The position numbers were made by a program, and so were the translations under genes. 64,000 bases of DNA from Schaalia hyovaginalis (lineage in GTDB: Bacteria; Actinomycetota; Actinomycetes; Actinomycetales; Actinomycetaceae). The stretch is from positions 1,054,001 through 1,118,000 of the forward strand of contig NZ_JACHMK010000001.1 of the NCBI RefSeq assembly GCF_014208035.1, read 5' to 3'. Positions within the stretch are counted from its first letter, which is position 1; each line of letters starts with the position of its first letter. The notes beneath the pieces are model-generated. The model saw nothing but the letters and a program-made list of their open reading frames with translations, did not search any database and was not told the DNA's origin. This document shows, piece after piece, positions 1 through 64,000 of the stretch.

Positions 1-163
1 CGATGTAGTTGGCGATGCCGACGAAGGACGCGTTCGTCACCGTCGTGAACTTGCACAGTGACAGGTAGAGGCCGATCGCGAATGGGGCGAGGAAGGCGAG
101 GGTGAATGCGAATAGTGTGGGGCCGAGGAAGACTGGCCCGAATCTCTTGAGGCTCTTCAGCAT
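1..163 (-). CDS. Sugar ABC transporter permease (MalF type), partial
   Basis: This is the N-terminal 54 codons of an inner-membrane permease; the rest lies before the window. The visible protein starts MLKSLKRFGPVFLGPTLFAF and continues into one hydrophobic segment (about residues 13-35) followed by a conserved-looking FVGIANYI stretch, as in the first transmembrane segment of CUT1 MalF/UgpA-type permeases. It lies about 100 bp downstream of a family 1 sugar-binding lipoprotein on the same strand, separated by a perfect stem-loop, which is the usual order binding protein - permease - permease. The substrate cannot be told. The family call is good but rests on a short fragment. Confidence 0.75.
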   Translation of the reverse strand, partial: MLKSLKRFGPVFLGPTLFAFTLAFLAPFAIGLYLSLCKFTTVTNASFVGIANYI

Positions 164-194
164 GGTCGCTGCTCCTGGGGGCTGGGTACGGGAA

Positions 195-232
195 AGGCGG
201 GTGCGCGGGCGGGATTGCCCGCGCACCCGCCT
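195..232 (-). terminator. Intercistronic stem-loop between sugar-binding protein and permease
   Basis: Perfect 16-bp inverted repeat: arms at 195-210 and 217-232 with a 6-nt loop. There is no T-run after it on the minus strand, so it is more likely a partial terminator or mRNA 3'-end protector. Such elements often keep the binding protein more abundant than the permeases. Confidence 0.75.
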
Positions 233-264
233 CCTAAGGAATCAGGTCGGACTCGAAGGGGCGA

Positions 265-1596
265 TCAGGCGCCCTTCTCGGCCTTCCACTCGGTCTTGAA
301 GAGCTCGACGACCTTGTCCCAGTCCATCTGGCCGGCCGCGTACTGGGAGAGGGCGGCGCCGAAGTCATCCTTGAAGGTCTGGCTCGGGAAGGTCGTGAAG
401 ACCCACGGAACCGTTTCCTTCTCGGTGTCGGACATGTAGCGGATGACCTCCTTGGCGAGCGGATCGGTCGGCTGCTCGGCCTCGGTGAAGGTGTTGAACG
501 GCGGGATGAAGCCGAGGTCCTCGACCATGAACTTCTTGCCCTTCTCGGAGGAGATGAGCCAGTTGACGAAGTCGATCGAGGCCTTCTGGTCGGCTTCGGA
601 GGCCTGGGAGTTGATCGAGAAGAAGTTCTCGGTGCCGATGTTGAGGCCCTGCTTGTCCTCGCCCTCGCGACCGGTGTAGATCGGGAGCATCTTGACGTCC
701 TCGGCCGCGACGGTGTTGCCGGCGACCTCGGCGATCTGGCCGTAGGCCCAGTTGCCGTTCTGAACCATCGCCGCCTTGCCGAGGGCGAACTCGGCCATGG
801 AGTCGGTGACGGCCTTCGAGGAGGCGAGCTTCGGATCGATCGTCGAATCGGTCAGGTAGAGGTCGAAGATGTTCTTGAACTCTTCGTTGTGGGAGAAGGT
901 GAGGTCGGTCATGTCGTCGACCTTGTTGTCCTGGTACTCGAAGTAGACCGGGAGGTCGGCGAGGTGGGTCTGCCAGCGCCAGTCCTCGCCCGGCTTGAGC
1001 GAGGTCGAGGCGAAGACGCCGTCGATTCCGAGCTGGTCCTTCTTCGCCTGCATGTCGTCGGCGACGGCCTTGAGGGTCTCGAAGTTGGTGACCTCGTCCA
1101 TGGACTTGGCCTTGGCGCCGTCGAGGGCGAAGTAGGCGTCCATGATCTTCTGGTTGTAGATGATGCCGTAGCCCTCGACGACGTAGGGGACGCCGTAGAC
1201 CTTGCCGTCCGCGGTGACGGCCATCGAGGGATCGAGGAGTGCCTTGGCGAAATCGGTGTCCGTCAGGTCGGCGGTGTAGTCCTTCCAGTTCTTCAGGCCG
1301 ATGGGGCCGTTGATCTGGAAGAGGGTGGGGGCGTCGGACTTGGCGATCTCCGACTTGAGGGTCTGCTCGTAGGTGCCGGAGGCGGCGGTGACGACCTTGA
1401 CCTCGACGCCGGTCTCAGCGGTGTAGGCCTTGGCCACCTCCTGCCAGATGGCGTCCTGCTCGGGCTTGAAGGAGAGGTAGTAGACGGAGCCCTTGTCGTC
1501 GGCGGCCTTGTCCGAGCCCGACGAGCATGCCGCGAGCGAGGTGAGCGCGGCGGCTGCGGCGACGGAAGCCGCCGCGACCTTCATGAACTTCGACAT
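265..1596 (-). CDS. Extracellular sugar-binding lipoprotein (family 1, CUT1 ABC transporter)
   Basis: A 443-aa solute-binding protein of a carbohydrate ABC importer, anchored to the outer face of the membrane. The signal peptide ends in the lipobox LAAC (cysteine at residue 24). The mature protein has the family 1 layout, with an early YYLSFKPEQDAIW stretch, then TGVEVKVV and the GTYEQTLKSEIAKSDAPTLF region, and a C-terminal segment rich in aromatic residues. Length fits the family (400-450 aa). The start is set by a strong ribosome binding site, AAAGGAGGA, 7 nt upstream. It is the first gene of an operon whose permease follows; a palindromic operator lies about 90-110 bp upstream. Substrate (oligosaccharide) is unknown. 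Confidence 0.9.
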   Translation of the reverse strand: MSKFMKVAAASVAAAAALTSLAACSSGSDKAADDKGSVYYLSFKPEQDAIWQEVAKAYTAETGVEVKVVTAASGTYEQTLKSEIAKSDAPTLFQINGPIGLKNWKDYTADLTDTDFAKALLDPSMAVTADGKVYGVPYVVEGYGIIYNQKIMDAYFALDGAKAKSMDEVTNFETLKAVADDMQAKKDQLGIDGVFASTSLKPGEDWRWQTHLADLPVYFEYQDNKVDDMTDLTFSHNEEFKNIFDLYLTDSTIDPKLASSKAVTDSMAEFALGKAAMVQNGNWAYGQIAEVAGNTVAAEDVKMLPIYTGREGEDKQGLNIGTENFFSINSQASEADQKASIDFVNWLISSEKGKKFMVEDLGFIPPFNTFTEAEQPTDPLAKEVIRYMSDTEKETVPWVFTTFPSQTFKDDFGAALSQYAAGQMDWDKVVELFKTEWKAEKGA

Positions 1597-1686
1597 CGCT
1601 GATGTCCTCCTTTGGACAGTGTGTGTGCTCTTGCGACTTCGCTCGAGCGGGGGTGCGATTGCGGAGCGCTGCGGTCCGGAAGTGGA

Positions 1687-1705
1687 CCGGTAACGTTTCC
1701 GTTAC
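1687..1705. promoter_or_regulatory. LacI-family operator upstream of the sugar-binding protein gene
   Basis: GTAACGTTTCCGTTAC at 1690-1705 is an inverted repeat with 6-bp arms (GTAACG/CGTTAC) and a 4-nt spacer, typical of LacI/GalR-type operators. The 15-bp block CCGGTAACGTTTCCG (1687-1701) recurs exactly at 1847-1861. The regulator that binds it is not identifiable in the window; the LacI gene at 8754 has operators of a different sequence. Confidence 0.65.
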
Positions 1706-1846
1706 TGAGGACTATAGGAGGCCGGGGTGCGGCCGCGCAAGGGGTTGAGGGTGAACATGATCACAATTCGATTACAAAGAATCCTTGAATTTCCGCGATT
1801 TCTGCTCGCCGCCTCCTGTCGTTCGGAGGATGCTCGATGTGACGTT

Positions 1847-1861
1847 CCGGTAACGTTTCCG
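1847..1861. promoter_or_regulatory. Second copy of the operator half-site block
   Basis: Exact repeat of CCGGTAACGTTTCCG found at 1687-1701; here only the left arm of the palindrome is kept. Two sites about 160 bp apart suggest looping or cooperative binding by a LacI-type repressor. The 1597-1951 interval otherwise holds no gene that I can support; it carries the promoter of the sugar operon and that of argS. Confidence 0.5.
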
Positions 1862-1938
1862 ATCTGACCTGGAGCAACGCCCCTGTGAAAACGCCCTCGC
1901 GCGCGCACGCGCATTCGCCCCGCGGGCCCGCCACGCCA

Positions 1939-1952
1939 TACGCTAGGGAACG
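1939..1952 (+). promoter_or_regulatory. argS -10 element, probably leaderless
   Basis: TACGCT (1939-1944) is followed 7 nt later by the GTG start of argS, and no Shine-Dalgarno sequence precedes the GTG. That spacing fits a transcript beginning at the start codon. Confidence 0.4.
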
Positions 1953-3631
1953 TGACTCCAGAAGAACTCGCACTCGTCATCCGCGCCGCGATCCTCACCG
2001 CCATCGAGGAGGGGCGCCTCGCCCTCGAAACCGGCGCGGTCCCCGAAACCGTCAAGGTCGAACGCCCCCGCAACCGCGAACACGGCGACTGGGCGACCAA
2101 CGTCGCCATGCAGCTCGCGAAGAAGGCGGGCACGGCCCCCCGCGCCCTCGCCGAGATCCTCGCCGACTCCCTCGCGAAGGCCGAGGGGATCGACGCGGTC
2201 GAGATCGCCGGCCCCGGCTTCATCAACATCCGCCTCGGCGCGGCATCCGCGGGCGAACTCGCCCGGACGATCGTCGAGGGCGGATCCGTCTATGGAACGA
2301 ACGAGAGCCTCGCGGGCACCACGATCAACCTCGAATACGTCTCCGCGAACCCGACCGGACCGGTCCACCTCGGCGGCGCCCGCTGGGCCGCCGTCGGCGA
2401 CTCCCTCGCGCGCCTCATGAGCGCCTCGGGCGCCGCGGTCGTCCGCGAGTACTACTTCAACGACCACGGCTCCCAGATCGACCGCTTCGCGAACTCCCTC
2501 TACGCCCGGGCCATGGGCCGCGAGGCCCCCGAGGACGGCTACGGCGGGCAGTACATCGCCGACATCGCCGACCAGGTCCGAGCCGATGCCGCGGCCGCCG
2601 GCGAGCCGGACCCGGTCACCCTGCCCGAGGCCGAAGCCGTCGAAGCCTTCCGCGCCCGCGGCGTCGAGCTCATGTTCGGCGAGATCAAGGAGCGCCTGCG
2701 CGACTTCCGCTCCGAATTCGACGTCTTCTTCCACGAGGACTCCCTGCACAACTCCGGAGCGGTCGCGCGCGCCATCGAGACCCTGCGCGAACGCGGCGAG
2801 GTCTTCGACCGCGACGGCGCGGTGTGGCTGCGCACGACGAGCTACGGGGACGACAAGGACCGCGTGCTCATCAAATCCGACGGCCAGGCCGCCTACTTCG
2901 CCGGGGACGTCGCCTACTACCTCGACAAGCGCCAGCGCGGGGCTGACGCGGCGATCTACCTGCTCGGCGCCGATCACCACGGCTACATCGGCCGCATGAT
3001 GGCGATGTGCGAAGCCTTCGGCGACGAGCCCGGCGTCAACATGCAGATCCTCATCGGGCAGATGGTCAACCTCGTCAAGGACGGCAAGCCCGTCCGCATG
3101 TCCAAGCGCGCCGGCACCATCGTCACCCTCGACGACCTCGTCGACGCCGTCGGGGTCGACGCGGCCCGCTACGCCCTCGTGCGCGTCTCCATGGACTCCA
3201 ACCTCGACATCGACCTCGATCTGCTCGCGTCCCACACGAACGAGAACCCGGTTTACTACGTCCAATACGCCCACGCGCGCACCCGCAACGTCGCCAGGAA
3301 CGCGGCCGAACACGGAGTCTCCCGCGACGCAGGCTTCGACCCCGCCGCCCTCGACGCCCCCGCGGACGCCGAACTCCTCGGCGTCCTCGCCCAGTTCCCC
3401 GCACAGGTAGCCCAGGCCGCCGAACTGCGCGAACCCCACCGGGTCGCCCGCTACCTCGAGTCTCTCGCCGCGGCCTACCACACCTGGTACGGCCAGTGCC
3501 GCGTCACCCCGCGCGGAGACGACCCGGTCGACACCGGGCACGTCGCCCGCCTCTGGCTCAATGACGCCGTCACGCAGGTCCTCGCGACCGGCCTCGGACT
3601 GCTCGGCGTCGCCGCCCCCGAAAGGATGTGA
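1952..3631 (+). CDS. argS: Arginine--tRNA ligase
   Basis: Charges tRNA-Arg with arginine in the cytoplasm; class I synthetase, 559 aa, normal length. The N-terminal Add-1 domain is followed by the [14 protein letters not shown] motif (HIGH signature, about residue 133) and the MSKRAGT motif (KMSKS equivalent, about residue 384), then the helical anticodon-binding DALR domain ending in RVAAPERM-like sequence. The GTG start is supported by alignment of the N-terminus with the family and by the -10 element 7 nt upstream. lysA overlaps its stop by 4 nt (GTGA), an argS-lysA coupling that is common in actinobacteria. Confidence 0.97.
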
Positions 3632-5082
3632 CGGCGATGAGCGGCGCCCCCGAGTCGATGGACCACCGTCCCCTCGGCGACCTCCTCTGCCCGGAACCGG
3701 ATGAGCGTCCGGACCTGTGGCCGTGGAGCGCGCGCAGGCGCGAGGACGGCGCCCTCGAGATCGGGGGCGCCGCCCTGCCGGATCTCGCACGGGACTTCGC
3801 AACCCCCGCCTTCATCCTCGACCGCGCCGACCTGCGCGGGCGGGCGGGCGTGTGGGCGACCGCGATGGCCGAGGAGTTCTGGGACGGATACGGCATGGCC
3901 GGGGCGGACGCCTTCTACGCGGGCAAGGCCTTCCTCAGCTCCGACGTCGTGCGCACCGTGACCGGCGAGGGGATGGGGGTCGACACCGCCTCCCTCGGCG
4001 AGCTCACGATGGCCCTGCGCGCGGGCGCCGAACCCTCCCGAATCGGCCTGCACGGCAACAACAAGCTCAACTCCGAGATCGAACTCGCCCTGACCGCGGG
4101 CGACGGCGCGGGAATCGGGCGGATCTTCATCGACTCCCTCGCCGAAGTCGCCCAGATCGAGCGCATCGCCTCCGCCCTCGGCACGACCGCCCGCGTGATG
4201 GTCCGCGTCAAGACCGGCGTCCACGCGGGAGGCAACGAGTACGTCTCGACCGGCCACGAGGACCAGAAATTCGGCGTCGGCGCTTTCGACGGCCAACTCG
4301 ACGAGGTGATCGCGGCCGTCGAAGCATCCCCCCACCTCGAGCTGCGCGGCCTGCACTCCCACATCGGCTCACAGATCCAGGGGACCGCGGCCTTCGAGGA
4401 GGCCGCGGGCATCATCTGCGGACTCGCCGCCAGGATCAGCACCGGCATCGGCCGCCCCCTGCCCGAGATCGACCTCGGCGGGGGAGTCGGCGTCGCCTAC
4501 ACCGGTGACGACCCCGTCCCGACCTCCCCGGTCGAGGCGGCCCGCGCGATCGCCGCTGCGGTGAGGGGCGCCTGCGAGGAGCTGGGCATGCCGATCCCCC
4601 GGGTCTCGGTGGAGCCGGGACGCTCGACGATCGCCCCCGCCATGGTCTCCCTCTACAGGGTCGGGGCCGTCAAGGACGCCACCCTCGGCGAGGACGCGGC
4701 CGAGGCCCTTCACGGACGCCGTCGCTACATCGCCGTCGACGGCGGCATGTCGGACAACATCCGGCCCGCCCTCTATGGCGCCCGCTACACGGCGACCCTC
4801 GCGAATCGCGTCTCCGACGCCCCGCCCGTCCGCTCGCGGATCGTGGGCAAGCACTGCGAATCCGGAGACGTCATCGTCTGGGACGTCGATCTTCCCGCCG
4901 ACACCGCCGCCGGCGACCTCCTCGTCGTCCCGGTCACCGGCGCCTACGGCTACTCCATGGCCTCGAACTACAACATGCTCACCAAGCCCGGGGTCCTCGC
5001 CGTGGAGAACGGTGAGGCCGAATGGATCATGCGTCCCCAGTCGATCGAGGACCTTCTCGCCCTCGACCCGGGATGCCGATGA
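3628..5082 (+). CDS. lysA: Diaminopimelate decarboxylase
   Basis: Decarboxylates meso-diaminopimelate to L-lysine, the last step of lysine synthesis; cytoplasmic PLP enzyme of fold type III. 484 aa. The PLP lysine lies in FYAGKAFLS (about residue 93), the HSHIGSQI motif at about 245, the phosphate-binding [12 protein letters not shown] stretch at about 290, and [10 protein letters not shown] at about 332. A 30-residue N-terminal extension precedes the barrel. Two starts are possible: GTG 3628, overlapping the argS stop, or ATG 3637, which is better spaced from AAAGGA (3621-3625). Translationally coupled to argS. Confidence 0.95.
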
Positions 5083-5096
5083 AGGGAGCGCCCGTC

Positions 5097-6788
5097 GTGC
5101 ACAAGGGGATCCGAGAGGAGGAGATCCGCGCGGCCGCGCGGGTCGAGGAACTGAGAAGACGCGGCCGGGTCGATGTGCGCGCCGCGCTCACCCGCTCCCT
5201 CCTCATGACCGGGGTGTGCGCGCTCGTCATCCTCGCCCTCGCCCTCGCCTCGGACTCCCTCTCGTCCTCCTCCCCGGGGGGCTCCCCGATCGAACGCCTC
5301 CACAGGATCCTCTCGACGATCTCGGCATGGTTCGATTCGGATGAGCGCGCCTTCGGCCTGCTCGGCATCCTCACGGCCATCATGTTCCCCGCAGCGGTCC
5401 TCCTCGGAGAAGTCGGGACCATAACGAACCGCTTCGTGGAGCCCATCGCGGACCGCGAGGCGAAGGACCTCGCCGACACCGATCACGGCGGAGTCGACTG
5501 GAGGCGCTTCTCGGCCTACGACAGGCTGGCCTACCCGACCTTCCTCAGCCTCGTCCTCGTCTCCGCACTCGCATACCTGTCCGCCTGGGTGCTCGCGAGC
5601 GGCGGCAAGACCATCACCGCATTCCTGTCCGCGGGGATCGGCGTCTTCGCCACGATGCTCACCGTCCGCGCCGAACTCGACCTCGACTCCTCGCCGACCC
5701 TGGGAACGGCCCTGCGGCGCTTCGAGATCCTCGCGACCTGGCACTCCCTGAGCTCGCAGAGGCGCATGCCCCGCGCGCGCCTCCTCGCGCTCGAAGCGGC
5801 CCCCCTGCTCCTCGGCGCGGCGGGCATCGCCGTCATGGAGGGAAGGGAGGGCGGGATCGGCGCCGGCCTCGCCTCCGCGGCGATCCAGTCGGCCCTGTGG
5901 GCCCCGCTCATCCTCATCGCCGAGCGCAAGGAGCCCCTCCTCCTCTTCTCTTCGCGCTCCGACTTCGCCTCGAGGGTCATGACCCTCGTCGGACTGTGGT
6001 TCGCTGCGGGCCTCGTCCTCATCTTCTCCTCCCCGCTGTCCACCATCGATGAGGGCGTCGTCATGATCGCTGCGCCCCTCATCGCGTGCCTCCTCCTCAT
6101 ACTCCTCCCCCTCTGGCATGCGGTTCTCAAGGGCCACGGGGCCTGGCGCGGGGTGAACGATCCGCTCGGATGGCTCAAGCGGATGCACGCCGACGCCTCC
6201 GCCCTCGACGAGCGAGCGGGACGCCGCTCCACCGGGATCATCTCCTGGGCCTGCGCGCCCCTCCTCATCGGAATCCTCGTATTCGGGGGCGGCCTCCTCA
6301 TCTCGTCGCAGTCGAATCCGGATGCGCTCCTCGTCGCCTGGAACGTCTCGATGTGGATGCTTCTCGGCCGCCGCGCGCTGCGGGACGAGCGCTGGGCTTC
6401 GGGAGCCCTTCGCGCCGGGCGCCTCATCGCCTGCTTCGGGTTCATCGCGGCGGCGGCCCGACTGATGGGCCGACTCGGCCCGACTCCGACGACGATCCTC
6501 CTGATCGTGCTGCTCCTCGCACCCGCATTCGTCTTCGAAGCGGCCTCGGCGCGGCTCAGGCTCGGCGCGCCGAACTCATCGGCCCCGGTCGGCCGGGCAC
6601 CCGCCCAGACCCGCCTTGCGCGCCTCGTCGGCCTCCTCCCGCTCCGCCTCGAACAGGACCTGCGCGCATCGCGCGCGAACGCGGTGCGCCGTCTGAACGA
6701 CACCCTCGCCGGAGGAGGGCTCGCCCTCGGCGAACTCGTCGAGTTCGAGTCCTCGAAGAGCGGCGAAGAAAGCGATCAGCTCGACTGA
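5097..6788 (+). CDS. Large multi-pass membrane protein of unknown function
   Basis: Not recognised. About 563 aa from GTG 5097, which has GAAGGGAG 9 nt upstream; ATG 5073 or 5079 are alternatives overlapping the lysA stop. After a charged N-terminus (EEEIRAAARVEELRRRGR) there are roughly nine to eleven hydrophobic segments, e.g. TGVCALVILALALA, LLGILTAIMFPAAVLLG, MIAAPLIACLLLILLPLW, ILLIVLLLAPAFVFEA, with basic loops between, and a soluble, charged C-tail rich in Glu and Ser. No catalytic motif is visible. A decayed paralogue of its C-terminal third lies on the same strand at 8217-8633, so this is a small local family. Its stop overlaps the convergent gene at 6576-7517. Confidence 0.75.
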   Translation: MHKGIREEEIRAAARVEELRRRGRVDVRAALTRSLLMTGVCALVILALALASDSLSSSSPGGSPIERLHRILSTISAWFDSDERAFGLLGILTAIMFPAAVLLGEVGTITNRFVEPIADREAKDLADTDHGGVDWRRFSAYDRLAYPTFLSLVLVSALAYLSAWVLASGGKTITAFLSAGIGVFATMLTVRAELDLDSSPTLGTALRRFEILATWHSLSSQRRMPRARLLALEAAPLLLGAAGIAVMEGREGGIGAGLASAAIQSALWAPLILIAERKEPLLLFSSRSDFASRVMTLVGLWFAAGLVLIFSSPLSTIDEGVVMIAAPLIACLLLILLPLWHAVLKGHGAWRGVNDPLGWLKRMHADASALDERAGRRSTGIISWACAPLLIGILVFGGGLLISSQSNPDALLVAWNVSMWMLLGRRALRDERWASGALRAGRLIACFGFIAAAARLMGRLGPTPTTILLIVLLLAPAFVFEAASARLRLGAPNSSAPVGRAPAQTRLARLVGLLPLRLEQDLRASRANAVRRLNDTLAGGGLALGELVEFESSKSGEESDQLD

Positions 6789-7517
6789 AGCGCGCGTCCC
6801 CCTGCCCGTGCCGCGGCCCCGAGGCGGCCGGATTCGAGCAGGGGGGCACTCCTCCCACCCGCCCAGCATCCGGGCGATCTTCCCCGATTCGACGATGAGG
6901 CCATGGAAGAGGGCGAGCTCCTCAAGGCTGAACCCCGCCTCGTCGACGAGGGGATCGAGGGCGGTCTTCGCCCTCGCGTAATCCGGATGAGCGCCCATGC
7001 CCGCGGCGCTCAGGAGCCGACGGGCGTAGGCGTCGTAGATGAAGAGCGGGCGCTCGTAGACGTAGAGGAGCAGGACATCGGCCGTTTCCATCCCGATCCC
7101 GCGAATCGCGAGGAGTTCGGCGCGAAGATCCGGAGTCGAAGACCTCCTCGCCTCCTCGTCGCGACGGAGGAACCATGCCGTCGCCTCCTTGAGATAAGCC
7201 GTCTTCGCGCGGTGGTACCCGCAGGGGCGGATGACGGAGGCGAGATGCTCGGGGGATGAGGACTCGATCCCCTCGGGGTCGAGCAGGCCTGCGGACCTCA
7301 TGCGGGCGAGGGCGCGTTCGACGTTCGTCCACGCCGTGTTCTGGACGAGGATCGCGCCGACGAGGATCTCGAAGCGAGTATCGGCCGACCACCAGGGACC
7401 GGGATCGATCTGCTCCAAGAGCGCGGTGAACAGCTCCCGCATCGCACCGCGCCCGGCGAGCGCGGGCCCCGTCCGAGGACGCCCGGAGCCCGGCTCGGCG
7501 ATAGGCGATCGATTCAT
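6576..7517 (-). CDS. Endonuclease III-like DNA glycosylase (HhH-GPD)
   Basis: Base-excision repair glycosylase related to endonuclease III. The start is ATG 7517 behind GGAGGA. Residues 25-200 carry the HhH-GPD fold: ILVGAILVQNTAWTNVERAL (helix with the QNTAW signature), the hairpin LLAIRGIGMETADVLLLY with the LxxIxGIGxxTAD pattern, and the catalytic aspartate in FIYDAYARRLL. The frame continues to 313 aa, far longer than relatives (about 220), and after EECPPARIRPP turns low-complexity while overlapping the convergent membrane-protein gene by 213 bp. The iron-sulfur Cys pattern of Nth is not seen. The true C-terminus may lie near 6770-6860, either by a frameshift or because the tail is just open frame in GC-rich DNA. 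Confidence 0.7.
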   Translation of the reverse strand: MNRSPIAEPGSGRPRTGPALAGRGAMRELFTALLEQIDPGPWWSADTRFEILVGAILVQNTAWTNVERALARMRSAGLLDPEGIESSSPEHLASVIRPCGYHRAKTAYLKEATAWFLRRDEEARRSSTPDLRAELLAIRGIGMETADVLLLYVYERPLFIYDAYARRLLSAAGMGAHPDYARAKTALDPLVDEAGFSLEELALFHGLIVESGKIARMLGGWEECPPARIRPPRGRGTGRGTRASVELIAFFAALRGLELDEFAEGEPSSGEGVVQTAHRVRARCAQVLFEAEREEADEARKAGLGGCPADRGR

Positions 7518-7567
7518 CGCATCCTCCCTGTCGGTGGCCGATGCCGTGAGTCTATGCTGGGGCCCGC

Positions 7568-8216
7568 TCAAGGGCGCGGCTTGGCCCGGGACGTGGGGCG
7601 CTCCGTGAAGGGATCCTCCGGCCAGGGGTGCTTCGGGTAGCGCCCGCGCAGCTGCGCGCGTACCTGCTGATATGGGCCCGTCCAGAAGCTCGCGAGGTCC
7701 GAGGTGACGGCTGCGGGGCGTCCGGCGGGGTCGGTGAGGTGGAGGACCAGGGGGAGGTGCCCGTCGGCGAATGCGGGGGTGTCGATCCATCCGAAGGCCT
7801 CTTGAACGCGTAGGGCGAGCACGGGGTGTCCGCTCGACCAATCGATCCTCCGCCTTGCTCCTGTGGGGATCTCGATCTCGGAGGGGGCGAGCGCATCGAG
7901 TCGGCGGAGCGTCGACCAGTCGAGGAGGGAGCGGATAGCGGCCGCCATGTCCACCGATGCCAGCGGCGCCCCACTGGCGAGCGAGTCCAGCTCCGCCGCG
8001 AGCCAGACGGGTGTCGAGGCGATCAGGGCTTCGTCGCTGACATCGGGCCAGAGCTGGGGATTGACCCCGTGTAGTGCGCCGATGCGCGAGCGCAGGGAGC
8101 GGGCCGAATCGGACCACGTCATGATCGGCGGGCCCGAGTCCCGCAGGGCGTTGAGGAGCGTCTCCAGGGCCTCCTGCGCGCTCGCCTCGACAGGGCGCTC
8201 CCCGAGGGGGATCGCG
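7568..8216 (-). pseudogene. Detached copy of the 3' end of hrpB
   Basis: Positions 7575-8216 repeat 17991-18632 of the intact hrpB gene without a single indel (constant offset 10,416). This fragment encodes the last ~215 residues of HrpB (from IPLGERPVEAS to the C-terminus) but has no helicase domain and no start signal. I count 10 substitutions over 7621-8216, all transitions, nine of them T here versus C in hrpB; a further cluster of about eight differences lies in the last 46 bp at the 3' end. The frame upstream of 8216 is not HrpB. It is best read as a non-functional partial duplicate. Confidence 0.85.
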
Positions 8217-8633
8217 GCATCGGCGCTCCTCGCCGCCGATCGGACGGAGAGCCGGGCGATGGGAGTGCTGATCCTCGCGTGGAACTCCGCGCTCTGGGTG
8301 CTCGCGAGGTGGGGCCTCCTGTGCGACGGGGAGCACTCCTCAGGGGCTCTTCGCGCCGGGCGTTGGATGAGCGCCCTCGGGGCGCTCGCCTCAGCGGTCC
8401 ATGCGGCGGGCGCCGCCTCGACGCTCTTCTCGCCCCGGGCGGCCTCGATCTCGGCATGCTCATCGATGCGCAGGAGCGGCGGGATGAGGGCGAGGATCCG
8501 TCCGGAGAGCGCGCCGCCGCCGTCCGGGCCGAGGGGGCTGCGGAATCGTCTTGAGCGGCTGATGGGCTCCCGGCGGCGGGTGCGCCGCATCGGCGAGGGC
8601 GGGGGCCGTCCCGGAAGCGATCGCGTGCGGTGA
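8217..8633 (+). pseudogene. Decayed 3' fragment of a paralogue of the 5097-6788 membrane protein
   Basis: The plus-strand frame from about 8217 to the TGA at 8631-8633 reads VLILAWNSALWVLARWGLL then SSGALRAGRW, matching LLVAWNVSMWMLLGRRAL and ASGALRAGRL near residue 410 of the membrane protein at 5097-6788, and remains roughly colinear to a RNRLERLMGSRRR stretch that matches TRLARLVGLLPLR. The first two-thirds of the gene are missing: exactly at 8216/8217 the sequence switches to the hrpB-derived duplicate. No start codon with a ribosome binding site exists. Called as a gene remnant. Confidence 0.65.
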
Positions 8634-8640
8634 CGGGGCA

Positions 8641-8670
8641 TTGACAGTGCGGACGCTCCGGTGCTAAATT
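8641..8670 (+). promoter_or_regulatory. Consensus-like promoter of the lacI-sugar transporter operon
   Basis: TTGACA (8641-8646) and TAAATT (8665-8670) separated by 18 bp. This is the best sigma-70-type match in this part of the window and reads toward the LacI gene at 8754. Confidence 0.75.
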
Positions 8671-8674
8671 GGCG

Positions 8675-8730
8675 CCTAATCGTTTAGGAGTCCTCGACAT
8701 CGAGGTCGGACAGATTCCTAAACCTTTAGG
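8675..8730. promoter_or_regulatory. Twin operators for the LacI-type regulator
   Basis: Two 14-bp sites, CCTAATCGTTTAGG (8675-8688) and CCTAAACCTTTAGG (8717-8730), share CCTAA..TTTAGG arms. The first sits directly downstream of the -10, over the transcription start. Between them is a further palindrome, CCTCGA-CA-TCGAGG (8692-8705). The arrangement suggests autorepression by the product of the next gene, relieved by its sugar ligand. Confidence 0.7.
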
Positions 8731-8753
8731 TCAATTGGATGGGAGCGCTCATC

Positions 8754-9806
8754 ATGGCGAAGAAGCCCACGTTGAACGATGTGGCGGCGAAGTCGGGCCT
8801 GTCGATCTTCACCGTCTCCCGCGCCCTCAACGGCGCCGAGGGGGTCTCCGATGAGAGCCGACGGCGAGTGCTCGAGGCCGCGAGGAGTATCGGCTACGTG
8901 CCCAACACCGCCGCCCGCGCCCTGCGCACGCAGATGCCGGGACCGGTCATGGTGATGACGGCCTCCACATCGAACTCCTACTACATCGACATGATCGACG
9001 GCATCCAGTCGGGACTGCGCGAGGCGAACACGGCGATGCGATTCACGGACGTCGCCCCTTCGGGGCGCTTCGACCGCGATCTCGAGGACGCCGCGATCCA
9101 GGAGGCGATGCAGTCGCGGGCCAAGGGCGTGATCTCAACCCTCACCCTGAGCCCCGACAACTACGAGAAGCTCACGGAATGGGGGATCCCCGCGGTCTTC
9201 GTCGACTCGCAGGCTCCGGACTCGCATTTCGGCGCCGCATCCGTCACCACCGACAACGCCGACGCCTCGGCCCAGATCGGACGCCATCTCGCATTCCACG
9301 GCCTCGACGAATGGGTGCTGATGATCTACCCCCGTCTGTGGTCGTCGCGCGCCGCCCGCGAGGGCGGATTCCGCGCGGCCGCGCACGAGCACGGCGCGCG
9401 GCTCACCGTGCTCGAGTGCGACAACGACGCCCGCTCCGCCCGCGAGGTCCTCGACGCGCATCTCGCGCAACGGGGGACGGGCGGGAGATTCGCCTTGGTC
9501 GCGGGCAACAACCCCCTCCTGCAGGGAGCCCTGACCGCCCTGAGGGAACGGGAGCTGCGCATCCCCGACGAGGTCGCCGTCATCGGCTTCGACGAATTCG
9601 CCTGGGCCCCCCTCCTCGATCCGCCGATGACGGTCATCGACGAGGACTCGCGATCCATCGGCGAACTCGCCGCCCGCAAACTCCTCGCCATCATTGCCCG
9701 CACGAGCTCCGACAAGGAGGCGGCGTCGGTGGTGCCGAGCTACACCGCGGAGGACCGCGAGGAGGTGACAGCGACCCTCCTCGTCCGCCACTCCTGCGGC
9801 TGCTGA
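8754..9806 (+). CDS. LacI-family transcriptional regulator
   Basis: Sugar-responsive DNA-binding repressor, about 350 aa. The N-terminal helix-turn-helix reads TLNDVAAKSGLSIFTVSRAL (residues 5-24), followed by the hinge NTAARALRTQ and a periplasmic-binding-protein-like effector domain (VMVMTASTSNSYYIDMIDGI; VIGFDEFAWAPLLDPPMTVI near the C-terminus). ATG 8754 is chosen over ATG 8739 because GGGAG lies about 9 nt upstream and the protein then begins MAKKPTLNDVA as relatives do. It heads an operon with a sugar-binding lipoprotein, ATPase, permease and an unknown protein, and has two operator-like palindromes in its own promoter. The effector is unknown. The C-terminal HSCGC tail is unusual. Confidence 0.93.
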   Translation: MAKKPTLNDVAAKSGLSIFTVSRALNGAEGVSDESRRRVLEAARSIGYVPNTAARALRTQMPGPVMVMTASTSNSYYIDMIDGIQSGLREANTAMRFTDVAPSGRFDRDLEDAAIQEAMQSRAKGVISTLTLSPDNYEKLTEWGIPAVFVDSQAPDSHFGAASVTTDNADASAQIGRHLAFHGLDEWVLMIYPRLWSSRAAREGGFRAAAHEHGARLTVLECDNDARSAREVLDAHLAQRGTGGRFALVAGNNPLLQGALTALRERELRIPDEVAVIGFDEFAWAPLLDPPMTVIDEDSRSIGELAARKLLAIIARTSSDKEAASVVPSYTAEDREEVTATLLVRHSCGC

Positions 9807-9858
9807 CCGCGGTCGGCGTCCTCGGCGACGCCGGCATCATCACCGCCGCCCAGGCCGC

Positions 9859-9889
9859 GGCTCCGAAGACGGAGCCGCCGATCGGCGGC
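9859..9889 (+). terminator. Overlapping hairpins between lacI and the binding-protein gene
   Basis: GGCTCC-gaagac-GGAGCC (9859-9876) overlaps the 16-bp perfect palindrome GCCGCCGATCGGCGGC (9874-9889). The two cannot form together. Likely a partial terminator or mRNA processing point that sets regulator and transporter levels apart. Confidence 0.5.
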
Positions 9890-9910
9890 CCCACCCAGTG
9901 AAGGAATGCA

Positions 9911-10897
9911 ATGAAGCACACCACGACGGCCATCGCCGGCTCGATCCTCGCGACCTTCGCGCTCGCGCTCACCGCCTGCACCTCCGGCGACTCCCCGAAC
10001 GCCGGGGCGATGAGCGGAACGGGGGCGGAGGGCGCCGCCCTCCCCTCCGCGATCGAATCGATCGGGCTCATGGTCCAGGACATGTCGAACCCCTTCTTCT
10101 CCGCCATGACCACCGGCGCCGAAGAGGCGGCAGCCGAGCTCGGCGCGACCCTCAACGTCCAGGACGCCCAGCTCGACCTCGCCAACCAGAACACGCAGAT
10201 CGACGCCTTCATCCAGCAGGGCGTGGACCTCATCGTCATCTCCGCCGTCGACGAGGACGGCATCGCGCCCGCCATCGAGCGCGCCCGCGCTGCCGGCGTC
10301 ATCGTCATCGCCGTCGACACCCCCGCGGTGGGAGCCGACGCCGTCGTCATGACGGACGCCGTCGAAGCGGGAGAAGTCGCCTGCCGCCACCTCTTCGAGC
10401 AGATGGGCGGCAAGGGCAACATCCTCATCGTCGACGGCACCCCGATCCAGACGATCATCGACCGGATCACCGGCTGCACGAAGGTCCTCGAAGAATTCCC
10501 CGGCATCACCGTCGTCGGGCATCAGGCCTCGCGCAACGACCGCGCCTCCGGTTTGACGGTGACGACGGACATGCTCACCGCGACCCCCGACGTTCAGGGC
10601 ATCTTCGGGATGAACGACCCCTCCGCCCTCGGCGCGACCCTCGCCGTCGAACAGGCCGGACGGGCCTCGGACATCATCGTCGTCGGAATCGACGCGAGCC
10701 CCGAAGGAGTCGCCGAACTGAAGAGGGAGGGCTCGCCCTTCATCGCCTCCGCCACGCAGAACCCGGCGGAGATGGTGCGTCAGGCCGTGGCCGTCGCCCA
10801 GCAGATGGTCGACGGCAACCCGCCCGCCGACACGACGATCCTCATCCCGAGCGTCATCGTCACGCGCGACTCCGTCGACGAATACCCCGGCTGGTGA
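9911..10897 (+). CDS. Sugar-binding lipoprotein (RbsB-like)
   Basis: 328-aa solute-binding protein of a CUT2 monosaccharide ABC importer. The signal peptide ends with lipobox LTAC (cysteine at about residue 23). The mature part has the periplasmic-binding-protein type I fold: IGLMVQDMSNPFFSAMTTGA at its start, then DAQLDLANQNTQIDAFIQQG, the hinge-side VDLIVISAVDEDG, and AATIFGMNDPSALGA-like sequence in the second lobe. GAAGGA lies 6 nt before the ATG. The order regulator - binding protein - ATPase - permease matches ribose-type operons, but the final gene is not a kinase, so the sugar is unknown. Confidence 0.92.
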   Translation: MKHTTTAIAGSILATFALALTACTSGDSPNAGAMSGTGAEGAALPSAIESIGLMVQDMSNPFFSAMTTGAEEAAAELGATLNVQDAQLDLANQNTQIDAFIQQGVDLIVISAVDEDGIAPAIERARAAGVIVIAVDTPAVGADAVVMTDAVEAGEVACRHLFEQMGGKGNILIVDGTPIQTIIDRITGCTKVLEEFPGITVVGHQASRNDRASGLTVTTDMLTATPDVQGIFGMNDPSALGATLAVEQAGRASDIIVVGIDASPEGVAELKREGSPFIASATQNPAEMVRQAVAVAQQMVDGNPPADTTILIPSVIVTRDSVDEYPGW

Positions 10898-10903
10898 CGC
10901 GAA

Positions 10904-10935
10904 CGGGCGGGGCGGCGTCGCGCCCGCCCCGCCCG
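10904..10935 (+). terminator. GC-rich stem-loop after the binding-protein gene
   Basis: Arms CGGGCGGGGCG (10904-10914) and CGCCCCGCCCG (10925-10935), perfect 11-bp stem with a 10-nt loop, no T-run. Intercistronic position; probably favours higher expression of the binding protein than of the ATPase and permease. Confidence 0.7.
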
Positions 10936-10954
10936 ATTCCCGAGGAGACGATCC

Positions 10955-12457
10955 ATGACCACATCAACCCGTCCGCCGCTGCTCGAGCTCCGCGAGATCA
11001 GCAAACGATTCGGCGCCACGATGGCGCTCAACGGAGCCTCCTTCGACCTGCGCCCCGGTGAAGTGCACGCCCTCATGGGCGAGAACGGCGCGGGCAAGTC
11101 GACGCTGATGAAGATCCTCGCGGGCAACATCGCGCGTGATGGGGGCGAGATCCTCATCGACGGCCGCACGGTGGAGATCGCCGACCCCGCCGACGCCCGA
11201 TCGCACGGGATCGCGATCATCCATCAGGAGATCAGCACCGTCCCCGACATGACCGTCGCCGAGAACCTCGCCCTCGGCGCCGAAGCGACCACGCGCTTCG
11301 GGCTCCTCGACCGGAAGGCGATGCGGCGCGACGCCGAGCGCAAACTCGCGCTCATCGGGCTCCGCGTCGACCCCTCCCGTCCGCTCGGCTCGCTGAGCAT
11401 CGGCATGCAGCAGATGGTGGAGATCGCCCGAGCCGCGAGCGAGGAGGCGCGCATCCTCGTCCTCGACGAGCCGACGGCGGCCCTGTCGCGCGCGGAGACC
11501 GAGGAGCTCTACCGCATCATCGAGCAGGCGCGCTCGACGGGGGTCGGCCTCATCTACATCACGCATCGGATGGAGGAGGTCTGGCGCCTGGCGGACCGGG
11601 TGACGGTCTTCCGGGACGGGCGCCTCGTCGGCACCCATGAGCGCGCCGACATCGAGCCCACCGACATCGTGCGGATGATGGTCGGGCGCGACATCCGCGA
11701 TCTGTACGTCCACGAGTCCCGGCCCCCGGGCGATACCGTCCTGGAGGCGGAGGGCCTGAAGGGCAACGGCGTCGGCCCCGTGAGTTTCAGCGTCCGCGCG
11801 GGGGAGATCGTCTGCTTCGCCGGACTGATCGGATCCGGCCGCACCGAGGTCGCGCGCCTCATCTTCGGCGCCGAGAGGCCCGAGGGCGGCACGATCCGGC
11901 TCCGCGGCGAGCCCTACGAGGCGCCGGACCCCCGATCGGCGATCCGCAGCGGCGTCACCATGGTGCCGGAAAGCCGGAAGGAGCAGGGGCTGTTCCTCGA
12001 GCATTCCGTCGAGGACAACATCGCCCTGTCCTCCCTCGACCGCTTCTCCCGGGGCGGCGTCCTGAGGCGCGGGCGGATCCGCGCGGCCGTCCTCGACATG
12101 ATGGACTTCCTCCACCTGCGTTGCACCGCCATCGGGCTGCCGACGCGCAGCCTGTCCGGGGGCAACCAGCAGAAGGCCGTCCTCGCCCGGACGCTCCTCA
12201 CCGAATCGGATCTCCTCATCCTCGATGAGCCCACCCGAGGGGTCGACGTCGGGGCGAAGCGGGAGATCTACGAACTCATCGAAGCACTGGTCCGCCGGGG
12301 CAAGGCGATCATCATGATCTCCTCCGACCTGCCCGAGGCGATCGGGTGCTCCGACAGGATCCTCGTCATGCGTCACGGGCGGATCGTCGCGGACCTCCCG
12401 TCCGCGACCGCATCCGAAGAAGACGTCATGAGCCATGCCACAGGAACAGCCGAGTAG
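10955..12457 (+). CDS. Sugar ABC transporter ATP-binding protein (RbsA/MglA-like, double ABC)
   Basis: Cytoplasmic ATPase with two fused ABC domains, 500 aa, the standard size for CUT2 ATPases. The first half has Walker A GENGAGKSTLMK (about residue 42), signature LSIGMQQMVEIARA and Walker B ILVLDEPTAAL. The second half has a degenerate P-loop, GLIGSGRTEVAR, with signature LSGGNQQKAVLARTL and Walker B LLILDEPTRGVD. An intact first site with a weak second P-loop is normal in this family. It lies between the binding protein and the permease in the operon. Confidence 0.95.
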   Translation: MTTSTRPPLLELREISKRFGATMALNGASFDLRPGEVHALMGENGAGKSTLMKILAGNIARDGGEILIDGRTVEIADPADARSHGIAIIHQEISTVPDMTVAENLALGAEATTRFGLLDRKAMRRDAERKLALIGLRVDPSRPLGSLSIGMQQMVEIARAASEEARILVLDEPTAALSRAETEELYRIIEQARSTGVGLIYITHRMEEVWRLADRVTVFRDGRLVGTHERADIEPTDIVRMMVGRDIRDLYVHESRPPGDTVLEAEGLKGNGVGPVSFSVRAGEIVCFAGLIGSGRTEVARLIFGAERPEGGTIRLRGEPYEAPDPRSAIRSGVTMVPESRKEQGLFLEHSVEDNIALSSLDRFSRGGVLRRGRIRAAVLDMMDFLHLRCTAIGLPTRSLSGGNQQKAVLARTLLTESDLLILDEPTRGVDVGAKREIYELIEALVRRGKAIIMISSDLPEAIGCSDRILVMRHGRIVADLPSATASEEDVMSHATGTAE

Positions 12458-12469
12458 GAACCGATCACG

Positions 12470-13507
12470 ATGACCAACCACGCCTCCGGAGCGGGACAGC
12501 TCCGCGTGCACCCCCGACACTTCGATTTCGCGACATGGTGGGACCGTGCGGGGATCCTCGCCGTCCTCGTGCTGCTCACCGTGTTCATGGCGGTCGCCGC
12601 ACCGAACTTCGCCTCCGTCGACAACCTCCTCAACATCGCCCGGGCGATTTCGATCAACGCGATCATCGCGGCCGGGATGACCTTCGTCATCATCACCGCC
12701 GGGATCGACCTCTCCGTCGGCTCGACGGTCGCCGTCGCCGGCGTCACCGCCGTCCTCGCGGCGATGACCGGAATGCCCTCCTTCATCGCGATCCTCATCG
12801 GGGTCTGCGCCGGAGCGCTCGCCGGCCTGGTCAACGGCGCCCTGTCCGCCTATCTCGCCCTCGCGCCCTTCATCGTCACCCTCGGACTCATGACCTTCCT
12901 CCGCGGTCTCGCCTACACGATGACCGAGGGGCAGCCGATCGTCGACAGCGCCCTGTCCTTCCGCGATCTCGGCAACGGCTACCTCCTCGGCATCCCGGTC
13001 CCCGTGGTCGTGATGATCGGCGTCTACCTCGTGTCCTGGCTCGTCCTCGAACGCACGAAGTTCGGACGCCACGTTTACGCGGTCGGCGGCAACCCCGAGG
13101 CCGCCCGGCTCGCGGGCATCAGGGTCAAGCGCGTCCTCACCTCCGTGTACGTCATCGCCGGCGCCCTCGCCGGCCTCGCAGGCGTCATCTTCGCGGCGCG
13201 GGTCGTCTCGGCCCAGCCCACCGCCGGCAACGGCTACGAACTCGACGCCATCGCGGCCGTCGTCCTCGGCGGGACGAGCCTCGCCGGCGGGAAGGGGCGG
13301 ATCCTCGGCACGCTCGTCGGCTCCGTGATCCTCGGAGTGCTCACCACCGGGCTCATCCTCATGAACGTGCAGTTCTTCACCCAGCTCCTCATCAAGGGAA
13401 TCGTCATCATCCTCGCCGTCGCCATCGACTCCCTCAAGCACCGGTCCACCGCCGCGGCGGTCCGACCGCTCCTCGATGCGGCGGCGAAGGAAGGAGGCGC
13501 GCGATGA
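12470..13507 (+). CDS. Sugar ABC transporter permease (RbsC-like)
   Basis: 345-aa inner-membrane channel of a CUT2 importer. About ten hydrophobic segments, with the family motif AIIAAGMTFVIITAGIDLSV (about residue 64 onward) and the cytoplasmic loop GRHVYAVGGNPEAARLAGI that contacts the ATPase. The C-terminus has the typical LGGTSLAGGKGRILGTLVG glycine-rich stretch. Starts 12 nt after the ATPase stop and overlaps the next gene by 4 nt (ATGA), so all are co-translated. Confidence 0.95.
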   Translation: MTNHASGAGQLRVHPRHFDFATWWDRAGILAVLVLLTVFMAVAAPNFASVDNLLNIARAISINAIIAAGMTFVIITAGIDLSVGSTVAVAGVTAVLAAMTGMPSFIAILIGVCAGALAGLVNGALSAYLALAPFIVTLGLMTFLRGLAYTMTEGQPIVDSALSFRDLGNGYLLGIPVPVVVMIGVYLVSWLVLERTKFGRHVYAVGGNPEAARLAGIRVKRVLTSVYVIAGALAGLAGVIFAARVVSAQPTAGNGYELDAIAAVVLGGTSLAGGKGRILGTLVGSVILGVLTTGLILMNVQFFTQLLIKGIVIILAVAIDSLKHRSTAAAVRPLLDAAAKEGGAR

Positions 13508-14859
13508 GCCGGACGATCGTCATCACCGATCCCCTCGGCCCGAGGCTCAACGAGCCCATCGAGTTCACCGTCGAGGAAGCGCTCGAGGGCGCCCTGTGGA
13601 GGGCGCGCACCGACAGCGGCGCCGAACTGCTGTGCCAACGGCTCGAGCACCAGGAGCGGGAGGGCGCCACCTCCTTCATCACCGTCGCCTCCGTCGACGG
13701 CCGCCTCGAATTCACCCTCGAGGAGCCCCTGCCCAAAGGGACGCCGACGGAGGGGATCACCGCCCTGGAGCCCCGCGAGGCCGACGCCTACGCGCGCCTC
13801 GACACCGGGTACTTCGATCTCGAACTGTGCACCGGGACCGCCCGCGGCGACGGCGCCTCGAAATGGGGGATCCGGCATTTCTCCACGCGGGAGGAGGGGA
13901 TCGACCTCCTGCCCTCCGGGAACAACGCCATCGGCGGCTTCTACGGCCCCTTCTTCACCCCCGAGAACGGGCTCATCAACCCGCCCGAGCACACCCCCGT
14001 CACGGTGGAGGTCCTCGAATGGGGGCCCGTGCTCGTCGCCCTCCGGATGACGGGCACGATCCCCGACGGCCTGCTCGAGGAGCTGAAGGGGAAGAGCTTC
14101 TCCATCGAATGGCGCTTCACCTACGGCACGCCCTGGTTCTCCCGCCGCTATCTCGTCGATCCTTTCGCAACGGTCATCAACGGGCGCTCCATCGTCAACA
14201 AGATCACCGTCGGCGACGAGTTCGAGGGCGGGCAGGGCGAACTCGTCTTCGACCGCTTCGACACCCCGGGAGGGGTCCGCTACCGCGATGGCGACCCCTA
14301 TGCGGGGGAGCTGGCGGGCATGGTCGCCGAGACCCTGGCGGCCCCGGGGGCGCGCAATGAGAAGTTCCGGGCCTTCCGCGAGGCGCTCACCGACGACATC
14401 GAGTCCGCGCACTGGGACCTCTACTGGCGGCTCTTCAGCGCATGGGAGGGCGCGCTCTCCGACGAGGAGATCGCTCAGCGCCTCGGGCGCGTGCGCGCCG
14501 CCTCGCATCGGCTCGCCGATCTGCCGGAGCGTCCGTGGAGGATCGCCCGGGAGGCCGTCGACGTCCAGCGAGTCCCCCATGAGACGATCTTCCCCGGGGC
14601 CGCGCAGGCGAGCGTCGAATACCACTCCGAGCAGGGACGCGCGATGATCTGGTGGACCTCCGAGCCCTCCGGACAGTTCCAGATCGTTCAGCGGCGCCAA
14701 TCCGGCTGGGTGAACTGGGGGACGAACGGCGAGAACGAGTGCCCCGAGCTGCCCGTCGGCGCGCTCATCAAGACCGCCTACGGCCGCTTCGCCGGCACCT
14801 GGGAAAGGGTCGCCGCGCAGTTGGGCGCGCCCCCGGAGGTGCGCGTCGCGACGCGGTGA
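13504..14859 (+). CDS. Unknown 451-aa protein in sugar transporter operon
   Basis: Not recognised. The ATG overlaps the permease stop (ATGA), so it belongs to the sugar operon. The 451-aa product has no signal peptide or membrane segment. Its first ~300 residues alternate short hydrophobic strands with polar turns (e.g. TPVTVEVLEWGPVLVALRMT, FSIEWRFTYGTPWFSRRYLV), which looks like a large beta-sandwich, as in mutarotase-like or sugar-lyase accessory domains; the rest is helical, then again beta-like (RAMIWWTSEPSGQFQIVQRR). Position suggests a cytoplasmic enzyme acting on the imported carbohydrate, perhaps a lyase, hydrolase or epimerase. No catalytic residues can be assigned. Confidence 0.7.
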   Translation: MSRTIVITDPLGPRLNEPIEFTVEEALEGALWRARTDSGAELLCQRLEHQEREGATSFITVASVDGRLEFTLEEPLPKGTPTEGITALEPREADAYARLDTGYFDLELCTGTARGDGASKWGIRHFSTREEGIDLLPSGNNAIGGFYGPFFTPENGLINPPEHTPVTVEVLEWGPVLVALRMTGTIPDGLLEELKGKSFSIEWRFTYGTPWFSRRYLVDPFATVINGRSIVNKITVGDEFEGGQGELVFDRFDTPGGVRYRDGDPYAGELAGMVAETLAAPGARNEKFRAFREALTDDIESAHWDLYWRLFSAWEGALSDEEIAQRLGRVRAASHRLADLPERPWRIAREAVDVQRVPHETIFPGAAQASVEYHSEQGRAMIWWTSEPSGQFQIVQRRQSGWVNWGTNGENECPELPVGALIKTAYGRFAGTWERVAAQLGAPPEVRVATR

Positions 14860-14943
14860 GCGCCGATCCGCCAGGAGCGGCCGGTCCCGGGTTCTCGGCC
14901 CGGGGCCGGGCGCTGCGCGCATCGAGGGCCCCGGACGGGCCGG

Positions 14944-14966
14944 GCCGCTCGGAATGCTCGAGCGGC
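14944..14966. terminator. Bidirectional terminator hairpin
   Basis: Arms GCCGCTCG (14944-14951) and CGAGCGGC (14959-14966), 8-bp perfect stem with a 7-nt loop, between two convergent genes. Confidence 0.6.
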
Positions 14967-14973
14967 GGTCGGA

Positions 14974-16443
14974 TCAGGGCAGCTGATCGAGGAGGAGCTG
15001 AAGGCCCTCGGCCATCGTCGGATGGGCGATCGGCAGGAAGCGGAGCTCCTCGTAGCGCATGCCGGCGCGCATGGCGACCTGGACGGCGGCGATGACCTCG
15101 CCGGCCTCGGGCCCCTGGATCGCGGCGCCGAGGATCTCATGGGTCGAGGCGTCGACGACCGCCTTCCACAGCCCGCGGCTCGCGCGCATCGTCTTGGCGC
15201 GCGGGACGGCCTGCACGGGGAGGGAGGCGACGAGGACCTCGCGCCCCGAGGCGCGGGCCTCGCCCTCGCTCATGCCGATCCTCGCGAGCTCCGGCGAGGT
15301 GAAGACGACGGAGGGGAGGAGCCGGCCCGTGGTCGAGGCGAAGGGCGAGGCGGGCTCGGCGCCGTCGAACTGGGCGCGGATGATCCGGAAATCCGACCAG
15401 GAGGCGTGCGTGAACATCGGGGTCCCCGCGGCATCGCCCGCCGCCCACACCCCCGGGGCGCTCGTGCGCAGGGAGTCGTCGACGGCGATGAAACCCGAGG
15501 CGTTGAGGCGGATCCCCGCCTCCTCGAGGCCGATCCCCTCCGTATTCGGCACGCGGCCGGCGGCGACGAGGACGGCCTCGGCGGCGAGGGACCCTCCGTC
15601 GTCGAGGGCGAGGCGGATGCGCCCCTCCTCCTTCGCGGCCGCTACGACCCGGGCGCCGCGGCGGATCTCGACGCCGAGCTCGGCCAGGCCCGCCTCCGTC
15701 TCGGCCGCGATATCGGCGTCCTCGCGGGGCAGGACGTGGGCGCCGGAGGCGATGAGCACGACCTCGACGCCGAAGGCGGCCATCATCGAGGCGAATTCGA
15801 CGCCGATGTAGGAGGCGCCGATGATCGCCAGCGAGGAGGGGAGGGCCTCCAGGCGGAGGATCTCCTCGCTCGTCATCGCCCCCGCCTCCCACAGTCCGGG
15901 GATCTCCGGGCGGGCGGGCCGCGATCCGAGATTGACGAGGGCCCGTTCGCCCCGGATGCACCGGGTCCCGCCTTCATCGAGGGCGACTTCGACGCTCCGT
16001 TCGCCGATGAAGCGGGCCTCCCCCTTGAGGAAGTCGAGGCCGGGGGCGGCGAACATCGTCTCGTGCGCGGCCACCATCGCCGAGACGATGCCCTCCTTGT
16101 GCGCGCGCAGCGCTTCGAGGTCGACGGCGGCGGCCCCGGTGCCGGTGACGCCGAATCGCGCATCAGAGCGGGCGGCTTCGAGCCTGCGGGCCGAGGCGAC
16201 GAGGGCCTTCGTCGGGATGCAGGCGACGTTGATGCAGGTGCCGCCGATGTAGCGGCGTTCGACCATCGCGACGCGCATGCCCTTCTTCGCGCGGTCCATC
16301 GCGAGGGACTTGCCGGCCTTGCCCCCTCCGACGACGAGGAGGTCGACCTCTTCGAGTGCGGCGGGGGCGGGAGGGGCCCCGGGTGCATGCGCGGCGGAGG
16401 CCGGGGGCGCGGGGGCGGCGGCGAGGGCGGGCTGGTCGTTCAT
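14974..16443 (-). CDS. FAD-dependent pyridine nucleotide-disulfide oxidoreductase
   Basis: 489-aa flavoprotein of the dihydrolipoamide dehydrogenase/mercuric reductase class. An Ala/Pro-rich N-terminal tail (about 35 residues) precedes the FAD-binding LLVVGGGKAGKSLA. The redox-active disulfide is in GGTCINVACIPTKAL (CxxxxC). The NAD(P)H-binding Rossmann motif is IIGASYIGVEFASMMAAFG, the second FAD motif is VWAAGDAAGTPMF, and the C-terminal catalytic His-Glu pair lies in HPTMAEG. GAAGGA precedes the ATG. Because no lipoyl-enzyme or mer genes are nearby, the electron acceptor is unclear; mycothione reductase or a general thiol reductase are options. Confidence 0.88.
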   Translation of the reverse strand: MNDQPALAAAPAPPASAAHAPGAPPAPAALEEVDLLVVGGGKAGKSLAMDRAKKGMRVAMVERRYIGGTCINVACIPTKALVASARRLEAARSDARFGVTGTGAAAVDLEALRAHKEGIVSAMVAAHETMFAAPGLDFLKGEARFIGERSVEVALDEGGTRCIRGERALVNLGSRPARPEIPGLWEAGAMTSEEILRLEALPSSLAIIGASYIGVEFASMMAAFGVEVVLIASGAHVLPREDADIAAETEAGLAELGVEIRRGARVVAAAKEEGRIRLALDDGGSLAAEAVLVAAGRVPNTEGIGLEEAGIRLNASGFIAVDDSLRTSAPGVWAAGDAAGTPMFTHASWSDFRIIRAQFDGAEPASPFASTTGRLLPSVVFTSPELARIGMSEGEARASGREVLVASLPVQAVPRAKTMRASRGLWKAVVDASTHEILGAAIQGPEAGEVIAAVQVAMRAGMRYEELRFLPIAHPTMAEGLQLLLDQLP

Positions 16444-16645
16444 GGGGATCCTTCGGGGGCTCGGGCGGGGTCGGGGGAGAGGAACAGGGGTGGGTCGGGG
16501 AGACGAATAGGGGTGGGGCGGGAGTGAGGGATCGGGCTTCGGGGCCACCGGATCCTCGTCCGCGCATCTCCAACGCCGAGGAGGCACCGCGCATTCCCCC
16601 GGCGCGCGAGTTGTGGCGGACGCCACCGTACAGCCTGCGAGGGTG

Positions 16646-16658
16646 TAGCCTCGTGCCA
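16646..16658 (+). promoter_or_regulatory. Leaderless -10 element of aldo/keto reductase gene
   Basis: TAGCCT (16646-16651), then 6 nt, then the ATG at 16658; no Shine-Dalgarno sequence. Fits transcription starting at the start codon. Confidence 0.5.
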
Positions 16659-17539
16659 TGAGCGCTCCGACTCCCCGACTCCTCCTCAACTCCGGCGTCC
16701 GCATCCCCCAGATCGGCTTCGGCACCTTCCAGATCCCGCCCTCGGCGACGGCGGAGGCGGTGAGTCGCGCCCTCGAGATCGGCTACCGCCACATCGATAC
16801 GGCCGCGGGGTACTACAACGAGGCCGGGGTCGGCGAGGCCATCCGCTCGAGCGGACTCGACCGCGACGCCCTCTTCGTCACCACGAAGCTCCGCAACGCC
16901 GACCAGGGCCGCGAGTCGGCGCGCCGGGCGCTCGCCTCCTCGCTCGAGGAGCTCGGCCTCGATCGCGTCGACCTCTACCTCATCCATTGGCCGGTTCCCG
17001 CGCGGGACCTCTACCTCGAGACCTGGGAGGCCCTCATCGAGCTGAGGGACGAGGGGCTCGCCTCCTCGATCGGGGTCGCGAACTTCCTCCCCGAGCACCT
17101 CGACCGGATCGTCGAGGCGACCGGGGTGATCCCCGCAGTCGATCAGGTGGAGGCCCATCCGCTGTTCCACCGTCCCGCGCTGCGCGAGCGCTGCGTCGAA
17201 CTAGGCATCGCCATCGAAGCCTATTCCCCGCTCGGCCAGGGCCGGGATCTGGCGGAGCCGACGGTGGCCGGGATCGCTGAGGCGCACGGGGTCTCGCCCG
17301 CGGAAGTCGTCCTCGCCTGGCACGTGGCCCGCGGGCACGTCGCGATCCCGAAGACGGTGAACGCCGAGCGCATGGCGCTCAACCTCCGCGCGGCCTCGCT
17401 CCACCTCGGGGCGGCGGAACTCGGGGCGCTCGATGCGCTGCATTCGCAGGAGGGCCGGGTCGGAGGCGACCCCGCGACCTTCGCCTTCCCGCAGACCCTC
17501 GAGGACATGAAGGCCCGCGGCGAATCCCTGGAGGACTAG
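16658..17539 (+). CDS. Aldo/keto reductase
   Basis: 293-aa NADPH-dependent oxidoreductase with a TIM-barrel fold that reduces aldehydes and ketones; close to the 2,5-diketo-D-gluconate reductase subgroup. The catalytic tetrad is visible: Asp in HIDTAAGYYNEAGVG, the tyrosine in the same stretch, Lys in FVTTKL and His in YLIHWPVP. The cofactor-binding C-terminal part has AIPKTVNAERMALNL. A -10 element 6 nt before the ATG suggests a leaderless mRNA. Its stop overlaps that of the convergent small membrane protein by 2 nt. Physiological substrate unknown. Confidence 0.92.
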   Translation: MSAPTPRLLLNSGVRIPQIGFGTFQIPPSATAEAVSRALEIGYRHIDTAAGYYNEAGVGEAIRSSGLDRDALFVTTKLRNADQGRESARRALASSLEELGLDRVDLYLIHWPVPARDLYLETWEALIELRDEGLASSIGVANFLPEHLDRIVEATGVIPAVDQVEAHPLFHRPALRERCVELGIAIEAYSPLGQGRDLAEPTVAGIAEAHGVSPAEVVLAWHVARGHVAIPKTVNAERMALNLRAASLHLGAAELGALDALHSQEGRVGGDPATFAFPQTLEDMKARGESLED

Positions 17540-17775
17540 GACCGTTCGGCGAGGAGACGACGGGCGAGGAGCGCCTCCCGCACCGCGTTGGCGGTGAAGA
17601 AGGCGGCTGAGACGAACGCGAGCAGCGGATGTGCCTGCCCGAGGCATCCGGTGACGCCCCACGCGATGACGAGGAGGGTGCTCGCGACGGCGGCGGCGAT
17701 CGCGAAGCCCGGTGAGCGGTGGCGCTGATCCCACCAGTGGTCGGAGCGCAGGTCGTCGAGCTGTGCGCGGGTCAT
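17536..17775 (-). CDS. Small two-helix membrane protein
   Basis: 79-aa protein of unknown function. The start at ATG 17775 is supported by GAGGAGGA just upstream. A hydrophilic N-terminus (TRAQLDDLRSDHWWDQRHRS) leads to two hydrophobic segments, GFAIAAAVASTLLVIAWGVT and LLAFVSAAFFTANAV, and a basic end. It resembles small actinobacterial membrane proteins without assigned role. It converges on the aldo/keto reductase with overlapping stops. The next ~200 bp upstream hold no gene that I can support. Confidence 0.65.
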   Translation of the reverse strand: MTRAQLDDLRSDHWWDQRHRSPGFAIAAAVASTLLVIAWGVTGCLGQAHPLLAFVSAAFFTANAVREALLARRLLAERS

Positions 17776-17983
17776 GAGGAGTCCTCCTCGTCGAGAATGT
17801 CCCTGGCCCCGTCCCTGAACGCGAGGGCGAACGCGGGACGCGGACCGGACCCGGGGATGCGGGCCCGCTCCCAGTGTCCCCCGCGCGGCGCTCCGGCGGG
17901 GCGTGTTCGCGCACCGGGGTATCACGGCATAGGAGCTTCACGCTTTCGGGGCCCTCCGCGTGCGCATGCACCGGAGGAGTGGC

Positions 17984-20533
17984 TCAGCGCCGCGGCTTGG
18001 CCCGCGAGGTCGGCCTTTCGGAGAAGGGATCCTCCGGCCAGGGGTGCTTCGGGTAGCGCCCGCGCAGCTGCGCGCGCACCTGCTGATACGGGCCCGTCCA
18101 GAAGCTCGCGAGATCCGAGGTGACGGCTGCGGGGCGTCCGGCGGGGTCGGTGAGGTGGAGGACCAGGGGGAGGTGCCCGTCGGCGAATGCGGGGGTGTCG
18201 ACCCATCCGAAGGCCTCTTGAACGCGTAGGGCGAGCACGGGGCGTCCGCTCGACCAATCGATCCTCCGCCTTGCTCCTGTGGGGATCTCGATCTCGGAGG
18301 GGGCGAGCGCATCGAGTCGGCGGAGCGCCGACCAGTCGAGGAGGGAGCGGATAGCGGCCGCCATGTCCACCGATGCCAGCGGCGCCCCACTGGCGAGCGA
18401 GTCCAGCTCCGCCGCGAGCCAGACGGGTGCCGAGGCGATCAGGGCCTCGTCGCCGACATCGGGCCAGAGCCGGGGATTGACCCCGTGTAGTGCGCCGATG
18501 CGCGAGCGCAGGGAGCGGGCCGAATCGGACCACGTCATGATCGGCGGGCCCGAGTCCCGCAGGGCGTTGAGGAGCGTCTCCAGGGCCTCCTGCGCGCTCG
18601 CCTCGACAGGGCGCTCCCCGAGGGGGATCGCGCCGAGGGAGCGCGCTAAGACCGCCCGGATCCTTCCCGATTCCAGGGTGCAAGTCCGCACTTCGGTCAC
18701 GAGCGGCGCGCCGATGACGAGGGCCTCGTCTGGTGCCAGGGGAACTGCGGCCCGGATGAATCCGTCGGCGCTCGCAGACCTGGTGAGTTCTGCGATGGCC
18801 AGCCATTCGACGCCTTCCAGAGGCGAGCCCTCGGGGAGTGCAGCGGCTTGGCCATCGGCGAGCAGGTAGGCGCGTCCGCCCTGTCGCGAGCGTGCGATCC
18901 AAGAGGGTTTCACGTGCGCGACGACGGCCGCGAGGGCGTCCTCGTCGCTTGTCGGGGCTTGGAGGCCCGCTGGGCTCGGCGGGATGAGCGGCGCGATCTG
19001 CCGCTTCAAGCGCGCTGCGCCTCGGCGCACGGTCTTGGCCAGTGCGGGATCGAGGCGTGCCATGCGCCTCGCGAAGGTCGCGAGATCGGCGTCCTTGACC
19101 CGTGGGCCTTCTGCGAGCAGCGCGCCGAAGGAGGCCGCCCGCTCGAGGCCGATGCGGGGCGCGGTGCGCAGCAGGGCGGCGCCGAGGGCGGGATCGATCG
19201 GCAGGCTCCCCGCGGTCTCGCCCAGGGGCGTCACGCGCCCCTCTTCGAGAAGGCCGAGGGCGTGAAGGGCCGTGCGCGCCGCCTCCCGGGCCGCCGAGGG
19301 AGGCGCGTCCAGGAGCGCAAGCCCCGCAAGCCCCTTCGGCGTCCAGCGCAGAGCCTGCAATTCGGCATCGCTGAGGTCGGCGACGAGCATCTCCGGAAGG
19401 GCGTGCGCTGCGCGCCTGGCCCAGTCGACCTCATCGAAGCAGCGGATCGCGAGGCCGGGACCGAGGCGGGCCGCACGGCCGGCCCTCTGCTCGCACCGTG
19501 AGCGCGCGGCGCGGACGGTGGCGAGGCTTGAAGCGCCGCGCGCGAGATCGAGGCGCGGTTCACGGGCGAGGCCCGAATCGATGACGCAGGAGACTCGGGG
19601 AACCGTGAGCGAGGACTCCGCGATCGGCGTGGCCACGATGATCCGGCGCGGGCCCGTCGCCGGAGGGCTGAGGACCTCGTCCTGAAGTGCGGGCGGAAGG
19701 GTTCCGTGCAGCGCGAGGACCTCGAAGTCGTGCGCGCCCTCCCCGAAGGATCCCTCGCGCAGGCGGGCGACGACCTCGTTCACCTCCCTGACGCCGGGGA
19801 CGAAGACCAGGACATCGCCCTCGCCTCCCCGAAGGCACTGCGCGGCGCAAGAGGCGACGTGCGCGAGGAATGCGCGCGGGACGCGGACCGCTCCCCAAGG
19901 ATCGGCCTCGAGTGGCTCGACCCCACGGGCCGGCGGGGCGTAGCGCAGCTCGAGGGGGAATGCGGCTCCCGGCACCTCGACGGCGTCCGTCGGAACCCTC
20001 GTCCCCAGCAGGGAGCGGATCCTCCCGACATCGAGCGTGGCCGAGGCGACGCAGAGGTGGAGGTCCTCGCGTAGCACTGATCGGGCGTCGAGCAGCATGC
20101 CGAGCGCCAGATCGCTGTCGAGGTGGCGTTCGTGGAATTCGTCGAGGAGGACCGCCGACACCCCCTCGAGCGAAGGATCGGAGTGGAGCAGTCGGACGAG
20201 GACGCCGGGGGTCACGAACTCGACGCGAGTGGCCGCCGACCTTCTGGCCTCGCCTTTCACTGCGAAGCCGACGAGATCGCCGAGGTCCTGCCCGAGCAGA
20301 TGGGCGAGGCGGCGCGCCGCCGCCCGCGCGGCGATCCTGCGGGGTTCGGCGACGAGGATCCTCCCCTTGAATTCGCGGGCGAGGAGGGCGGGGACGAGGG
20401 TCGTCTTGCCCGATCCCGGAGGCGCGGAGAGGACGAGGGCGCGTCCGGGGGCCAGGACTTCTCCGATCCGTCCGAGACCGGAGGCAACGGGGAGGGCGGG
20501 CGGAGCGGCGAGCAGACGGGCGAAGGGATCCAC
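17984..20533 (-). CDS. hrpB: ATP-dependent helicase HrpB
   Basis: 849-aa DEAH-family RNA helicase-like protein. Motif I SAPPGSGKTTLVPALL (about residue 36), motif II LLDEFHERHLDSDLA (DEXH, about 130), motif III CVASATLD, motif VI SRCEQRAGRAARLGPG, then HA2 and the HrpB-specific C-terminal domain (DRPLLxVRVQEAFGW-type sequence, here LALRVQEAFGWVDTPAF). Length fits HrpB. Role in the cell is poorly defined (RNA metabolism). The last 642 bp are duplicated at 7575-8216. No obvious operon partner; the L,D-transpeptidase gene upstream is on the same strand, 47 bp away. Confidence 0.93.
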   Translation of the reverse strand: MDPFARLLAAPPALPVASGLGRIGEVLAPGRALVLSAPPGSGKTTLVPALLAREFKGRILVAEPRRIAARAAARRLAHLLGQDLGDLVGFAVKGEARRSAATRVEFVTPGVLVRLLHSDPSLEGVSAVLLDEFHERHLDSDLALGMLLDARSVLREDLHLCVASATLDVGRIRSLLGTRVPTDAVEVPGAAFPLELRYAPPARGVEPLEADPWGAVRVPRAFLAHVASCAAQCLRGGEGDVLVFVPGVREVNEVVARLREGSFGEGAHDFEVLALHGTLPPALQDEVLSPPATGPRRIIVATPIAESSLTVPRVSCVIDSGLAREPRLDLARGASSLATVRAARSRCEQRAGRAARLGPGLAIRCFDEVDWARRAAHALPEMLVADLSDAELQALRWTPKGLAGLALLDAPPSAAREAARTALHALGLLEEGRVTPLGETAGSLPIDPALGAALLRTAPRIGLERAASFGALLAEGPRVKDADLATFARRMARLDPALAKTVRRGAARLKRQIAPLIPPSPAGLQAPTSDEDALAAVVAHVKPSWIARSRQGGRAYLLADGQAAALPEGSPLEGVEWLAIAELTRSASADGFIRAAVPLAPDEALVIGAPLVTEVRTCTLESGRIRAVLARSLGAIPLGERPVEASAQEALETLLNALRDSGPPIMTWSDSARSLRSRIGALHGVNPRLWPDVGDEALIASAPVWLAAELDSLASGAPLASVDMAAAIRSLLDWSALRRLDALAPSEIEIPTGARRRIDWSSGRPVLALRVQEAFGWVDTPAFADGHLPLVLHLTDPAGRPAAVTSDLASFWTGPYQQVRAQLRGRYPKHPWPEDPFSERPTSRAKPRR

Positions 20534-20580
20534 CCCTCCAGTATGACCCGCCCCCGTGCCGGCGATCCGGCGCCCGGGGT

Positions 20581-22038
20581 TCAGTAGTGGGTGACGACGA
20601 CGGTGCCGATCTCGACGAAATCGTGGATCCAGTGCGCATCCTCCACGGGGATGTTGATGCAGCCGTGCGAGGACTCATCGGTGCCGATCCCGAACTCCTT
20701 GACCCACGGCGCTCCGTGAAGGGCGTAGCTCTGGTGCCAATAGGCGACCCAGGGGACCCCGCGTTCGCAATAGGGCCATTCCGGGGTGCAGCCCATGTCT
20801 TGGGCCTTGAACTTGAGATAGACGCGATAGGTCCCGGTCACGGTCTCATGACCGACGCCCCCGTGATTGATGAGGATCGGCCCGTAGGCGACCTCTTGAC
20901 CGCGGAAGACAGTCAGAGTCGAGTCCGTGAGGTTGACCTCGACCCACTTCTCGCCCGGCGAGGGACGGTAGGCCAGGCCCGCGAGCCCCGCCGGGGTCAC
21001 CCGCTCCTCCATGCCCGCGGCGATGGGATCCCATTCGATCGTCCCCGAATACTCCGAATGCGCGTCGAGGGCGTTGAGAATCCCCTCGCGCAGGGCTTGG
21101 GCGTTCTTGACCGCCCTGCCCTCCTTCCCGGGGCGCGCGAGTCGGAGCAGGACCCCCTGAGGGTCGACCGCGTTGATGCCGTTGATGGCGGGACGATCCA
21201 CCTGGGAGACGATCGAATCGACCCAGGCGGTCACGGCCTCCCGGTCGACCGAAGGGACGAGTCGCCCCTCCTTCTCCTCGACCTTCACCCATTTCGCCTT
21301 CTCGGATTCCTCCGGGGTGAAGGTCTCGTTCGGGCCGGTGAGGGAGATCGGCGTCGCGGCGATCTCATCGGCCCGTTGAGCGGCCTCCTGGGCCTGCGTG
21401 ATCGTCGGACGGGCTTCGAGGGGCGAGGACGGCAGCGAGATCGAGGAGCTCTCCAGGCGCGAGACCGCCGAGACGAGCCTCTCGCGCAGCGTGTCGCGAT
21501 CGACTCCCTGGCCAGGGCTCCCTCCGATCGCGACATGACGCGTCCCGTCCTCGGAGAGGTCGACCGACGCGGGAACGGGGGCGCGTCCGGTCAGGGCGTC
21601 CGCTTTCGCCGCGAAGGAGAGGAAGGCGGACTGATCGATCGAGGTCGGGACGATGACCTCCTGCGCGCGGCCGAGGGAGACGAGGGAGAGGACGGAGGCG
21701 ATGGGATCGCCCGAGCCCTTCAGGGCGGCGTCGGCGAGGGCCTGGGGATCCACGACGACGCCCGTCTGGGCGAGCGGCGCGCGCAGCTCCTCACCATCGA
21801 CCACGAGCGTGACAGTGGCGCTTCTCAAACGCGCATCCGCGAACTCCACGACCTCTTCGCGGGTCATTCCCGATAGCTCGTGGCCTGCGAGGGTGCGGCC
21901 GGGCAGGACCCGTCCCGTGCAGGTGAGGGTCACGACGGCGATCGCCGAGGCGCAGCTTGCGAGAAGGCACAGGCCCAATGCCCACCAGCGCCACCGGGAA
22001 GACCGGGGCGATGCGGAGTGAAGCGGAACAGCGGTCAT
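20581..22038 (-). CDS. L,D-transpeptidase (YkuD) with YoaR-like N-terminal domains
   Basis: 485-aa cell-wall cross-linking enzyme that makes 3-3 peptide bridges in peptidoglycan. One N-terminal membrane segment (WWALGLCLLASCASAIAVV, residues 18-36) anchors it outside the membrane. Residues 45-340 form tandem YoaR/VanW-type peptidoglycan-binding-like domains (GRTLAGHELSGMTREEV). The catalytic YkuD domain occupies the last 130 residues, with HGAPWVKEFG and the active-site SHGCINIPVEDAHWI (cysteine nucleophile). Many actinobacteria rely on such enzymes for beta-lactam-insensitive cross-links. Confidence 0.93.
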   Translation of the reverse strand: MTAVPLHSASPRSSRWRWWALGLCLLASCASAIAVVTLTCTGRVLPGRTLAGHELSGMTREEVVEFADARLRSATVTLVVDGEELRAPLAQTGVVVDPQALADAALKGSGDPIASVLSLVSLGRAQEVIVPTSIDQSAFLSFAAKADALTGRAPVPASVDLSEDGTRHVAIGGSPGQGVDRDTLRERLVSAVSRLESSSISLPSSPLEARPTITQAQEAAQRADEIAATPISLTGPNETFTPEESEKAKWVKVEEKEGRLVPSVDREAVTAWVDSIVSQVDRPAINGINAVDPQGVLLRLARPGKEGRAVKNAQALREGILNALDAHSEYSGTIEWDPIAAGMEERVTPAGLAGLAYRPSPGEKWVEVNLTDSTLTVFRGQEVAYGPILINHGGVGHETVTGTYRVYLKFKAQDMGCTPEWPYCERGVPWVAYWHQSYALHGAPWVKEFGIGTDESSHGCINIPVEDAHWIHDFVEIGTVVVTHY

Positions 22039-22150
22039 GGAACACGACTCTATCGGCTCGAAAACCGCGTCTGAACCCCGAAAGATCCCGGAGTCCCCCT
22101 GATCCGGGACGGCGGATCAACGAGCCGGGCGCTCGCGCCGCGCCGTTCGC

Positions 22151-22156
22151 TAGACT
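22151..22156 (+). promoter_or_regulatory. -10 element upstream of phoH
   Basis: TAGACT at 22151-22156, about 36 nt before the GTG of phoH, with GGAGGAGAGG just after it. No good -35 match. Confidence 0.4.
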
Positions 22157-22192
22157 GCCCGGAGGAGAGGGACGAGAGAAAGGGCCTGCCAG

Positions 22193-23242
22193 GTGAGTGA
22201 TCCGATGGCGGCGAGCGCCGCCGGTTCGACGCGCCATGTCGTCATTCCTGCGACCGTCGATCCGATCCTCGTCCTCGGAACCGCCGATCAGGTGCTCCGC
22301 TCCTTGGAGAAGGGCTTCCCCCGGGTCGCGATCCGCGTGATCGGGAGGGATGTTTCATTGACGGGCCTTCCCGCTGAGGTCGATCTCGCCTGCGAGCTCG
22401 TCGAGGAGCTGATCGCCCTCGCATCGAAGGGGCAGGCCCTCGACGCGAGCGCCGTGGACCGGGCGATCTCGCTCCTGGCCTCCAGCGGCCTCAACGCCGC
22501 CGCGACGGAGGACATCCTCACCGTGCGCGGCAGGACGATCCGGCCGAAGACGCCCGGGCAGGCCGCCTACGTCGAGGCGATCGAACGCTCGACCGTGGTC
22601 TTCGGGATCGGACCGGCGGGAACGGGGAAGACCTATTTGGCGATGGCGGTCGCCGTGCGCAAGCTCCTCGCCGGCCAGGTGCGCAGGATCGTCCTGACCC
22701 GACCGGCGGTGGAGGCGGGGGAGAACCTCGGCTTCCTCCCCGGCACGCTGACCGACAAGATCGACCCCTATCTGAGGCCCCTGTACGACGCCTTGAAGGA
22801 CATGCTGGACGCCGAGGCGATCCCGAAGCTCATGGCGGCGGGCACGATCGAGGTGGCGCCCCTGGCGTACATGCGGGGCCGGACGCTCAACGACTCCTTC
22901 ATCATCCTCGACGAGGCCCAGAATACGACGGCGAATCAGATGAAGATGTTCTTGACCCGGCTCGGATTCAATTCGCAGATCGTCGTCACGGGCGACTCCT
23001 CGCAGGTGGATCTCCCGGGGGGAAGCCAATCCGGCCTCGCCGCGATCTCCCGCATCCTCGACGGGATCGACGGCATCGAGTTCTGCCGGCTCACCAGCGC
23101 CGATGTCGTGCGGCACGAGCTCGTCGGCGAGATCATCGACGCCTACTCCCGTTGGGAGGAGCACAAGGAGCGGACGCGGGCGATGAATGCGCGCTCACGT
23201 GCTCATCGGAATCGAACTGGCCAGGAGGGCGCTCATGACTGA
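22193..23242 (+). CDS. phoH: PhoH-family ATPase
   Basis: 349-aa cytoplasmic ATPase of the PhoH/YbeZ type, linked with YbeY in RNA metabolism and ribosome quality control. Walker A GPAGTGKTYLAMAVAV (about residue 138), Walker B FIILDEAQNTT, and RPAVEAGENLGFLPGTL between them. The GTG start follows CTGCCAG and an upstream GGAGG; an in-frame ATG is 6 nt later. The gene overlaps ybeY by 8 nt and is first in the phoH-ybeY-corC-era cluster, a conserved actinobacterial order. Confidence 0.95.
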   Translation: MSDPMAASAAGSTRHVVIPATVDPILVLGTADQVLRSLEKGFPRVAIRVIGRDVSLTGLPAEVDLACELVEELIALASKGQALDASAVDRAISLLASSGLNAAATEDILTVRGRTIRPKTPGQAAYVEAIERSTVVFGIGPAGTGKTYLAMAVAVRKLLAGQVRRIVLTRPAVEAGENLGFLPGTLTDKIDPYLRPLYDALKDMLDAEAIPKLMAAGTIEVAPLAYMRGRTLNDSFIILDEAQNTTANQMKMFLTRLGFNSQIVVTGDSSQVDLPGGSQSGLAAISRILDGIDGIEFCRLTSADVVRHELVGEIIDAYSRWEEHKERTRAMNARSRAHRNRTGQEGAHD

Positions 23243-23684
23243 GGTCATCAACGAGACGGATTACGAGATCGACGGAGCGGAGTTCGCCGCCCTCGCCGAC
23301 CACGTGCTGACGGCGATGCACGTGGCGACCGATGCGGAACTCAACATCCTCTTCATCGACCCGAAGCCGATGGAGGAGCTCCACATCCGCTGGCTGGACC
23401 TGCCCGGTCCGACCGATGTCATGAGCTTCCCGATGGACGAGCTCCGACCGGGCAGCGCCGAGCAGCCCACCGCTGCGGGCACCCTCGGGGACATCTGCAT
23501 CTGCCCGCAGGTGGCCGAGGCCCAGGCGAAGGAGGCCGGGCACACGACGGTGGAGGAGATGCTCATGCTCGCCACCCACGGGATGCTGCACCTGCTCGGT
23601 TACGACCATGCGGAAGAGGCCGAGAAGGAAGAGATGTTCGCCCTTCAGCGCCGTCTTCTCCTCACCTTCCTCGCGACCCGATGA
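23235..23684 (+). CDS. ybeY: Endoribonuclease YbeY (16S rRNA maturation)
   Basis: 149-aa metal-dependent endoribonuclease acting in 16S rRNA 3'-end maturation. The zinc site HGMLHLLGYDH (HxxxHxxxxxH) is at about residues 114-124. The start ATG 23235 has GGAGGG 7 nt upstream and overlaps the end of phoH by 8 nt; an upstream in-frame start at 23187 would lie deep inside phoH and is rejected. It overlaps corC by 4 nt. Confidence 0.95.
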   Translation: MTEVINETDYEIDGAEFAALADHVLTAMHVATDAELNILFIDPKPMEELHIRWLDLPGPTDVMSFPMDELRPGSAEQPTAAGTLGDICICPQVAEAQAKEAGHTTVEEMLMLATHGMLHLLGYDHAEEAEKEEMFALQRRLLLTFLATR

Positions 23685-25000
23685 CGGCGTCCTGGGCCGA
23701 GTCGATCCCCGCCCCCGCGCTCGTCGCGATCGGGGCTCTCGCGCTCGCGGTCGCAGCCCTCATCCATGCGCTCGACGTCGCCTTCCAACGCATGTCCGTG
23801 GCCACCGCTGAGGACCTCGTCGAAGAAGGGCGACCGAACGCGGTCCTGCTCGCCGGGCTCCTCGAGCACCGCAAGCGCACGACCTTGACGGTCCGCGGTG
23901 TGCGGACCTTCTTCCAGGTCGTCTTCGCCGTGTCCCTCACCCTGGCGATCGCGGGGGCGGGGCTGGCGTGGTGGGCGACCGGTCTCATCGCCCTGGCGGC
24001 GATTTCGGTCCTCCAGTTCGTCCTCGTCTCCGTCATCCCGACGCGTTTCGGTTCGCGCAGGCCCGAACGGATCGCCTTGCGGGGCGCGCCCTTCGCGTCC
24101 AGGCTGGTGGATTCCTCGCGCTTCTTCGATCCGCTCGTGAGCCGTTTACGAGGGCGGCTCCCCCAATCCGCTCAGACGGAGGCCGAGGCGAGGGCCGAGA
24201 TGGCCAACGACCTGCGCGAGATGGTCGATCAGGTCGGTGAGACCGAGGGATTCGAGGACGAGGACCGCGAGATGCTCCGCAGCGTCCTCGACCTCGGGCG
24301 CACCCTGGTGCGCGAGGTGATGGTGCCGCGCACGGAGATGGTGACGGCCCCCGTCGACCTCCCCGCCCGCAAGGCCCTGCGGCTCTTCGTCCGCTCGGGA
24401 TTCTCGCGCATCCCCGTCGAGGGCGACGACGTCGACGACATCCGCGGCGTGCTCTACTTCAAGGACGTCGTGCAGCGCTTGGAGACCTACGGCCCGGATC
24501 TCGATCAGGTGGCGGAGCAGATGATGCGTCCGGCGGTGTTCACCGTCGAGATGAAGCACGCCGATGACCTCCTGCGCCAGATGCGCGACGAGCACTTCCA
24601 CCAAGCGATCGTCGTCGACGAGTACGGCGGCGTGTCGGGACTCGTCACTCTCGAGGACCTCATCGAGGAGGTCGTCGGCGAGCTCACCGACGAGCACGAT
24701 CGCGTCGTCCTCGAAGCGGAGGACCTCGGAGGAGGGGTGTGGCGCGTGCCCGCCCGCTATCCGCTGGGTGAACTCGGCGGGCTCTTCGGCATGGAGCTCG
24801 AGGACGAGGACGTCGACTCGGTCGGGGGCTTCCTCGCGAAGGCGATCGGCCGGGTGCCCCTGCCGGGCGCCGTGGGCGTCCTCGGGGGGATCCGGATGGA
24901 GGCGCAAGAGGCGCGGGGCCGTCGCCGTCAGGTGGGGACCGTCCTGTGCTCCCGCGCGGAGGAGGATAATGGACCATCCGAGACGAGCAGTGAGGACTAG
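23681..25000 (+). CDS. Hemolysin-family CBS-domain membrane protein (CorC/TlyC)
   Basis: 439-aa membrane protein with an N-terminal DUF21 region (about three hydrophobic segments within residues 1-130: LVAIGALALAVAALIHAL, VVFAVSLTLAIAGAGLAWWA, LAAISVLQFVLVSVIPT), a CBS pair (MVPRTEMVTAPVDLPARKAL; HFHQAIVVDEYGGVSGLVTL), and a C-terminal CorC_HlyC domain (VWRVPARYPLGELGGLFGME). Family members are linked to divalent-cation export; no haemolytic role is implied. Overlaps ybeY by 4 nt and is followed 3 nt later by era. Confidence 0.92.
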   Translation: MTASWAESIPAPALVAIGALALAVAALIHALDVAFQRMSVATAEDLVEEGRPNAVLLAGLLEHRKRTTLTVRGVRTFFQVVFAVSLTLAIAGAGLAWWATGLIALAAISVLQFVLVSVIPTRFGSRRPERIALRGAPFASRLVDSSRFFDPLVSRLRGRLPQSAQTEAEARAEMANDLREMVDQVGETEGFEDEDREMLRSVLDLGRTLVREVMVPRTEMVTAPVDLPARKALRLFVRSGFSRIPVEGDDVDDIRGVLYFKDVVQRLETYGPDLDQVAEQMMRPAVFTVEMKHADDLLRQMRDEHFHQAIVVDEYGGVSGLVTLEDLIEEVVGELTDEHDRVVLEAEDLGGGVWRVPARYPLGELGGLFGMELEDEDVDSVGGFLAKAIGRVPLPGAVGVLGGIRMEAQEARGRRRQVGTVLCSRAEEDNGPSETSSED

Positions 25001-25003
25001 ACG

Positions 25004-26110
25004 ATGAGATTCCCCAGTGACGACGAGCTCATGGCCGGTCCGAACGCCCTGGGCCCCGATCCGATCGAGATCGATGAGGACCTCCTCGACGAGGAGGAGG
25101 AATGGGATGAGCTCGATCCCGAGGAGGCCTTCGCCAGGCTCGAGGACCTCAAGGGGCTGCGCAAGGACGCGAACGCGGGCGCGGGCCTGCTCATGCCCGA
25201 CTACCCGGAGGACTTCCGCGCCGGCTTCGTCTCGATCGTCGGCCGTCCGAACGTGGGCAAGTCGACGCTGACGAACGCGCTGGTCGGCAAGAAGATCGCG
25301 ATCACCTCGGGGCGTCCGGAGACGACCCGTCACAACATCCGGGGGATCGTTCACGCTGAGAAGTCGCAGCTCGTCCTCGTCGACACGCCCGGTTACCACC
25401 GTCCGCGCACTCTGCTCGGCAAGCGCCTCAACGACATGGTCCGCGAGGCGCTGGCCGAAGTCGATTGCGTCGTCTTCTGCCTGCCCGCCGACCAGCGGAT
25501 CGGTCCGGGCGACCGCTTCATCGCCCGCGAGCTCAAGGACGTGCGCCGCCCGATCATCGCGGTCGCCACGAAAGCGGATCTCGTGCCGCGTGATCGCCTC
25601 ATGAAGCACCTCCTCTCGATCGACGAGATGGGGGAATTCGCTGTGATCGTCCCGGTGTCGGCCAAGAGCGGCGAGGGGATCGGCATCCTCCTCGACGTCC
25701 TGCGCCGAACTGTTCCGCTCTCGCCGCCCCTGTATCCCGAGGGGGAGGTGACCGATGAATCGCGCGACACGCTCATCGCCGAGTTTATCCGGGAGGCGGC
25801 ACTGGAGGGCGTGCGCGATGAACTGCCCCACTCGCTCGCCGTCCAGGTCGAGGAGATCGTCGAACGCGAGCGGCGCGAGGGCGATGCGCGCCCCCCGCTC
25901 GTCGACGTCCACGTGAACGTGTACGTCGAACGCGATTCGCAGAAGGCCATCATCATCGGGAGGAAGGGGAGCCGGCTCAAGGAGATCGGATCCCGCTCGC
26001 GCCCCCTCATCGAGGATCTCCTGGGCAAGCGGGTCTACCTCGACCTGCATGTGAGGACTGCGAAGGATTGGCAGTCGGATCCGAAGATGCTCGGGAGGCT
26101 CGGCTTCTGA
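25004..26110 (+). CDS. era: GTPase Era with acidic N-terminal extension
   Basis: Ribosome-assembly GTPase that binds the 3' end of 16S rRNA. G1 GRPNVGKSTLTNALVG, G2 TTRHNIRG, G3 DTPGYHR, G4 TKAD, G5 SAKSGEG, then a C-terminal KH domain with IIIGRKGSRLKEIGSRSRP. At 368 aa it is about 65 residues longer than usual: an extra N-terminal stretch, rich in Asp and Glu (EIDEDLLDEEEEWDELDPEE), precedes the G domain. The ATG at 25004 lies 3 nt after the corC stop; a later start would remove the extension, but its composition (codon use and strong charge bias) suggests it is translated. Confidence 0.94.
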   Translation: MRFPSDDELMAGPNALGPDPIEIDEDLLDEEEEWDELDPEEAFARLEDLKGLRKDANAGAGLLMPDYPEDFRAGFVSIVGRPNVGKSTLTNALVGKKIAITSGRPETTRHNIRGIVHAEKSQLVLVDTPGYHRPRTLLGKRLNDMVREALAEVDCVVFCLPADQRIGPGDRFIARELKDVRRPIIAVATKADLVPRDRLMKHLLSIDEMGEFAVIVPVSAKSGEGIGILLDVLRRTVPLSPPLYPEGEVTDESRDTLIAEFIREAALEGVRDELPHSLAVQVEEIVERERREGDARPPLVDVHVNVYVERDSQKAIIIGRKGSRLKEIGSRSRPLIEDLLGKRVYLDLHVRTAKDWQSDPKMLGRLGF

Positions 26111-26111
26111 G

Positions 26112-27068
26112 ATGAGCATCTTCACGGGAGCGTCCACGACGGTCGTCGCCCTCGGTGGGAACGCCCTCGGTGAGACGCCGGACGATCAGCTGCGCCTCCT
26201 GCGCCGATGCGCGGGCGCGCTGGTCGACATCGCCGAGGCCGGGCCCTTGATCGTCACGCACGGGAACGGGCCGCAGGTCGGGCAGATCACCCGCGCCTTC
26301 TCCCTCGGGGCGGCTGCCGATCCGGGCGTCCCGAATGTCGATCTTCCCGAGATGGGAGCGATGACCCAGGGGTACATCGGCGAGCATCTCGTGCGCAGCC
26401 TCGACGAGGAGCTGACGCTAAGGGGGCGCGCCGGGCGGGTCGCGGCCCTGGTCACCCGGGTCGAGGTGGACGGGGACGACCCGGCGTTCGCGAATCCGAC
26501 GAAGCCGATCGGGCAGTTCCTCAATCGGGACATGGCGCTGCGCAGGATGGCGGAGGACCCCTCCCAGGTGTACGCCGAGGACGCCGGCCGAGGATTCAGG
26601 AGGCTCGTCGCTTCGCCGCTTCCCAGGAGGATCCTGGAGCTCGGGGCCGTCCGCGCCCTCGCCGATCAGGGCTTCCTCGTGGTCGCAGGCGGGGGAGGGG
26701 GCATCCCGATCGTGCGATCGGGCGATTCGATGCGGGCGGTTGACGCGGTGATCGACAAGGACCGCTCGGCGGCCCTCCTCGCCGCGGACCTCGGCGCCTC
26801 CTGCCTCGTCATCCTCACCGCCGTGCACAGGGTCGCCACCGGTTGGGGCACCCCGCGTCAGGAATGGCTGAGCGCACTCGACGCCGCGCGCGGTCGGGCC
26901 CTGGTTGAGGCCGGTGAGTTCGCGGAAGGGTCCATGTGTCCGAAGGTCGAGGCGGCGCTCGATTTCGTCGAGGGCGCTCCGAAGGGGGCCAGGCGCGCGA
27001 TCATCTGCGCCCTCGCCGATGCTTCGCGGGCGCTGAGCGGTGAGGTTGGCACGCTCATCACGGCCTGA
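26112..27068 (+). CDS. arcC: Carbamate kinase
   Basis: Interconverts carbamoyl phosphate + ADP and carbamate + ATP. 318 aa, amino-acid kinase fold: VVALGGNALG at the N-terminus, VTHGNGPQVGQI (nucleotide/carbamate loop), VVAGGGGGIPIV and AVIDKDRSAALLA. The N-terminus is clear and the ATG sits 1 nt after the era stop. No arginine deiminase pathway genes (arcA, arcB, arcD) are adjacent, so it stands apart from its usual operon; it may serve ATP recovery from carbamoyl phosphate made elsewhere. Confidence 0.93.
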   Translation: MSIFTGASTTVVALGGNALGETPDDQLRLLRRCAGALVDIAEAGPLIVTHGNGPQVGQITRAFSLGAAADPGVPNVDLPEMGAMTQGYIGEHLVRSLDEELTLRGRAGRVAALVTRVEVDGDDPAFANPTKPIGQFLNRDMALRRMAEDPSQVYAEDAGRGFRRLVASPLPRRILELGAVRALADQGFLVVAGGGGGIPIVRSGDSMRAVDAVIDKDRSAALLAADLGASCLVILTAVHRVATGWGTPRQEWLSALDAARGRALVEAGEFAEGSMCPKVEAALDFVEGAPKGARRAIICALADASRALSGEVGTLITA

Positions 27069-29045
<1,977 letters not shown>

Positions 29046-29057
29046 CTCCTGCCCCTC

Positions 29058-29096
29058 GGCGCGCCCGTCCTGTCCGCTGACGAGGACGGGCGCGCC
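29058..29096 (+). terminator. Terminator of leuA
   Basis: Perfect 14-bp inverted repeat: arms 29058-29071 and 29083-29096 with an 11-nt loop, 13 nt after the leuA stop. Confidence 0.85.
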
Positions 29097-29117
29097 GCGT
29101 CGTGGGAAGATGGTCGC

Positions 29118-29855
29118 GTGTTGAGGACGTACCGGGATGAGGCGATCGTCCTGCGCACCCATAAGCTCGGGGAGGCCGATCGGATCATCACCCTCCTCAC
29201 TTCGGATCACGGGCTCGTCAGGGCTGTTGCCAAGGGTGTGCGGCGGACCTCGTCGAAGTTCGGCTCCCGCTTGGAGCCCTTCGGGGTGGTCGATGTGCAG
29301 CTTGCGAAGGGGCGCAGCCTGGACACGATCACGCAGGTGGAGGTCATCATCGCGCACGGCGACCTCCTCGCCGCCGATTTCGGCCTCTTCGCCAGGGCGT
29401 CCGTCATGGCGGAGACGGCGGAGAGGCTCACGCAGGATTCCGACGAGGGCGCCCGCTCCCAGTACCTGCTCCTCGTCGGCGCCCTCTTCGCCCTCTCGCA
29501 CGTGCGCCACGATCCCTCCCTCGTGCTCACCTCCTATCTGCTCCGGGCCCTCGCGATCGCAGGCTGGGCGCCATCCTTCTTCGATTGCGCGGTCTGCGGG
29601 GCGGCAGGGCCCCACACCTCCTTCTCCATTCACGAGGGCGGCGCCGTCTGCGAGGACTGCAGGCCGGCCGGGTGCGCGGCGCCCTCGGTCGAGGCGATGA
29701 CCCTCATGGGCGAATTGCTCTCGGGGGATTGGGCGAGGGCCGATCTGTCCGAGGTCTTCGCCCGGAGCGAGGCGCACGCCCTCGTCTCCTCGTATGCTCA
29801 ATGGCACGTCGAGCGGCGCATCCGCTCCCTCGGTGTTCTGGAAAGGAGCAGGTGA
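29118..29855 (+). CDS. recO: DNA repair protein RecO
   Basis: RecF-pathway mediator that loads RecA on SSB-coated DNA and anneals strands. 245 aa: N-terminal OB fold (YRDEAIVLRTHKLGEADRII), helical middle, and a zinc-binding part with CAVCG ... CEDCR. GTG start; no good ribosome binding site. Its stop shares one base with the uppS start (TGATG), so the two are coupled. Confidence 0.94.
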   Translation: MLRTYRDEAIVLRTHKLGEADRIITLLTSDHGLVRAVAKGVRRTSSKFGSRLEPFGVVDVQLAKGRSLDTITQVEVIIAHGDLLAADFGLFARASVMAETAERLTQDSDEGARSQYLLLVGALFALSHVRHDPSLVLTSYLLRALAIAGWAPSFFDCAVCGAAGPHTSFSIHEGGAVCEDCRPAGCAAPSVEAMTLMGELLSGDWARADLSEVFARSEAHALVSSYAQWHVERRIRSLGVLERSR

Positions 29856-30709
29856 TGGTCGCCTTCGCCGGGCCCGATCGTTCCTTGGAGGAACTGCGCG
29901 CCCTCAGTCCGATGGAGCGGGCAGGAGCGGACCCTTTCGGGCGGCTGATGGGTCCGGGGGAGTGGCCCGGTCCTGTTCCGTCCTTCGCGAGGGGGGATGC
30001 GCCCGCGCACGTGGCCCTCGTCATGGACGGCAACGGGCGCTGGGCGAATACGAGGGGACTGACGCGGACCGAGGGGCACCGGGCGGGCGAATACGCGCTC
30101 ATGGACACGATCGCGGGCGCGATCGATGCGGGCGTGCGCTATCTGAGCGTCTACACCTTCTCGACGGAGAACTGGAAGCGTTCCCCCGCTGAAGTCCGAT
30201 TCATCATGTCGTACGCGAGCGATGTACTCGCGCGGCGGACGGGCCAGTTGAAGGAGTGGGGCGTCCACGTCCGGTGGTCGGGGCGCGAGCCGCGCCTGTG
30301 GAAGTCGGTGATCCGGGCCCTGGGGGAGGCCGAGGAGGCGACTCGCGCGAACACGACCCTGGATCTGGTCATGTGCGTGAATTACGGGGGGCGCGCAGAG
30401 ATCGCCGATGCGGCGCGCGATATCGCGCGTGAGGTGCGCGCGGGCCGCCTCAAGCCCGAGGGCGTGACGGAGAAGTCCTTCGCCCGCCACCTCTACCTGT
30501 CCGACGTCCCCGATGTCGATCTCATGATCCGCACCTCGGGTGAGCAGCGCATCTCGAACTACCTGCTCTGGCAGCTCGCCTATTCGGAGATGATGTTCGT
30601 CGACACCCCCTGGCCGGCCTTCGACCGGGAGGCGCTGTGGGACTGTCTGCTCACCTATGCGGGCCGGGAACGACGCTTCGGAGGCGCGGTCGACGCCCTC
30701 GGTTCCTGA
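29855..30709 (+). CDS. uppS: Isoprenyl transferase (undecaprenyl diphosphate synthase family)
   Basis: cis-prenyltransferase making the C55-type lipid carrier for peptidoglycan. 284 aa. Catalytic Asp in VALVMDGNGRWANTRGL, the STENWKRSP motif and the C-terminal LMIRTSGEQRISNYLLWQLA and DTPWPAF motifs. The N-terminus has a 45-residue extension before the core (ALSPMERAGADPFGRLM), common in actinobacteria. ATG at 29855 overlaps the recO stop, with AAAGGAG upstream. Confidence 0.95.
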   Translation: MVAFAGPDRSLEELRALSPMERAGADPFGRLMGPGEWPGPVPSFARGDAPAHVALVMDGNGRWANTRGLTRTEGHRAGEYALMDTIAGAIDAGVRYLSVYTFSTENWKRSPAEVRFIMSYASDVLARRTGQLKEWGVHVRWSGREPRLWKSVIRALGEAEEATRANTTLDLVMCVNYGGRAEIADAARDIAREVRAGRLKPEGVTEKSFARHLYLSDVPDVDLMIRTSGEQRISNYLLWQLAYSEMMFVDTPWPAFDREALWDCLLTYAGRERRFGGAVDALGS

Positions 30710-30778
30710 GGGGGTGGCGCTCGCGGGCTCTCTCAGAGTCTCGGCGAACGTCCCCGATTCGAGCCTTGGCGCGCTCTT

Positions 30779-30808
30779 TTGGGTTCGCCCGTTCTAGTGC
30801 GATAGATA
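30779..30808 (+). promoter_or_regulatory. Promoter of the type VII effector module
   Basis: TTGGGT (30779-30784) and TAGATA (30803-30808), 18-bp spacing, 85 nt before the first gene of the module. The rest of 30710-30892 holds no gene. Confidence 0.45.
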
Positions 30809-30892
30809 GGTGAGAGGTCGCTTTCAAGGCACTCAGTGAGGCGATGTTCGGTCCGGCTTGAGCCAATTCCCGTTCGGAGATACTGTCAACGC

Positions 30893-31207
30893 ATGGATGA
30901 ACTCATCGTTGACGGGTCGGCGCTCGCGCGTACTCGGAACGCATTGGAGAGTGCTGCAGATGAGCTCCATTCGCTCCGTGTCCCGGACCTTGGCGTCGAG
31001 GTTCTCGCGGCCGCTCCCGGTTCAGGTAGGGACGGTGAGTACGCCGGAGTGCGTGATGCCATCGCGGAGCTCGTGTCGCAGTCAGCATCACGGCTCGTGG
31101 AGATCATCGACGCGATCACTGCCTTCGAGCTAGATATGGAGGCTGCAGACAGCGAGATCGAAAGGCGCGGATATGCGCTGCTCCAGCGTATGAGGGACGG
31201 CCAGTGA
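30893..31207 (+). CDS. Small helical protein, likely type VII secretion partner of the next gene
   Basis: 104-aa protein predicted to be mainly helical, with no signal peptide. The sequence shows heptad-like helices (LARTRNALESAADELHSL; AELVSQSASRLVEIIDAI) typical of WXG100-like or LXG-associated (Lap-type) proteins, but the WxG turn is replaced by a GSGRDGEYAG loop. It overlaps the effector-like gene by 4 nt (GTGA), the usual place of the helical targeting partner of a type VII effector. Base composition is lower in GC than the flanks, so recent acquisition is likely. Function is inferred from context. Confidence 0.6.
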   Translation: MDELIVDGSALARTRNALESAADELHSLRVPDLGVEVLAAAPGSGRDGEYAGVRDAIAELVSQSASRLVEIIDAITAFELDMEAADSEIERRGYALLQRMRDGQ

Positions 31208-32190
31208 CTTCGTGGAGTGACCTCCTCAGTTGGGATCCGGAGCCTCTACGCGGTGGCTCAGCGGAATTGACGGCGCTGGGGCGAAGGATCCGTGCGGCTG
31301 CAGACGATGTGGCGAATGCGCGGCCGGCCGCCGACGGGTGGAGCGGTCAGAGTGCAAATGCTGCGTATCGTAAACTCACGGACTTGTCTAATGCTCTTGA
31401 CGAGCTCGCATCACGCATTGAGAAGACGGCTGGGGACCTTGATGCGGATGCTGCGCTCGTCGCAGTGACGAGGTCCAACGTTCAAAGCGCGCTTGATTAC
31501 GCTTCTGCCCACGGCCTATTGATCGATGCTGATGGGTCAGTCGTCTCTGCGACGGTGAGTGCCGACATGGCGATTCTCCAGGTCAAGCTCAAGGACTGCG
31601 CGCGCATGGTCCAAAGAGCGATGGACTCTGCTTTTGAGTTCCTCAAGTCTTCAACGTGTCTCGAGTTCGCTCAGGTGGTGAGGAGCTTCCTTTTCGAACT
31701 GGGAAAGGTGCTTGTACAGGACCATGTCGCCGAGAAGATTGCCGAAGGTATCGCGGCAGCGATCGCCGCCGCGACTCCGTCCTGGGCGGCCGCTGGCGCG
31801 CTCGTCGGCGGGGGTGTTGCCACGATTTCCATTCCAGATCCTGCCTTTGTCAAGACTGCGGGCGGTGTCCTGAAGCACGGTGCGGTTGTGATCGGCGCGG
31901 CAATCGATTTCGCGGGGCAAATGCAGGCAGTCGAGGCAGGGGACCAGAACGTTGGTGACGCCGTCATCAAGACGGCAGCCCATACTGGTATAGGCATCGG
32001 TTCAGCGGTGGCGGCCGGTGCGCTCATGGGATCTGTCTTCCCGGGAGTTGGAACTGTTGTCGGAGCTATCGGCGGTGCCGTCGTTGGATCGGTCTTGTCA
32101 ATCGCTGGGTCTGGCCTCTTCGACGCGGCCTATGACGCAGTCGGAGGCTGGAAGGGCATCGGAGATGCAATCGTCGGGTTGTGGAGATGA
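31204..32190 (+). CDS. WXG/LXG-like type VII secretion effector candidate with glycine-zipper C-terminus
   Basis: 328 aa. The first ~100 residues are helical with a central WSGQSANAAYRKL turn (WxG motif at about residue 47), the mark of ESX/type VII substrates. A long alpha-helical middle follows. The C-terminal ~140 residues are Gly/Ala/Val-rich with repeated small-xxx-small spacing (GIGIGSAVAAGALMGSVF, GTVVGAIGGAVVGSVLSIAG), as in glycine-zipper, membrane-inserting toxins such as the streptococcal LXG toxin TelE. No signal peptide, so secretion by a type VII system is expected; the secretion machinery itself is not in the window. The GTG start overlaps the upstream gene; the stop overlaps the membrane protein gene. 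Toxin role is inferred. Confidence 0.65.
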   Translation: MTSWSDLLSWDPEPLRGGSAELTALGRRIRAAADDVANARPAADGWSGQSANAAYRKLTDLSNALDELASRIEKTAGDLDADAALVAVTRSNVQSALDYASAHGLLIDADGSVVSATVSADMAILQVKLKDCARMVQRAMDSAFEFLKSSTCLEFAQVVRSFLFELGKVLVQDHVAEKIAEGIAAAIAAATPSWAAAGALVGGGVATISIPDPAFVKTAGGVLKHGAVVIGAAIDFAGQMQAVEAGDQNVGDAVIKTAAHTGIGIGSAVAAGALMGSVFPGVGTVVGAIGGAVVGSVLSIAGSGLFDAAYDAVGGWKGIGDAIVGLWR

Positions 32191-32798
32191 AGCCTTTGAA
32201 CAGTTATTCGAGCTCCGAGACCGGTCGGCTGTTGCTTCGGCGAACGGGTCTTTTTCCACTTGGAGAGTTCCACGGTAGAGCGGTTCTGGTCGGCGCAGTG
32301 GACGGCGTGCCGTATTTGCTTCCGCAAAGCCGCACATCCTCGGGGAACCGTGCAGCCATGGCCGGCGCATGGATCGGCGCGCTTATTCTAACTCCTGGTC
32401 TTTCACTTCTTGCATCGCTGTTCCTCGGAGGTACACCTTCCGTTGGAGCAGTCCTTCTTGTGATCTGCGTAGCCGCTTTTCCAGTTGCAGCGGTCGTCGA
32501 GTTGGGAGCGGTTCGACAGCGCCTTGAGCTTGAGCGTTCCAGGCTTGACCCTCGCGCCCTTCTGGACCTGCAGGAGCGTTCACGTGGACAGGGTCGGATC
32601 CTTGCTCTGTTTGCACCTGCTCACCTTGCTCTCCTGGTGGTTCTATCCTCACTCGCGGCTTCTACTGGTCGCGCGAACTATATGGTTGGCGCCGCCTTTG
32701 CGCTCGGCCTCATCCCTATGTCTGTCTATGCTGCGCGCGCCGCGAAGCATAGACGCCAATGGGCGCGCCGCTGGCTGGCGAGCGTCCAACCCTCATAA
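32187..32798 (+). CDS. Membrane protein, candidate immunity factor
   Basis: 203-aa protein with about four transmembrane segments (AGAWIGALILTPGLSLLASL, VGAVLLVICVAAFPVAAVV, LALLVVLSSLAAS, MVGAAFALGLIPMSVYAA) and a basic C-terminus. Unrecognised as a family. The ATG at 32187 overlaps the effector stop (ATGA). A membrane protein directly after a putative membrane-inserting toxin is the usual position of the immunity protein. The role is inferred from position only. Confidence 0.55.
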   Translation: MKPLNSYSSSETGRLLLRRTGLFPLGEFHGRAVLVGAVDGVPYLLPQSRTSSGNRAAMAGAWIGALILTPGLSLLASLFLGGTPSVGAVLLVICVAAFPVAAVVELGAVRQRLELERSRLDPRALLDLQERSRGQGRILALFAPAHLALLVVLSSLAASTGRANYMVGAAFALGLIPMSVYAARAAKHRRQWARRWLASVQPS

Positions 32799-32821
32799 AC
32801 GTCGAGCCGAAAGGACCTGTC

Positions 32822-33148
32822 ATGTCCATCTCAACCGAGCGATCCCTTTTGCCCCTTGGGTCCGTCGTTGTTCTCCGAAACGGCGAGATTAAGCTCATGA
32901 TCATCGGACGAGTCCCCCTCTACCGAGACGAGAGCCGCTTTGGCTACTTCGACTATATGGCTGTGAAGTATCCCGTCGGCCTCACCGAGGATTCAATCGC
33001 ATACTTCAACGCCGAGGATATCGCGCAGGTCCTTTTTCAAGGCTTCGCTGATGAGGACGACCAGGCAATTCAAACGGCGTATGCGTCCGCCCTGGCTTCA
33101 GGAGGAATCGGTTATCAACGACTGAGTATCGCCGACGTCCGCTCCTAA
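32822..33148 (+). CDS. DUF4176-like protein (type VII secretion associated)
   Basis: 108-aa soluble protein. The pattern LPLGSVVVLRNGEIKLMIIG at residues 10-29, then YFDYMAVKYPVGL and FNAEDIAQVLFQGFADEDDQ matches what I know of the DUF4176 family (small proteins encoded with LXG toxins and type VII secretion genes in Firmicutes). AAAGGA lies 7 nt before the ATG. Its presence supports the reading of the three upstream genes as a type VII effector module. Exact role in the module is unknown. Confidence 0.7.
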   Translation: MSISTERSLLPLGSVVVLRNGEIKLMIIGRVPLYRDESRFGYFDYMAVKYPVGLTEDSIAYFNAEDIAQVLFQGFADEDDQAIQTAYASALASGGIGYQRLSIADVRS

Positions 33149-33172
33149 CCCAAGCTGCCGACAGGGCTGGAG

Positions 33173-33715
33173 TCAATCCGTCGACCGGCGGAGCCTTCCA
33201 GCCCCGCCCTCGTTCCCCTGGACGCGAGGCGAGGAACGGCCGAAGCGACGCAGGAGGACGAAGCCCACGGCACTGAGGAGCAGGAGGCCGATGACGATCC
33301 GGCCGCCCATGGAGCCGGCGATCGCCGTGACCGCCGCCGTCCAGACGGCGAGCATTCCGAGGCCGTACATGAGGGCCCATGCGACGCATCCGGGGATCAT
33401 CGCGATCGTGTAGGTGCGCCACTTCATCCTCACGAGGCCGGCTCCCGCGTTGACGGCCGTCTGCACGCCGACGGTGAGGAAGCACAGGGGGATGATGATG
33501 AGCCCCCAGCGGTCGAGGAGTGCTGCGCCGCGCCTGGGCACGGGGCCGTCGAACCAGCGCGCCAGCGAGCCGCGGAAGCCGTTGCGGCCCGAGGAGGCGA
33601 GGGCGCCGCGGGCGGCGGCGCGGCCGAGCCAATAGGTCCCCTGAGCGCGGAAGAAGACGACGAAGAAGAGGAAGATCATGAGCGGAGGGCCCGAGGAGGC
33701 CCAGTGGGGGATCAC
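33173..33715 (-). CDS. DedA/VTT-family membrane protein
   Basis: 180-aa integral membrane protein of the DedA/SNARE-associated superfamily (lipid scramblase-related, membrane homeostasis). Four to five hydrophobic segments: LMIFLFFVVFFRAQGTYWLG, LIIIPLCFLTVGVQTAVNAG, AMIPGCVAWALMYGLGML, IVIGLLLLSAVGFVLL. The family hallmark is the ARWFDGPVPRRGAALLDRWG amphipathic stretch followed by the second helix. GTG 33715 overlaps the Zur-gene stop by 4 bases, so it is translated from the same mRNA. Confidence 0.75.
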   Translation of the reverse strand: MIPHWASSGPPLMIFLFFVVFFRAQGTYWLGRAAARGALASSGRNGFRGSLARWFDGPVPRRGAALLDRWGLIIIPLCFLTVGVQTAVNAGAGLVRMKWRTYTIAMIPGCVAWALMYGLGMLAVWTAAVTAIAGSMGGRIVIGLLLLSAVGFVLLRRFGRSSPRVQGNEGGAGRLRRSTD

Positions 33716-34104
33716 CGCCCGGCCTTCGCGCAGTCCTCGCACAGGCCGAAGAACTCCATGGAGTGCTCGACTTCGGTGAATCCGTGCGATGCTCCGACTT
33801 CTTTGACCCAGGCCTCGATGCCGTCCTGCTCGATCTCCTCAGCCCTGCCGCATTCACGGCAGACGAGGTGGTGATGGTGATGCGGGGTCTCGCAGAGGCG
33901 GTAGAGGGATTCGCCGTCGTGAGAGCGCAGGACATCGACGCGCTCGTCCTCGGCGAGGGTCTGGAGGTTGCGGTAGACGGTGGCGAGTCCGACCTTCTCG
34001 CCGTGGGATTTGAGGGCGTCGAAGATCTGTTGGGCCGATCGGAAATCGGGGACCCTGGCGAGCTCGGCGAACACCGCTTGGCGCTGCTTCGTCATTCGCT
34101 GCAT
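33712..34104 (-). CDS. zur: Fur-family metalloregulator, probably Zur
   Basis: 130-aa metal-sensing repressor. N-terminal winged helix (TKQRQAVFAELARVPDFRSA), then the dimer domain with the metal site ETPHHHHHLVCRECGRAEEI and the C-terminal CEDC, giving a structural CxxC...CxxC zinc site. ATG 34104 follows GGGAGGA. It is directly downstream of and on the same strand as znuABC, and a Zur-type box sits in the znuA promoter, so zinc is the likely signal; Fur (iron) is less likely. Confidence 0.88.
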   Translation of the reverse strand: MQRMTKQRQAVFAELARVPDFRSAQQIFDALKSHGEKVGLATVYRNLQTLAEDERVDVLRSHDGESLYRLCETPHHHHHLVCRECGRAEEIEQDGIEAWVKEVGASHGFTEVEHSMEFFGLCEDCAKAGR

Positions 34105-34121
34105 GTGCGTCCTCCCCCGGT

Positions 34122-35072
34122 TCAGATGCTTGTCGCAGAATAGCCGATGTCCTGCGGTGAGCGCCGTTCGGGGTGCGGGGCCTCCGAGACGACGGCTCGC
34201 ATCCGCCTGTTCCGCTGCTTGGAGTCGACGAGGGTCCTGATGAGGAAGGCCAGCGCGTAGATGCCGATGGCGAGGACGACGATCGCGGCCCCCGGGGACA
34301 GGTCTATGAAGTAGGTGAGGGACAGGCCTGCGAGGCAGACGAAGGCGCCGATCCCCATGGCGAGCCGCATCGTCGTCGTGAAGGACTTCGCGCCGAGCTG
34401 CGCGATGGCGACGGGGATGACCATGAGCGCGGAGACGAGGAGCGAGCCGACGACGCGCATGGCCACGGCCACCGTCAACGCCGAGAGGACCGCGATGATC
34501 ATCGACAGCGCCTTGACCGGAAGGCCGGTGGAGCGGGCGAATTCCTCGTCGTTCGTCACGGAGAACAGGCCGGGCGCGATGCCGACGCCGATGATGAGGA
34601 TCGCGAGCGCGAGGACGGCGATGAGCAGGATGTCGTTCCACGACACGGTGGCGATCGAGCCGAAGAGGTAGGAGTTGAGCTGGGCGGAGGTCCCGCCCGC
34701 GATCCCGATGAGGAGGACGCCCCCTGCGATCCCGCCGTAGAACAGCATGGCGAGGGCGACATCGGCGCTGGTCCGGCCCGATTGGCGGACGAGTTCGATG
34801 ACGACGGCCCCCAGGAGGGAGACGAGGAGGGCGCCGGGCAGCGCCCAGGCGTCCTTCGGGGTGATGTTGGCGGCGGTTCCCGCGAGCCATCCGAGGGCGA
34901 CGCCTGTGAGGGATACGTGTCCGATGCCGTCGCCGAGCATCGCGAGGCGGCGGTGGACGAGGTAGGTGCCGACGACCGGGCCCGCCATGCCGACGAGGAG
35001 GGCGGCGATGAGCGAGCGCTGCATGAGGGGCGAGGCCGCCATTGAGACGATCGCGTCGATGAGACCGGTCAT
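34122..35072 (-). CDS. znuB: Zinc/manganese ABC transporter permease
   Basis: 316-aa permease of the ABC-3 family, with about eight transmembrane helices (LIAALLVGMAGPVVGTYLVH; LLIAVLALAILIIGVGIAPG; ALTVAVAMRVVGSLLVSALM). The GMAGPVVGTYLVHRRLAMLG N-terminal motif is characteristic. GAAGGAGA precedes the ATG; it overlaps znuC by 4 nt. Imports a divalent metal, zinc by context. Confidence 0.93.
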   Translation of the reverse strand: MTGLIDAIVSMAASPLMQRSLIAALLVGMAGPVVGTYLVHRRLAMLGDGIGHVSLTGVALGWLAGTAANITPKDAWALPGALLVSLLGAVVIELVRQSGRTSADVALAMLFYGGIAGGVLLIGIAGGTSAQLNSYLFGSIATVSWNDILLIAVLALAILIIGVGIAPGLFSVTNDEEFARSTGLPVKALSMIIAVLSALTVAVAMRVVGSLLVSALMVIPVAIAQLGAKSFTTTMRLAMGIGAFVCLAGLSLTYFIDLSPGAAIVVLAIGIYALAFLIRTLVDSKQRNRRMRAVVSEAPHPERRSPQDIGYSATSI

Positions 35073-35887
35073 CGCTTCTCCTTCAGTGCGCCGTCGACGA
35101 ACGAGGGCGGGACGGGCGGTCGGGTTGCGCGGTGATGGCAGTCCTCGAGGCCGGGCCGGTGCTCGCCTTCGGGGCGCGCGGGCCCGTCGTAGTCGAGGTG
35201 CCCGCGCGAGATGCGGATCTCCCGGTCGAGGAGGGGCGCGAGCTCGCCGAGTTCGTGGAGGACGACGAGGATCGTGGTTCCGGCGTCTTTCGCCTCGGTG
35301 ACGATTTCCGCGAGGCGTTCGCGCGAGGCGCGGTCGATGCCTGCCATGGGCTCGTCCATGATGAGGAGCTCGGGGTTGCGGACCATTGCGCGTGCGATGA
35401 GGACCCGCTGGGCCTGCCCTCCGGACAGGATGGCGAGGGGGTCCTTGGCGCGGTGGGCCAGGCCGACCCGTTTGAGGGCGTTCATCGCCCGTTCCTCGTC
35501 CTTGCGGTTCGTCCACCATTTGCGTCTGCCCAGTGTTCCGGTGAGGACGGTCTCCAGTGCGGATGCGGTGATCGCTCCGGAGGAGTTCAAGCGCTGGGGG
35601 ACGTATCCGATGCGGTGCCAGGGGACTTGCGAGGGTTTCGCGTTGTCGATTCCGAAGACGCAGGCGCTTCCCCGGGTGATGGGGGCGGTGCCGAGGATCG
35701 CGTGCAGCAGCGTCGACTTGCCCGAGCCGTTCGATCCGGTGAGCGCCACCGTCTGTCCGGCGGGAATGCTGAAGGAGACGCCGTGGAGGACGAGGTTGGC
35801 GTCCCAGGCGACGTGGAGGTTCTCAACGGCGACGGCCGGCACCGCCGCGGGGGCGGTGCCGGCTCGACCGGGATCTGCTGGGGTCAC
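35069..35887 (-). CDS. znuC: Zinc/manganese ABC transporter ATP-binding protein
   Basis: 272-aa ATPase. Walker A TGSNGSGKSTLLHAILG (about residue 55), Q-loop YVPQR, signature LSGGQAQRVLIARAMVR, Walker B LLIMDEPMAGID, switch His in VLHELGEL. GTG 35887 overlaps the znuA stop (GTGA). A 40-residue hydrophilic tail follows the domain. Confidence 0.94.
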   Translation of the reverse strand: MTPADPGRAGTAPAAVPAVAVENLHVAWDANLVLHGVSFSIPAGQTVALTGSNGSGKSTLLHAILGTAPITRGSACVFGIDNAKPSQVPWHRIGYVPQRLNSSGAITASALETVLTGTLGRRKWWTNRKDEERAMNALKRVGLAHRAKDPLAILSGGQAQRVLIARAMVRNPELLIMDEPMAGIDRASRERLAEIVTEAKDAGTTILVVLHELGELAPLLDREIRISRGHLDYDGPARPEGEHRPGLEDCHHRATRPPVPPSFVDGALKEKR

Positions 35888-36903
35888 TTGCACTTCAATG
35901 CCGTTTTGAGTGCGGTGATGTTGTCGCGCATGACCGCCGCGTAGTCCTTCGAGGGATCGGACTGGGACTCGATGGGGTCGAGGACCGCGGTCGAGACCTT
36001 GAGGTCGCGGGCGAGGGTCTCTTCGACCTTCGGGTCGACGAGGGTCTCGGTGAAGATCGTCGTGACCTTCTCCTTGGCGATGACCTCTTCGATCTCCTTG
36101 AGGCGCGCGGGCGAGGGGGAGGATTCGGGGTCGATCCCGGCGATGCCCACCTGGGTGAGTCCGGTTCGATCGGCGAGGTATCCGAAGGCGGAGTGGGCGG
36201 TGACGAAGGTCGTGAGCTCGCAGCTGGAGGTCGCCGTCACGAGTTCGGCGGAGAGGTCCTTCATCGACTTCGCGGTGGAGGCGGCGTTCGCCGCGTACTC
36301 CTGGGCGTTGTCGGGATCGGCGGTGGCCAGGGCCTGTCCGATGACCGTGGCGGCCTGCGCCATGCGCTCGGGGTCGAGCCAGAAGTGCGGGTCGGTCGTG
36401 CCGTGGTCGTGCGCGTGCGCCTCCTCGCCTTCGTGGGCGTGATCGTCGTGGGCCGCCTCCTCGTGGGCTTCGCCCTCGTGCTCCTCCTCTTCGGCCGCAT
36501 GGTTGCCGACTTCTTCGACGTCGACCAGCTGCACCGCGGTGGAGACGTTGATGACGTTCTTCGGCGAGGACTGCTCGATCGCTTCGTCGACGGCGGGCTG
36601 GAAGCCCTTGAGGTAGACCACGGCGTCGGCGCGGGCGAGGGAGTCGAGGGCGGCGGGGGAGAGCTCGAGGTCGTGCGGTTCGGCCCCGTCGGGGGTGAGG
36701 GATTCGACTGCGACCCGGTCGCCGCCGATCTGCTCGGTGAGGTACTTCAGGGGGTAGAAGGAGGCCTTGACCGTGAGCGCGGTTTTCGCGGCGGACTCGG
36801 CGGTTTCGGTCGCGGGGTTCGCGTTGTTGCTCGGCGAGCACGCGGACAGCGAGGCCATGAGGGCGAGGGTGCTTGCGGCGATGATGGGACGAGAGATCTT
36901 CAT
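35884..36903 (-). CDS. znuA: Zinc-binding lipoprotein of ABC transporter
   Basis: 339-aa solute-binding protein of cluster A-I. Lipobox LSAC (cysteine at about residue 22). The metal ligands are recognisable: His in GAEPHDLELSP, a long His/Asp/Glu-rich loop (residues 138-168, e.g. HDDHAHEGEEAHAHDHG) typical of zinc-type proteins, HFWLDP, and VTAHSAFGYL. The His-rich loop favours zinc over manganese. First gene of znuACB-zur-dedA, with a Zur box in the promoter. Confidence 0.94.
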   Translation of the reverse strand: MKISRPIIAASTLALMASLSACSPSNNANPATETAESAAKTALTVKASFYPLKYLTEQIGGDRVAVESLTPDGAEPHDLELSPAALDSLARADAVVYLKGFQPAVDEAIEQSSPKNVINVSTAVQLVDVEEVGNHAAEEEEHEGEAHEEAAHDDHAHEGEEAHAHDHGTTDPHFWLDPERMAQAATVIGQALATADPDNAQEYAANAASTAKSMKDLSAELVTATSSCELTTFVTAHSAFGYLADRTGLTQVGIAGIDPESSPSPARLKEIEEVIAKEKVTTIFTETLVDPKVEETLARDLKVSTAVLDPIESQSDPSKDYAAVMRDNITALKTALKCK

Positions 36904-36922
36904 GGCTCCAGTCTCATTTTAT

Positions 36923-36937
36923 TGGGAATCGTTGTCA
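36923..36937. promoter_or_regulatory. Zur box upstream of znuA
   Basis: On the minus strand TGACAACGATTCCCA (36937-36923) matches the Zur/Fur-type pattern TGAnAAnnATTnnCA. It lies immediately upstream of a TAAAAT hexamer (minus strand, 36921-36916), so binding would block RNA polymerase. The rest of 36938-37215 holds the glyQS promoter only (TAGACT at 37156-37161). Confidence 0.7.
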
Positions 36938-37215
36938 AAAGAGTGTGAGGAGCGCCTCCCGTCATTCCCCCCTCCGCCGGGGGCGAGACGCGCGGGCGCT
37001 CGGGAGCAACGCCCCGGGCGGCGCAGCACGGCCGCGGGATCGAAGGCGCCGCCTCGCCTTCCCATGCCCCTGTCGCACCCGCCGGGGCGCCGGATCGCTC
37101 GCGCCCGCAGGGAAGCGCTGATGGATGCCCCACGCGAGAGTGCGGGCCGGTCGGCTAGACTCGACGCACCACGTCCGCGCCGGCCAGGTGCGGCGACCGA
37201 ACCCAAGGAGCAGCA

Positions 37216-38607
37216 GTGGCACAGGCCCCCTCCCGTCTCGATTCCGTCATCTCCCTCGCCAAGCGGCGGGGCTTCGTCTACCCCTGCGGTGAGATCTACG
37301 GCGGCACCCGTTCCGCCTGGGACTACGGGCCGCTCGGCGTCGAGCTCAAGGAGAACATCAAGAAGCAGTGGTGGCAGTACATGGTCCGAGGGCGCGAGGA
37401 CGTCGTCGGCCTCGACTCCTCCGTGATCCTGCCGCGCGAGACCTGGGTCGCCTCCGGGCACGTCAAGGCCTTCACCGATCCTCTCGTCGAATCGCTGCAC
37501 ACCCACAAGCGCTACCGCGCCGACGAGCTCATCGAGGCCTACGCCGAGCGCAAGGGCCTCGATCCGGATACCGTGACCCTCGATCAGGTGCCCGATCCCG
37601 TCACCGGCCAGCCCGGCGCCTGGACCGAGCCCCGCGCCTTCTCCGGCCTCCTCAAGACCTACCTCGGCCCGGTCGACGACGAGGCGGGCCTGCACTACAT
37701 GCGCCCCGAGACCGCCCAGGGCATCTTCGTCAACTACGCGAACGTCGCGGCTTCGGCCCGCAAGAAGCCGCCCTTCGGCATCGGCCAGATCGGCAAGTCC
37801 TTCCGCAACGAGATCACCCCCGGCAACTTCATCTTCCGCACCCGCGAGTTCGAGCAGATGGAGCTCGAGTTCTTCTGCGCTCCGGGCACGGACGAGGAGT
37901 GGCACCAGTACTGGATCGACTACCGCCGCGACTGGTACGTCGACCTCGGCATCGATCCGGGCAACCTCCGCTTCTACGAGCATCCCAAGGAGAAGCTCTC
38001 CCATTACTCCAAGCGGACCGTCGACATCGAGTACCGCTTCGGCTTCCAGGGCAGTGAGTGGGGCGAGCTCGAGGGGATCGCGAACCGGACCGACTTCGAC
38101 TTGACGACCCACTCGGAGCACTCGGGCGCGAAGCTCGACTACTACGATCAGGAGACCGGCGAGCGCTGGACCCCCTACGTCATCGAGCCTTCGGCGGGCC
38201 TGACCCGTTCGCTCATGGCCTTCCTCGTCGAGTCCTACCACGAGGACGAGGCCCCGAACACGAAGGGCGGCGTCGACAAGCGCACGGTCCTCAAGCTCGA
38301 CCCGCGCCTGTCGCCGGTCAAGGTCGCGGTCTTCCCGCTCTCGCGCAAGGATCAGCTGACGGGGCCCGCGAAGGAGCTCGCCGCCGAGCTGCGCAAGGTC
38401 TGGAACGTCGAGTACGACGACGCGGGCGCGGTGGGCCGCCGTTACCGCCGCCAGGACGAGATCGGCACCCCGTACTGCGTGACCTACGACTTCGATTCGG
38501 TTGAGGACGGCGCCGTCACCGTCCGTGACCGCGACACGATGGCCCAGGAGCGCATCCCGCTCGAGAGCGTGAAGACCTGGCTCATCGAGAAGCTCGGAGC
38601 CTGCTGA
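37216..38607 (+). CDS. glyQS: Glycine--tRNA ligase (dimeric type)
   Basis: Charges tRNA-Gly; class II synthetase of the alpha2 type (463 aa), as in actinobacteria. N-terminal [20 protein letters not shown], motif 1 [13 protein letters not shown] region, motif 2 [21 protein letters not shown], motif 3 [14 protein letters not shown], then the anticodon-binding domain ([14 protein letters not shown]). GTG start with AAGGAGC upstream. dusB starts on the base after the stop. No T-box leader was seen upstream. Confidence 0.97.
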
Positions 38608-39888
38608 GTGACCCAGTCCTCGCCCGCGCCGCGCCCGATCTCCCCGCTGGAGATCGGGCCGGTGCGCGTCTGGTCGCCCGTCGTCCTCGCGCCGATGGCG
38701 GGGGTGACGGATGCCCCTTTCCGCAGGCTGTGCCGCGAGTTCGGCGAGCAGGGCCTGCCCGGCGCCCTGCGTCCCGCGGCGTCTTCAGGCCATCGGGGGC
38801 ACGAGGGCGGGGCTCCCGTCCCGGTCAAGGGCGTCGATGCGCCGGCCGGCCTTTACGTCATGGAGATGGTGACCTCCCGCGCCCTCGTCGAGGGGAATGC
38901 CCGGACCTGGGAGATGGTGCGGCCCGACCCGGTCGAGCGCGTCCGATCGATCCAGCTCTACGGCGTGGATCCGGCCGCCATGGCGAAGGCGACCGAGATC
39001 CTCGTCGGACGCGATCTCGTCGATCATCTCGATCTCAATTTCGGCTGCCCGGTGCCGAAGGTGACGCGCAAGGGCGGGGGAGCGGCGCTGCCGTGGAAGA
39101 AGGACCTCTTCGACGATCTCGTGCACGCGGTCGTTGATGCGGCGGATCGCGCGGGGTCGAGGGCGGGGCGCGATGTCCCGGTGACGGTGAAGATGCGGGT
39201 CGGCATCGATGAGGAGCATGTGACTTTCCTCGATGCGGCCCGGATCGCCCAGCGCCGCGGCGTCGCCGCGATCGCCTTGCACGCCCGCACGCAGGTCCAG
39301 CACTATTCGGGCCATGCCCACTGGGAGCGGATCGCGCGGCTGAAGGAGGCGGTCTCGGTTCCGGTCCTGGGCAACGGGGACGTGTTCTCCGGGGCGGATG
39401 CGGCGCGGATGATGGCGCAGACCGGCTGCGACGCGGTCGTCGTCGGTCGCGGATGCCAGGGGCGTCCGTGGCTCTTTGCCGACATCGTCTCGACCCTCAT
39501 GGGCGGGCCCGAGTTCTGTGATCCGGACCTGCGCGAGATCGCCGGGATCATCGAGCGGCACGCGCGGTGGGTCGTCGCGGATCAGGGCGACGAGGTGCGC
39601 GCGATGCGTGAGATGCGCAAGCACATCGGCTGGTACCTGCGAGGATTCGCGGTGGGCGGGTCCGCCCGGCACGCCCTGTCGATGGTGTCGAGTCTGGATG
39701 AGCTGCATGAACGGCTCATGAGTCTCGATCTGGATCAGCCCTTCCCCGAGGCGGCCGAGGGGCCGCGCGGGCGGGCGGGCGGGGAGAAGGCCCCGCACCT
39801 GCCCGACGGCTGGCTCGACTCGCCCTTCCTCACCGAGGCCGAGCGCTCCCAGCTCCGCCTGGCCGAGGACGGGGCGGATGGAGGCTGA
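38608..39888 (+). CDS. dus: tRNA-dihydrouridine synthase (DusB type) with an insertion
   Basis: FMN enzyme reducing uridine to dihydrouridine in tRNA. 426 aa. SPVVLAPMAGVTDAPFRRLC (FMN-binding start), catalytic Cys in DLNFGCPVPKVTRKGGGAAL, the HARTQVQHYSGHAHW stretch and VLGNGDVFSG. Between CREFGE (about residue 50) and GLYVMEMVTSRALVEGN there is an unusual ~35-residue insertion (LRPAASSGHRGHEGGAPVPV) that standard DusB lacks. GTG start follows the glyQS stop without spacing. C-terminal helical domain is complete. Confidence 0.9.
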   Translation: MTQSSPAPRPISPLEIGPVRVWSPVVLAPMAGVTDAPFRRLCREFGEQGLPGALRPAASSGHRGHEGGAPVPVKGVDAPAGLYVMEMVTSRALVEGNARTWEMVRPDPVERVRSIQLYGVDPAAMAKATEILVGRDLVDHLDLNFGCPVPKVTRKGGGAALPWKKDLFDDLVHAVVDAADRAGSRAGRDVPVTVKMRVGIDEEHVTFLDAARIAQRRGVAAIALHARTQVQHYSGHAHWERIARLKEAVSVPVLGNGDVFSGADAARMMAQTGCDAVVVGRGCQGRPWLFADIVSTLMGGPEFCDPDLREIAGIIERHARWVVADQGDEVRAMREMRKHIGWYLRGFAVGGSARHALSMVSSLDELHERLMSLDLDQPFPEAAEGPRGRAGGEKAPHLPDGWLDSPFLTEAERSQLRLAEDGADGG

Positions 39889-39889
39889 G

Positions 39890-40699
39890 ATGAATGCGAC
39901 GGCGAGGTCCGCGGATTCGCGGATCGTCATGATCGGACGCGCGGGGGCGCCTCGCGGGGCCGTCGGATTCGGCGGGCGCACCCGGATCATCGCGCCGGTC
40001 CTCGGCGCGGATCGTGAGGCCCTGGACGCCGAGATGAGGCTTCTCGCCGGATCCGAGGGGGCGGCGGTCGATATCGTCGAATGGCGGGTCGACTCGCTGC
40101 TCGCCGCGCTGCCCGCGGGGGCGGACGCCGCAGCCGAGATCGCGCGAGCCTGGGAGCAGGCGGTGTGTCTCAGCCCGCTGCCCGTCCTCGCGACGATCCG
40201 GACGATCGACGAGGGCGGAGAGGCCTCGCTGGACGCGGTGGAGTACGCCGAGCTCGTCGGCGTGCTCGCCCGTCTCGCCGATGCCGTCGATGTCGAGATC
40301 GACCGTGCGGGGGCGAAGGACCTCATCGCCGGGGCGCGGGCCGCGGGGGCGATCGTCGTCGCCTCGCACCATGACTTCTCTGCGACTGCGCCGAGCGAGG
40401 CGGTCTTCGGGGTGCTGTCGCGCATGGATGCGGCGGGCGCCGACGTCCTCAAGATCGCCTGCCGGGCGAGGGACGCGCAGGACGCGCTCCGCCTGCTCGA
40501 TGTGCAGCTGCGGGCGCGCGCCGAATTCTCCCGTCCGATCATCGCGATCGGCATGGGCGGGGTCGGCGCGCTCACCCGCATCGCGGGCTCACGATTCGGA
40601 TCGGCGGCGACTTTCGCGAGCCTCGGGGCGGCTTCCGCGCCCGGGCAGTTGAGCGTCGAGGAGACGCGGGGAGTCCTTGATCTTCTTGAGCGGGGCTGA
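39890..40699 (+). CDS. aroD: 3-dehydroquinate dehydratase, type I
   Basis: Third step of the shikimate pathway, by Schiff-base chemistry. 269 aa from ATG 39890 (GGAGG upstream; ATG 39878, inside the dusB stop region, is an alternative). Active-site His in VVASHHDFSATAP, Schiff-base Lys in DVLKIACRA, EWRVDSL early in the barrel (conserved Glu/Arg), and SRPIIAIGMGGVGALTRIAG near the end. One nt separates it from dusB. Confidence 0.92.
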   Translation: MNATARSADSRIVMIGRAGAPRGAVGFGGRTRIIAPVLGADREALDAEMRLLAGSEGAAVDIVEWRVDSLLAALPAGADAAAEIARAWEQAVCLSPLPVLATIRTIDEGGEASLDAVEYAELVGVLARLADAVDVEIDRAGAKDLIAGARAAGAIVVASHHDFSATAPSEAVFGVLSRMDAAGADVLKIACRARDAQDALRLLDVQLRARAEFSRPIIAIGMGGVGALTRIAGSRFGSAATFASLGAASAPGQLSVEETRGVLDLLERG

Positions 40700-40717
40700 G
40701 ACCAATCGGTCGGTCTC
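40698..40717 (+). terminator. Hairpin at the aroD stop codon
   Basis: GAGACC (40698-40703) and GGTCTC (40712-40717) with an 8-nt loop; it includes the last two bases of the stop codon. The following ~245 bp, up to the response-regulator stop, hold no gene that I can support. Confidence 0.45.
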
Positions 40718-40964
40718 TTCCCTGAGCCGTGATATCTGCGAGCGATGGGTCGCTTCGCCTCCACGATGAGCGTGAAGCGTCGACGGGCCTCGCCCGGACG
40801 CAGATCCGGTACGGCGCGTCGCGATGCAATCCGGACGATGCCGATCACTCGGCTGGCGGGCGCGATCGCCCGGTGAAGGAGGGCCTTCTTCCTGCAGGGA
40901 CGGCCGAGGAGATGAACGGCCTGTGGCTTTCCCAGGGGGGCGGCAGCCAGTCGCAGCTCGTCTA

Positions 40965-41702
40965 TCAGTGCTCCGAGGACGCCCTCGGGCACCTCGCTCC
41001 CGGTGGGAGGGGGGATGAATCGCCCTCGCTTCGGCGGGCACCGGCATCTGCTCCGATCCCGCAGCGCTGTGCGCGGATCGCGACTTCGGTCCGCGATGAG
41101 CAGCCGAGGTGCTTGAGGATCTGACTCACGTAGGTGCGGGCCGAGCCCTCGGATATGTTGAGCGACTTCGCGATTTCTCGATTCGACTTCGCCTGCGCGA
41201 GCTCGACGAGGACGGGGCGAAGCCGATCGGGTAAACGATCGAGGGCGGAGGCGAAGGCTGAATTGCCGTCGGTGGTCGAGGCGGGGACGAGGGAGGGCGG
41301 CGCATCGAGGGCGGGGGAGATGATGCGGGTTCCCGAATAGGCTGCGAGGAGGTTGGCGGCGAGGCTTTCGGGCGGGAGATCCTTGGAGAGGATGCCGTTC
41401 ACTCCGACCGCAAGCGCTCTGGAGCACAGATCCGGGAGGGCGAATGCCGTGTAGAGGACGACGACGACCCCGGGTGCGAGTTCGCGCAGCCGCTCGGCGG
41501 TGGAGATCCCGTCGAGGACGGGCATGCGGACGTCGAGAAGGGCGATGTCGGGCTGGAGGTCTTGGGCGATATCGAGGGCGGCCGCACCGTCGCCGACCGC
41601 TGCGATGATGTCGAGGCCCGAGTGGCGGCCGAGCAGGTCGATGAGTCTGGCGCGCAGTTCGGCGTCGTCCTCTGCGATGAGGAGGGTGAGCGGCGCGGTC
41701 AT
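40965..41702 (-). CDS. Response regulator, NarL/LuxR family
   Basis: 245-aa DNA-binding output protein of the two-component system encoded upstream. Receiver domain: acidic pair in TLLIAEDDAELR, phosphoacceptor Asp in LLDVRMPVLDGI, and a Lys in ILSKDLPPESL. The C-terminal LuxR-type helix-turn-helix reads LVELAQAKSNREIAKSLNIS and SARTYVSQILKHLGCSSRTE, followed by a ~30-residue tail. The ATG overlaps the kinase stop by 4 nt. It is the obvious candidate to bind the repeated TTGAC-N4-GTCAA-like element in the nearby promoters. Confidence 0.92.
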   Translation of the reverse strand: MTAPLTLLIAEDDAELRARLIDLLGRHSGLDIIAAVGDGAAALDIAQDLQPDIALLDVRMPVLDGISTAERLRELAPGVVVVLYTAFALPDLCSRALAVGVNGILSKDLPPESLAANLLAAYSGTRIISPALDAPPSLVPASTTDGNSAFASALDRLPDRLRPVLVELAQAKSNREIAKSLNISEGSARTYVSQILKHLGCSSRTEVAIRAQRCGIGADAGARRSEGDSSPLPPGARCPRASSEH

Positions 41703-42844
41703 CGTTCCTCCTCGTCTTCGCTTCGAGCGAGCGGGATCCGTGCGGACAGGACCCAGCGATCTGCGATGACGTGGGTTTCGAGTCGCGCTCCGAGAACGGC
41801 TGCTTGGCGGGCGAGGCCGGGCAGGCCGAGTCCACTCGAGGCCTCGGTCGTGGCACTCGCTCCGACTTCGTTGATGAGGGTGAGTTCGAGGCCCGCCCGG
41901 CTTGGCAGGTCGATGCTTTCAATGATGAGCGAGGCGGTGGAGTCCTTCGGCGCGTGCTTGAAGACGTTGACGCACCCCTCCCGGACGAGGGTGAGCAGGA
42001 GCGTTCGTCTCTCAACGTCGAGTCGGTTTTCGAGGTCGCCCTCGACGTCGGCGTCGAGGGCGATGCCGTGAGAGGCGAGCATTCGCTCGCTGTCGCGCAG
42101 GAGGCCGCTCAGGGTATCGGGGGCGGGGGAGGGGGCGGGCGAGGCGTCGATGACGAAGCGGAGGTCGGTCATCGCGGCTCGTGTGGCGTCGAGCGCGGCC
42201 CTGAGCTGAAGGGAGAGGCGAGGGTCGCTCGTGGTGGCGAGCGCCTCTTCCTGTGCGGCGATCGCTCGAACGAGGTGCGCTGCGGCGGTGTCGTGGAGGA
42301 TCTGGGCCGTCGACTGTCGGGCCTCGGCGAGCAGCGCGTGCGAGCGTTCCTTCTCGAGGGCGAGCGCGGTATCGGCGGTGCGCAGGCGCGCGGTGAATCG
42401 TCTGCCGCTGACTGCGATGAGGACGCTGAGAAAGGCCCCGATGGCGAGTTCGAGGAGGCCTGCGCGAAGGTAGGGGCCCGGGAGGTGGATCGCCCCGTAG
42501 GTGGCGAGGGCGAGTGCGGCGGTGATGTACCAGCCCTTGTAGATCCACAGTGCGGCGACGGCGTAGACGCCGAGGGCGCTCAAGCCGATCGATGCGAGCT
42601 CGTGGGGTGCGGCCAGACCGGCGAAGAGCAGGATGAGGAATGAGGCGCTTGAGAGCCGAGGGAATCGTCCGGCGAACCCCAATGCCACGCACATCATCGC
42701 GAGGAATGCAGTCGATGCGGCGGTCGTGGGCGGATAGAAGAACACGTCGGCCAGGAAGAGGAGGACTGCCAGCGCGGGGAAGGGAAAAGCGCGGAGGAAG
42801 CGACTCGGCTCCACCTGGTGGGTGCCGTGAAGGGATCGGCTCAT
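41699..42844 (-). CDS. Sensor histidine kinase, NarL-system (HisKA_3) type
   Basis: 381-aa membrane kinase. Five or so hydrophobic segments fill residues 15-140 (FPALAVLLFLADVFF, AALWIYKGWYITAALALATY, GLLELAIGAFLSVLIAVS), with no large extracellular domain, so it should sense something at or in the membrane, such as a small peptide. The dimerisation/phosphoacceptor helix has His in STAQILHDTAAAHLVRA, a variant of the usual ELHD box. The ATPase domain has the N-box VREGCVNVFKHA and G-box SSGLGLPGLARQ. The ATG overlaps the stop of a 50-codon gene encoding a secreted peptide (42841-42993), and it is coupled to the response regulator. Confidence 0.9.
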   Translation of the reverse strand: MSRSLHGTHQVEPSRFLRAFPFPALAVLLFLADVFFYPPTTAASTAFLAMMCVALGFAGRFPRLSSASFLILLFAGLAAPHELASIGLSALGVYAVAALWIYKGWYITAALALATYGAIHLPGPYLRAGLLELAIGAFLSVLIAVSGRRFTARLRTADTALALEKERSHALLAEARQSTAQILHDTAAAHLVRAIAAQEEALATTSDPRLSLQLRAALDATRAAMTDLRFVIDASPAPSPAPDTLSGLLRDSERMLASHGIALDADVEGDLENRLDVERRTLLLTLVREGCVNVFKHAPKDSTASLIIESIDLPSRAGLELTLINEVGASATTEASSGLGLPGLARQAAVLGARLETHVIADRWVLSARIPLARSEDEEER

Positions 42845-42993
42845 CGGCAGTCGGGGAGCCAGGGGAAGAGTGCGCAGATCAGAGGATTACCATCCCTCAG
42901 TTGAACGGAGGCGAGGTCCGGTGCCGGAGTGATCGCATATGCGGGCGCAGGCGTCGACAAGAAGATGAGCGAAGCGACAAGAATCGAATGCAC
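42841..42993 (-). CDS. Short secreted peptide precursor with two cysteines, candidate signal peptide pheromone
   Basis: 50 codons from GTG 42993, with GGGAGG 5 nt upstream. The product begins MHSILVASLIFLSTPAPAYA, a good signal peptide with an AYA cleavage site, leaving ~30 residues that end LICALFPWLPDCR with two cysteines nine residues apart (positions 40 and 49), able to form a 10-residue loop. Its stop overlaps the histidine kinase start (ATGA) and the strong ribosome binding site argues that it is translated. A small secreted peptide encoded directly before a membrane kinase with only short loops is the classic layout of a peptide quorum-sensing system. No maturation enzyme is adjacent. 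The pheromone role is inferred. Confidence 0.7.
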   Translation of the reverse strand: MHSILVASLIFLSTPAPAYAITPAPDLASVQLRDGNPLICALFPWLPDCR

Positions 42994-43118
42994 TGTGCCT
43001 CCCGGTGCCGTGATGGATCATGCGCGCGGACCGGCTTCGCCGATCGTGCCTCCTGCTTCGGCAGCATAGAGGGCCGTCGGCCGATACGGAGCGTGGTCGG
43101 CTTCGATCAACGCAAGTG

Positions 43119-43173
43119 TTGACATTCTGCGATAGCGCTCGGCCTGTTGTCGGTGTCGCCGTCTTCCTAGACT
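43119..43173 (+). promoter_or_regulatory. Shared regulated promoter, copy 1 (secreted peptide gene)
   Basis: TTGACATTCTGCGATAG starts at 43119 and the -10 TAGACT is at 43168-43173: 49 bp from the first base of the element to the -10. Same spacing and related sequence as the promoters at 44977, 46062 and 48897. The -35 region (CTGTTG, 18 bp before the -10) is poor, so an activator is expected. On the opposite strand the same region lies upstream of the peptide-kinase operon and holds TCAAC-N6-GTTGA (43107-43122). Confidence 0.7.
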
Positions 43174-43221
43174 GGGCGTGCGGGCATGAGGATGCTCGGC
43201 GGTGAAGGAAAGGATGAGACG

Positions 43222-43536
43222 ATGAGGTCTCGAATGACAGCACTCCTCGGTGTGTGTGCAGTGAGTATGGCGATCACAGGCGCGTCGATCGCGCCGGCGC
43301 AGGCGGTCGCCGGATGCTCAGTGGGGGTAAACGACAGTGGAACCGTATTCTGGTCGTACTGCAGCGCGGCATCCGGAGTGAGTAGCCACAATGCCAAGGC
43401 CCAGATCTACTTCAATTCGGGATATTCAGGTCCTCGATTCTCGAAGAACCAGGCCCCAGGGGTCTACTCGTACAGCCCTGACTACTCGGGTGTCGGGTAT
43501 GTGATGGAGGGACCGTGGATTCAGGTCACCTACTGA
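43222..43536 (+). CDS. Small secreted protein, lactococcin 972-like bacteriocin candidate
   Basis: 104 aa. ATG 43222 has AAAGG 8 nt upstream. Signal peptide SRMTALLGVCAVSMAITGAS...APAQA, then a ~76-residue mature protein rich in Gly, Ser and Tyr, with two early cysteines (AGCSVG; SYCSAA) and the end VMEGPWIQVTY. The SSHNAKAQIYF stretch followed by NQAPGVYSYS resembles the THSATVV ... QRAGVWAKA pattern of lactococcin 972, a Sec-secreted bacteriocin whose operon carries an ABC transporter; an ABC exporter operon occurs here at 49001. Its stop overlaps the lipoprotein gene (TGATG). The C-terminal end is found again as stubs before other lipoprotein genes. Family assignment is tentative. Confidence 0.6.
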   Translation: MRSRMTALLGVCAVSMAITGASIAPAQAVAGCSVGVNDSGTVFWSYCSAASGVSSHNAKAQIYFNSGYSGPRFSKNQAPGVYSYSPDYSGVGYVMEGPWIQVTY

Positions 43537-44153
43537 TGACGTGGCGCCGTCTGAGCCTGTTCGCGCTCGGCCTCGCCCTCGCTGCGTGTTCCGCGCAGAC
43601 GGGCGCGGCCGAGCCGTACAAGCTGGAGTTAGATGATCTGATCGCACGCTCGGAAGGGGTTGAGCCGGCGGCTTCTATCCTGAAAGATCGTGTGATCACT
43701 GAAGCGGAGATCGCAGAGGTTGACAAGGCGTTTATCTCGTGCGTTGAGAATGCAGGGTTTCCTGGTGCGATCGTCGAAGATCTTGCTGGGAATGTCGGAA
43801 TCCCAATGCCGGCGGATGGAAGCGATTCTTCCGCTGCATTCGCCGACTGCTCGGAATCGACATTTTTTAGTGGAATTCACGGCGTCTTCTGGGGGATGCG
43901 GACGAATCCGAAGAATCTGTCGCAGGGGGAGGCGACGCTCGAATGCCTCAAGCGATTCCAACTCATCGATCCGGGACTCACGGCCGACGAGTTCATGCGT
44001 GAAGAGGAGGAATGGATCGCGAGTGCTCCGAGAGTCGATGGAGTCATCCATGGTGATCCCGGCCAAGCGCATTCGTACAGCGATCAGGCGGAGGGTGAGC
44101 GGATGCACACCGAGTGCATGATCGACCCCTCCATCACCCCGAATACCGAATGA
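43536..44153 (+). CDS. Four-cysteine lipoprotein 1 of the tandem array
   Basis: 205 aa, unknown family. Lipobox LAAC (cysteine at about residue 18). The mature part has the core EPAASILKDRVITEAEIAEV then FISCVENAGFPG, and four cysteines in the contexts SCVENAG, DCSEST, ECLKRF and ECMIDPS, which are shared by lipoproteins 2, 3, 4 and 6. The ATG overlaps the stop of the secreted peptide gene by one base, so peptide and lipoprotein are coupled, suggesting an immunity or accessory role for the lipoprotein. An exact copy lies at 47038-47655. A TTA leucine codon and mixed third positions set it apart from the GC-rich flanks. Confidence 0.75.
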   Translation: MTWRRLSLFALGLALAACSAQTGAAEPYKLELDDLIARSEGVEPAASILKDRVITEAEIAEVDKAFISCVENAGFPGAIVEDLAGNVGIPMPADGSDSSAAFADCSESTFFSGIHGVFWGMRTNPKNLSQGEATLECLKRFQLIDPGLTADEFMREEEEWIASAPRVDGVIHGDPGQAHSYSDQAEGERMHTECMIDPSITPNTE

Positions 44154-44189
44154 CTCGGCGACGGCCCGTGGGTGAAAGTTCAGTACTGA
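44154..44189 (+). pseudogene. C-terminal stub of a secreted peptide gene (stub 1)
   Basis: Directly after the stop of lipoprotein 1 the same frame reads LGDGPWVKVQY and stop, matching the end EGPWIQVTY of the 43222-43536 peptide. The stop overlaps the ATG of lipoprotein 2 as TGATG, exactly as at 43534-43538. It is a fossil showing that lipoprotein 2 once had its own peptide gene. Confidence 0.65.
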
Positions 44190-44860
44190 TGCGTGGGAGT
44201 GGCGCCTCGCGGGCTGCTTCTCGTGCCTTAGTGCTTCTTGGTATCGCCCTGGTTTCGCTCGCCGGCTGTACGGCTCGCGAGGCGTCCACTCCCGAAGAGC
44301 GGTATCGCCCGGAGTTCGAAGAACTCATCGCGAAGGTCGGTGATGACGAGCCGGCGGCAAGCATCCTTGAGGACTATCGGCTTGACGAAGTTGAGATCGA
44401 GCAATTGCACGACGCATATGTTTCGTGCGTGGCCGATCAGGGATTCCCCGGTCTCTATTTCGATTCGATCACCGGTTCCACTGGATTCTCCAGGGGGATC
44501 GCAGATGACCGATTCAATGACGCGAGAAAGGCGATGGATGACTGCGATACCTCGACTCATTCGAGTGATGTGACCTATCTTTATGCTCAGCTCATCCAGA
44601 ATCCTGAGAAGGAAGATCCGAATCAGGTTGTGATCGATTGCATGGTGCGTCGAGGGGTTTTGGATCAGTCGTATACGGTTGAGCGTTTTGAAAAGGAACT
44701 CGAGGCGTGGATCGCGCAGCCCCATACGATGAAGGGGGAGCAGATCATCGGGAGCCCTGGTGAGGCATTCACGTATCTGGGGGATCGGGAGGAGGGGATC
44801 CGGGTGTTCATGGAATGCTCCTATGACCCGACGAGCGGGGACACCAGTGAGAGCGGATGA
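44189..44860 (+). CDS. Four-cysteine lipoprotein 2 of the tandem array
   Basis: 223 aa from ATG 44189; signal MRGSGASRAASRALVLLGIA and lipobox LAGC. An upstream ATG (44150, overlapping the previous stop) is in frame, but 44189 keeps the TGATG junction seen for lipoproteins 1, 3 and 4. The core DEPAASILEDYRLDEVEIEQ and VSCVADQGFPG are homologous to lipoprotein 1 and all four cysteines are kept (SCVADQ, DCDTST, DCMVRR, ECSYDP). Function unknown; a partly deleted copy is at 47691-48170. Confidence 0.72.
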   Translation: MRGSGASRAASRALVLLGIALVSLAGCTAREASTPEERYRPEFEELIAKVGDDEPAASILEDYRLDEVEIEQLHDAYVSCVADQGFPGLYFDSITGSTGFSRGIADDRFNDARKAMDDCDTSTHSSDVTYLYAQLIQNPEKEDPNQVVIDCMVRRGVLDQSYTVERFEKELEAWIAQPHTMKGEQIIGSPGEAFTYLGDREEGIRVFMECSYDPTSGDTSESG

Positions 44861-44976
44861 TGGGAAGCGCGAGTCTGATGTCGTGACGGGACGAGCTCTC
44901 GCGTGAGCTTTTGGTCCTTGCCTCGTCGGGGAATAGTCGGGGCCTCCAGTGCCGTTCGGGTGAGCTGCGAGAAATA

Positions 44977-45031
44977 TTGAATTTTGTCAATATTGATAGC
45001 CCTGTGCAACGACGCTTCGTTCCTCTAAAAT
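44977..45031 (+). promoter_or_regulatory. Shared regulated promoter, copy 2 (SdpC-like gene)
   Basis: TTGAATTTTGTCAATA starts at 44977; -10 TAAAAT at 45026-45031, again 49 bp apart. The second half GTCAAT is identical to that of copies 3 and 4. The remainder of 44861-45084 holds no gene that I can support. Confidence 0.7.
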
Positions 45032-45084
45032 GGGCTCTGTGGAAGTAAGGAGGCTTTCACATGGCGTAAAAGGGAAAGGCAATG

Positions 45085-45723
45085 ATGTCTCGGATGAAGG
45101 CATTATTCGTTGTGTGCGCTGTCACTATGACGATTTCGATCATGTCGGCGTGCCCTGTGTATGCAGTGCAGGAACTGCCTTCTGCTGGCGGATGCATATC
45201 GCCTATTGGTGCGCGCGCGAAGAGTTTTCGTGAAGATGCGATTTCGGCGCACTCTTCGATTTATTGTGATGGGGCTAGTCTGTCTTATTCCTTGTTCGAC
45301 TCCAAAGAGGATATTTCTACGGTGACGATGGAGAAGATGGCTTTGCTTCAACAGAGTGATGCATTGATGTCCTTGTTCATAGGAGCTTCGGATCAAGACA
45401 TCGTCGATGCGTATCTCATTTTCTTTGCTGAGCATTCGACTCGAGCTGACGTTGAGCGGTTTGTTGAATCGACTCAAGGGAAGCATTTTGTCATTCAGGG
45501 AACCGTTAACTCTCCTTCGATCAGCCTTGAGGAAGGTAGGCTGTATCAGGATCGTGATGTTCCAACCTGTTGGCGGGGCTGGCTTGCAGCGTTTGCATAT
45601 TTCGCTGCACAGGGGATGACTTGCGGTCCGTTGCATCTTGCTGGAGGGGTTCCCGGATTCGTCTGCGATGGCGTATTCTTTGCGATTGGGCTGCTTCCGG
45701 ATTTCAATGCGTCGTGCAAGTGA
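45085..45723 (+). CDS. SdpC-like secreted antimicrobial peptide precursor
   Basis: 212 aa, clearly lower in GC than its surroundings. Signal peptide MSRMKALFVVCAVTMTISIM...CPVYA, strikingly like that of the 43222 peptide. A charged, helical pro-region follows (SFREDAISAHSS; ASDQDIVDAYLIFFAEHSTR), then a hydrophobic, cysteine-rich C-terminal ~55 residues (TCWRGWLAAFAYFAAQGMTC; GVPGFVCDGVFFAIGLLPDF). This layout - Sec signal, soluble pro-domain, hydrophobic toxin peptide near the C-terminus - is that of the Bacillus cannibalism toxin precursor SdpC and its relatives. ATG 45085 is preferred over 45082 by spacing to AAAGG. A small membrane protein follows at once. No SdpA/B processing genes are seen. 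Confidence 0.55.
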   Translation: MSRMKALFVVCAVTMTISIMSACPVYAVQELPSAGGCISPIGARAKSFREDAISAHSSIYCDGASLSYSLFDSKEDISTVTMEKMALLQQSDALMSLFIGASDQDIVDAYLIFFAEHSTRADVERFVESTQGKHFVIQGTVNSPSISLEEGRLYQDRDVPTCWRGWLAAFAYFAAQGMTCGPLHLAGGVPGFVCDGVFFAIGLLPDFNASCK

Positions 45724-45732
45724 GGTGAGGAG

Positions 45733-45927
45733 ATGCTTCGAGCATTCATCAAAGGCGTTTTCATCGGTGCCGTGTGGTGCGCCTGTGTCGCTTTCATGGT
45801 CTGGCTCGTCTCCGGAAGGATTGACATGTTCAATCTCTTCTTCTTCGGGATCGGGCTTCTGCTTTCACATGGAGTCTGGATGATGCTGTATGCGCGCAGT
45901 TCCGAAGGGAATCCGAAAGAAAAGTGA
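45733..45927 (+). CDS. Small two-helix membrane protein, candidate immunity factor
   Basis: 64 aa: two hydrophobic helices (FIKGVFIGAVWCACVAFMVW and LFFFGIGLLLSHGVWMMLYA) and a charged tail. GTGAGGAG lies just before the ATG. It starts 9 nt after the SdpC-like gene, the position of a dedicated immunity protein, though it is smaller than SdpI. Role inferred from context. From 45928 to 46056 I see no gene. Confidence 0.55.
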   Translation: MLRAFIKGVFIGAVWCACVAFMVWLVSGRIDMFNLFFFGIGLLLSHGVWMMLYARSSEGNPKEK

Positions 45928-46056
45928 CATTCTCGTAGGAAGTCGAGACGCGGCTCGGTGTGGACGGCAGCTTCCTCGGAGGCTTGACATCAACCTTTGA
46001 AACAGATGATGGATCTTCGCTGAGAACGAACGACAAGCCGAGGCCGTCGGAGACTC

Positions 46057-46197
46057 GAGTGTTGACGAATGTCAATGCCGAAAGCCGTGTGCGAGGCTCC
46101 TCCATCCATCTAACGTGGGTCCTGTGGAAGCGACGAGGCGTCCACGGGTGGTGAAGGAGAAGACGATGACGACGATCCCGCTGCGCCCCCTCGCGAT
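46057..46197 (+). repeat. 141-bp direct repeat of the exporter promoter and gene start (copy A)
   Basis: 46057-46197 equals 48892-49032 (offset 2,835) with one mismatch (gcgaCgagg here, gcgaTgagg there). It carries the regulated promoter, the leader, the ribosome binding site and the first 10-11 codons of the exporter adaptor gene, here joined to the tail of a secreted peptide gene. Confidence 0.9.
46062..46116 (+). promoter_or_regulatory. Shared regulated promoter, copy 3
   Basis: TTGACGAATGTCAATG starts at 46062 (perfect TTGAC-GAAT-GTCAA inverted repeat); -10 TAACGT at 46111-46116, 49 bp from the start of the element. Drives the chimeric peptide frame and lipoprotein 3. Confidence 0.7.
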
Positions 46198-46366
46198 TGC
46201 TCCTGTTGTCCTCGAACGCCCATCCTCGCCACACTCGAGGGTGAACTCGGGGCATGCGACGATGAATCACTCGACGGTGCAGCGCGCCGGAGTCGCTTCG
46301 AGCACTCGCAACGACTCGGGCGTCGGACGAGTGATCGATGGACCGTGGATCCAGGTCAGGTATTGA
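46166..46366 (+). pseudogene. Chimeric peptide gene: exporter gene start fused to secreted-peptide tail
   Basis: 66 codons. The first ten (MTTIPLRPLA) come from the duplicated start of the 49001 gene; the last ~30 (VQRAGVASSTRNDSGVGRVI then DGPWIQVRY) are homologous to the end of the 43222 peptide. The original signal peptide is missing, so the product should not be secreted by Sec; probably a broken gene, though it is still translated in a position that couples to lipoprotein 3 (TGATG). Confidence 0.65.
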
Positions 46367-46986
46367 TGGCACGGAGACTGATCGGGTTGTCCGCCCTTCT
46401 CCTCACCCTGTCGGCCTGCTCGGCCCAGACGGGGGGAGCGGCGGAGGCCTACAAAGCCGAACTCGATGACCTCGTCGCGCGTTCGGCGGGTATCGAGCCG
46501 GCGGCTTCTATCCTGAAAGATCGTGTGATCACTGAAGCGGAGATCGCAGAGGTTGACAAGGCGTTTATCTCGTGCGTTGAGAATGCAGGGTTTCCTGGTG
46601 CGACCGTTGACGACCTCGCTGGGAATGTCGGAATCCCAATGCCGGCGGATGGAAGCGATTCTTCCGCTGCATTCGCCGACTGCTCGCAGTCGACGCTCTT
46701 CACTGATATCCACAATGTTTTTTGGGCGATGAGGACGAATCCCGAGCATCTCACCCAGGATGAAGCGATCCTCGCCTGCCTCAAGCGCTTCGACGTCATC
46801 GATCCGAATTACACTGTCGAGCAGTTCAGCCGTGAGGAGGACGCATGGATGGAGTCGGCGCCGACGATCGACGGCGTCATTCAAGGCGGCCCGAACGAGG
46901 CGCACACCTACACCGACCGGGCCAAGGGGCTCGAGCTGTTCCGCGAATGCGAAAGCGACCCCTCGATCACTCCGGATGATGAGTGA
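46366..46986 (+). CDS. Four-cysteine lipoprotein 3 of the tandem array
   Basis: 206 aa; lipobox LSAC (MARRLIGLSALLLTLSAC). Same family as lipoprotein 1. Two internal tracts are identical in DNA to lipoprotein 1 (46495-46603 = 43662-43770; 46618-46686 = 43785-43853), while the 14 bp between them and the gene ends differ, so the gene is a mosaic formed by recombination or gene conversion. All four cysteines present (SCVENA, DCSQST, ACLKRF, ECESDP). The ends are richer in GC codons than lipoprotein 1. Confidence 0.75.
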   Translation: MARRLIGLSALLLTLSACSAQTGGAAEAYKAELDDLVARSAGIEPAASILKDRVITEAEIAEVDKAFISCVENAGFPGATVDDLAGNVGIPMPADGSDSSAAFADCSQSTLFTDIHNVFWAMRTNPEHLTQDEAILACLKRFDVIDPNYTVEQFSREEDAWMESAPTIDGVIQGGPNEAHTYTDRAKGLELFRECESDPSITPDDE

Positions 46987-47003
46987 ATGCAAGGTGGCGA
47001 GAA

Positions 47004-47038
47004 TGATGGAGGGACCGTGGATTCAGGTCACCTACTGA
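47004..47038 (+). pseudogene. C-terminal stub of a secreted peptide gene (stub 2)
   Basis: In the frame ending at the TGA 47036-47038 the sequence reads MEGPWIQVTY, identical to the end of the 43222 peptide, and the stop overlaps the ATG of lipoprotein 4 (TGATG). It marks the left end of the large duplication (43502 = 47004). Confidence 0.7.
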
Positions 47039-47655
47039 TGACGTGGCGCCGTCTGAGCCTGTTCGCGCTCGGCCTCGCCCTCGCTGCGTGTTCCGCGCAG
47101 ACGGGCGCGGCCGAGCCGTACAAGCTGGAGTTAGATGATCTGATCGCACGCTCGGAAGGGGTTGAGCCGGCGGCTTCTATCCTGAAAGATCGTGTGATCA
47201 CTGAAGCGGAGATCGCAGAGGTTGACAAGGCGTTTATCTCGTGCGTTGAGAATGCAGGGTTTCCTGGTGCGATCGTCGAAGATCTTGCTGGGAATGTCGG
47301 AATCCCAATGCCGGCGGATGGAAGCGATTCTTCCGCTGCATTCGCCGACTGCTCGGAATCGACATTTTTTAGTGGAATTCACGGCGTCTTCTGGGGGATG
47401 CGGACGAATCCGAAGAATCTGTCGCAGGGGGAGGCGACGCTCGAATGCCTCAAGCGATTCCAACTCATCGATCCGGGACTCACGGCCGACGAGTTCATGC
47501 GTGAAGAGGAGGAATGGATCGCGAGTGCTCCGAGAGTCGATGGAGTCATCCATGGTGATCCCGGCCAAGCGCATTCGTACAGCGATCAGGCGGAGGGTGA
47601 GCGGATGCACACCGAGTGCATGATCGACCCCTCCATCACCCCGAATACCGAATGA
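47038..47655 (+). CDS. Four-cysteine lipoprotein 4, exact copy of lipoprotein 1
   Basis: 205 aa, identical in protein and, as far as I can read, in DNA to 43536-44153. Lipobox LAAC, four cysteines. Two identical expressed copies in 3.5 kb imply a recent tandem duplication; dosage may matter. Preceded by a peptide-gene stub instead of a full peptide gene. Confidence 0.78.
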   Translation: MTWRRLSLFALGLALAACSAQTGAAEPYKLELDDLIARSEGVEPAASILKDRVITEAEIAEVDKAFISCVENAGFPGAIVEDLAGNVGIPMPADGSDSSAAFADCSESTFFSGIHGVFWGMRTNPKNLSQGEATLECLKRFQLIDPGLTADEFMREEEEWIASAPRVDGVIHGDPGQAHSYSDQAEGERMHTECMIDPSITPNTE

Positions 47656-47691
47656 CTCGGCGACGGCCCGTGGGTGAAAGTTCAGTACTGA
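47656..47691 (+). pseudogene. C-terminal stub of a secreted peptide gene (stub 1 copy)
   Basis: Copy of 44154-44189: LGDGPWVKVQY then a stop overlapping the ATG of lipoprotein 5. Confidence 0.6.
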
Positions 47692-48170
47692 TGCGTGGGA
47701 GTGGCGCCTCGCGGGCTGCTTCTCGTGCCTTAGTGCTTCTTGGTATCGCCCTGGTTTCGCTCGCCGGCTGTACGGCTCGCGAGGCGTCCACTCCCGAAGA
47801 GCGGTATCGCCCGGAGTTCGAAGAACTCATCGCGAAGGTCGGTGATGACGAGCCGGCGGCAAGCATCCTTGAGGACTATCGGCTTGACGAAGTTGAGATC
47901 GAGCAATTGCACGACGCATATGTTTCGTGCGTGGCCGATCAGGGATTCCCCGGTCTCTATTTCGATTCGATCACCGGTTCCACTGGATTCTCCAGGGGGA
48001 TCGCAGATGACCGATTCAATGACGCGAGAAAGGCGATGGATGACGGGGAGCAGATCATCGGGAGCCCTGGTGAGGCATTCACGTATCTGGGGGATCGGGA
48101 GGAGGGGATCCGGGTGTTCATGGAATGCTCCTATGACCCGACGAGCGGGGACACCAGTGAGAGCGGGTAA
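47691..48170 (+). CDS. Truncated copy of lipoprotein 2 (64 codons deleted in frame)
   Basis: 159 aa. Identical to lipoprotein 2 except for an in-frame deletion between ...KAMDD and GEQIIGSPG: 192 bp (44543-44734 in the parent), which removes cysteines 2 and 3 of the four. Signal peptide and lipobox LAGC are intact, so a shortened lipoprotein could still be made; likely non-functional if the missing pair is structural. It runs into lipoprotein 6, whose GTG start lies inside its last codons. Confidence 0.65.
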   Translation: MRGSGASRAASRALVLLGIALVSLAGCTAREASTPEERYRPEFEELIAKVGDDEPAASILEDYRLDEVEIEQLHDAYVSCVADQGFPGLYFDSITGSTGFSRGIADDRFNDARKAMDDGEQIIGSPGEAFTYLGDREEGIRVFMECSYDPTSGDTSESG

Positions 48171-48795
48171 AGGCGGGGCCGCGATCGCCGCCGTGACCCC
48201 GCTCCTCCTCACACTCGCAGGCTGCACGTCCAGCAGCCAAACGGGAGCGCTGGAAGGTCCCGGATACTCCGACGCCTTTGCGGACATACGCGAAACGACG
48301 GAATCGGACTTCCTCCGAGAGGTACTCGATGACGACCTCATCACCGAGGCGGAGCTCGCCGAGGCGAGGAAGCGCTTCATCACCTGTGTCAACGAATCGG
48401 GGCGCCTCAGCGCTGCGAGTCTGGACGACGGCGGCTGGGAGTTCTCGGGCCCCGCGATGAATACCGAGGAATACCGCACGATCACTCACGCTTGCGAGGA
48501 AGTCGCCGGAGCGGGAACGCTCACGATGTACGCCCAGATGATGCGCGACAATCCGACGAACATCGATCCCTATTCGCTCATGGCACTGTGCCTGGTGAAG
48601 AAGGGCGCCGTCGACCCGTCGTACTCGGGCGACCAGTACGGGCGCGACCTCGAACGGTACTTCACGCTGCCCGAATCGGAACGCCAAGGAGATCCTGAAA
48701 GGATGATCGCCTTCCACGATGAGGAGGCGGGGGCGGCCGCGTACCGGGAATGCGAGTCGCTGACGGCCGTGCAGATCCAGGCCCTTCCTGGATGA
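48157..48795 (+). CDS. Divergent four-cysteine lipoprotein 6
   Basis: 212 aa from GTG 48157 (ATG 48133 is an in-frame alternative with an RR-containing n-region). Lipobox LAGC (AAVTPLLLTLAGC). GC-rich codon use, unlike lipoproteins 1-5. Distant member of the array family: DDDLITEAELAEARKRFITC, and cysteines in TCVNES, ACEEVA, LCLVKK and ECESLT in the same order. No peptide stub precedes it; the 5' end overlaps the truncated lipoprotein 5. Function unknown. Confidence 0.68.
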   Translation: MRAGKGGAAIAAVTPLLLTLAGCTSSSQTGALEGPGYSDAFADIRETTESDFLREVLDDDLITEAELAEARKRFITCVNESGRLSAASLDDGGWEFSGPAMNTEEYRTITHACEEVAGAGTLTMYAQMMRDNPTNIDPYSLMALCLVKKGAVDPSYSGDQYGRDLERYFTLPESERQGDPERMIAFHDEEAGAAAYRECESLTAVQIQALPG

Positions 48796-48891
48796 CCGCT
48801 CCTGCCTGAGCGAGGACTGGCCGGATGGAGAGGCGACTGGCCGGCATGGGCAGGTGTAAGATGAATTCCGGAGTTCATGATGACCAACGAG

Positions 48892-49032
48892 GAGTGTTGA
48901 CGAATGTCAATGCCGAAAGCCGTGTGCGAGGCTCCTCCATCCATCTAACGTGGGTCCTGTGGAAGCGATGAGGCGTCCACGGGTGGTGAAGGAGAAGACG
49001 ATGACGACGATCCCGCTGCGCCCCCTCGCGAT
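48892..49032 (+). repeat. 141-bp direct repeat (copy B), at the start of the exporter operon
   Basis: Parent or sister copy of 46057-46197; one mismatch. This copy is in its natural context, reading through into the intact adaptor gene at 49001. Confidence 0.9.
48897..48951 (+). promoter_or_regulatory. Shared regulated promoter, copy 4 (exporter operon)
   Basis: TTGACGAATGTCAATG from 48897 and -10 TAACGT at 48946-48951, spacing 49 bp as in the other three copies. Confidence 0.7.
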
Positions 49033-50035
49033 CGGCGCCTTCGCCTGTCTCCTGTGCGCCGCAGGGGGCGGGGCCCTCGGCGCCCTCGTCCTCGCCCCGC
49101 CCGTCCCCGCCTCACTCGACGCCCCTCCCGCACTCGACTCCGCCCCCGTCGAAACCCGCGTCATCGATGATGCGCGGACGATCCCCCTCTCCTTCATCAC
49201 GGGCGAGACGACGAGCATCTCCGCCCCGATCCAAGGGAAAGTCACCGCCCTCGCCGTCAACCTCGCAGGCCCCCTCGAATCCGGGCACGAGATCGCGCGC
49301 ATCGATGGACGCCCCCTCATCGCCCTCGCCACCTCAACCCCCCTGTACCGGCCCCTCACGAACGGACTGAAGGGCGACGACGTCACCGCCCTGCAAGAAG
49401 AACTTGCCCGCCTCGGCTACACCCTCTCCGTCACCGGAACCGTCGACTGGAACACCCAATGGGCGCTCGCCGACCTCCTCGGCATCGAGGACGGCACCGG
49501 CGGCGTACCCGCCGAGATTCCGAGCGAGAGCGTCGTCTGGATCCCGGCCCCCTCGGTCACCGTCGCCTCCCTCGACATCGCCCTCGGACAATCCCTCGAT
49601 CCGGCCGAACCCATGCTCTCCGTCACCGACTCCTCCGAGCGCGGCGTCCTCACCCTCCCCGAAGAGGCGATCGCAGGGGACCGCGTCCTCACCCTGTCCA
49701 CGGGCGCGCTCCCCGTGCCCGCAGACGGCGTCATCACCGACCCCGCGACCCTGAAGGCGATCAAGGACTCCGACCAGTACAGAGCCTTCTCCACGGCCCT
49801 CGGGGACGGCGAAGGCGTCTTCACCGTCCCCTGGTCGCTCGCCACCCCGATCAGCGCACTCGTCGTCCCGCCCTCGTCCCTGTTCGGAATCGTCGGCGCC
49901 GACGCCTGCATCGCCCAGAACGGTGACATCCACAGGGTGCAGATCATCGGCTCGCAGCTCGGACAGTCCTACATCACCTCCGACGATCCCCTCACCGCGG
50001 TCGACCTCCACACCGAGGGGCTCACATGCCGGTGA
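49001..50035 (+). CDS. HlyD-like exporter adaptor with peptidoglycan-binding-like domain
   Basis: 344 aa. One N-terminal membrane helix (LAIGAFACLLCAAGGGALGA), then an extracytoplasmic part with a barrel-sandwich segment (TSISAPIQGKVTALAVNLAG, PLESGHEIARIDGRPLIAL), a putative PG_binding_1 repeat (LKGDDVTALQEELARLGYTL), and a C-terminal beta domain (EPMLSVTDSSERGVLTLPEE). This is the pattern of adaptors encoded with MacB-like ABC exporters in Gram-positive bacteriocin loci. GAAGGAGA precedes ATG 49001. Overlaps the ATPase gene by 10 nt. It presumably links the permease to the cell wall for export or for immunity. Confidence 0.75.
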   Translation: MTTIPLRPLAIGAFACLLCAAGGGALGALVLAPPVPASLDAPPALDSAPVETRVIDDARTIPLSFITGETTSISAPIQGKVTALAVNLAGPLESGHEIARIDGRPLIALATSTPLYRPLTNGLKGDDVTALQEELARLGYTLSVTGTVDWNTQWALADLLGIEDGTGGVPAEIPSESVVWIPAPSVTVASLDIALGQSLDPAEPMLSVTDSSERGVLTLPEEAIAGDRVLTLSTGALPVPADGVITDPATLKAIKDSDQYRAFSTALGDGEGVFTVPWSLATPISALVVPPSSLFGIVGADACIAQNGDIHRVQIIGSQLGQSYITSDDPLTAVDLHTEGLTCR

Positions 50036-50688
50036 GCCTGCGCACCCTCGGCCACCGCTTCGGCGACGGGCCCTGGCTCTTCCGCGGCCTCACGGAGACG
50101 ATCGGAGAAGGAGAAGTGGTCGCCCTCGTCGGCCCCTCCGGCTCGGGCAAGTCGACCCTCCTGTCGATGATCGCCGGATGGGCGGCCCCCGCCGAGGGGA
50201 GCATCGACCTCACCGCGCCAGCGGGGGACGAGGGCGGGACCGGCGCCCGACCCGGCGGAGCGCGGATCGCCTGGGTCTTCCAGAACCCCCACGGCGTACC
50301 CGGCCGGAGCGTCCTCGATCACGTCGCCCTGCCCCTCCTCGCGCGCGGAGCCGCGCCCTCGGACGCGGACGAGCGGGCCCGGCGCCTCCTCGCCGACTTC
50401 CATCTCGACCGCGTCGCAGACCGCCCCTTCAAAACGCTGTCCGGCGGTGAAGCGCAACGCATGCTCCTCGCGCGCGCACTCGCCACCGAAGCGGACGTCC
50501 TCCTCGTCGATGAGCCGACCGCACAGCTCGACCAGCGCACCGCCGCCCACGTCGCGGACACGCTCACCGCCCTTCACGACCGCGGGCTCGTCGTCCTCAT
50601 CGCCACCCACGACCCCCACGTGCGCGACCGCTGCACTCGCGTCATCGACCTCGCCGCCTACACCCCCGAAGACGAGGCCGAGCGATGA
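50026..50688 (+). CDS. ABC transporter ATP-binding protein (MacB/LolD-like)
   Basis: 220-aa ATPase. Walker A VGPSGSGKSTLLSMIAG (about residue 36), Q-loop VFQNPHG, signature LSGGEAQRMLLARALA, Walker B VLLVDEPTAQLD, switch His in IATHDPHV. Belongs to the export/immunity ABC class found beside FtsX-like permeases. Overlaps both neighbours (10 nt and 4 nt), so the three genes form one operon under promoter copy 4. Confidence 0.92.
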   Translation: MPVSLRTLGHRFGDGPWLFRGLTETIGEGEVVALVGPSGSGKSTLLSMIAGWAAPAEGSIDLTAPAGDEGGTGARPGGARIAWVFQNPHGVPGRSVLDHVALPLLARGAAPSDADERARRLLADFHLDRVADRPFKTLSGGEAQRMLLARALATEADVLLVDEPTAQLDQRTAAHVADTLTALHDRGLVVLIATHDPHVRDRCTRVIDLAAYTPEDEAER

Positions 50689-51815
50689 GGCCCCGAAGCG
50701 CCCGAGTGCGCGCCCGGAGCGGGCGACGGGCCCGCATGAGCATCGGGGCGCTCGCGCGCGAAACCTGGCGGGACATGACGAGCGGCACCGCCTGGATCGG
50801 CATATGGACGATCCTCGCCGCCCTCCTCCTCGGCGGAGGGATCAGCCTCGACGTGCAGGTCATCGCCCGAGAAGCCAGGGCCGCAGCGGACTACCAAGCC
50901 TCCCTCGCCTCCGTTCGCGTCGTCGAATCGAACCAGGCGATCGACGGGGCGACATGCCGGGCGCTCGCCGAGCTCGACGGAGTGAAGGGGGCGATCGCGA
51001 TCCGAAAGGCGCCAGAGGCGCTGAGCCCCGCCGCCATACCCTCCGCATCCCTGCAGACCTGGGAGTACACCGGTGGCATCGAGGGCGTCTTCGACATGAC
51101 CTCCCACGACCCGGCGGCTTCCGGCATCATCCTCGCCGAGCAGGTCGCGAGCGCCCTCGGTATCGCCGCCGACGACGAGGCCGCCCTGAAATCCGGAGCG
51201 TCGACACCGGTGAAGGGGGTGTACGCCTGGGATGAGAACGACGGGCGCCGCACCGGCTACGCGTACTCGGCGCTCGTGCCCGTGCCCGCCCGGGGGCGCT
51301 TCGACGCCTGCTGGGTGAGGCTCTGGCCGCTCAACCCCGCCGTCGACTCTCTCATGCGGCTCGCCGTCATCCCCGGCGACGAGCACCAGCAGGTCGACAC
51401 CTACTCGGTGAACGCCTCCCTCGGCGCCGCCTTCGACGGGCCCGGGCGCTACGCCGGGAGGATCACCGCCCCGATCGCGTGGATCCTCTTCGCGCTCGGG
51501 CTCGGCATCGGTGCGCTCTCGGTGCGCAGGCGCCGCCTCGAACTGGCCTCCGACCTGCACGCCGGGGTGTCCAGAACGGACCTCGTCGCCAAGGTGGAAC
51601 TCCATACGGCCGTCATCGCCCTCTTCGCCGCGATCCTGAGCGTCCCCGTCCTGACGGGGATGATCCTCCGCGTTCCCGAGGCTGACCGACCGGCCCTGTG
51701 GGCGCACGCCGGCCTGCTCGGCCTCGTCGGCGCATCAGGCCTGCTCCTGGGCGCCCTCCTCGTCGCTCTGGCGCTCCGGGAGAAGAAGCTCTTCGACTAC
51801 TTCAAGACGCGGTAG
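50685..51815 (+). CDS. ABC transporter permease (FtsX/MacB-like)
   Basis: 376 aa. One N-terminal transmembrane segment (IGIWTILAALLLGGGISLDV), a ~200-residue extracytoplasmic domain, and three C-terminal segments (APIAWILFALGLGIGALSV, TAVIALFAAILSVPVLTGMI, GLVGASGLLLGALLVALALR): the MacB/FtsX topology. The ATG overlaps the ATPase stop; an internal ATG at 50736 (MSIGALARETW) would drop a basic N-terminal stretch and could be the real start. Likely exports, or protects from, the antimicrobial peptides encoded upstream; cargo is not proven. From 51816 to 51974 nothing is seen. Confidence 0.85.
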   Translation: MRPRSARVRARSGRRARMSIGALARETWRDMTSGTAWIGIWTILAALLLGGGISLDVQVIAREARAAADYQASLASVRVVESNQAIDGATCRALAELDGVKGAIAIRKAPEALSPAAIPSASLQTWEYTGGIEGVFDMTSHDPAASGIILAEQVASALGIAADDEAALKSGASTPVKGVYAWDENDGRRTGYAYSALVPVPARGRFDACWVRLWPLNPAVDSLMRLAVIPGDEHQQVDTYSVNASLGAAFDGPGRYAGRITAPIAWILFALGLGIGALSVRRRRLELASDLHAGVSRTDLVAKVELHTAVIALFAAILSVPVLTGMILRVPEADRPALWAHAGLLGLVGASGLLLGALLVALALREKKLFDYFKTR

Positions 51816-51974
51816 CGGAGGACGGGCGATGAAGCGGAAGGCGCGCATTCAAATCGTCGAGCGCCAGGCCGGTTCCGCCCCCCCCGCGACGGGCTCGACG
51901 ATCTTCGGAACGAGGCATGAATTCCGCTCGGCGGAATGCGCAATGGCGTCATGCGATCGCGCGGATACCGCGAT

Positions 51975-53156
51975 TCAGTCCCAGAACTGCGCGGCGACCG
52001 GGCGGACCCGCGGCGCCTCGAACCATGCGCAGGCGCACGGCGGAACCAGCGTCCGTCCATCATCCGTCGTCTCGGCGGGCGCCGAACTCACGAGCAGTGC
52101 GGCCGTCCGCGGGACCGCGACCGGCTCGGCGCAAGAATTGAGAACCACCATGACCGGGCCGTTCAAATGCACGGACACGCCCTCGCGGCTCCACGGCAGG
52201 CCCTCGACGATGCCGAGCGAACCAGTCGCGAGCTTCGCAGACGCCCGGATCTCAAGAGCGCGCCCCATGATCGTCAACTCGGGGCAAGCGGCCGACTCCG
52301 GCGCTGAATCCCCCTGCGCCTGTGAGGCGCCCGCCCCGCCCTCGGCGATCGGGAACAGGCCGTGCGCGCGCAAAGCACCGGGAAGCGACACCGCATGAAG
52401 GAACCGGGCAGCGCCCTCGGCATCCGCAGCACAGGGGAGGGGCACCGCCCACGCGGTGACCGCACCCAGGCGGTCGTGGGCATCCAAAGAATCGACGAGC
52501 GCCTCCTCAAGCGCCGCCGACTCGAATGCGACGTCGCGCAGGGCATCCCAGCGCAGGTGGTGGAACCACTCCTCCTCCAAGTGCGAACGCAATTCGCCCG
52601 CATCCGCCCCCTCGATCGCGGCCGTCACGATCAGAGGAGCCTCTCCTGCGGCCTCCGCCTCGGCCTCCACCAAGCGGACGAGCTCGCTGAAACGCCCGCG
52701 GGCGGTCCGGACCGTCTCGGCTGAACCGTGCAAGCCATCCGCACGGGCATGAAGATCCACGCCATCGGCGCCCGCCTCAACGGCCCCCCGCACGAGGACC
52801 AGCACGGCGGCCCGACGCGCATCGAAATCCAGCTCCGGATCGCCGAGCCCCTCGAACACCCGATCGGGGAGGCGGAGGATGACCCGCGCGCCTGCCGCGT
52901 GCCCCCGATCGACGAGGGCGCGCAGAGCATCGGTCGTCGTCGTGAACAGCGAAACCGCAGGCGACAGGAGCGCCGCGTCGAAACCGATGGAGACCGCCAG
53001 CCGGCAGGAGTCCTCGACCTCGTTCATGCTGCGCTCGGACATGATCTGCGGCGGTACGAAGATCGTGCTCGAATGCCACCAGGGAGCCGGACCCCGCGTC
53101 GCACGATGCACGAGGGACGTGCGCACGGACTCTTCCACACCTCGCTGTTCCACCAC
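51975..53156 (-). CDS. Degenerate GH13 (alpha-amylase-like) protein
   Basis: 393 aa. The start PWWHSSTIFVPPQIMSERSM and GFDAALLSPAVSLFTTTTDA, then GARVILRLPDRVFEG and GADGVDLHARADGLHG, are reminiscent of the (beta/alpha)8 barrel of GH13 alpha-glucosidases, and the end looks like the C-terminal beta domain (MVVLNSCAEPVAVPRTAAL). However, the barrel is short and the expected catalytic Asp/Glu/Asp signatures are not seen, so catalysis is doubtful. Several GTG codons near the 5' end leave the start uncertain. It lies divergent from dgt. Family call tentative. Confidence 0.5.
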   Translation of the reverse strand: MVEQRGVEESVRTSLVHRATRGPAPWWHSSTIFVPPQIMSERSMNEVEDSCRLAVSIGFDAALLSPAVSLFTTTTDALRALVDRGHAAGARVILRLPDRVFEGLGDPELDFDARRAAVLVLVRGAVEAGADGVDLHARADGLHGSAETVRTARGRFSELVRLVEAEAEAAGEAPLIVTAAIEGADAGELRSHLEEEWFHHLRWDALRDVAFESAALEEALVDSLDAHDRLGAVTAWAVPLPCAADAEGAARFLHAVSLPGALRAHGLFPIAEGGAGASQAQGDSAPESAACPELTIMGRALEIRASAKLATGSLGIVEGLPWSREGVSVHLNGPVMVVLNSCAEPVAVPRTAALLVSSAPAETTDDGRTLVPPCACAWFEAPRVRPVAAQFWD

Positions 53157-53206
53157 GGGTCCATCGTGTCACAGCTTCGCCTCCGGTGTGCTGCGCGCCC
53201 GGAGGA

Positions 53207-53221
53207 TAGGCTGGCACCGTG
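53207..53221 (+). promoter_or_regulatory. Leaderless -10 element of dgt
   Basis: TAGGCT (53207-53212), 6 nt, then GTG 53219; no Shine-Dalgarno sequence. Confidence 0.5.
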
Positions 53222-54514
53222 AGCTCACCCAAGCGCCCCCTCATCGAAACCGGACTCGTGCCCGTCTACTCCGAAGCCGACCAATCGCGCAGAGTCGCGG
53301 AGTCCGCGAAATCCGCGATGCGCACGGCCTTCGAACGCGACCGGGCGCGCATCCTCCACTCCTCGGGCCTTCGCCGCCTGGGCGAGAAGACCCAGGTCCT
53401 GGGGCCCGCCTCCAACGACTTCGTCCGCACCCGCCTCACCCACTCCCTCGAAGTCGCCCAAGTCGGGCGCGAACTCGGCAAAGAGCTCGGAGCCAACCCC
53501 GACGTCGTCGACGCCGCCTGCCTGAGCCACGACCTCGGCCACCCTCCCTTCGGGCACAACGGCGAACGCGTCCTCGACGATCTCGCCGCCGACTGCGGGG
53601 GATTCGAGGGCAACGCCCAGACGCTCAGACTGGTCACGAGGCTCGAACCGAAGGTCGTCGGAGAAGGCGGCGAGGCCGCGGGCCTCAACCTCACCCGCGC
53701 GACCCTCGATGCGATCTGCAAGTACCCCTGGGCGAAGGGGGAGGGCCCCGATCCGGTGAAGTCCTCGCGCAAGTACAGCGTCTACGGCGACGATCTGGGC
53801 GTCTTCGCGTGGATGCGCGAGGGCGCGCCCGCGGGTCGGCGCTGCCTCGAAGCGCAGATCATGGACCTCTCCGACGACATCGCCTACTCGGTCCACGACG
53901 TCGAGGACGCGGTCGCCACCGGGAAGTGCCCGGTCGGATCGCTCGCCGACGACGCTCTCCTCTCCGAGGTCATCGATTCGACGATCGCCTGGTACGGGCC
54001 GGGAGTCGCCCGCGCCGACCTGGAGAGCGCGATCGAACGCCTCCTCGGCCTCGACGCCTGGGTGCGTGAATTCGACGGCACCTACGCCGCCCTCGCGGCC
54101 CTGAAGGACCTCACGAGCGAACTCATCGGCCGATTCTGCGCGGCCGCCGTCTCCGCGACGCGCGTCGAATTCGGGCCGGGGGCGCTGGGGCGCTACCGCG
54201 CCGACCTCGTCGTCCCGCCCTCGACGCGCGCCGAGATCCAAGTCCTCAAGGGGCTCGCCGTCCATTTCGTCATGAGCCCGCGCGAGTCCGAACCCGTCTA
54301 CTACCAGCAGCGCACGCTCCTCGCCGACCTCGTCGACGCCCTCATGGAGGCCGGTCCCGCCGCGCTCGAACCGATGTTCGCCGCCGCCTGGCGCAGTGCC
54401 GAGGGCGAGGGCGGGCGTCTGCGCGCCGTCATCGACCAGGTCGCCTCGCTCACCGACGCCTCGGCGTCGAAGTGGCATGCGCGCTGGTGCGGGATGCTGT
54501 CGACGCAGCTGTAG
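53219..54514 (+). CDS. dgt: Deoxyguanosine triphosphate triphosphohydrolase-like protein
   Basis: 431-aa HD-domain dNTPase that cuts dNTPs to nucleoside and triphosphate. HD motifs: RTRLTHSLEVAQVGRELG (His), CLSHDLGHPPFGHNGERVL (HD pair), and a later Asp in IMDLSDDIAYSVHDVEDAV. Normal length. GTG start with a -10 element 6 nt upstream, so probably leaderless. dnaG follows on the same strand, an order common in actinobacteria. Confidence 0.94.
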   Translation: MSSPKRPLIETGLVPVYSEADQSRRVAESAKSAMRTAFERDRARILHSSGLRRLGEKTQVLGPASNDFVRTRLTHSLEVAQVGRELGKELGANPDVVDAACLSHDLGHPPFGHNGERVLDDLAADCGGFEGNAQTLRLVTRLEPKVVGEGGEAAGLNLTRATLDAICKYPWAKGEGPDPVKSSRKYSVYGDDLGVFAWMREGAPAGRRCLEAQIMDLSDDIAYSVHDVEDAVATGKCPVGSLADDALLSEVIDSTIAWYGPGVARADLESAIERLLGLDAWVREFDGTYAALAALKDLTSELIGRFCAAAVSATRVEFGPGALGRYRADLVVPPSTRAEIQVLKGLAVHFVMSPRESEPVYYQQRTLLADLVDALMEAGPAALEPMFAAAWRSAEGEGGRLRAVIDQVASLTDASASKWHARWCGMLSTQL

Positions 54515-54564
54515 GGCGTCGCTGGCGTGTGGGGGCCGCTGGCGGGGCCGGATCCCCTCGATGG

Positions 54565-54626
54565 CGAAAGGTGATGCTTTCGGCGGGGGAAGGTGATGCT
54601 TTCAGCGGCGAAAGGTGATGCTTTCG
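54565..54626. repeat. Three short tandem hairpin repeats upstream of dnaG
   Basis: CGAAAGGTGATGCTTTCG occurs at 54565-54582 and 54609-54626, and a slightly worn copy (GAAGGTGATGCTTTC) at 54589-54603. Each is a small hairpin (CGAAAG/CTTTCG arms, 6-nt loop) and units are 20-24 bp apart. They end 31 bp before the dnaG -10 element. They could act as a dgt terminator or bind a factor controlling dnaG. Confidence 0.8.
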
Positions 54627-54656
54627 GCGGGGGCGGCAGGCGGTGGCGGGCCCCGG

Positions 54657-54671
54657 TAGAATCGCCTCGTG
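54657..54671 (+). promoter_or_regulatory. Leaderless -10 element of dnaG
   Basis: TAGAAT (54657-54662), 6 nt, then GTG 54669. Confidence 0.55.
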
Positions 54672-56630
54672 CCAGGGCTCATCCGTAAAGAGGACATCGC
54701 CGCAGTGCGCGAAGCCGCGAAGATCGAGGAGATCGTCGGCGAACACGTCGCCCTGCGGTCCGCAGGCGTGGGCTCGATGAAGGGCCTGTGCCCCTTCCAC
54801 GACGAACGGACCCCCAGCTTCCACGTCCGCCCCCACCTCGGCATGTGGCACTGCTTCGGCTGCGGCGAGGGCGGGGACGTCATCTCCTTCGTCCAGAAGA
54901 TCAACCACCTGTCCTTCGCCGAGGCCGTCGAATTCCTCGCCCAGCGCACCGGGATCACCCTGCACTACGAGGAAGGAGGGCGTCAGGTCCGCACCGAGGA
55001 ACCGGGCAGGCGCCAGCGCCTCCTCGACGCCCACCGCGTCGCCGAGGAGTACTACATCTCCTGCTTGAACACCCCGGAAGCCCATGCGGGCCGCGCATTC
55101 CTCGCCGGCCGGGGCTTCGATCAGGCGATGTGCGCCCACTTCGGCGTCGGATACTCGCCCGACACCTGGGACTCGCTGCTGCGTCACCTGCGCTCGAAAG
55201 GATTCACCGACCAGGAGATCGAGATCGCGGGCCTCGCCACGCGCGGGAACCGCGGCCTCTACGACCGATTCCGCGGTCGCCTCATGTGGCCCATCCGCGA
55301 CATCACGGGCGCGACCGTCGGATTCGGCGCCAGGCGCCTGGACGACGCGGACAAGGAGTCCCCGAAATACCTCAACACCCCGGAGACCCCCATCTACAAG
55401 AAATCGCAGCTCCTGTACGGGCTCGACCTCGCGAAGAAGGCGATCTCCCAGCAGCGCCGCGTCGTCATCGTCGAGGGCTACACGGACGTCATGGCCGCGC
55501 ACGTCGCCGGTGAAGCCTGCGCGGTCGCGACCTGCGGCACGGCCTTCGGGTCCGAGCACGTCAAGATCGTCCGCCGACTGCTCGGGGACAGCGCCGACCC
55601 CGCCGCCGGCGTCCTCCTGTCGAACGGCCGTCCTCGCGGATCCGAAGTGATCTTCACCTTCGACGGCGACGCCGCGGGCCAGAAAGCGGCCCTCCGCGCA
55701 TTCCACGAGGACCAGAACTTCGCCTCGCAGACCTTCGTCGCCGTCGACCCCGAAGGCATGGACCCCTGCGAAGTGCGCATGGCCCGGGGCAACCAGGCGG
55801 TCCTCGACCTCGTCGCCTCCCGCGCCCCCCTCTTCGAATTCGTCATCAAATCCGTTCTCCGCCAAGTCGACCTGCGCACCGCCGAAGGCCGGGTCTCCGC
55901 CCTGGCCGCATCGGCCCCGATCGTCGCCTCCATCAAGGACCGGGCGCTGCGCATGGAGTACACGCGTTCGCTCGCCGGATGGCTCGGCATGGACATGCCT
56001 TCGGTCTCCGATTCGGTCCGCCGCTCCGGGCGGCCCGCGCCCGAACCCCGATACGGCGAGAACGACGACATGGCGGGGGCTGGCATTCCCGCCCCCGCGC
56101 CCAGGCGCGGCCCGGAAGACCCGATCGCGAAGCTCGAACGCCAAGTCCTCGAAGCGGTCCTCCAGCATCCGATCTACCTCATCGGTTCCGGCTTCGATGA
56201 GCTCGACGGTTCCTCCTTCTCCGTCCCGACGCATCGCGCCGTCCACGACGCCGTCCGAGCCACCGGCGGGCTCGACGCCTTCGCCGCGCTGCTGCGCTCC
56301 GCTGAAACCCACTTCGGCCAGGGGGAGCGGGCGAAAGACGCCGCCACCCGCCGCTTCGCCGAACTCGTGCGCGAAGAAGCGGGCCAGATCGTCAGCGCAG
56401 CCGTCGCCGAACTCGCCGTCGCGCCCCTCCCGCAGGACCGCGAGGATGAGATGCGCGCCTACTGCCGCGGCGTCGTCGGCGCCCTCGTCCGGATGGACCT
56501 CACGCGCAAGATGGGGGAGGCGCGTTCGCGGTTGCAGCGCCTCGACGAAACCGACCCCGCCTACGCCGAGGCCTTCCGAGAGCTCATGATCCTCGAACAG
56601 CGCAGACAGTCCTTCGCGGAACGCGACTGA
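54669..56630 (+). CDS. dnaG: DNA primase
   Basis: Makes RNA primers for DNA replication. 653 aa. N-terminal zinc-binding domain with [13 protein letters not shown] and [13 protein letters not shown] (CHC2 pattern), the RNA-polymerase-like core with the Toprim motifs [18 protein letters not shown] and [17 protein letters not shown], and a C-terminal DnaB-interacting helical domain. Starts at GTG 54669 with a leaderless -10. Usual length. Confidence 0.96.
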
Positions 56631-56650
56631 CAGTCCCCGCCCCGCTCGGC

Positions 56651-56656
56651 TACGGT
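56651..56656 (+). promoter_or_regulatory. Possible -10 element of luxS
   Basis: TACGGT at 56651-56656, about 95 nt before luxS, with AAGGAGA just before the luxS ATG. Confidence 0.3.
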
Positions 56657-56749
56657 ACCCACGAATGCGCACGCGCGGCATTCCCCGACCGACCGACCGG
56701 CGCCTCCGCCCTCGTCACCGGGCGAAAGGGCGCACCTGAAGGAGACACC

Positions 56750-57232
56750 ATGGCAGAAGTCGAGAGCTTCACGCTGGACCACACGGCCGTTCTCGCGCCC
56801 TACGTCCGCCTCATCAGCGTCGAAACCGGCCCCAATGGGGACCGCATCTCCAACTTCGACCTGCGCTTCGTCCAACCGAACGAGGGCGAGATCCCCACAG
56901 GCGGACTCCACACGATCGAGCACCTCCTCGCGTCCTTGCTGCGCGACCGGATCGGCGGCGTCATCGACTGCTCGCCCTTCGGCTGCCGCACCGGATTCCA
57001 CCTCATCATGTGGGGCACCCCGGGCATCGAAGAGGTCGCCCGCGCCCTCGTCTCCTCGCTGCGCGCGATCGCCGAGGACGTGACCTGGGAGGACGTTCCC
57101 GGCGTCGACATCGTCTCCTGCGGGAACTACCGGGACCACTCCCTCTTCAGCGCCAAGGAATGGTGCGAGAAGATCCTCGCCCAGGGCTTCTCGACCGATC
57201 CCTTCGCGCGCAGGCCCCTGGAAGAGGCCTGA
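56750..57232 (+). CDS. luxS: S-ribosylhomocysteine lyase
   Basis: Splits S-ribosylhomocysteine into homocysteine and 4,5-dihydroxypentane-2,3-dione, the precursor of the interspecies signal AI-2. 160 aa, normal length. Metal site [13 protein letters not shown] (HxxEH) plus the C-terminal [17 protein letters not shown] with the third ligand cysteine; [15 protein letters not shown] holds the catalytic cysteine. AAGGAGA 6 nt before the ATG. No pfs/metabolic partner is adjacent. Confidence 0.96.
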
Positions 57233-57376
57233 CCCGGTTCCTGCCGCCCCACGGCGCGGGCCCGGCGGTCGGATCGAAGCCGAGAAGACCGAGCCCGGGA
57301 TCCGGGCCGAGGATTTGAATCCATCCGGAAGGCCCGAGTCCGGGACGGGGCCCGAACCGGGGGTGCAATACCGGGG

Positions 57377-57868
57377 CTACTCGAGGCCGACCCCTTCGCG
57401 CATCGCGCGCTCGAAACTCTCCGCCTCCCGGCGGCTCGGCTCATCCAAGGGGCCGAAGGCGGTGAGGACGGAGAAGAGCCGATCGTCCTCGCGCCGGCGG
57501 ATCCAGGCCGTCACGCGCGTTCCATTCGACACGCGCATCGACAGATGGCGCACGATCGAATGATCCACACGATCCGACACCCGGCGCATGAACGCCCTGG
57601 GATCCGTCGACTCGGTGACGACCCTCAGCTGCGGGCGGGCCGGATCCATCCACTCCACGACCAGGGCCCGATCCCGCCCGGACCACGAGGCCCGGGCGAT
57701 CTCGTACCACATGCCCGAATCGACGGGCCCCGACTCGTCGGCGACGATGAGCGCGTGACGGCCGACGATCGCCCAGCCGCCGGACTCGAGGGCCTCAACT
57801 GGGGCCCTGCGGTCTGAATCGGGCAGCGCGGCGCGCACGGACTCGGGCAACGATGAGGCATTCGGCAT
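57377..57868 (-). CDS. Conserved hypothetical actinobacterial protein
   Basis: 163 aa, soluble, no signal peptide or membrane segment. Start chosen at ATG 57868 (MPNASSLPESVRAALPDSD). Recognisable stretch GGWAIVGRHALIVADESGPV followed by WYEIARASWSGRDRALVVEW. A protein of this type is found near rimP/proS in other actinobacteria, as far as I recall; no function is known to me. The 57233-57376 gap after luxS holds no gene. Confidence 0.65.
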   Translation of the reverse strand: MPNASSLPESVRAALPDSDRRAPVEALESGGWAIVGRHALIVADESGPVDSGMWYEIARASWSGRDRALVVEWMDPARPQLRVVTESTDPRAFMRRVSDRVDHSIVRHLSMRVSNGTRVTAWIRRREDDRLFSVLTAFGPLDEPSRREAESFERAMREGVGLE

Positions 57869-57993
57869 GGCGCCGATTCTACGAGTCCCCGGCGACAAGG
57901 GCCGGGCGGGGAGCGCAAGGGTGCGGAAGAACGACCAGAGGGCCGCAAGGGCGGGAAGGACCGGGCGTCGCAGCCCCCGATCGCGAGTGGCGC

Positions 57994-59133
57994 CTACTCG
58001 CCGGCCGCTGCGGACTGCGCCGATTCGGAAAGGAGCGCCTCGGCGCCGATCAGGGCCGGCGAAGAGGCCCCGGCGCCCACCGGGAACGCCCGAAGATCCT
58101 CGAGAGCCGCATGCGCGCCCACGAGGCGGACCGCCGCTTCATCACTCGACAAGAGCGACAGATCCGCCGCGATGAGCGTCATCGACAAGGAATCCGCATC
58201 GCGCGCCTCGAGCTCGCAGCGCAGCGCCCGTCCATCGGGGGCTCCCGCCGAGATCAGAGCATCGACCCGGGTGAAAAGCGCATTCATCCGAGGCGTCGGC
58301 CCCGGTGCCGACCCGTCGATGAGCGCCGCTCGAGGAAGGGTCTGAGCCGCGCAATCCCACGCGGCGACCGCCTTGCGGAGCTCCTCGGAGCCGCCGAGGG
58401 CCTCCCGGGCCCCTTCGAGCTCCGACGGGGGAAGCGTCGTCGACTCCTCCAGGGCCTTCGAATCCAAGCCCCAGGTGCCCAAGAGCGACAGGGAATCCGT
58501 CCCCGTGATGGCGCGCAACCGGTCATTGAGGTCCTCGACGCGTCCGTCGCCGGCCTCGATCCCCAGTCCGTAAACCTCCGCCAAGGCGAGCGCGGAACGA
58601 TAACGGCCGAGGGCGAGGGCGGCGAGAAGACGAGCCTCCTCGGGGGCCGTGCGCGCCGGATCCGAAGCGATCGCCAGATCGCGCCTGGCCGTCTGCGCGA
58701 GCCACGAGGTGAACTCCGGCACCTCGACCGGCGCATCCGCGATCGCGGGGACGTCCTGCGCGCCTTCGGGAGGCCGCCCCGCCCACGGGTCCCACACTCC
58801 GCCGATCGCGGTCTCGCGTTGTCTCGAATCGGCCTCGACGGCGGTCAAGACCGCATGGCAGGACTCGCACTCGCCCGTATCCGATGCGAGGGACCCCGCC
58901 CTCGTCGCCGCGGCCGCCTCCGTCCGCGCCGCCTGATCGCGAATCGCCTCAATGGCCGTCAAAGCGGGAAGGGCGGTGTCATCGGCGCCGATGCGCACAG
59001 GTCCGAGCGTGCACGACGACAGGGCGAGGGCGGCGGTCAGAACCAGAGCCGGAAGGATCGGGCGCGAAGGGCGCAGTCCCACCGGGCCTTCACGGCGCAC
59101 TGGAGCGGAGGGCGAGGGAAGAGCATTCGACAC
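57994..59133 (-). CDS. Lipoprotein of unknown function upstream of rimP
   Basis: 379 aa. After a polar N-terminus, the hydrophobic segment ILPALVLTAALALSSC ends in a lipobox (LSSC). The mature part is strongly helical and Ala-rich (LPALTAIEAIRDQAARTEAA; RTAPEEARLLAALALGRYRS), with a CESCH pair of cysteines near residue 90. The position next to rimP in actinobacteria is often taken by a ferritin-like (DUF4439) lipoprotein; the helical content is compatible, but I cannot identify that domain. Divergent from rimP. Confidence 0.65.
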   Translation of the reverse strand: MSNALPSPSAPVRREGPVGLRPSRPILPALVLTAALALSSCTLGPVRIGADDTALPALTAIEAIRDQAARTEAAAATRAGSLASDTGECESCHAVLTAVEADSRQRETAIGGVWDPWAGRPPEGAQDVPAIADAPVEVPEFTSWLAQTARRDLAIASDPARTAPEEARLLAALALGRYRSALALAEVYGLGIEAGDGRVEDLNDRLRAITGTDSLSLLGTWGLDSKALEESTTLPPSELEGAREALGGSEELRKAVAAWDCAAQTLPRAALIDGSAPGPTPRMNALFTRVDALISAGAPDGRALRCELEARDADSLSMTLIAADLSLLSSDEAAVRLVGAHAALEDLRAFPVGAGASSPALIGAEALLSESAQSAAAGE

Positions 59134-59161
59134 CCGGGCATCATCCCATGCGCCGAGCCGG

Positions 59162-59167
59162 GTACGA
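59162..59167 (+). promoter_or_regulatory. -10 element of the rimP-nusA-infB cluster
   Basis: TACGAT at 59162-59167, 41 nt before the rimP GTG; no convincing -35. Confidence 0.4.
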
Positions 59168-59207
59168 TGGGTTCGCCGTGCCGTGTCGGGAACTCAGGAG
59201 GAACATC

Positions 59208-59678
59208 GTGTCTCACGCGCAGCGCCTCGACGCGCTCGAAGAACGTCTTCGCCCCGTCGTCGAAGGATTCGGGCTCGAACTCGATGCGGTCGTGTCCCTC
59301 AACGAATCCGGGATGAAGATCGTCCGAGTGACCGTCGAAGCGCCCGCTCCCGGTGAATCCGTCGACTCCGACCTGCTCGGAGACGTATCCCGCGCCGTTT
59401 CGCCCATCGTCGACGAAGCCGATCCCATCGAAACGGAGTACTTCCTCGAAGTGTCCACCCCCGGCGCCGAGCGCGAACTCACCGAGCCCAGGCACTGGCG
59501 CAAGCAGATCGGAAGGCCCGCGCGCGTCAAACTCCGCGACGGATCCGTCATCACCGGAAAAGTGATGTTCGCCGACGATGAGGGCGCCCAGTTCGACGTC
59601 GACGGCACAGCGACTAGGATCGAATTCGCACAGATGAAGAAGGCGCGGGCCCGCGTCGAATTCGGTTCGGAGGAATGA
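59208..59678 (+). CDS. rimP: Ribosome maturation factor RimP
   Basis: 156 aa; needed for 30S subunit maturation. N-terminal domain with GFGLELDAVVSLNESGMKIV and the signature EYFLEVSTPGAERELTEPRH; C-terminal SH3-like domain (GRPARVKLRDGSVITGKVMF). GTG start with AGGAGGA 6 nt upstream. Overlaps nusA by 4 nt; first gene of the rimP-nusA-rnpM-infB cluster. Confidence 0.95.
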   Translation: MSHAQRLDALEERLRPVVEGFGLELDAVVSLNESGMKIVRVTVEAPAPGESVDSDLLGDVSRAVSPIVDEADPIETEYFLEVSTPGAERELTEPRHWRKQIGRPARVKLRDGSVITGKVMFADDEGAQFDVDGTATRIEFAQMKKARARVEFGSEE

Positions 59679-60745
59679 GACGCATGGAAATCGATATGAC
59701 GGCGTTGCGCATGGTCGAGCAGGAGAAGGGCGTGTCCCTCGACCGGCTCGTCGATGCGATCGAAGAAGCGCTGCTCAAGGCCTATCACAACATCCCCGGA
59801 GCGATCTCCCGGGCCCGCATCGAAATCGATAAGAAGACCGGTCGCGTCACCGTCATGGCGACCGACGAGGACGAGGACGGGAACCCGATCGGCGAGTTCG
59901 ACGACACGCCCAAGAACTTCGGCCGCATCGCCCAGGCCACGGCGCGCTCCATCATCATGCAGCGTCTGCGCGACGCCGACGACCAGAAGGTCCTCGGCGA
60001 CTTCGCCAACCAGAAGGGGCGCGTCGTCACGGGCATCGTCGATCAGTCGCGCGACGGGCGGGTCACGATCGTCAAGGTCGGCGACGACTTCGAAGCCGTC
60101 CTCCCGGATTCCGAGAAGGTCCCCGGAGAGGCCTACCGGCACGGGGACCGCATCCGCGCCTTCGTCGTCAACGTCGAGCGCACCGAGAAGGGCGCCCGCA
60201 TCACCCTGTCGAGGACCCATCCCGGCCTCGTCGCCGGACTCTTCGAACGCGAAGTGCCGGAGATCCAGCAGGGCCTCGTCAAGATTAAGGCCATCGCCCG
60301 CGAATCCGGCCACCGCACGAAGATCGCGGTCGCCGCGACCCGCGAGGGGATCAACGCCAAGGGCGCCTGCATCGGGCCGATGGGCGCGCGCGTCCGCGCC
60401 GTCATGACCGAGCTCGGCGGTGAGAAGATCGACATCGTCGACTGGTCCGCGGATCCCGGGCGCTTCGTCGCCAACGCCCTCTCGCCGGCCCGGGTCTCCC
60501 GCGTCGTCGTCCACTCCGTGGAGAACAAGACCGCGACGGCGATCGTCCCCGACTTCCACCTCTCGCTCGCGATCGGCAAAGAGGGGCAGAACGCGCGCCT
60601 CGCCGCGCGCCTCACCGATTTCCACATCGACATCCATTCGGACACCGAAGAAGGCGAGGAGGGCCTCGTCTCCCGCACCTCGATGGCCGATGACGTGACC
60701 AGTCGCTCATACTCCGATCCCGGAGATGACGAGGCGCTCGACTAA
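59675..60745 (+). CDS. nusA: Transcription termination/antitermination protein NusA
   Basis: 356 aa. N-terminal RNA-polymerase-binding domain (MTALRMVEQEKGVSLDRLVD), S1 domain (GRVVTGIVDQSRDGRVTIVK), and tandem KH domains (GACIGPMGARVRAVMTELGG; LSLAIGKEGQNARLAARLTD). Actinobacterial NusA lacks the C-terminal acidic repeats of E. coli, so this length is normal. ATG 59675 overlaps the rimP stop; ATG 59684 is an alternative. Confidence 0.96.
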   Translation: MRRMEIDMTALRMVEQEKGVSLDRLVDAIEEALLKAYHNIPGAISRARIEIDKKTGRVTVMATDEDEDGNPIGEFDDTPKNFGRIAQATARSIIMQRLRDADDQKVLGDFANQKGRVVTGIVDQSRDGRVTIVKVGDDFEAVLPDSEKVPGEAYRHGDRIRAFVVNVERTEKGARITLSRTHPGLVAGLFEREVPEIQQGLVKIKAIARESGHRTKIAVAATREGINAKGACIGPMGARVRAVMTELGGEKIDIVDWSADPGRFVANALSPARVSRVVVHSVENKTATAIVPDFHLSLAIGKEGQNARLAARLTDFHIDIHSDTEEGEEGLVSRTSMADDVTSRSYSDPGDDEALD

Positions 60746-60757
60746 GCTGGGCACGTG
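60743..60757 (+). promoter_or_regulatory. Internal leaderless -10 element before rnpM
   Basis: TAAGCT (60743-60748), overlapping the nusA stop, 6 nt before GTG 60755. Could give a separate rnpM-infB transcript. Confidence 0.45.
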
Positions 60758-61078
60758 ACGCATTCCGCGCTGAATACAGTTTCCGCCTCGATGGGAGCGG
60801 ATCCTGTGCGCACCTGCGTGGGATGCGCGAAGCGCTCGTCGCGTTCGGACCTCATTCGAATCGCGGCGTCACACGGGATCATGACACTCGATCCCGAAGC
60901 AGTGCGACCCGGTCGGGGCGCGTGGATCCACCCGGATCCGCGGTGCGTCGACCGAGCCCGTCGAACGCGGGCTCTGCGCCGTGCGCTCCGCCTCCAGGAG
61001 GACCCTCCGGAAGACCTGTGGGATGCGCTCGAGAAGGTCGTCAAGTCCAGGGCGTCATCGACGCCCGACAACGAGTAG
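60755..61078 (+). CDS. rnpM: YlxR-family RNA-binding protein (RNase P modulator RnpM)
   Basis: 107 aa. YlxR/DUF448 core: VRTCVGCAKRSSRSDLIRIA at residues 18-37, then GRGAWIHPDPRCVDRA. This family binds RNase P RNA and related structured RNA in Bacillus; it always lies between nusA and infB. The GTG start lies 9 nt after the nusA stop. Confidence 0.9.
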   Translation: MTHSALNTVSASMGADPVRTCVGCAKRSSRSDLIRIAASHGIMTLDPEAVRPGRGAWIHPDPRCVDRARRTRALRRALRLQEDPPEDLWDALEKVVKSRASSTPDNE

Positions 61079-61139
61079 TGAAAGCGGGTTGGAAGCCGAT
61101 GGGCACCCGATGAGTACCCAGCGATGAGCTGCCAGCAAT

Positions 61140-61160
61140 ACCAGTAACGCGTCTCCGTTC
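61140..61160 (+). promoter_or_regulatory. Small hairpin in the rnpM-infB spacer
   Basis: The spacer 61079-61185 carries an imperfect stem CGTCTCC-gttc-GGAGGCG ahead of the infB ribosome binding site (ACAGGAGAA). Possibly a weak attenuation or processing site. Confidence 0.3.
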
Positions 61161-61185
61161 GGAGGCGCTTCCGAACAGGAGAACA

Positions 61186-64000
61186 GTGGCAAAGTTGCGT
61201 GTCCACGAGCTCGCGAAGGAGCTCGGAATCACCAGCAAGGAACTTCTCGCCTACCTCAAGGACAACGGCGAGTTCGTGAAGGCGTCGTCCTCGGCGCTCG
61301 AACCGCCGGTCGTCCGGTCGGTGCGCGAGCACTACGGAGCGAATGCCCAGGCCGCAGCGCCTGAGACCGCTGCGAAGGAAACGGCCCCCAAGGCGGCGGC
61401 CCCGGCCTCGAAGCCGGGCGCCCCCAAGCCGGGCGCGGCGCGCCCGGCGAAAGCGGCGACCGTCGCGTCTGCGGAGCAGCCCTCCGTCGAAGGCGTAGCG
61501 GCGAAGGCCGCGCAGAGCTCGGCACCGGCGTTCTCGGATGGCGCCGATGCCCCCGCGCCCTCGGCCCCCAAGCCCGGCGCCCCTCGCCCCGCGGCCCCCA
61601 AGCCCGGCGCCCAGCGCACCCAGGCCCAGTCCCAGGACGCCCCGGCGCCCCGTCCGGGCGCCCCTCGCCCCGGCGGTCCCCGTCCCGGTCCGCGTCCCGC
61701 GGGCCCGCGTCCGGGCAACAACCCTTACGCATCCAGCCAGGGCATGCCCCGCCCCGGCGGCTCGGGCGGACCCCGTCCGGGAGGCAGCGGCGGACCGCGC
61801 CCCGGCCCCCGTCCGGGTGCTCCTCGCCCCGGTCAGGGCGGCGCAGAGCGCCCCGCGCGCTCGGGTGCGCCTCGTCCGGGCGCTCCGCGTCCGGGGGCTC
61901 GCCCCGGCGGCGCCGGCGGGCCCCGCCCGAACCCGGGCATGATGCCCGGTCAGGCGAATTTCGCGCGCAATGCGGCATCGGGGCCTTCTGATCGTCCCGC
62001 GCGCGGCGCAGGTCGCGGCGGACGCGGCGGCGCTCGCCCCGGAGCCGGTGCGGGAGCCGGCGCAGGTGCAGGAGCACCCGCCGGAGGCGGCTTCGGTCCC
62101 GCGCGCGGCGGAGGTCGCGGCGGACGCGGTTCCACACCGGGCGCTTTCGGCCGCGGCGGCGGTCGCAACCAGCGCGGACGCAAGTCGAAGCGCGCGAAGC
62201 GCCAAGAGTACGAGCAGCAGAACGCTCCGATCATCGGCGGCGTGTCGATTCCGCGCGGCAACGGGCAGACCATCAGGATCCGGCAGGGCGCGTCCCTCGC
62301 GGACTTCGCCGAGAAGATCGACGTCAATCCCGCGGCGCTCGTCACCGTTCTCTTCCACCTCGGTGAGATGGCGACCGCGACCCAGTCGCTCGACCAGGAC
62401 ACCTTCGAGGCCCTCGGCGCCGAGCTCGGCTACGACGTCAAGGTCGTCTCCCCCGAGGATGAGGATCGTGAACTCCTCGAGTCCTTCGACATCGACCTCG
62501 AAGCCGAGGAACTCGACGACGCCGAGAACATGGAGGCGCGTCCCCCGGTCGTCACGGTCATGGGCCACGTCGACCACGGCAAGACGAAGCTCCTCGACGC
62601 GATCCGTCACACGGACGTGGTCGACACCGAGCACGGCGGCATCACCCAGCACATCGGCGCCTACCAGGTCGTCGTTGAGCACGAGGGGCAGCCCCGTCCG
62701 ATCACCTTCATCGACACGCCGGGTCACGAGGCCTTCACCGCCATGCGCGCCCGCGGCGCGCAGGTCACCGACATCGCGATCCTCGTGGTCGCGGCCGATG
62801 ACGGCGTGATGCCGCAGACCGTTGAGGCGATCAACCACGCGCAGGCCGCCAACGTCCCGATCGTGGTTGCCGTCAACAAGATCGACAAGGAGGGCGCGAA
62901 CCCCGACAAGATCCGGGGCCAGCTCACCGAGTACGGTCTGGTCGCCGAGGAGTACGGCGGCGACGTCATGTTCGTCGACATCTCCGCGAAGCAGCGTCAG
63001 GGCATCCACGAGCTCCTCGAGGCGGTCCTCCTCACGGCGGACGCCGCCCTCACTCTCGAGGCGAACCCGAACAGCGCGGCCCGCGGCGTGGCGATCGAAG
63101 CCAAGCTGGACAAGGGACGCGGCGCGGTCGCCACCATGCTCGTCGAGCGCGGCACCCTCCGCATTGGCGATGCGATCGTCGTGGGATCCGCTCACGGCCG
63201 TGTCCGCGCCATGTTCGACGATTCCGGCAACGACATGTCCGAGGCCGGTCCTTCGACCCCGGTCGCGGTCCTCGGCCTCACCTCGGTCCCGCGTGCGGGC
63301 GACTCCTTCCTCGTCGCCGCCGATGACCGTACGGCACGCCAGATCGCCGACAAGCGTGAAGCCGCCGAACGTCAGGCCATGCTCGCCAAGCGCCGCAAGC
63401 GCGTCTCCCTCGAGGACTTCGACAAGGTCCTCAAGGAGGGCGAGGTCGACACCCTCAACCTCATCATCAAGGGCGACGTCTCCGGCGCCGTCGAGGCACT
63501 CGAGGACTCGCTCCTCGGCATCGATGTCGGCGATGAGGTCCAGCTCCGCATCATCCACCGCGGCGTCGGCGCGATCACGCAGAACGACGTCAACCTCGCC
63601 ACGGTGGACAACGCGGTCATCATCGGCTTCAACGTCCGCCCGGCCGAGCGGGTCGCGGAACTCGCCGACGCCGAAGGCGTCGAGATCAAGTACTACAACG
63701 TCATCTACTCGGCGATCGACGATATTGAAGCGGCCCTCAAGGGCATGCTCAAGCCGATCTACGAGGAGGTCTCGCTCGGTACCGCCGAGATCCGCCAGGT
63801 CTTCCGCTCCGGAAAGTTCGGCAACATCGCCGGTTCGATCGTCCGTTCGGGCACGATCAAGCGCGGAACGAAGGCCCGCCTGGTCCGCGACGGCGTCGTG
63901 GTCGCGGAGAACCTCGAGATCCAGTCCCTGCGCCGCGAGAAGGACGATGTCACCGAGGTCCGCGAGGGCTTCGAGTGCGGTATCACCCTCGGCTTCAAGG
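61186..64000 (+). CDS. infB: Translation initiation factor IF-2, partial (3' end beyond the window)
   Basis: Brings initiator fMet-tRNA to the 30S subunit and promotes subunit joining. GTG 61186, preceded by AGGAGAA. N-terminal IF2_N domain ([20 protein letters not shown]), then a very Pro/Gly/Arg/Ala-rich linker (about residues 65-340, with many [10 protein letters not shown] repeats) typical of actinobacterial IF-2, a second IF2_N domain ([19 protein letters not shown]-like), and the G domain: G1 [18 protein letters not shown]3 [10 protein letters not shown]4 NKID. Domains II, III and part of IV are visible; the last ~30-40 residues are missing. Confidence 0.96.

What the first reader, a model, noticed from the sequence alone, without database searches (positions are those of the whole stretch)
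42841..51815. Peptide-linked two-component system next to a co-regulated antimicrobial/immunity island
Seen: on one strand, a 50-codon secreted-peptide gene, a membrane histidine kinase and a LuxR-type regulator overlap in one operon. On the other strand lie a secreted lactococcin-972-like peptide, six lipoproteins of one family, an SdpC-like toxin precursor with a two-helix membrane partner, and an ABC exporter with adaptor. Four promoters in this block share one element at fixed spacing. Known: peptide pheromones next to kinases control bacteriocin loci in streptococci and lactobacilli. Inference: this is a comparable self-sensing toxin/immunity/export regulon in an actinobacterium, with new small components. 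I do not know a described system with this exact set.
Basis: partly seen in the sequence, partly recalled or inferred. Interest (0 to 1): 0.88.

Follow-up and report, generated by a model that had tools for sequence, protein, structure and literature searches.

The report
Ring-peptide kinase switch beside bacteriocin island
In this actinobacterium a tiny secreted-type peptide with a two-cysteine ring motif is encoded directly ahead of a sensor kinase and its gene regulator, beside toxin-like genes that share a promoter element; the same peptide-kinase pairing recurs in relatives, so it looks like an undescribed family of bacterial peptide signals.

Summary
A 50-codon secreted-peptide gene, a membrane histidine kinase and a LuxR-type regulator overlap in one operon. 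Opposite lie a bacteriocin-like protein, six lipoprotein ORFs, a toxin-like precursor with a two-helix partner, and an ABC exporter. Four promoters carry a TTGAC-N4-GTCAA-type element 49 bp before a TANNNT -10; two of the four are 99% identical copies.

The peptide-kinase pair is a family. Of 25 related kinase places in 35 genus genomes, 18 have a CX8C peptide directly upstream, 16 with CxxxPxxPxC (CALFPWLPDC here). All 17 peptide-profile hits at E <= 0.001 sit beside a kinase. The motif recurs in another genus and another family. Control: 1 of 475 non-kinase genes. Element and spacing are conserved in two syntenic species.

Most likely: a Sec-exported ring pheromone activates its kinase and switches on a toxin/immunity/export island. 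Secretion, ring closure, binding and activation are inferred. Three genus kinases have no peptide, and most peptide genes lack a strong element match. 'Lactococcin-972-like' fails the profiles, though a relative has a true lactococcin 972 in that operon position; 'SdpC-like' has no profile support. No paper on this peptide family was found. New variant of a known kind.

The parts
42841..42993 (-). pep50: 50-codon peptide precursor; signal-peptide-like start ending AYA (by eye), C-terminal ring motif CALFPWLPDC (CxxxPxxPxC)
41699..42844 (-). membrane histidine kinase, 4 hydrophobic segments by a simple scan (2-5 in the 13 aligned kinases); 4-nt overlap with pep50; no Pfam match of its own, relatives match HisKA_3
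40965..41702 (-). NarL/LuxR-type response regulator (Response_reg + GerE); 4-nt overlap with kinase
43114..43134 (.). divergent-promoter block AAGTGTTGACATTCTGCGATA between pep50 and the bacteriocin-like gene, the same in 3 species except for one C/T position
43222..43536 (+). secreted-type bacteriocin-like protein (104 aa) in the operon position that lactococcin 972 has in G010; no profile match
43536..44153 (+). four-Cys lipoprotein LP1 (candidate immunity)
44114..44860 (+). four-Cys lipoprotein LP2
44977..44990 (+). element TTGAATTTTGTCAA, TAAAAT at +49
45082..45723 (+). toxin-like precursor (213 aa) with cysteine-bounded hydrophobic C-terminus; relatives in 2 other genomes of the family
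45733..45927 (+). 64-aa two-helix membrane partner
46062..46075 (+). element TTGACGAATGTCAA in front of a chimeric remnant (46166-46366) and LP3, TAACGT at +49; part of a 141-bp duplicate
46366..46986 (+). four-Cys lipoprotein LP3
47038..47655 (+). lipoprotein identical to LP1 (duplicate)
47616..48170 (+). internally deleted duplicate of LP2
48157..48795 (+). four-Cys lipoprotein LP6 (49-50% identical to the first lipoprotein of the two syntenic loci)
48897..48910 (+). element TTGACGAATGTCAA before the exporter operon; 9/10 matches at the same place, with the same 49-nt spacing, in G004 and G029
49001..50035 (+). adaptor with PG_binding_1 domain (over cut-off); HlyD_3 only below cut-off
50026..50688 (+). 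ABC transporter ATPase
50736..51815 (+). ABC transporter permease (359 aa; by position and conservation beside the ATPase, no profile match)

Best explanation
pep50 is the precursor of a self-made signal. It is exported by Sec, cleaved after AYA to about 30 residues and closed by a disulfide into a ten-residue ring (CALFPWLPDC). The membrane part of the adjacent kinase senses it and the kinase phosphorylates the LuxR-type regulator. The regulator binds the TTGAC-N4-GTCAA element, centred about 54 bp before the presumed start site, and switches on the bacteriocin-like protein with its lipoproteins, the toxin-like precursor with its two-helix partner, and the adaptor/ABC exporter. Through the shared divergent element it probably also affects its own operon. 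Shown here: the genes, their overlap, the conserved ring motif and kinase linkage, the conserved element and spacing, and several further loci with secreted-type proteins or ABC exporters beside the pair. Inferred: secretion, disulfide, binding to the kinase, activation, and that the element is this regulator's site.
For: 18 of 25 kinase places in 35 genus genomes have a CX8C peptide directly upstream (read by eye, one of them, L122, is under the hydrophobicity limit of the automatic rule). A six-frame search of the 35 genomes with the peptide profile gave 17 places at E <= 0.001, all beside a kinase; 14 are the rows that built the profile, 3 are not (G003, the second peptide of G004, and G013:C52, whose 66 residues equal the G014 row). 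CxxxPxxPxC also before kinases of another genus (L092) and another family (L168). Control 1 of 475. Kinase tree: the CX8C label needs 7 changes, shuffled mean 16.4, 0 of 500 as low. Element and 49-nt spacing kept before the adaptor gene in G004 and G029, and the divergent block kept in both. Element at 9/10 or better before the peptide gene in 4 of 25 loci, expected 0.12, maximum 2 in 500 simulated sets. Secreted-type proteins or ABC transporters beside several other peptide-kinase loci.
Against: 3 of 25 genus kinases have no peptide; the one beside a true lactococcin 972 operon (L045) has a secreted-type peptide without the ring. 21 of 25 peptide genes lack a 9/10 element match, and at 8/10 the count (6 of 25, expected 1.69) was reached by the simulations. 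In the three peptide promoters checked (L036, L042, L044) no TANNNT stands at +35 to +61. In G029 the kinase is decayed but operon and element persist. More distant kinases seldom have such a peptide (5 of 30 below 120 bits). Several pairs (L036, L044, L049) have no relative of the window's cargo nearby. No expression, binding or activity data.
Confidence: 0.6

Rival explanations
1. The small protein is not a diffusible signal but a membrane-anchored or wall-side regulator that binds and restrains its own kinase (as MgrB does to PhoQ, recalled), with the cysteine pair needed for that contact.
For: Two C-terminal cysteines, one hydrophobic N-terminal segment, fixed place before the kinase.
Against: Several precursors carry A-x-A type cleavage sites after the hydrophobic segment (read by eye; no signal-peptide program was run); the ring sequence varies between kinase subfamilies, as expected of a private ligand.
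Confidence: 0.2
2. pep50 is itself an antimicrobial peptide sensed by the kinase, as autoinducing lantibiotics are (recalled).
For: Secreted-type and small, beside a toxin/immunity island.
Against: The peptide operon has no further gene that could be an immunity gene; the second peptide-kinase pair of the same genome (L049) has no relative of the window's cargo in its 20-kb stretch.
Confidence: 0.1
3. An envelope- or redox-stress system in which the secreted cysteine peptide is a co-sensor, like HbpS-SenS-SenR.
For: HbpS-SenS-SenR pairs a secreted protein with a kinase and regulator in actinobacteria (PMC4991794, passages); the cysteine pair could report redox state.
Against: [quoted passage not shown] here a tiny peptide keeps little but ring cysteines and prolines.
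Confidence: 0.08
4. The 50-codon ORF is a chance reading frame.
For: Small ORFs are common in high-GC DNA.
Against: CX8C peptides in the same position before 17 other kinase places of the genus; 1 of 475 control genes.
Confidence: 0.01

Closest known systems
Peptide-pheromone three-component systems of Firmicutes (ComCDE, BlpCHR, class II bacteriocin induction; recalled)
   Same: Small precursor gene beside kinase and regulator, next to bacteriocin-like, immunity-like and ABC export genes that share a promoter element.
   Different: No double-glycine leader in pep50 but a Sec-type start; relatives of the kinase match HisKA_3 and the regulator is NarL/LuxR-type, not HPK10 and LytTR (recalled); CX8C ring motif; in Actinomycetaceae-type genomes.
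Agr autoinducing peptides (recalled)
   Same: Cyclic peptide sensed by a polytopic kinase is the proposed logic.
   Different: No AgrB-like gene among the three genes of the operon; ring proposed to be a disulfide near the C-terminus of a Sec substrate.
HbpS-SenS-SenR of streptomycetes (PMC4991794, passages)
   Same: Secreted product encoded with a kinase and regulator in actinobacteria.
   Different: HbpS is an octameric haem/iron-binding redox sensor protein, not a ring peptide.
Lactococcin 972 loci (PF09683, TIGR01653)
   Same: Operon order secreted protein - lipoprotein - PG-binding adaptor - ABC ATPase - permease is that of G010 (L045), which carries a true lactococcin 972 (E 5.6e-17).
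   Different: The window protein and its two orthologues match neither profile and contain cysteines, which lactococcin 972 lacks (PMC8538875, passage).

Membership tests
Lactococcin 972 family | match to PF09683 / TIGR01653 | tested here: not met
   no match for window protein or its two orthologues; PF09683 found in 21 of 213 genomes of the family, not in G000, G004 or G029
Lactococcin 972 family | ABC transporter genes in the same operon | tested here: met
   adaptor, ATPase and permease downstream in window, G004, G029, as in G010 with a true lactococcin 972; the specific model TIGR03608 scores 128.9, under its cut-off 254.85
SdpC-type toxin | profile match | tested here: inconclusive
   no meaningful Pfam or NCBIfam match; not checked that an SdpC model is in these libraries
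Double-glycine peptide pheromone (ComC/BlpC type) | GG-type leader | tested here: not met
   no GG in pep50
HPK10 kinases (ComD/AgrC type) | HPK10-type kinase domain | tested here: inconclusive
   relatives L035 and L044 match HisKA_3, at and over the cut-off; the window kinase matches no Pfam family but keeps the group's LHD and REG-N-K motifs
Agr system | AgrB processing enzyme beside the peptide gene | tested here: not met
   none of the operon's three genes is one; the rest of the genome was not searched for AgrB
Two-component system, NarL/LuxR type | receiver plus GerE domain regulator beside a histidine kinase | tested here: met
   kinase by homology
Peptide quorum-sensing system | secreted peptide activates its cognate kinase from outside | not testable with these tools
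   needs supernatant and peptide-addition experiments

The most novel reading that the evidence does not exclude
A class of Sec-exported disulfide-ring peptide pheromones (CX8C, mostly CxxxPxxPxC), each private to its adjacent NarL-type kinase, runs through Actinomycetaceae and reaches another family of the class, and often controls narrow-spectrum toxins, their lipoprotein immunity factors and ABC exporters: a peptide quorum-sensing family of actinobacteria not yet described.
Probability: 0.45. Interest if true: 0.87.

Novelty: new variant of a known kind. Interest (0 to 1): 0.76.

Why it matters
If true, it gives actinobacteria a class of peptide signals that can be recognised by a short ring motif next to a kinase, with some twenty peptide-kinase pairs ready to test with synthetic peptides. 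It would also give a switch for toxin loci that may otherwise be silent, and a candidate immunity family: four-cysteine lipoproteins, found in 34 of 213 genomes of the family and, in 21 of 30 loci read, within 1.5 kb of a relative of the adaptor, ATPase or permease.

Tried and rejected
Chance ORF: rejected by conservation and control. A first control listed 10 hits in 573 genes, but 9 were copies of kinase genes; repeated without kinases it gave 1 of 475. The strict motif in the first 30 loci of the order-wide kinase search (L056-L085) was seen only in the window's own copy; the case in another genus (L092) is a second kinase of G062, fetched later. The genome-contig scan gave 6 loci, which add no new kind of locus. 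Kinases below 120 profile bits rarely have such peptides: 5 of 30. Of 75 distinct kinase places found by profile in the loci in hand, 12 were left out of the 63 counted (contig edge, match starting past profile position 70, or second piece of an interrupted frame); not every place listed was fetched. Tree labels were set by hand; four rows with weaker cysteine ORFs (L076, L078, L098, L101) were labelled 'none'. Genome-wide regulon by element: not claimed. The gene caller used for neighbourhoods missed the window's own bacteriocin-like gene and toxin-like precursor, so absence of small genes in its maps means little. PADLOC and PDB sequence searches gave nothing useful. No paper on these peptides was found (listings with starts of abstracts only; PMC8538875 and PMC4991794 seen as passages). 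Structure prediction never ran.
Full report
What is there. The window lies at 1054001-1118000 of contig 1 of a 2.65-Mb genome. On the minus strand pep50, a kinase and a LuxR-type regulator overlap by 4 nt each. pep50 begins with GTG 4 nt after GGGAGG, has a hydrophobic start ending AYA and a C-terminal ring motif CALFPWLPDC. On the plus strand lie the bacteriocin-like gene, lipoproteins, the toxin-like precursor with its two-helix partner, more lipoproteins, and adaptor, ATPase and permease. G+C is 51-62% between 43 and 49 kb against 67-73% on either side, so the cargo looks younger or foreign, while the exporter genes have the G+C of their flank.

The peptide-kinase pair is a family. A search of 35 genus genomes with the kinase gave 25 places in 13 genomes. 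Reading upstream of each: 18 have a secreted-type peptide with CX8C near its end, 16 of them CxxxPxxPxC (not L037 and L121). Of the other seven, one has a CX6C peptide (G024), one a secreted-type peptide without a ring (G010, L045), one is the second kinase of a tandem whose first kinase has the peptide (G011), one is a decayed kinase without the peptide (G029), and three of one clade (G002, G032 twice) have no peptide. In the alignment of 14 peptides only the start, the two cysteines and the two prolines are nearly invariant. A six-frame profile search of the 35 genomes gave 17 places at E <= 0.001; all lie directly upstream of a kinase (the G013 contig-52 case). Fourteen are the rows that built the profile, three are not. 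Two further kinase-linked peptides (G010:C1, G024) appear at E 0.006 and 0.014 among unrelated weak hits.

Controls and spread. With one automatic rule (hydrophobic N-terminus, C-x5-9-C near the C-terminus, stop within -160 to +40 of the gene start) 26 of 63 kinases in the loci in hand carry such an ORF: 12 of 13 in the group that built the kinase profile, 2 of 5 at 200-400 bits, 7 of 15 at 120-200, 2 of 15 at 90-120 and 3 of 15 below; against 1 of 475 non-kinase genes in the same loci. The kinases were gathered by kinase similarity, not by peptide. On a kinase tree of 62 rows the CX8C label needs 7 changes against 16.4 in shuffles, 0 of 500 as low; one branch of 32 rows (SH-aLRT 95, quick tree) holds all 19 CX8C rows, 4 rows with other cysteine loops and 9 without. 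Near-copies add to such clustering. Outside the genus CxxxPxxPxC occurs before a kinase of another genus of the family (L092, ACRWFPSLPQC) and of another family of the class (L168, ICRVYPRFPGC); other loop sizes occur elsewhere. The window's genome carries a second pair 8 kb beyond the window's end (L049).

The promoter element. All four window promoters have TANNNT starting 49 nt after the element start. Exact TTGAMNNNNGTCAA occurs at four places in the genome, three of them here; two of these three belong to a 141-bp duplication. Phylogenetic footprints: between pep50 and the bacteriocin-like gene the block AAGTGTTGACATTCTGYGATA is kept in three species, the longest unchanged run of that region; before the adaptor gene an element of 9/10 or better and the 49-nt spacing are kept in G004 and G029. 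Before other peptide genes a match of 9/10 or better was found in 4 of 25 loci (L036, L042, L044, L092), at -102 to -116 (expected 0.12, maximum 2 in 500 simulated sets); at 8/10 the count, 6 of 25, is not beyond the simulations. L044 has the exact palindrome TTGACATTCGTCAA. L036 and L042 are close relatives, and none of L036, L042 and L044 has TANNNT at +35 to +61. The element is thus shared by several kinase subfamilies, but not by most peptide genes.

The cargo. G004 keeps the order between the same flanking genes (bacteriocin-like gene, three lipoproteins, adaptor, ATPase, permease) without the toxin-like precursor; G029 keeps bacteriocin-like gene, one lipoprotein and exporter while kinase and regulator are decayed. 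In G010 a more distant kinase-regulator pair stands beside a true lactococcin 972 (E 5.6e-17) followed by lipoprotein, adaptor, ATPase, permease. The lipoprotein family occurs in 34 of 213 genomes of the family, and in 21 of 30 loci read a relative of adaptor, ATPase or permease lies within 1.5 kb, which makes an immunity role plausible by position. The toxin-like precursor is rare (3 of 213 genomes, the window's included).

Other peptide-kinase loci repeat the theme in part. L092 (another genus, strict ring peptide): a secreted-type PG-binding protein, a 269-aa protein, a PG-binding adaptor and an ABC ATPase directly after the regulator; relatives of the 269-aa protein lie within about 4 kb of a kinase of the window's own genus that has no peptide (L124). 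L091 and L038, of two genera, share a secreted-type precursor with a cysteine-bounded hydrophobic C-terminus beside the peptide-kinase operon (48-56% identity). L192 has a small ORF with an ABC transporter divergent from the peptide gene; L040 has an ABC ATPase and a long ORF, perhaps its permease, just upstream of the peptide gene. L191 (CX6C peptide) has lipoprotein, adaptor, ATPase and permease within about 11 kb. Against the theme: L036, L044 and L049 have no relative of the window's cargo in the stretches fetched, save an ABC match in L036 that belongs to what reads like a methionine importer.

Judgement. The gene-level linkage is strong; the chemistry and the signalling step are inferred. 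The system works like the peptide-induced bacteriocin switches of Firmicutes (recalled) but is not filed under those families: no double-glycine leader, no AgrB in the operon, a NarL/LuxR-type regulator and a kinase whose relatives match HisKA_3. The label lactococcin 972 is rejected for the window protein as a family call and kept as an analogy of operon position. No description of such peptides was found in ten searches of the paper library; the library lacks most subscription papers and holds no bioRxiv preprints, so this is weak evidence of novelty.

Noticed in passing
L049:9275-11275 (G000:C1, about 8 kb beyond the window's end): A second ring-peptide (FCQVFPNFPGC) plus kinase and regulator in the same genome; its kinase groups with those of L023 (G004), L121 (G010) and L122 (G003), all with CX8C peptides.
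   Followed up: partly
46166-46366: Chimeric remnant ORF: start of the adaptor gene fused to the end of the bacteriocin-like gene, preceded by a copy of the exporter promoter; looks like a recombination scar together with the lipoprotein duplications.
   Followed up: partly
43000-49000: G+C of 51-62% against 67-73% on both sides, so the cargo between regulator operon and exporter looks acquired.
   Followed up: partly
L016, L022, L124: Kinases without a peptide gene carry element variants (TTAACAAAAGTTAA, TTGACTTTTGTTAA) shortly before their start.
   Followed up: partly
L091:5662-6168 and L038:6717-7244: A secreted-type precursor with cysteine-bounded hydrophobic C-terminus next to ring-peptide kinases in two genera; no Pfam or NCBIfam family over cut-off.
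   Followed up: partly
L037:7513-8175 and L088:6340-6954: A shared 221-aa secreted-type protein (about 49% identity) near related kinases in two genera; the L088 kinase has transposase-like sequence instead of a peptide upstream.
   Followed up: no
L130:1181-1489 (G024): A further member of the bacteriocin-like family directly before a lipoprotein gene, without an exporter relative within 1.5 kb.
   Followed up: no
L047:9308-9959 (G069): Relative of the toxin-like precursor followed, by eye, by a two-helix partner in another genus, so the pair may travel together.
   Followed up: partly
G000:C1:894659-895132: A distant four-Cys lipoprotein relative elsewhere in the window's genome.
   Followed up: no
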